From an uncultured Acidobacteriota bacterium (GTDB lineage: Bacteria; Acidobacteriota; Thermoanaerobaculia; Gp7-AA8): a DNA stretch of 12,331 bases. The DNA is taken from assembly GCA_946887105.1 (NCBI GenBank), contig CAMPKJ010000146.1:1-12331 (forward strand), given 5' to 3'. The position numbers and the translations under genes are program-made. The notes below the pieces were generated by a model. It was not told the origin of the DNA and made no database searches. It saw only the letters and a list, made by a program, of their open reading frames with translations. Position 1 is the stretch's first letter. Each line of letters begins with the position of its first letter. Positions 1 through 12,331 of this stretch are shown here, one piece after another.

Positions 1-24
1 GTCCGCGGTCATCAGCACTCTCAT
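1..24 (-). CDS. Start of a probable glycosyltransferase (partial, runs off the left edge)
   Basis: Only the first eight codons are inside the window, reading MRVLMTAD. The ATG overlaps the stop of the Gfo/Idh gene as ATGA. A Shine-Dalgarno-like GGAG lies 8 bases upstream, inside that gene. From memory, this N-terminus is typical of GT-B (family 4 type) glycosyltransferases in polysaccharide clusters, where a first beta strand runs into the nucleotide-binding fold. Position at the end of a sugar-nucleotide operon fits that role. Eight residues cannot prove a family, so the product is an inference. The existence of a coupled gene here is better supported than its identity. Confidence 0.5.
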
Positions 25-1046
25 GCGGAGATCTCCAGCGGACGCGGACGGCATTCGTGCAGCTCGTACACGCTGTCGAGGACGCGCGCGACGTCTTCGA
101 GCGACGCGATCGACTCATCGAACTGCCGGGACTGCGCGAGCTGCGACGTCCACGCCACTGCGGCGCGTCCGCCCCAAGCGTCGGGAGGGGAGGCGAGGGT
201 CTGCCGCGCCGTTTTCTCGAAACGCTCGGCGGTGAAGTCGTAGAACGATCCGTTCTCGTTGCGCATCGACACGGCGCCGCGCGTTCCGTAGAACGTGGTT
301 CGGATCTCCGCATCGCAACCGGCGGAGAGGTTCCACGAGCACGCCACCCGGATCGCCGCGCCGCTTTCGAGCTCGATGTCGAGCAGCGCGTGATCCTCGA
401 CGGCGGAGCCGTCACGCACGAACGACGTCCCGTGCGCGAACAGCCGCCCGTCCACCGAGCGGACGCGCGCATCGTTGAACATCCACAGGCCGAGATCGAC
501 GAGATGGATGCCGAGGTCGATCAGACAGCCGCCGCCTGACTGGCGTGCGTCGTAGAACCATGGCTTGTCGGGACCGTACGCGTTGTGGAACACGAGATCG
601 GCCGCATAGAGCGCGCCGATGCTTCCGGCGGCGATCTCCCGCCGCATCGCCTCGACCGCGGCCGTGTGGCGATACGACAGATCGACGCCGAGGAGCCGGC
701 CGGCGCTGCGCGCGGCGGCGATGACGCGCTGCGTTTCATCGGCGGAGCGGCCCAGCGGCTTCTGGCAGAAGACGGCCACTCCGCGTTCGAGCGCGGCGAT
801 GCATTGTTCCGCGTGCAGCGCGCTCGGCGTCGCGATCACGACGCCGTCAAGATCGAGTGCGAGCAACTCTTCGAGCGACGTCGCGATGCGCGCTTTGGGA
901 CCGAGCGAAGACGCGGCGTCGGCCGCGAGCGCGGGCGTCGCATCGGCGATTGCCACGACGTCCGCCTCACCGCTTTCGACGATCGCGTTCATGCGGTGGC
1001 GGCCGATCCATCCGACGCCGAGAAAACCCAGGCGCGGACGCGTCAT
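21..1046 (-). CDS. Gfo/Idh/MocA-family NAD(P)-dependent sugar oxidoreductase
   Basis: Cytoplasmic dehydrogenase of 341 residues, the usual size for this family, probably oxidising or reducing a (nucleotide-)sugar. The N-terminal Rossmann domain (about 1-120) opens with G10-V-G12-W-I-G15. The family's EKP signature appears as Q95-K96-P97: the catalytic lysine is kept but the preceding glutamate is glutamine. The C-terminal alpha/beta domain carries the G171-G-G stretch followed by D177 and H181, the expected substrate and catalytic residues. The start overlaps the upstream alcohol dehydrogenase stop as ATGA, and the stop overlaps the next gene the same way, so the gene sits inside a coupled operon. 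Neighbouring epimerases make a polysaccharide sugar substrate most likely. The exact substrate cannot be read from sequence. Confidence 0.93.
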   Translation of the reverse strand: MTRPRLGFLGVGWIGRHRMNAIVESGEADVVAIADATPALAADAASSLGPKARIATSLEELLALDLDGVVIATPSALHAEQCIAALERGVAVFCQKPLGRSADETQRVIAAARSAGRLLGVDLSYRHTAAVEAMRREIAAGSIGALYAADLVFHNAYGPDKPWFYDARQSGGGCLIDLGIHLVDLGLWMFNDARVRSVDGRLFAHGTSFVRDGSAVEDHALLDIELESGAAIRVACSWNLSAGCDAEIRTTFYGTRGAVSMRNENGSFYDFTAERFEKTARQTLASPPDAWGGRAAVAWTSQLAQSRQFDESIASLEDVARVLDSVYELHECRPRPLEISA

Positions 1047-1969
1047 ACCGTCACCACCGCCTTGACGAAGCCGTCGGGACGTTCCTCCAGCGCCCGGAAC
1101 GCGCGTTCGATGCGCGGGAGCGGGTAGGGTGTGTAGAGCTTCTCGACGTGCAGGCGTCCGGATGCGACCGCATCGATCGCGTCGCGCATCCCGCGCACAT
1201 AGGCCGCGCGCTCGCGCTCGTGCGCGTTCACGACGTCCAGTCCCTTCCAGTTCCAGAGCTGCATGTCGACGGTGCGATGTCCGTCCTGGTGATAGCCGGC
1301 GATGATCAACCGGCCGCGCTCGCGCACGATCCTGCTCGCGAGATCGAGCGGTTCCTGCAGGCCGGTCGCTTCGATGACGCGATCGCAGGCGAGTGGCGCG
1401 AGCTGCGGTTCATCGTCGATCGGAATCGTGGTCTGCGCGCCGAAGTCCCGCGCCACGTCGAGCGCGAATCTGCGGCGCGAGATGGCGATCACGCGCGCGC
1501 CTGCATCCGCGGCCAGGCGGACCAGGATCGCGCCGAGAAATCCGATGCCGATGACCGCGACCGATTGTCCGGCGGCGATGTCGCTCCTGCGAAACGCATT
1601 CATCGCGCAGGCGATGGCCTCGCCCGGAAAGAGGCGGCCGTCGAGCGACTCGGGAAGTACGACCACTCCGTCCGCCGGAGCGAGGTCGTGCTCCGCGAAG
1701 GCGTTGTTGGAGAGAAACGCCACGCGCTGTCCGATCCTGAGATCCGCAACATCCTCCCCGATGGCGTCGATGATTCCCCAGCCCTCGTGTCCCGGCGATC
1801 CGGGCGCGGCGGGATATTGGAACCACGAGCGTCCCTGCCACACCGGCAGGCTCGATGCGCAGACGCCGCTCCCTTCGACGGCGACGCGCACTTCATGCGC
1901 TGAGGGTTGCGGCACCGGCACGCGCGCCACGGAGATTTGACGGGATGCGCCGATGACCGCGGCATTCAT
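1043..1969 (-). CDS. Zinc-type medium-chain alcohol dehydrogenase, lacking the structural-zinc lobe
   Basis: NAD(P)-dependent alcohol/polyol dehydrogenase of the MDR superfamily, 308 residues. Likely catalytic-zinc ligands are C37 in GVCASSL, H61-E62 in PGHEGWG, and C121 in IACAMNAF. The Rossmann nucleotide site is G141-I-G143-F-L-G146. The four-cysteine structural-zinc loop normally found near residues 95-110 is absent, which explains the short length (family often 340-360). I place the start at the ATG at 1969 because it forms ATGA with the upstream epimerase stop and gives a normal MDR N-terminus. A longer reading frame up to 2068 adds only low-complexity residues overlapping the epimerase. 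It pairs with the adjacent Gfo/Idh gene, probably acting in the same modified-sugar pathway. Substrate unknown. Confidence 0.9.
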   Translation of the reverse strand: MNAAVIGASRQISVARVPVPQPSAHEVRVAVEGSGVCASSLPVWQGRSWFQYPAAPGSPGHEGWGIIDAIGEDVADLRIGQRVAFLSNNAFAEHDLAPADGVVVLPESLDGRLFPGEAIACAMNAFRRSDIAAGQSVAVIGIGFLGAILVRLAADAGARVIAISRRRFALDVARDFGAQTTIPIDDEPQLAPLACDRVIEATGLQEPLDLASRIVRERGRLIIAGYHQDGHRTVDMQLWNWKGLDVVNAHERERAAYVRGMRDAIDAVASGRLHVEKLYTPYPLPRIERAFRALEERPDGFVKAVVTV

Positions 1970-3069
1970 TGCGCGGCCACCGTCTGGCTTTGCGGCTGCA
2001 CGACCTCCGGCGCGCCGCGAAACGCCCGCACGACCGGACGCCGGCCCGGACGGGATGCGAGCAACCATTCATGAAGAAGGCGCACGCCCTGCCGCGCGCC
2101 GGTTTGCGGCGACCAGCCGGTGGCGTCGCCGAACGCGCGCGTGTCCGAAACGTAGTAGCGCTGATCGCCGCGGCGCCACTCATCGAACGCGACCTCGGGA
2201 CGGCGTCCGTCGAGAGTCTCGATCATGTCCAGCAGATCGAGCAGGCTGATCGCGTTCGCCGGTCCGCCGCCGATGTTGAAGGCGCGGCCGGAGATGGTGG
2301 CCATGTTCGTCTGCGCGAGCAGAAACGCGTCCACGAGATCGCCCGCGTAAAGGATGTCCCGCACTTGACGGCCGTCGCCGTACAACGTGATCGGCCGCCC
2401 TTCGATGGCGCGGATCAGGAAATGCGCGACCCATCCCTGATCTTCGGTTCCGAACTGATGCGGGCCGTAAATGCAGCTCATCCGGAAGACGGCCGCCGGG
2501 ATGCCGTACGAGCGGGAGTAATCGAGCACGTACTGGTCGGCGGCTCCCTTCGAACAGCCGTACGGGCTGTGGAAGTCGAGCGCGCGATCCTCGCCCAGTC
2601 CGCGTTCCGGACCGCGCACCTCGGCGGGCTGGTAGCGCCGGCCCACGGCCTGGAGGCGCATTTCGTCGAGTGCGCCGTACACCTTGTTCGTGGAGGTGAA
2701 CACGATCGGCGGAGGCGTACGCCGGCGCCGGATCGCCTCGAGCACATTCAGCGTGCCGCGCGCGTTGATCTCGAAGTCCTCGCGCGGATCGGTGAGGCTG
2801 GTCGTCACCGCCACCTGCGCGGAGAAGTGAAAGACCTGCGACGCTCCGCGCACGGCGCGCGCGACCAGCCGCGAGTTGCGAATGTCCGCCACTTCGACGT
2901 CGACGAGATCGCCGTGCGTCGCGCGCAGATACTCGAGGTTCTGTTCCACGCCGCTGCGCGAGAGGTTGTCGTAGAGCAGCACGCGCTGTCCGCCGGCGAG
3001 CAGCCGGTCGGCGAGATTGGTTCCGATGAAGCCGCAGCCTCCGGTGATGAGAACGTGCTGTCCTCTCAT
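1966..3069 (-). CDS. NAD-dependent sugar epimerase, CDP-tyvelose/paratose 2-epimerase-like
   Basis: Extended short-chain dehydrogenase of 367 residues acting on a nucleotide sugar in the cytoplasm. The NAD site is G10-G-C-G-F-I-G16. The active site has T127 in STNKVYG plus Y170 and K174 in the YGCSK motif. The stretch [16 protein letters not shown] and the later [13 protein letters not shown] and AFNIGG blocks match my memory of CDP-paratose/CDP-tyvelose 2-epimerases (RfbE/Tyv) more closely than UDP-glucose 4-epimerases. No CDP-glucose dehydratase or paratose synthase is in the window, so the true substrate may differ. The start at 3069 is chosen because it makes ATGA with the upstream stop and has AGAGGA about 8 bases before it. 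A much longer frame upstream only overlaps the preceding gene. Confidence 0.88.
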
Positions 3070-4184
3070 ACCGTGAGTCCTCTCGCCGCCAGCTCCGCGC
3101 TCGCTTCGGCAACGCGGTCGATCGCGACCTGACCCTCGAGCCAGCTCGCCAGCGAGGCCAGTCCTTCTTCGAAGTCGACCTCCGGTTTGTAGCCGAGGAG
3201 CTCGCGCGCCAGCGTGATGTCGGCAAAGCAATGGCGGATGTCGCCCATCCGGTACTTGTTCGTCACCTCGGGCTCGATGTGCTGCCGGCCGAGCGCATCG
3301 GCGACGCGCTCGGCGATCTCGCGCACGCTGTAGTTGCGGCCACTGCCGATGTTGAAGACCTGTCCCGCCGCCGCCGGCACTTCCAGCGAGAGGCGGCACG
3401 CGCGCGCGACGTCGTGAACGTGCACGAAATCGCGCCGCTGGTGCCCGTCTTCATTGATGAGCGGCGGCTTGTCGTTGAGCAGGCGCGCGGCGAAGATGGC
3501 CAGCACTCCCGTGTACGGATTCGACAGCGCCTGCCGCGGTCCGTAGATGTTGAAGAAGCGCAGCGCGACGGTCGGGATGTTGTAGCTCTTTCCGATCATC
3601 AGGCACATCCGCTCCTGATCGAACTTCGAGAGCGCGTAGACGGAGGCGAGGGAAGGCGCCTTCGTCTCAGGCGTTGCGATCGGCGTCAGCGGCTCGCCTT
3701 GATCGGTGGACAACTCCCACTCGTGCGCGCGCAACTGCTCGAGCGTGCGGCACGCATCCGCGACGAGCTGGCCGCCGGCGGTCTGGTAGAGCCCTTCGCC
3801 ATACAGGCTCATGCTCGACGCGACGATCAACCGTTCCACCGGTTTCTCGATCAGTGCTTCGAGGAGCACCGCCGTGCCGCCGTTGTTGACGTCGGTGTAG
3901 CGCTTCACCTCGTACATGCTCTGGCCGACGCCGACGAGCGCGGCCAGATGAAAGACCGCGTCGACGCCGTCGAGCGCCTTGCGGACGACGTCGCGGTCGC
4001 GGATGTCGCCTACGATCAGCTCGACTTCTTCATCGAGATACTCCGGACGTTTCCCTTCTCCGTGGACCTGGGGTGCGAGATTGTCGAGCGCGCGAACTTC
4101 GTGACCGCCGCGGAGCAGTTCGTCGGCCAGATGCGAACCGATGAATCCCGCGCCGCCGGTGATCAGTACTTTTTTCTTCTTCAT
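3066..4184 (-). CDS. NAD-dependent sugar epimerase, dTDP-L-rhamnose 4-epimerase-like
   Basis: Extended short-chain dehydrogenase of 372 residues that should interconvert nucleotide-sugar epimers. The NAD site is G10-G-A-G-F-I-G16. Catalytic residues are S124 in SSMSLYGEG and Y183/K187 in YALSK. A long insertion between them (about 132-180, with C145) and the VGVGQSMYE block recall, from memory, dTDP-L-rhamnose 4-epimerase-type proteins (WbiB-like) that form dTDP-6-deoxy-L-talose; this is suggestive only. The start is the ATG at 4184, preceded by GAGGAG and followed at once by the NAD-binding strand; the longer frame to 4823 is antisense to another gene. It appears to be the first gene of the operon, and its stop overlaps the next start as ATGA. 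Confidence 0.88.
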
Positions 4185-4349
4185 GTCTCCTCTTTTTTCG
4201 GGACCCGGCCGACCTCGTGCGCTGTTTTTTTCAGCCCTCAGCACGCTTCCGCACAAAGCAATACGCTTGCCTGCGCTTTTGCGAACTGTGCAATAGGCAA
4301 GTGGTGCAATCGGAATCGCGGCCGCGGTTTTGTGTACTCTCCGCAGACG
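4185..4349. promoter_or_regulatory. Divergent intergenic region with repeat-rich candidate operator
   Basis: These 165 bases separate the polysaccharide operon from the divergent unknown gene and must hold promoters for one or both. CTTGCCT at 4266-4272 is matched by its reverse complement AGGCAAG at 4295-4301. Between them, TTGC-N7-GCAA spans 4279-4293. GTGCAAT occurs twice, at 4288-4294 and 4304-4310. The segment is less GC-rich than the flanking genes. No convincing -35/-10 pair stands out on either strand. Regulation from this region is an inference from position and symmetry. Confidence 0.35.
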
Positions 4350-5399
4350 ATGAAGAAGGTCTTGGTGCTCGTCGCCGCACTCGCTCTCGTCGCATGGGTC
4401 ATCTCGTGGTTCCGCGTTCCGGATGTCGTTGCCACGTCGGCGGCGCGGCCGTGGCCGGGAGGAATGGGAACGCTCGACTCCGTCGCCGCGCGCTTGCCGG
4501 CGCTGCAGGCGAACGATGCATCGGTGAAGCTGACCGCGCTCGCGAATGCGCTGCCGAAGAACGAAGCGGCCGACGCATTCGTGGCGCGCGAGATCGCGCG
4601 CGGCGAGCTCACCATCGGCGCGCCGCCGCCGCTTCCCGACGTCACCGCGATCCGCGAGCTGGTGCTGCGCGAGCCGATCGTCTGGGCGCGCCGCGACGGA
4701 ATCGGCGGCGATGACGATACGCAGACGAGGCGCACGGCGCAGATGACGATCGCGCGAGCGCTGGTCGCCAGCGCGCTGGCGAAAGCGCGCGCAAACGATC
4801 CGGCGGCGTGGGAGGACCTGCACGCCGTCTGGAAGCTCGCACGCTCACTCGATGGGCATCCGCAGATGATGGCGCAAACGGCCGCGCTGACGATGGGGCG
4901 CATGATCAACGCGGTGGCCTGGAAGATGCCGCTGCCGGCGCCGGCGTGGCTCGCCGAGCTGCAGGCGCGCGACAACGTGCAACCGCTGCTCGAGGCCTTT
5001 CAGTATCAGACCGCGTCGTACTGGAAAGACGGCGCGCAGATGTTCCCGACGAAGTGGCTCGCGACGTCTGTCGATCACGATCGCCTCATCGCCGACGAGG
5101 TGTTCAAGAACACCCGGTGCGACGTGAACGTGCGCATGAATCAGCTGGGGACGGACCTTTCCTCCGTCTGGCGCCGCGCGTTCCGCTACCGCGCAGAGCG
5201 CGAGGCGACCGCGAACGCGCTGCGCGTGCGCGAGGGAACGTCGATCGATTCCGCATCGCGCTGCAGCGACGGCGGCTGGACGTTCGACGGCACGACACTG
5301 CGCTTCAGCCGCGAGATCGCCACCGCCCCGCCGGACCGGCCGATGCCGCTGGTGTTGCAGGTGAAGCCAACGGCCGCTGCCGCGCTCACCGCAGATTGA
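4350..5399 (+). CDS. Membrane-anchored protein of unknown function
   Basis: 349 residues, family not recognised. Residues 3-20 form a hydrophobic helix ([18 protein letters not shown]) after a Lys-Lys start with no clear signal-peptidase site, suggesting a signal anchor with the rest in the periplasm. The body is Ala/Arg-rich and mainly helical (about 40-245), with motifs such as LDGHPQMM and [15 protein letters not shown]. Two cysteines in the C-terminal third (in TRCDV and SRCSD) could form a disulfide, and the last 70 residues look more beta-like. The ATG at 4350 is favoured because the hydrophobic helix begins there, but no good Shine-Dalgarno precedes it; an in-frame GTG at 4332 is an alternative. 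It lies alone between two minus-strand operons, and its last 14 bases overlap the end of the fibre operon. Confidence 0.8.
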
Positions 5400-7863
5400 C
5401 GTCGTTGAGAACGGTCGGCTCGTCCGGCAGCGTCACCTGCTGCTGGAGGACGCGCCCGCCGAGCCGCGCGCGCAGCGTGAAGCTGCCGGCGGGAAGTGAG
5501 CGGATCGAGTAGCGCCCGTCGGCCGCGACGGGAACCTGCCGCGCGAGCGGATCGACGGTGATGGACGTGACACCGGGCGTCGCGCGTCCGCTGATGCTGC
5601 GGTTGGCGCGGAGCTGCAACGAAACGCTGAGCGGCTCGGCGCGATCGAGGCGCACGAGCTGCGCGGCGCCGGTCGAGAATCCCGGAGGAACGGACATCGC
5701 GTCGACGGCGAGATCCCATTCGCCCGGAGGCGCGGCGATGGAAAATCGCCCGTCGCCGGTGGAGGTCGCGGTGAATCGCGACGAGCCGCGCGTGACGGCG
5801 ATCATCACGCCGCCGACTCCTTCACCCGCATCGCTCACCACGCGGCCGATCAGGCGCGCGGGCGTGCGTGCGATCCCGAAGCGAACGACGTCACCGCTGT
5901 TCGCTTCGACGCGCGAAGGCGTGGTGAAAAACGCTCCTTCGATGTGCGGCACGCGCGCGGTCACGCGATGTGCTCCGCGGCTGATGCCGCTCACTTCGTA
6001 CGATCCGTCCTTCGACGTCTTCACGACGCGCGCGCCATCGACGTCGATCTCGGCGTCGGCCACTCCGCCTCCGTCCGGCGATCCGTCGAGGTCTTCGTCG
6101 ACGAACACCGATCCGCGGATCGTTCCACTGGCGCCGAACGAGGGAAGCTCGTCGAAACGATGGCGCAGGCCAATCTCGGCGATCGGCTGCTGCACTTCTT
6201 CCTGCCCGCGCCGTCGCGTGAGCCAGAGCGTGTACGACGCGAAGACGTCGGTCGATTCCGTGATGCGGCGCGAGCCGCTCAGCGTGGCGATGACCGTGTC
6301 GGTGCGCATGGCCACGGATTCCTGACGATTGAAGAGGAAGCGCGCGCGCAGCTGCGGCCGCGATGCGCCGGCGCCGAGCCACGCCATCTCCATCCCCGCC
6401 TGCGTGCGCACCGGCGCGAGCTCGACGGTCACGCCTTCGATGTAACCGAGCTCGATCAGCGCGCTGTTCTCGCGAAGAGCGCGGGCGATGTCGCCGGGAG
6501 TGGTGGCGGTGATGCCGAGGCGCTCGAGCGCGAGTGCGAGGTCGGGGCGCTCGCGGAAGATCAGCGCCAGCGTCGGCGCCTGTTCCTGATGATCGATGTA
6601 GGCCGTGCTGAAGAAGCGTCCCGCGGAGAGGCGTGCGGCGATGCGGAATCCATTGCCGCCGCGATTGGTCGAGGAATTCTCCGACCAGCGATAGACGCCG
6701 CTCACGCCGAAGCGGCCGGTGTCGAATTGCACGCCGGCGGGGATGATCAGGCTGCGGCTGCCCGCGAACGAGCCGTAGCCCGCGCCGCCGAGCAGCGAGA
6801 CGGAGTCGGTGAGGCGATAGCGTCCGTTCGCCGTTGCGCTCGCCGTGCGCTGCCGGAACGCGGGCAGGTCGAAGTCGTTCAGCGAGGCGCTCGCGTCGAT
6901 GGAGGTGCGTCCGAATGTTCCCGACCACGAGCCATCGGCGAACAGGCCGCGCTGCTGCCCCGGAGTGACGACGGCGAAGTCGCGCGGACGATAGCGGACG
7001 TCGAGACGCATCTGCTGTGTCTCGCGATTCAACACCAGCTGCGCGGCGGCGCCGACGGAGCCGTTGCTCGCGGCGAGCTCGCCACGCGCGCGCGTGTTCT
7101 CGTCGCGCGTGTAGTCGACCAGCAACGACCCGACCGTGCCTTGCACGCTCGGATAGGTGAACAGGCCCGGCGTGATGCGCCAGCGCGCGCTTGCGGGAAT
7201 GCTGTACGCCGCGCCGAGCACCGTCTGTCGCTCGGTCGGGATCAGGAAGGACTGGTACGCGGTGTACGCCGTGTAGCCCGCGTGCGCGCGCCAGCGGTCG
7301 TTGACGAAATGCAGGCCGCGCACGGTGGCCGTGTCGATCGTGAGCGGAGAGTGATCGATCACGCGATCGAGAAAGGTGAGCTCGTTCCTGCCGCGGAAGA
7401 TGCGGAAGGAGACCGACGGCAGGGTCACGCCCGCGCGCGAGGACTGCTTCTCTCCGTAGTGCGCGCTCTCGATGTGGAGCTGCGTCTGCCGGGTCGCGAG
7501 GTCGATCGACGCCTCGGTTTCTTTCTGCGCGGAGACGTAGCGCGTCTCGATCGTGCCGTTCGTGGGACCGCTTTGCCGGACCGGCGCGATCTGTCCGCGG
7601 CTCTCGACGGTGACGTCGAACACGGACTGTCCGGTCACGCTCAGGACGATCAGTTGCGTGGTGCCGGCGCTGCGTCCGAAGAGCGTGACCGTTCCGCCGT
7701 GCGCGGAGGCCTCGGCGATCGAGGCGTCGACGGTGTAGGCCGCCGTGGCGGCGAAGACCTGCATCACCTTCGAGTCGTGGACGCGAAGCGCGATCTTGCG
7801 ATTCGCCTGCGCGGCGGCGGCGCCGGCGGCGAGGCACGCGATCACGAAGGCGAGCTTCCTCAC
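5386..7863 (-). CDS. Usher-like outer-membrane barrel with secretin N-domain and C-terminal Cna-B-like repeats
   Basis: 825 residues, starting at GTG. A signal peptide (1-20, cut near AQA|N) leads to residues 21-87, which look like the pilus-assembly/secretin N-domain of CpaC-type proteins (strands ending [12 protein letters not shown] and VFDVTV). Residues about 150-575 are a long run of amphipathic strands with aromatic girdles, as in an outer-membrane barrel, interrupted by a helical segment near 430-475. The tail has an SdrD-B-like domain (578-664, [12 protein letters not shown]), a carboxypeptidase-regulatory-like domain (668-752) and a third related one (755-825). I see no cysteine after residue 10. 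GTGA overlap with the chaperone-like gene implies coupled translation. By context it probably exports or anchors the two small subunits. Classical usher motifs were not recognised, so the usher role is inferred; a non-secretory surface barrel is the alternative. Confidence 0.82.
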
Positions 7864-8618
7864 CGGACGTCGATCTCCGCCGACTGCGTCATCGCGCTTT
7901 GTTCGTAGTTGTAGGTCAGGAGCAGGCGGTATTTCCCGGGTTGCAGCTCGGCCGCGTATTCGGCTCCGAGTTGCGCGGTCTCGCCGGGCAGCAGGCGCTT
8001 CGGCTGCAGCGCGGCTTTGCCGGCGATGCGGCCGTCTTCGCCGATCACGGCCAGCATGCCTTTGGCGATGAGCGGCTCGCTGCCGGAGTTTCTGCAGATC
8101 TGCGCGACGGCGAGATTCGACGTCGGCGACTGTTCCTGCACGCGCAGCGGTTCGGCGGTCATCTGCACTTCGTCCGACAAGGCGAAGGTGAGCAGCGCGC
8201 CGAGGGAGGCGGTGGAGGAGAGAGAGCCATTGACGAAACGATCGGTGCCGCGGAACAGCGCGACCACCGCGCGCGTCGTTGCATTCGGCGGAATGGTGAT
8301 GCGCATGGTGACGGGAGCCATCTCGCCCGGCGCGACCATCACGCGACGCTCGGAAAAGACAGCCGTGGCGGCGACGCTCGCGGGAATCTCGCCGGCGGGC
8401 AGCATGGCCCGCACGCCGTCGCGCACCACCACGTCCTGCGCGGAGACTTCGAACGTGAGCTTGCGCGACGTGCCGTTGCGCACGAACAGCGTCTGCAGCG
8501 TGCTCTGTCCCGTTTCTCCGCGCAGCATGATCACGGCGGGGGAGAGTGAGACCGTGCCGTCGGCGGCGAAGGCGCTGGCGGCGAACAGCAGTGCGGTGAG
8601 CGTCAAGATGGATTTCAT
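7860..8618 (-). CDS. Periplasmic two-domain chaperone-like protein
   Basis: 252 residues with a signal peptide cut after about A18 (SAFA|AD). Two beta-sandwich domains are suggested. The first (21-150) has the pattern of fimbrial chaperones and Ig-like folds: a first strand VSLSPAVIML, then VRNGTSRKLTFEV, then a V-APGEM-PVTMRITIP strand. The second (151-252) has the NSGSEPLIAKGML and LLPGETAQL...L-PGKYRLLLTY pattern seen in chaperone second domains and also in the DUF916/DUF3324 pair of WxL-interacting proteins. Only one cysteine is present (C175). It starts 9 bases after the preceding stop, with GAGG of its ribosome site overlapping that stop, and its own stop overlaps the barrel gene. Probable job: holding the small subunits in the periplasm and delivering them to the barrel. 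The family assignment is from fold pattern only. Confidence 0.78.
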   Translation of the reverse strand: MKSILTLTALLFAASAFAADGTVSLSPAVIMLRGETGQSTLQTLFVRNGTSRKLTFEVSAQDVVVRDGVRAMLPAGEIPASVAATAVFSERRVMVAPGEMAPVTMRITIPPNATTRAVVALFRGTDRFVNGSLSSTASLGALLTFALSDEVQMTAEPLRVQEQSPTSNLAVAQICRNSGSEPLIAKGMLAVIGEDGRIAGKAALQPKRLLPGETAQLGAEYAAELQPGKYRLLLTYNYEQSAMTQSAEIDVR

Positions 8619-8627
8619 CGGCAGACC

Positions 8628-9107
8628 TCAGTCGGTGGATACATCCCAGCGGATCGCGCTGGCGAACGCTCCCTCGGCCACTTCCGCGGGAACTTCGATC
8701 TCGATCGTGTGGGTGGTGACGACGCCGAGCGGAGCGTGCGCGAGAATCACTTTGGGGATCGTGCTCATCGGGATTCCATCGATGCGCATCGTCGAGCGTC
8801 CGTCATGCGACTCGAGGGAGGCGCGGAGCGTGGCGGTCACGCCTTCGCCGGAACCGGAAGCCTCGAGTCGCACGCCGAACGTTTTGCGGATGGTGGTGAA
8901 CTGTTTCGTCCCTCGCCGTGCCGCGGATCGCACACGGGCGGTCGAGCCGGCGTCGATCATCGCGTCCGTTCCGCTTCCCGGCACGCCGACGAACGCGATG
9001 CGGATCTCGTCGTGCGCGGCGGGGGAGACCGCCACCACACGGCGGCGGCCTCCGAAGGCGGGACCCGTCAGGGCCAGGCTGAGGATCAGGGCGAGGGTTT
9101 GTTTCAT
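8628..9107 (-). CDS. Small secreted beta-rich protein, probable minor fibre subunit
   Basis: 159 residues with a signal peptide ending near G19 (PAFG|G), followed by a basic RRR stretch. The mature part alternates hydrophobic and polar residues in a beta-sandwich pattern and contains no cysteine. Its last 27 residues (133-159) align without gaps to the last 27 of the neighbouring pilin-like protein: I137, V139, A147 and I152 are identical and many other positions are conservative. This suggests a shared fold and a minor, adaptor or tip subunit role. It starts 14 bases downstream of the pilin-like gene, with GAGG about 9 bases before the ATG at 9107; longer upstream frames have no signal peptide. 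I do not recognise the family by name. Confidence 0.75.
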   Translation of the reverse strand: MKQTLALILSLALTGPAFGGRRRVVAVSPAAHDEIRIAFVGVPGSGTDAMIDAGSTARVRSAARRGTKQFTTIRKTFGVRLEASGSGEGVTATLRASLESHDGRSTMRIDGIPMSTIPKVILAHAPLGVVTTHTIEIEVPAEVAEGAFASAIRWDVSTD

Positions 9108-9121
9108 GGAGGGAAACCTCG

Positions 9122-9637
9122 TTAGTTCGAGGTGGCAGTGAAGCTGATCGAGTTGTCGATGGCGGCCGCGCTGGCGGAGTCGGCGACGACGATGTCCCAC
9201 GAGTAGGAGCCGGTCGAGCCATAGGTGCCGGTGCTGGTCAGCGTCGTGGCCGCGGAGTCGCTGAGCGTGGAACCGTTCAGCTTCCAGGTCACGCCGCTGC
9301 TGGGCGCGCTGCCGAGTTGCGCGGTGAGCGTGTAGTCGGTGCTGGTGAGATTGGCCTTGTCGACTTTCACGCCTACGGTCGACGAGAGCGTCCAGTCGGA
9401 TGCGCCGCGCGCCAGCGTGAATCCGGTCGGGGCCGAGCCATACTTGCTGATGCTGCCGAGCGCGGACGTCGCCGCGGCGGTGCCGGTGCCGCTGGTCGTG
9501 CCGCCGGCCGATTCGACGGTCAGGCTGATCGAGCTCTCGACCGTACCGGTGACGGTCAACGTGCCGCTGCTGGTCGCGGCCGAGGCCACGGATGCGAAGG
9601 TGAGGCTGACTGCGAGAACAACGAATGCTTTCTTCAT
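9122..9637 (-). CDS. Pilin-like secreted subunit, first gene of the fibre operon
   Basis: 171 residues with a clear signal peptide (MKKAFVVLAVSLTFASVASA|A, cut after A20). The mature protein is very rich in Ser, Thr, Gly and Ala, lacks cysteine, and is built of short alternating strands, as in fibre subunits. The mature N-terminus (SGTLTVTGTVESSISLTV) is a regular alternating segment that could serve as a donor strand in subunit polymerisation. The C-terminus is a strand pair beginning near Y145 and ending SISFTATSN. The start at 9637 has AGGAG 10 bases upstream and begins the signal peptide; a longer frame to 9778 does not. First position and low-complexity composition suggest the abundant subunit. 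It resembles the class of spore-coat-U or alpha-type fimbrial subunits only in general pattern. Confidence 0.78.
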   Translation of the reverse strand: MKKAFVVLAVSLTFASVASAATSSGTLTVTGTVESSISLTVESAGGTTSGTGTAAATSALGSISKYGSAPTGFTLARGASDWTLSSTVGVKVDKANLTSTDYTLTAQLGSAPSSGVTWKLNGSTLSDSAATTLTSTGTYGSTGSYSWDIVVADSASAAAIDNSISFTATSN

Positions 9638-9848
9638 GACTTTCTTTCTCCTGTTGTTGTTTCGGATCGATTCGTTGGTGAGTCGCAGGGCGGGCGCGAA
9701 AAATACAGGCGGGAGAAAAAACTGTGATCGGGGGTGGGCCGGTGCGCTTCCGCGCTCGCGCAATCGGGAAGAAGTCAACGATTACCGATGCGGCCTATGC
9801 TGCAGCCATACGTAAAAAAACCTCGAACTGGGATCGAAAGGGGAAGAG
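9638..9848. promoter_or_regulatory. Divergent intergenic region between fibre operon and HEAT gene
   Basis: About 210 bases separate the two outward-facing genes, so promoters for both should lie here. It contains A-runs at 9814-9820 and 9716-9721 and a strong ribosome site for each flanking gene (AGGAG before the pilin-like start; GGGGAAGAG directly before 9849). I found no long inverted repeat and no small ORF that I could support. Confidence 0.4.
9700..9728 (-). promoter_or_regulatory. Weak candidate promoter for the fibre operon
   Basis: On the minus strand ATCACA (9728-9723) and TATTTT (9705-9700) are separated by 17 bases. Each matches four of six positions of the sigma-70 -35 and -10 consensus. 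It would give a leader of roughly 55-60 bases before the pilin-like start. In an otherwise GC-rich spacer this is the best pair I see, but it may be chance. Confidence 0.25.
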
Positions 9849-11030
9849 ATGAAGCGCGAACTCGCAACGATGCACGGGTCCCGGACGCGAACCGTGGAGC
9901 GCGATCCGATCAGGCGATTCTCGGAGAGCATGCAAGGCGTGGTGATCAGCCTCGAGATGCGCAGCGCGGACGAGCTTGCGCTCGATGCGAAGGTGAATCC
10001 CGACGCGGCGCTGCGTGAGCATGCGTTGTATCAACTGGTGGACAAGCTCGGGCCGGAGGCGCTCCCGCACATCGAGACGGCGCTCTTCAACGATCCCGAT
10101 CCGCAGGTCCGCATCAACCTCCTCTGGACACTCGAATCGCTCGATCACGAGCGCGCGCCCGAGATCGCGCGTCTGCTGATCAACGATCCGAGCCCGCGCG
10201 TCCGCGAGTGGGCGCGCGTGTTCTGCTGGGAGAAGGAATGGGTGGCGGACGACTTCCGCCAGGCGAAGGAAGCCCAGTTCCACGCGAACCGGACCTTCGA
10301 CGAGACCATCTTCCTGCACATCAAGTGCGACCTCTACGTGCGCATGGCCGCGGACAACACGGTCTGGGGTCACATCTATCTCAGTCCGCAGATGCTCGCG
10401 CGCGTGTACGGCCAGGCGTATGCCTGCCCCATCACGGCGACGCGTGAACGGGAGATCGTCATCGCCAAGACGCTCTCCGGACTGCACGAAGACGGCAGCG
10501 ATCACTACGAATCGTTCCTCTTCCGCGGCTTCACCGAGCGCACCGCCCTGAACACCGGCAGCTTCTATTTCGAGACGCACTCTCCGCGTCCGTTCTACCT
10601 GTCGGGCAAGGCGGACGACACGTCCGAAGGCGTGATCCCGGACGTGACCATCCCGTTCGCGCGCGAAGGACAGTGGTTCCTGAACGACAACATCCAGGTG
10701 AACGGCGCCTCGGCGATCGAGTACGTGCGCGGACTCTTCCAGGGCTGGGCCTACGTGAATCACGAGCGCATCCAGGAAAGCGGCGGCGACTTCCTCTTCC
10801 CCGGCAATTCCGTGCTCTCCACGCTCCACCATCCGGTGGTCGGAGCGAAGACGAATACGTTCATCAGCGGATCCTTCAAGGGGAAGGTGGTCGACTGGAA
10901 CGACGACGGCATTCTCGATCTCAACTACCTCCAGTCGCCGGCGACGGCCCTGGGAGAAGTCGACTCGAACTTCGACGGCATTCCGGACGTCCCCGGATTG
11001 ACGGTTTGCCCGCGGCCCTTACAGAAGTAG
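9849..11030 (+). CDS. HEAT-repeat protein with C-terminal DxNxDG calcium-loop-like motifs
   Basis: 393 residues, no signal peptide, so presumably cytoplasmic. Residues about 50-129 hold HEAT-like helical repeats with a near 31-residue period, shown by NDPDPQVR (81-88) and NDPSPRVR (112-119) at matching positions. The central part (130-345) is an unrecognised, aromatic-rich and probably beta-containing domain. Near the end are D349-W-N-D-D353-G-I-L-D357 and D372-S-N-F-D376-G-I-P-D380. Both fit the DxNxDGxxD calcium loop of EF-hand, dockerin and thrombospondin type-3 repeats, which is odd for a protein without an export signal. The start at 9849 is well supported by GGGGAAGAG just upstream. It is divergent from the fibre operon and 66 bases upstream of the SRPBCC gene. 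Molecular function unknown; the HEAT region suggests protein-protein contact. Confidence 0.85.
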   Translation: MKRELATMHGSRTRTVERDPIRRFSESMQGVVISLEMRSADELALDAKVNPDAALREHALYQLVDKLGPEALPHIETALFNDPDPQVRINLLWTLESLDHERAPEIARLLINDPSPRVREWARVFCWEKEWVADDFRQAKEAQFHANRTFDETIFLHIKCDLYVRMAADNTVWGHIYLSPQMLARVYGQAYACPITATREREIVIAKTLSGLHEDGSDHYESFLFRGFTERTALNTGSFYFETHSPRPFYLSGKADDTSEGVIPDVTIPFAREGQWFLNDNIQVNGASAIEYVRGLFQGWAYVNHERIQESGGDFLFPGNSVLSTLHHPVVGAKTNTFISGSFKGKVVDWNDDGILDLNYLQSPATALGEVDSNFDGIPDVPGLTVCPRPLQK

Positions 11031-11054
11031 ATTGCGCAAGCGCGAAATACTGCC

Positions 11055-11080
11055 GGCCGGCGTCGTCCGCGACGCCGGCC
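11055..11080 (+). terminator. Strong GC hairpin after the HEAT gene (no U-tract)
   Basis: GGCCGGCGTCG (11055-11065) and CGACGCCGGCC (11070-11080) form a perfect 11-bp stem around the loop TCCG, a member of the UNCG tetraloop class. It begins 25 bases after the HEAT stop and ends about 6 bases before the next ribosome site. No T-run follows, so classic intrinsic termination is doubtful. It could be a partial terminator, an mRNA 3' stabiliser, or a structure limiting access to the downstream start. Confidence 0.5.
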
Positions 11081-11096
11081 GTCTGAAGGAGCGAGA

Positions 11097-11855
11097 TTGC
11101 CGTACCGGGTCGAACGACAGTTGACGCTGAACCTTCCGCGCTCCGCCGTGTGGAAATTTCTCACCGATCCGGAGCTCATCACGGAGTGGTTCGCCGACTG
11201 CTCGCATCTCGCACCGGGAGACGCGTTCCGGTTCGACTTCGGCGACGGCGACTATTTCGCGGGACGCGTCGCCGGATGGGAGCCCCCAAACCTCCTGCAC
11301 CTGAAGTGGAAGTTCTGCAATCTCGGTCCCGAGTTCGACATCGTCTACATGCTCGCCGACGCTGGCGGCGATGCGACCGAACTGCGCGTCAGCGACACCG
11401 GATCGCTCAGCGCGGAAGAAGCGGAAGGGCTGAGCGAAGGGTGGAAGGACTTTCTCTCGCGCCTCGAACAGCGGATCAGCAGCGGCAAGCCGTCACGCTA
11501 CCTCTGGAGCCAGACCATCGGGATTGCCGCACTCGCGGACCGCGATCCGGAAGAGGTCTGGTCTGCGATCACCGATCCGGCCTGGATTGCCGGCGCGTTC
11601 GGCGACGCGGCCTCGATCGAGGCGATCGAAGGCCGTGAAATGCGATTGCACTTCCGCCGTGATGCATGGCGCGACAAGGCCACGGAGGCGACCGTCGGAG
11701 TCTCGGACGTCGACGGCAAGGCGTATGTCGGAGTCGTTCACGCAGGTTGGACGGATCTCCCCGAGGCGCAGCAGATTGCGGAACGAGCCCGCTTCCTCGG
11801 CTTGTGGAGCGACGCGCTGCAGCAACTGGAGACAGTCGCGGCGTCGCAGGTGTAG
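11097..11855 (+). CDS. Tandem SRPBCC (START/AHSA1-like) domain protein
   Basis: 252 residues, cytoplasmic. Two consecutive hydrophobic-ligand-pocket folds are visible. Residues about 4-128 open with the typical strand-helix PRSAVWKFLTDPELITEWF and end with a long helix (SEGWKDFLSRLEQRI). Residues about 135-247 repeat the plan (DPEEVWSAITDPAWIAGAF, then WSDALQQLETV) but are more divergent. SRPBCC proteins bind small hydrophobic molecules or act as cyclase/aromatase-like or chaperone-activator domains; which applies here is not evident. The start is TTG at 11097 with AAGGAG 5 bases upstream; no in-frame ATG lies nearby before the first domain strand. The MFS gene begins 2 bases after its stop, so the two are probably translated together, hinting at a ligand shared with an exporter. 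Confidence 0.85.
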   Translation: MPYRVERQLTLNLPRSAVWKFLTDPELITEWFADCSHLAPGDAFRFDFGDGDYFAGRVAGWEPPNLLHLKWKFCNLGPEFDIVYMLADAGGDATELRVSDTGSLSAEEAEGLSEGWKDFLSRLEQRISSGKPSRYLWSQTIGIAALADRDPEEVWSAITDPAWIAGAFGDAASIEAIEGREMRLHFRRDAWRDKATEATVGVSDVDGKAYVGVVHAGWTDLPEAQQIAERARFLGLWSDALQQLETVAASQV

Positions 11856-11857
11856 CG

Positions 11858-12331
11858 ATGCCGGCGCCGCTCCAGAACGTTCCGTTCCGGCATCTCTGGG
11901 CTGCACACATGACGTCCGGCTGCGGCGCGCAGGTCAGCCGCATGGCGGCGATTCTGTTTCTCTTTCATCATCAGAACGACATTCGCGAGATTGCCGTCTT
12001 CGTCGTGGCAGCGACGCTGCCCGGGATCATGACCGCCGTCGTGGCGGGAGCGGTGATCGATCGATCGAACAAGCGAACGGTGATGCTGCTCGCCGAGGGT
12101 GTTCGCATCGCCGCGGCGGCCGCGATTCTCGCGTGGCCGCAGGCATCGACGATCTACGCCGCGGCGGTCCTGTCGTCGGTTGCCTCGGCATTCTTCGAGC
12201 CGGCGCGCGCGGCGTGCGTGCCGCTGCTCGTCGAGCGGCCGGACCGGTCCGCGGCGAACGGCTTCGATCAGATTCTGGTGGGGATCGTCATGCTCGTGGG
12301 CCCGATCGCGGGCGCGAACATTTTCCTCGCC
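11858..12331 (+). CDS. MFS transporter, exporter type (partial, runs off the right edge)
   Basis: 158 codons are present, about the first 4-5 transmembrane helices of a roughly 400-residue protein. Residues around 7-45 (FRHLWAAHMTSGCGAQVSRM, then AILFLF) match the start of MFS_3/EntS-like drug or siderophore exporters. The loop between helices 2 and 3 carries the MFS motif-A-like GAVIDRSNKRTVML. Further hydrophobic helices follow (IAAAAAILAW, IYAAAVLSSVASAFF), with the SAFFEPARAA motif common in this branch. The ATG at 11858 lies 2 bases after the SRPBCC stop, so translation is likely coupled. It sits in the inner membrane and probably exports a small molecule; substrate unknown. Confidence 0.85.
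   Translation, partial: MPAPLQNVPFRHLWAAHMTSGCGAQVSRMAAILFLFHHQNDIREIAVFVVAATLPGIMTAVVAGAVIDRSNKRTVMLLAEGVRIAAAAAILAWPQASTIYAAAVLSSVASAFFEPARAACVPLLVERPDRSAANGFDQILVGIVMLVGPIAGANIFLA

Follow-up and report, generated by a model that had tools for sequence, protein, structure and literature searches.

Chaperone-usher systems have been divided into alternative, classical and archaic groups, of which the archaic group alone is described from a wide range of phyla (PMC9452303). Surveys of ushers, such as PMC5717340, take the PF00577 model as their starting point. For Gram-positive bacteria, WxL-interacting proteins (WxLIP) are described as consisting of two Ig domains and a C-terminal membrane helix, the latter in virtually all of them, with a strand that is predicted to insert into WxL (PMC10599100); in a term search, the words chaperone and usher do not occur in the main text of that paper. 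The locus considered here lies in a contig of an uncultured Acidobacteriota bacterium that was analysed as a stretch of 12,331 nucleotides, hereafter the window, and comprises four genes (Table 1) that most likely make up an operon for fibre assembly of the chaperone-usher type, from a lineage missed by existing family models, with the fibre itself as the putative product. Among the matches listed in the open-licence PMC literature, at the level of titles and abstract starts, none is an account of such an operon.

Table 1. The candidate fibre-assembly operon in the window
Feature	Coordinates	Strand	Remarks
Pilin-like major subunit	9122..9637	minus	171 aa, cysteine-free; residues 25-33 (GTLTVTGTV) are the proposed donor strand
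Second subunit	8628..9107	minus	159 aa, cysteine-free; pilin homologue; proposed tip subunit
Periplasmic-chaperone-like protein	7860..8618	minus	252 aa; two Ig-like domains (model)
Usher-like outer-membrane barrel	5386..7863	minus	825 aa; GTG start

An earlier note on this DNA had seen four coupled genes in chaperone-usher order, and the sequence bears this out: all are on the minus strand, with 14 nt between the pilin and second-subunit genes, 9 nt between the latter and the chaperone gene, and a 4-nt overlap of the chaperone and barrel genes, AGGAG preceding the first ATG of the operon, that of the pilin gene. A signal-peptide-like stretch, judged by eye, stands at the start of each protein. 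The pilin is Ser/Thr-rich, and both subunits appear to be beta-rich, judging from their sequences and mutual homology; that they are devoid of cysteine, as the same note had stated, is confirmed, the chaperone having C175 and the barrel C10 as its sole cysteine. The operon is flanked on one side by a 349-aa protein encoded convergently with the barrel gene (4350-5399, plus strand; no Pfam match at E<=0.001) and on the other by a 393-aa HEAT-repeat protein divergent from the pilin gene (9849-11030, plus strand). Positions 21-4823 of the window, on the minus strand, encode a GFO/IDH/MocA sugar-type oxidoreductase, a zinc alcohol dehydrogenase and two NAD-dependent epimerases, a row that resembles surface-polysaccharide clusters.

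The same gene order recurs elsewhere. We compared 16 loci of unequal flank length, some of them short, namely, the window, nine loci from the genome scan (L001-L009) and loci from further genome searches (L019-L021, L093-L095). The chaperone and barrel genes are adjacent in all 16; the two subunit genes lie directly upstream of these in 15, the second-subunit gene being present in the same 15 loci as the pilin gene (a count that joins clusters of ten and four with the locus of genome G011, L016). The exception, L007, stops at a contig edge, and the same genome has pilin and second subunit together on another contig, close to its end. Apart from antisense ORFs that overlie the operon genes, these loci have one further cluster in common, present in five of them, three scanned members of which are signalling proteins of the histidine-kinase, PAS/GAF or GGDEF kind; set against these, the adjacency in 16 of 16 loci indicates that the operon is conserved beyond chance. 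The block is, therefore, a genuine, conserved four-gene unit. Variations on the theme include three tandem pilins in L009 and a second pilin copy in an operon-bearing genome (L105, positions 6114-6755 of G002:C179), around which the 13 kb retrieved contain no match to chaperone or barrel.

By gene order and by predicted chaperone fold, the operon is of the chaperone-usher kind, but it has no match to the sequence families of that kind. NCBIfam yields no above-cut-off match for the four proteins, and Pfam, at E up to 10, yields nothing for the second subunit and below-cut-off matches only for the pilin and the chaperone. The models for the usher, chaperone and pilin families (PF00577, PF00345 and others) are found neither for the window proteins (Pfam at E up to 10, and NCBIfam) nor among the families listed for 36 chaperones and 27 barrels. 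For the profiles of the chaperone and of both subunits, searches of PDB sequences produced nothing credible, the few matches (E>=0.48) being at chance level, and matches of the barrel profile were limited to the C-terminal Ig-like and SPOR domains. What Pfam does recognise in the window barrel is T2SS-T3SS_pil_N ('Pilus formation protein N terminal region'), which exceeds its cut-off at residues 21-86 (E 5.8e-6), and, at the C-terminus, three stretches of CarboxypepD_reg. SPOR, a peptidoglycan-binding domain, is absent from the window barrel and present at the C-terminus of 15 of the 27 barrel homologues (alignment A2), which suggests that these may be anchored to the peptidoglycan, perhaps where the cell divides.

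The two-domain fold that the earlier note had proposed for the 252-aa protein is upheld by the AlphaFold2 model, which predicts two Ig-like domains and has no C-terminal membrane helix. Its structural matches have large rmsd values (4.2-8.0); WxLIP comes first (rmsd 8.0), and CfaA and EcpB are within the first 25 Foldseek matches. In profile comparison, the match to archaic chaperones declines from Prob 77 to Prob 33 once signal peptides are removed, and the chain of chaperone profile matches could partly stem from common Ig ancestry. In a midpoint-rooted tree of 48 chaperones with long branches (six archaic rows, none of them Csu, two alpha rows and no WxLIP), the 12 window-type chaperones form one group (support 100/100) outside five grouped acidobacterial archaic rows (98/97); a placement inside the archaic group, as represented by the six rows, was not recovered, and the nearest named branch is that of the Ecp chaperones, with less than full support (94/91) and two alpha rows. 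The prominence of WxLIP among the structural matches brings up a different reading, in which the protein is a WxLIP relative that stays on the subunits at the cell wall or outer surface while the barrel anchors them or exports them singly. Consistent with it are weak matches of WxLIP_PGBD to six of 36 chaperone relatives (best E 0.0029), a match of one Eremiobacterota relative at E 1.3e-5 (25.7 bits, below the 27.3 cut-off) and the SPOR domains of the barrel homologues. Nevertheless, we regard it as quite improbable: the membrane helix that is nearly universal in WxLIP is missing, the barrel is a partner without counterpart in the WxL clusters as described in PMC10599100, and no WxL family is listed for either window subunit at E up to 10, nor, with a limit of E 5, for any of 12 pilins or 11 second subunits.

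The large barrel likewise finds support in an AlphaFold2 model (pTM 0.57), with approximately 26 predicted strands (residues 102-570), where the barrel of an usher has about 24, a low-confidence helical insert at residues 437-471 and three CarboxypepD_reg/Ig-like domains C-terminal to the barrel; neither the usher N-terminal domain nor an Ig-type plug is visible in the model, the N-terminus being occupied by the pil_N domain instead. In a Foldseek search with this model, ranks 1-10 are all ushers (E 2.9e-16 to 1.9e-12), values that include the C-terminal Ig-like domains and go with low TM-scores (0.25-0.33), and the earliest TonB-type receptor follows at E 1.3e-7, about eight orders of magnitude behind. 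With the barrel only, ushers stand little above a porin (Z 16.8 for FimD, 15.8 for PapC and 15.4 for the porin), at rmsd 5.2-5.5, compared with 16-21 against whole ushers. At the sequence level, hhalign against pooled ushers does not establish homology: Prob is 11.3 for one profile and 2.0 for a larger one, the corresponding values being 0.5-4.4 for TonB receptors and 0.1-0.2 for six shuffles; no comparison of barrel profiles, be it with ushers, with TonB receptors or with the distant ORFs, exceeds Prob 19. The match of the L094 barrel to the usher profile (E 1.7e-5) was rejected as proof of kinship because it covers the C-terminal Ig-like domains only.

On these grounds, a porin or TonB receptor was rejected, and it seems most improbable that the block serves nutrient uptake through an unrelated outer-membrane receptor or porin, with the secreted Ig-like proteins as its accessories. 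The Foldseek values favour ushers, no TonB plug family is among those listed for the 27 barrels, the CarboxypepD_reg/Ig-like domains follow the barrel, and the two secreted proteins are homologues; the counter-signs are the porin Z-score close to those of the ushers, the weak hhalign values and a weak match to SusC/RagA (NCBIfam, E 1.1e-4) in one of the 27 barrel homologues. The modelled structure is favourable to a usher-like barrel but not decisive.

The profiles of the two subunits, built from 12 rows for the pilin and 11 for the second subunit, match in hhalign with Prob 97.2 and E 4.5e-11, and with Prob 96.8 without signal peptides, six shuffles giving 0.0-0.5. The alignment opens at pilin residue 33; the preceding strand, GTLTVTGT, is present in the pilin and unmatched in the second subunit. 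Donor strands are marked by alternating hydrophobic residues and glycine, and in the 12 pilins of alignment A5, residue 27 is Leu in all, residue 29 is Val in 11 and residue 25 is Gly in 10. This strand is placed by hhalign, weakly, on GGTVHFKGEV of FimA (Prob 25.9); the earlier note's remark on the lack of familiar motifs in the four proteins stands for Pfam and NCBIfam, with this weak placement as a refinement. The match of the pilin to acidobacterial archaic-type pilins falls from Prob 45.9 to 0.5 upon trimming of the N-terminus, and thus, the archaic-pilin signal resides in the N-terminal stretch.

A mechanism can be envisaged in which both subunits would cross into the periplasm as incomplete Ig-like domains, each to be held there by a beta strand on loan from the two-domain chaperone. 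The usher-like barrel would take up the chaperone-subunit complexes, the N-terminal GTLTVTG strand of the incoming pilin would displace the chaperone strand in the preceding subunit by donor-strand exchange, and the polymer would exit via the barrel. A second subunit without a donor strand could only accept one, and hence would be the first to enter, taking the tip position; its first strand can also be placed on the N-terminal region of FimA (Prob 11.8), which counts against the lack of a donor strand and against the tip position. Between the window and L001, L002, L004 and L005, amino-acid identity is 79-90% for the pilin, 47-69% for the chaperone and 37-56% for the barrel, the pilin genes being 61-68% identical at third positions. 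Surface-exposed pilins are usually less conserved, the reverse of the pattern here. Some chaperone-usher systems produce amorphous capsules or spore coats, and with a pilin that is unusually conserved and Ser/Thr-rich, the chaperone and barrel might export subunits that form a surface layer, a capsule-like mesh or a coat of resting cells rather than separate filaments. We consider such a coat unlikely, the donor-like N-terminal strand being suggestive of linear polymers, although a coat would use such a strand as well, so that the sequence does not tell the two apart.

How widely the candidate fibre-assembly operon occurs beyond the window can be gauged in part. At E<=0.001, the chaperone has 395 relatives (with names from the best 120 of these), and the barrel region has at least 77, or at least 124 with a wider nine-sequence profile, each barrel search covering about 8000 candidates; the organisms named among the matches listed are Thermoanaerobaculia or Acidobacteria/Acidobacteriota, and among the annotated products are 'SPOR domain-containing protein', 'Fn3-like domain-containing protein' and 'hypothetical protein'. 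Genome counts are lower bounds, given that scoring was confined to the top candidates from a permissive initial screen. In the class of G001, the window-type chaperone is present in at least 7 of 148 genomes and a PF00577 usher in at least 10, none having both; mutual exclusion is not significant, since only about 0.5 co-occurring genomes would be expected by chance. A sample of the phylum contains the chaperone in at least 7 of 396 genomes, four of these matches being weak, and the wider profile, seed genomes included, finds it, mostly through weak matches, in at least 15 of 250 genomes from the class to which G007 belongs, at least 37 of 117 from that of G006 and at least 2 of 200 from the order that includes G005. 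One operon, split over two contigs (L007 and L104), belongs to a genome recorded as Paucimonas sp., a betaproteobacterium; transfer or mis-binning is possible, considering how few genomes of its order match (2 of 200 among the candidates scored, one of them weakly).

The surroundings of 24 weak matches (L077-L092, L096-L103) were inspected. In 20 of these loci, a large ORF of 748-1074 aa (in two pieces in L091) with similar C-terminal domains is beside or near the chaperone gene; L101 has a short piece, and L099, L100 and L102 have none. Small secreted proteins are encoded between or beside the two in the six loci that were examined, five of them weak-match loci. The matches of these distant ORFs to the full barrel profile were rejected as proof of kinship because they involve mainly the C-terminal domains and partly the N-terminal domain. 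Nine Eremiobacterota-type loci in the class of G006 (L077-L085) combine a distant chaperone with an ORF of 1007-1074 aa at a distance of about 0.7-1.1 kb, and small secreted proteins fill this gap in the two that were examined. In L097 (positions 3383-8682 of G372:C40), four small secreted proteins are encoded in tandem, two of which match the archaic-pilin profile (E 0.0034 and 1.4e-4), together with a chaperone that matches the new-type as well as the classical/archaic profiles, and the 748-aa ORF of this locus ends in SdrD_B/CarboxypepD domains; L097 is thus a possible bridge between the systems.

Taken together, these observations support the distinct chaperone-usher-like lineage that the earlier note had suggested, with the fibre as its presumed product: three contrary results were looked for, and what we found instead was a predicted Ig-like chaperone fold, a barrel model with ushers as its top Foldseek matches and conserved synteny. 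Somewhat more speculatively, the operon could represent a further major chaperone-usher branch, in Acidobacteriota and Eremiobacterota, beside the classical, alternative and archaic ones, in which the usher N-terminal domain and plug would have been replaced by a secretin-type pil_N domain and many members would be tied to peptidoglycan by SPOR; its chaperone would then stand between pilus chaperones and the Gram-positive WxLIP, such that both systems would share one ancestral strand-lending chaperone. Because surveys start from PF00577 and the scanned barrels are not listed under it, fibre systems of such soil lineages would go uncounted. The lineage would open to testing which domains of the usher this kind of assembly can do without or exchange, and whether pilus chaperones and WxL-interacting proteins have a common origin.

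Four described systems serve for comparison with the operon. From the Gram-positive WxL/WxLIP clusters, it differs in the outer-membrane barrel partner, in subunits without a WxL family and in a chaperone that lacks the membrane helix and superposes at rmsd 8.0. From the archaic (sigma) systems, such as Csu pili, it differs in a barrel that is not reported as PF00577, with pil_N at the N-terminus and no visible Ig-type plug, in the cysteine-free subunits and in the separate tree group of its chaperones. The alternative (alpha) systems, CFA/I and Ecp, contribute CfaA and EcpB to the early chaperone matches and the nearest, not fully supported, tree branch, whereas direct hhalign against Ecp, represented by single or paired sequences, finds nothing (Prob 0.6 for the chaperone, 0.3 for the usher and 0.2 for the pilin). 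Compared with the classical systems (FimC/FimD, PapD/PapC), the window proteins have no match to the Pfam families, direct hhalign of the chaperone and the barrel against K-12 gamma sets gives Prob 0.1-0.4, and the subunits have no disulphide-forming cysteines, unlike those of type 1 and P pili, but it is FimD and PapC that the barrel model resembles most closely and FimA on which the pilin strand is placed.
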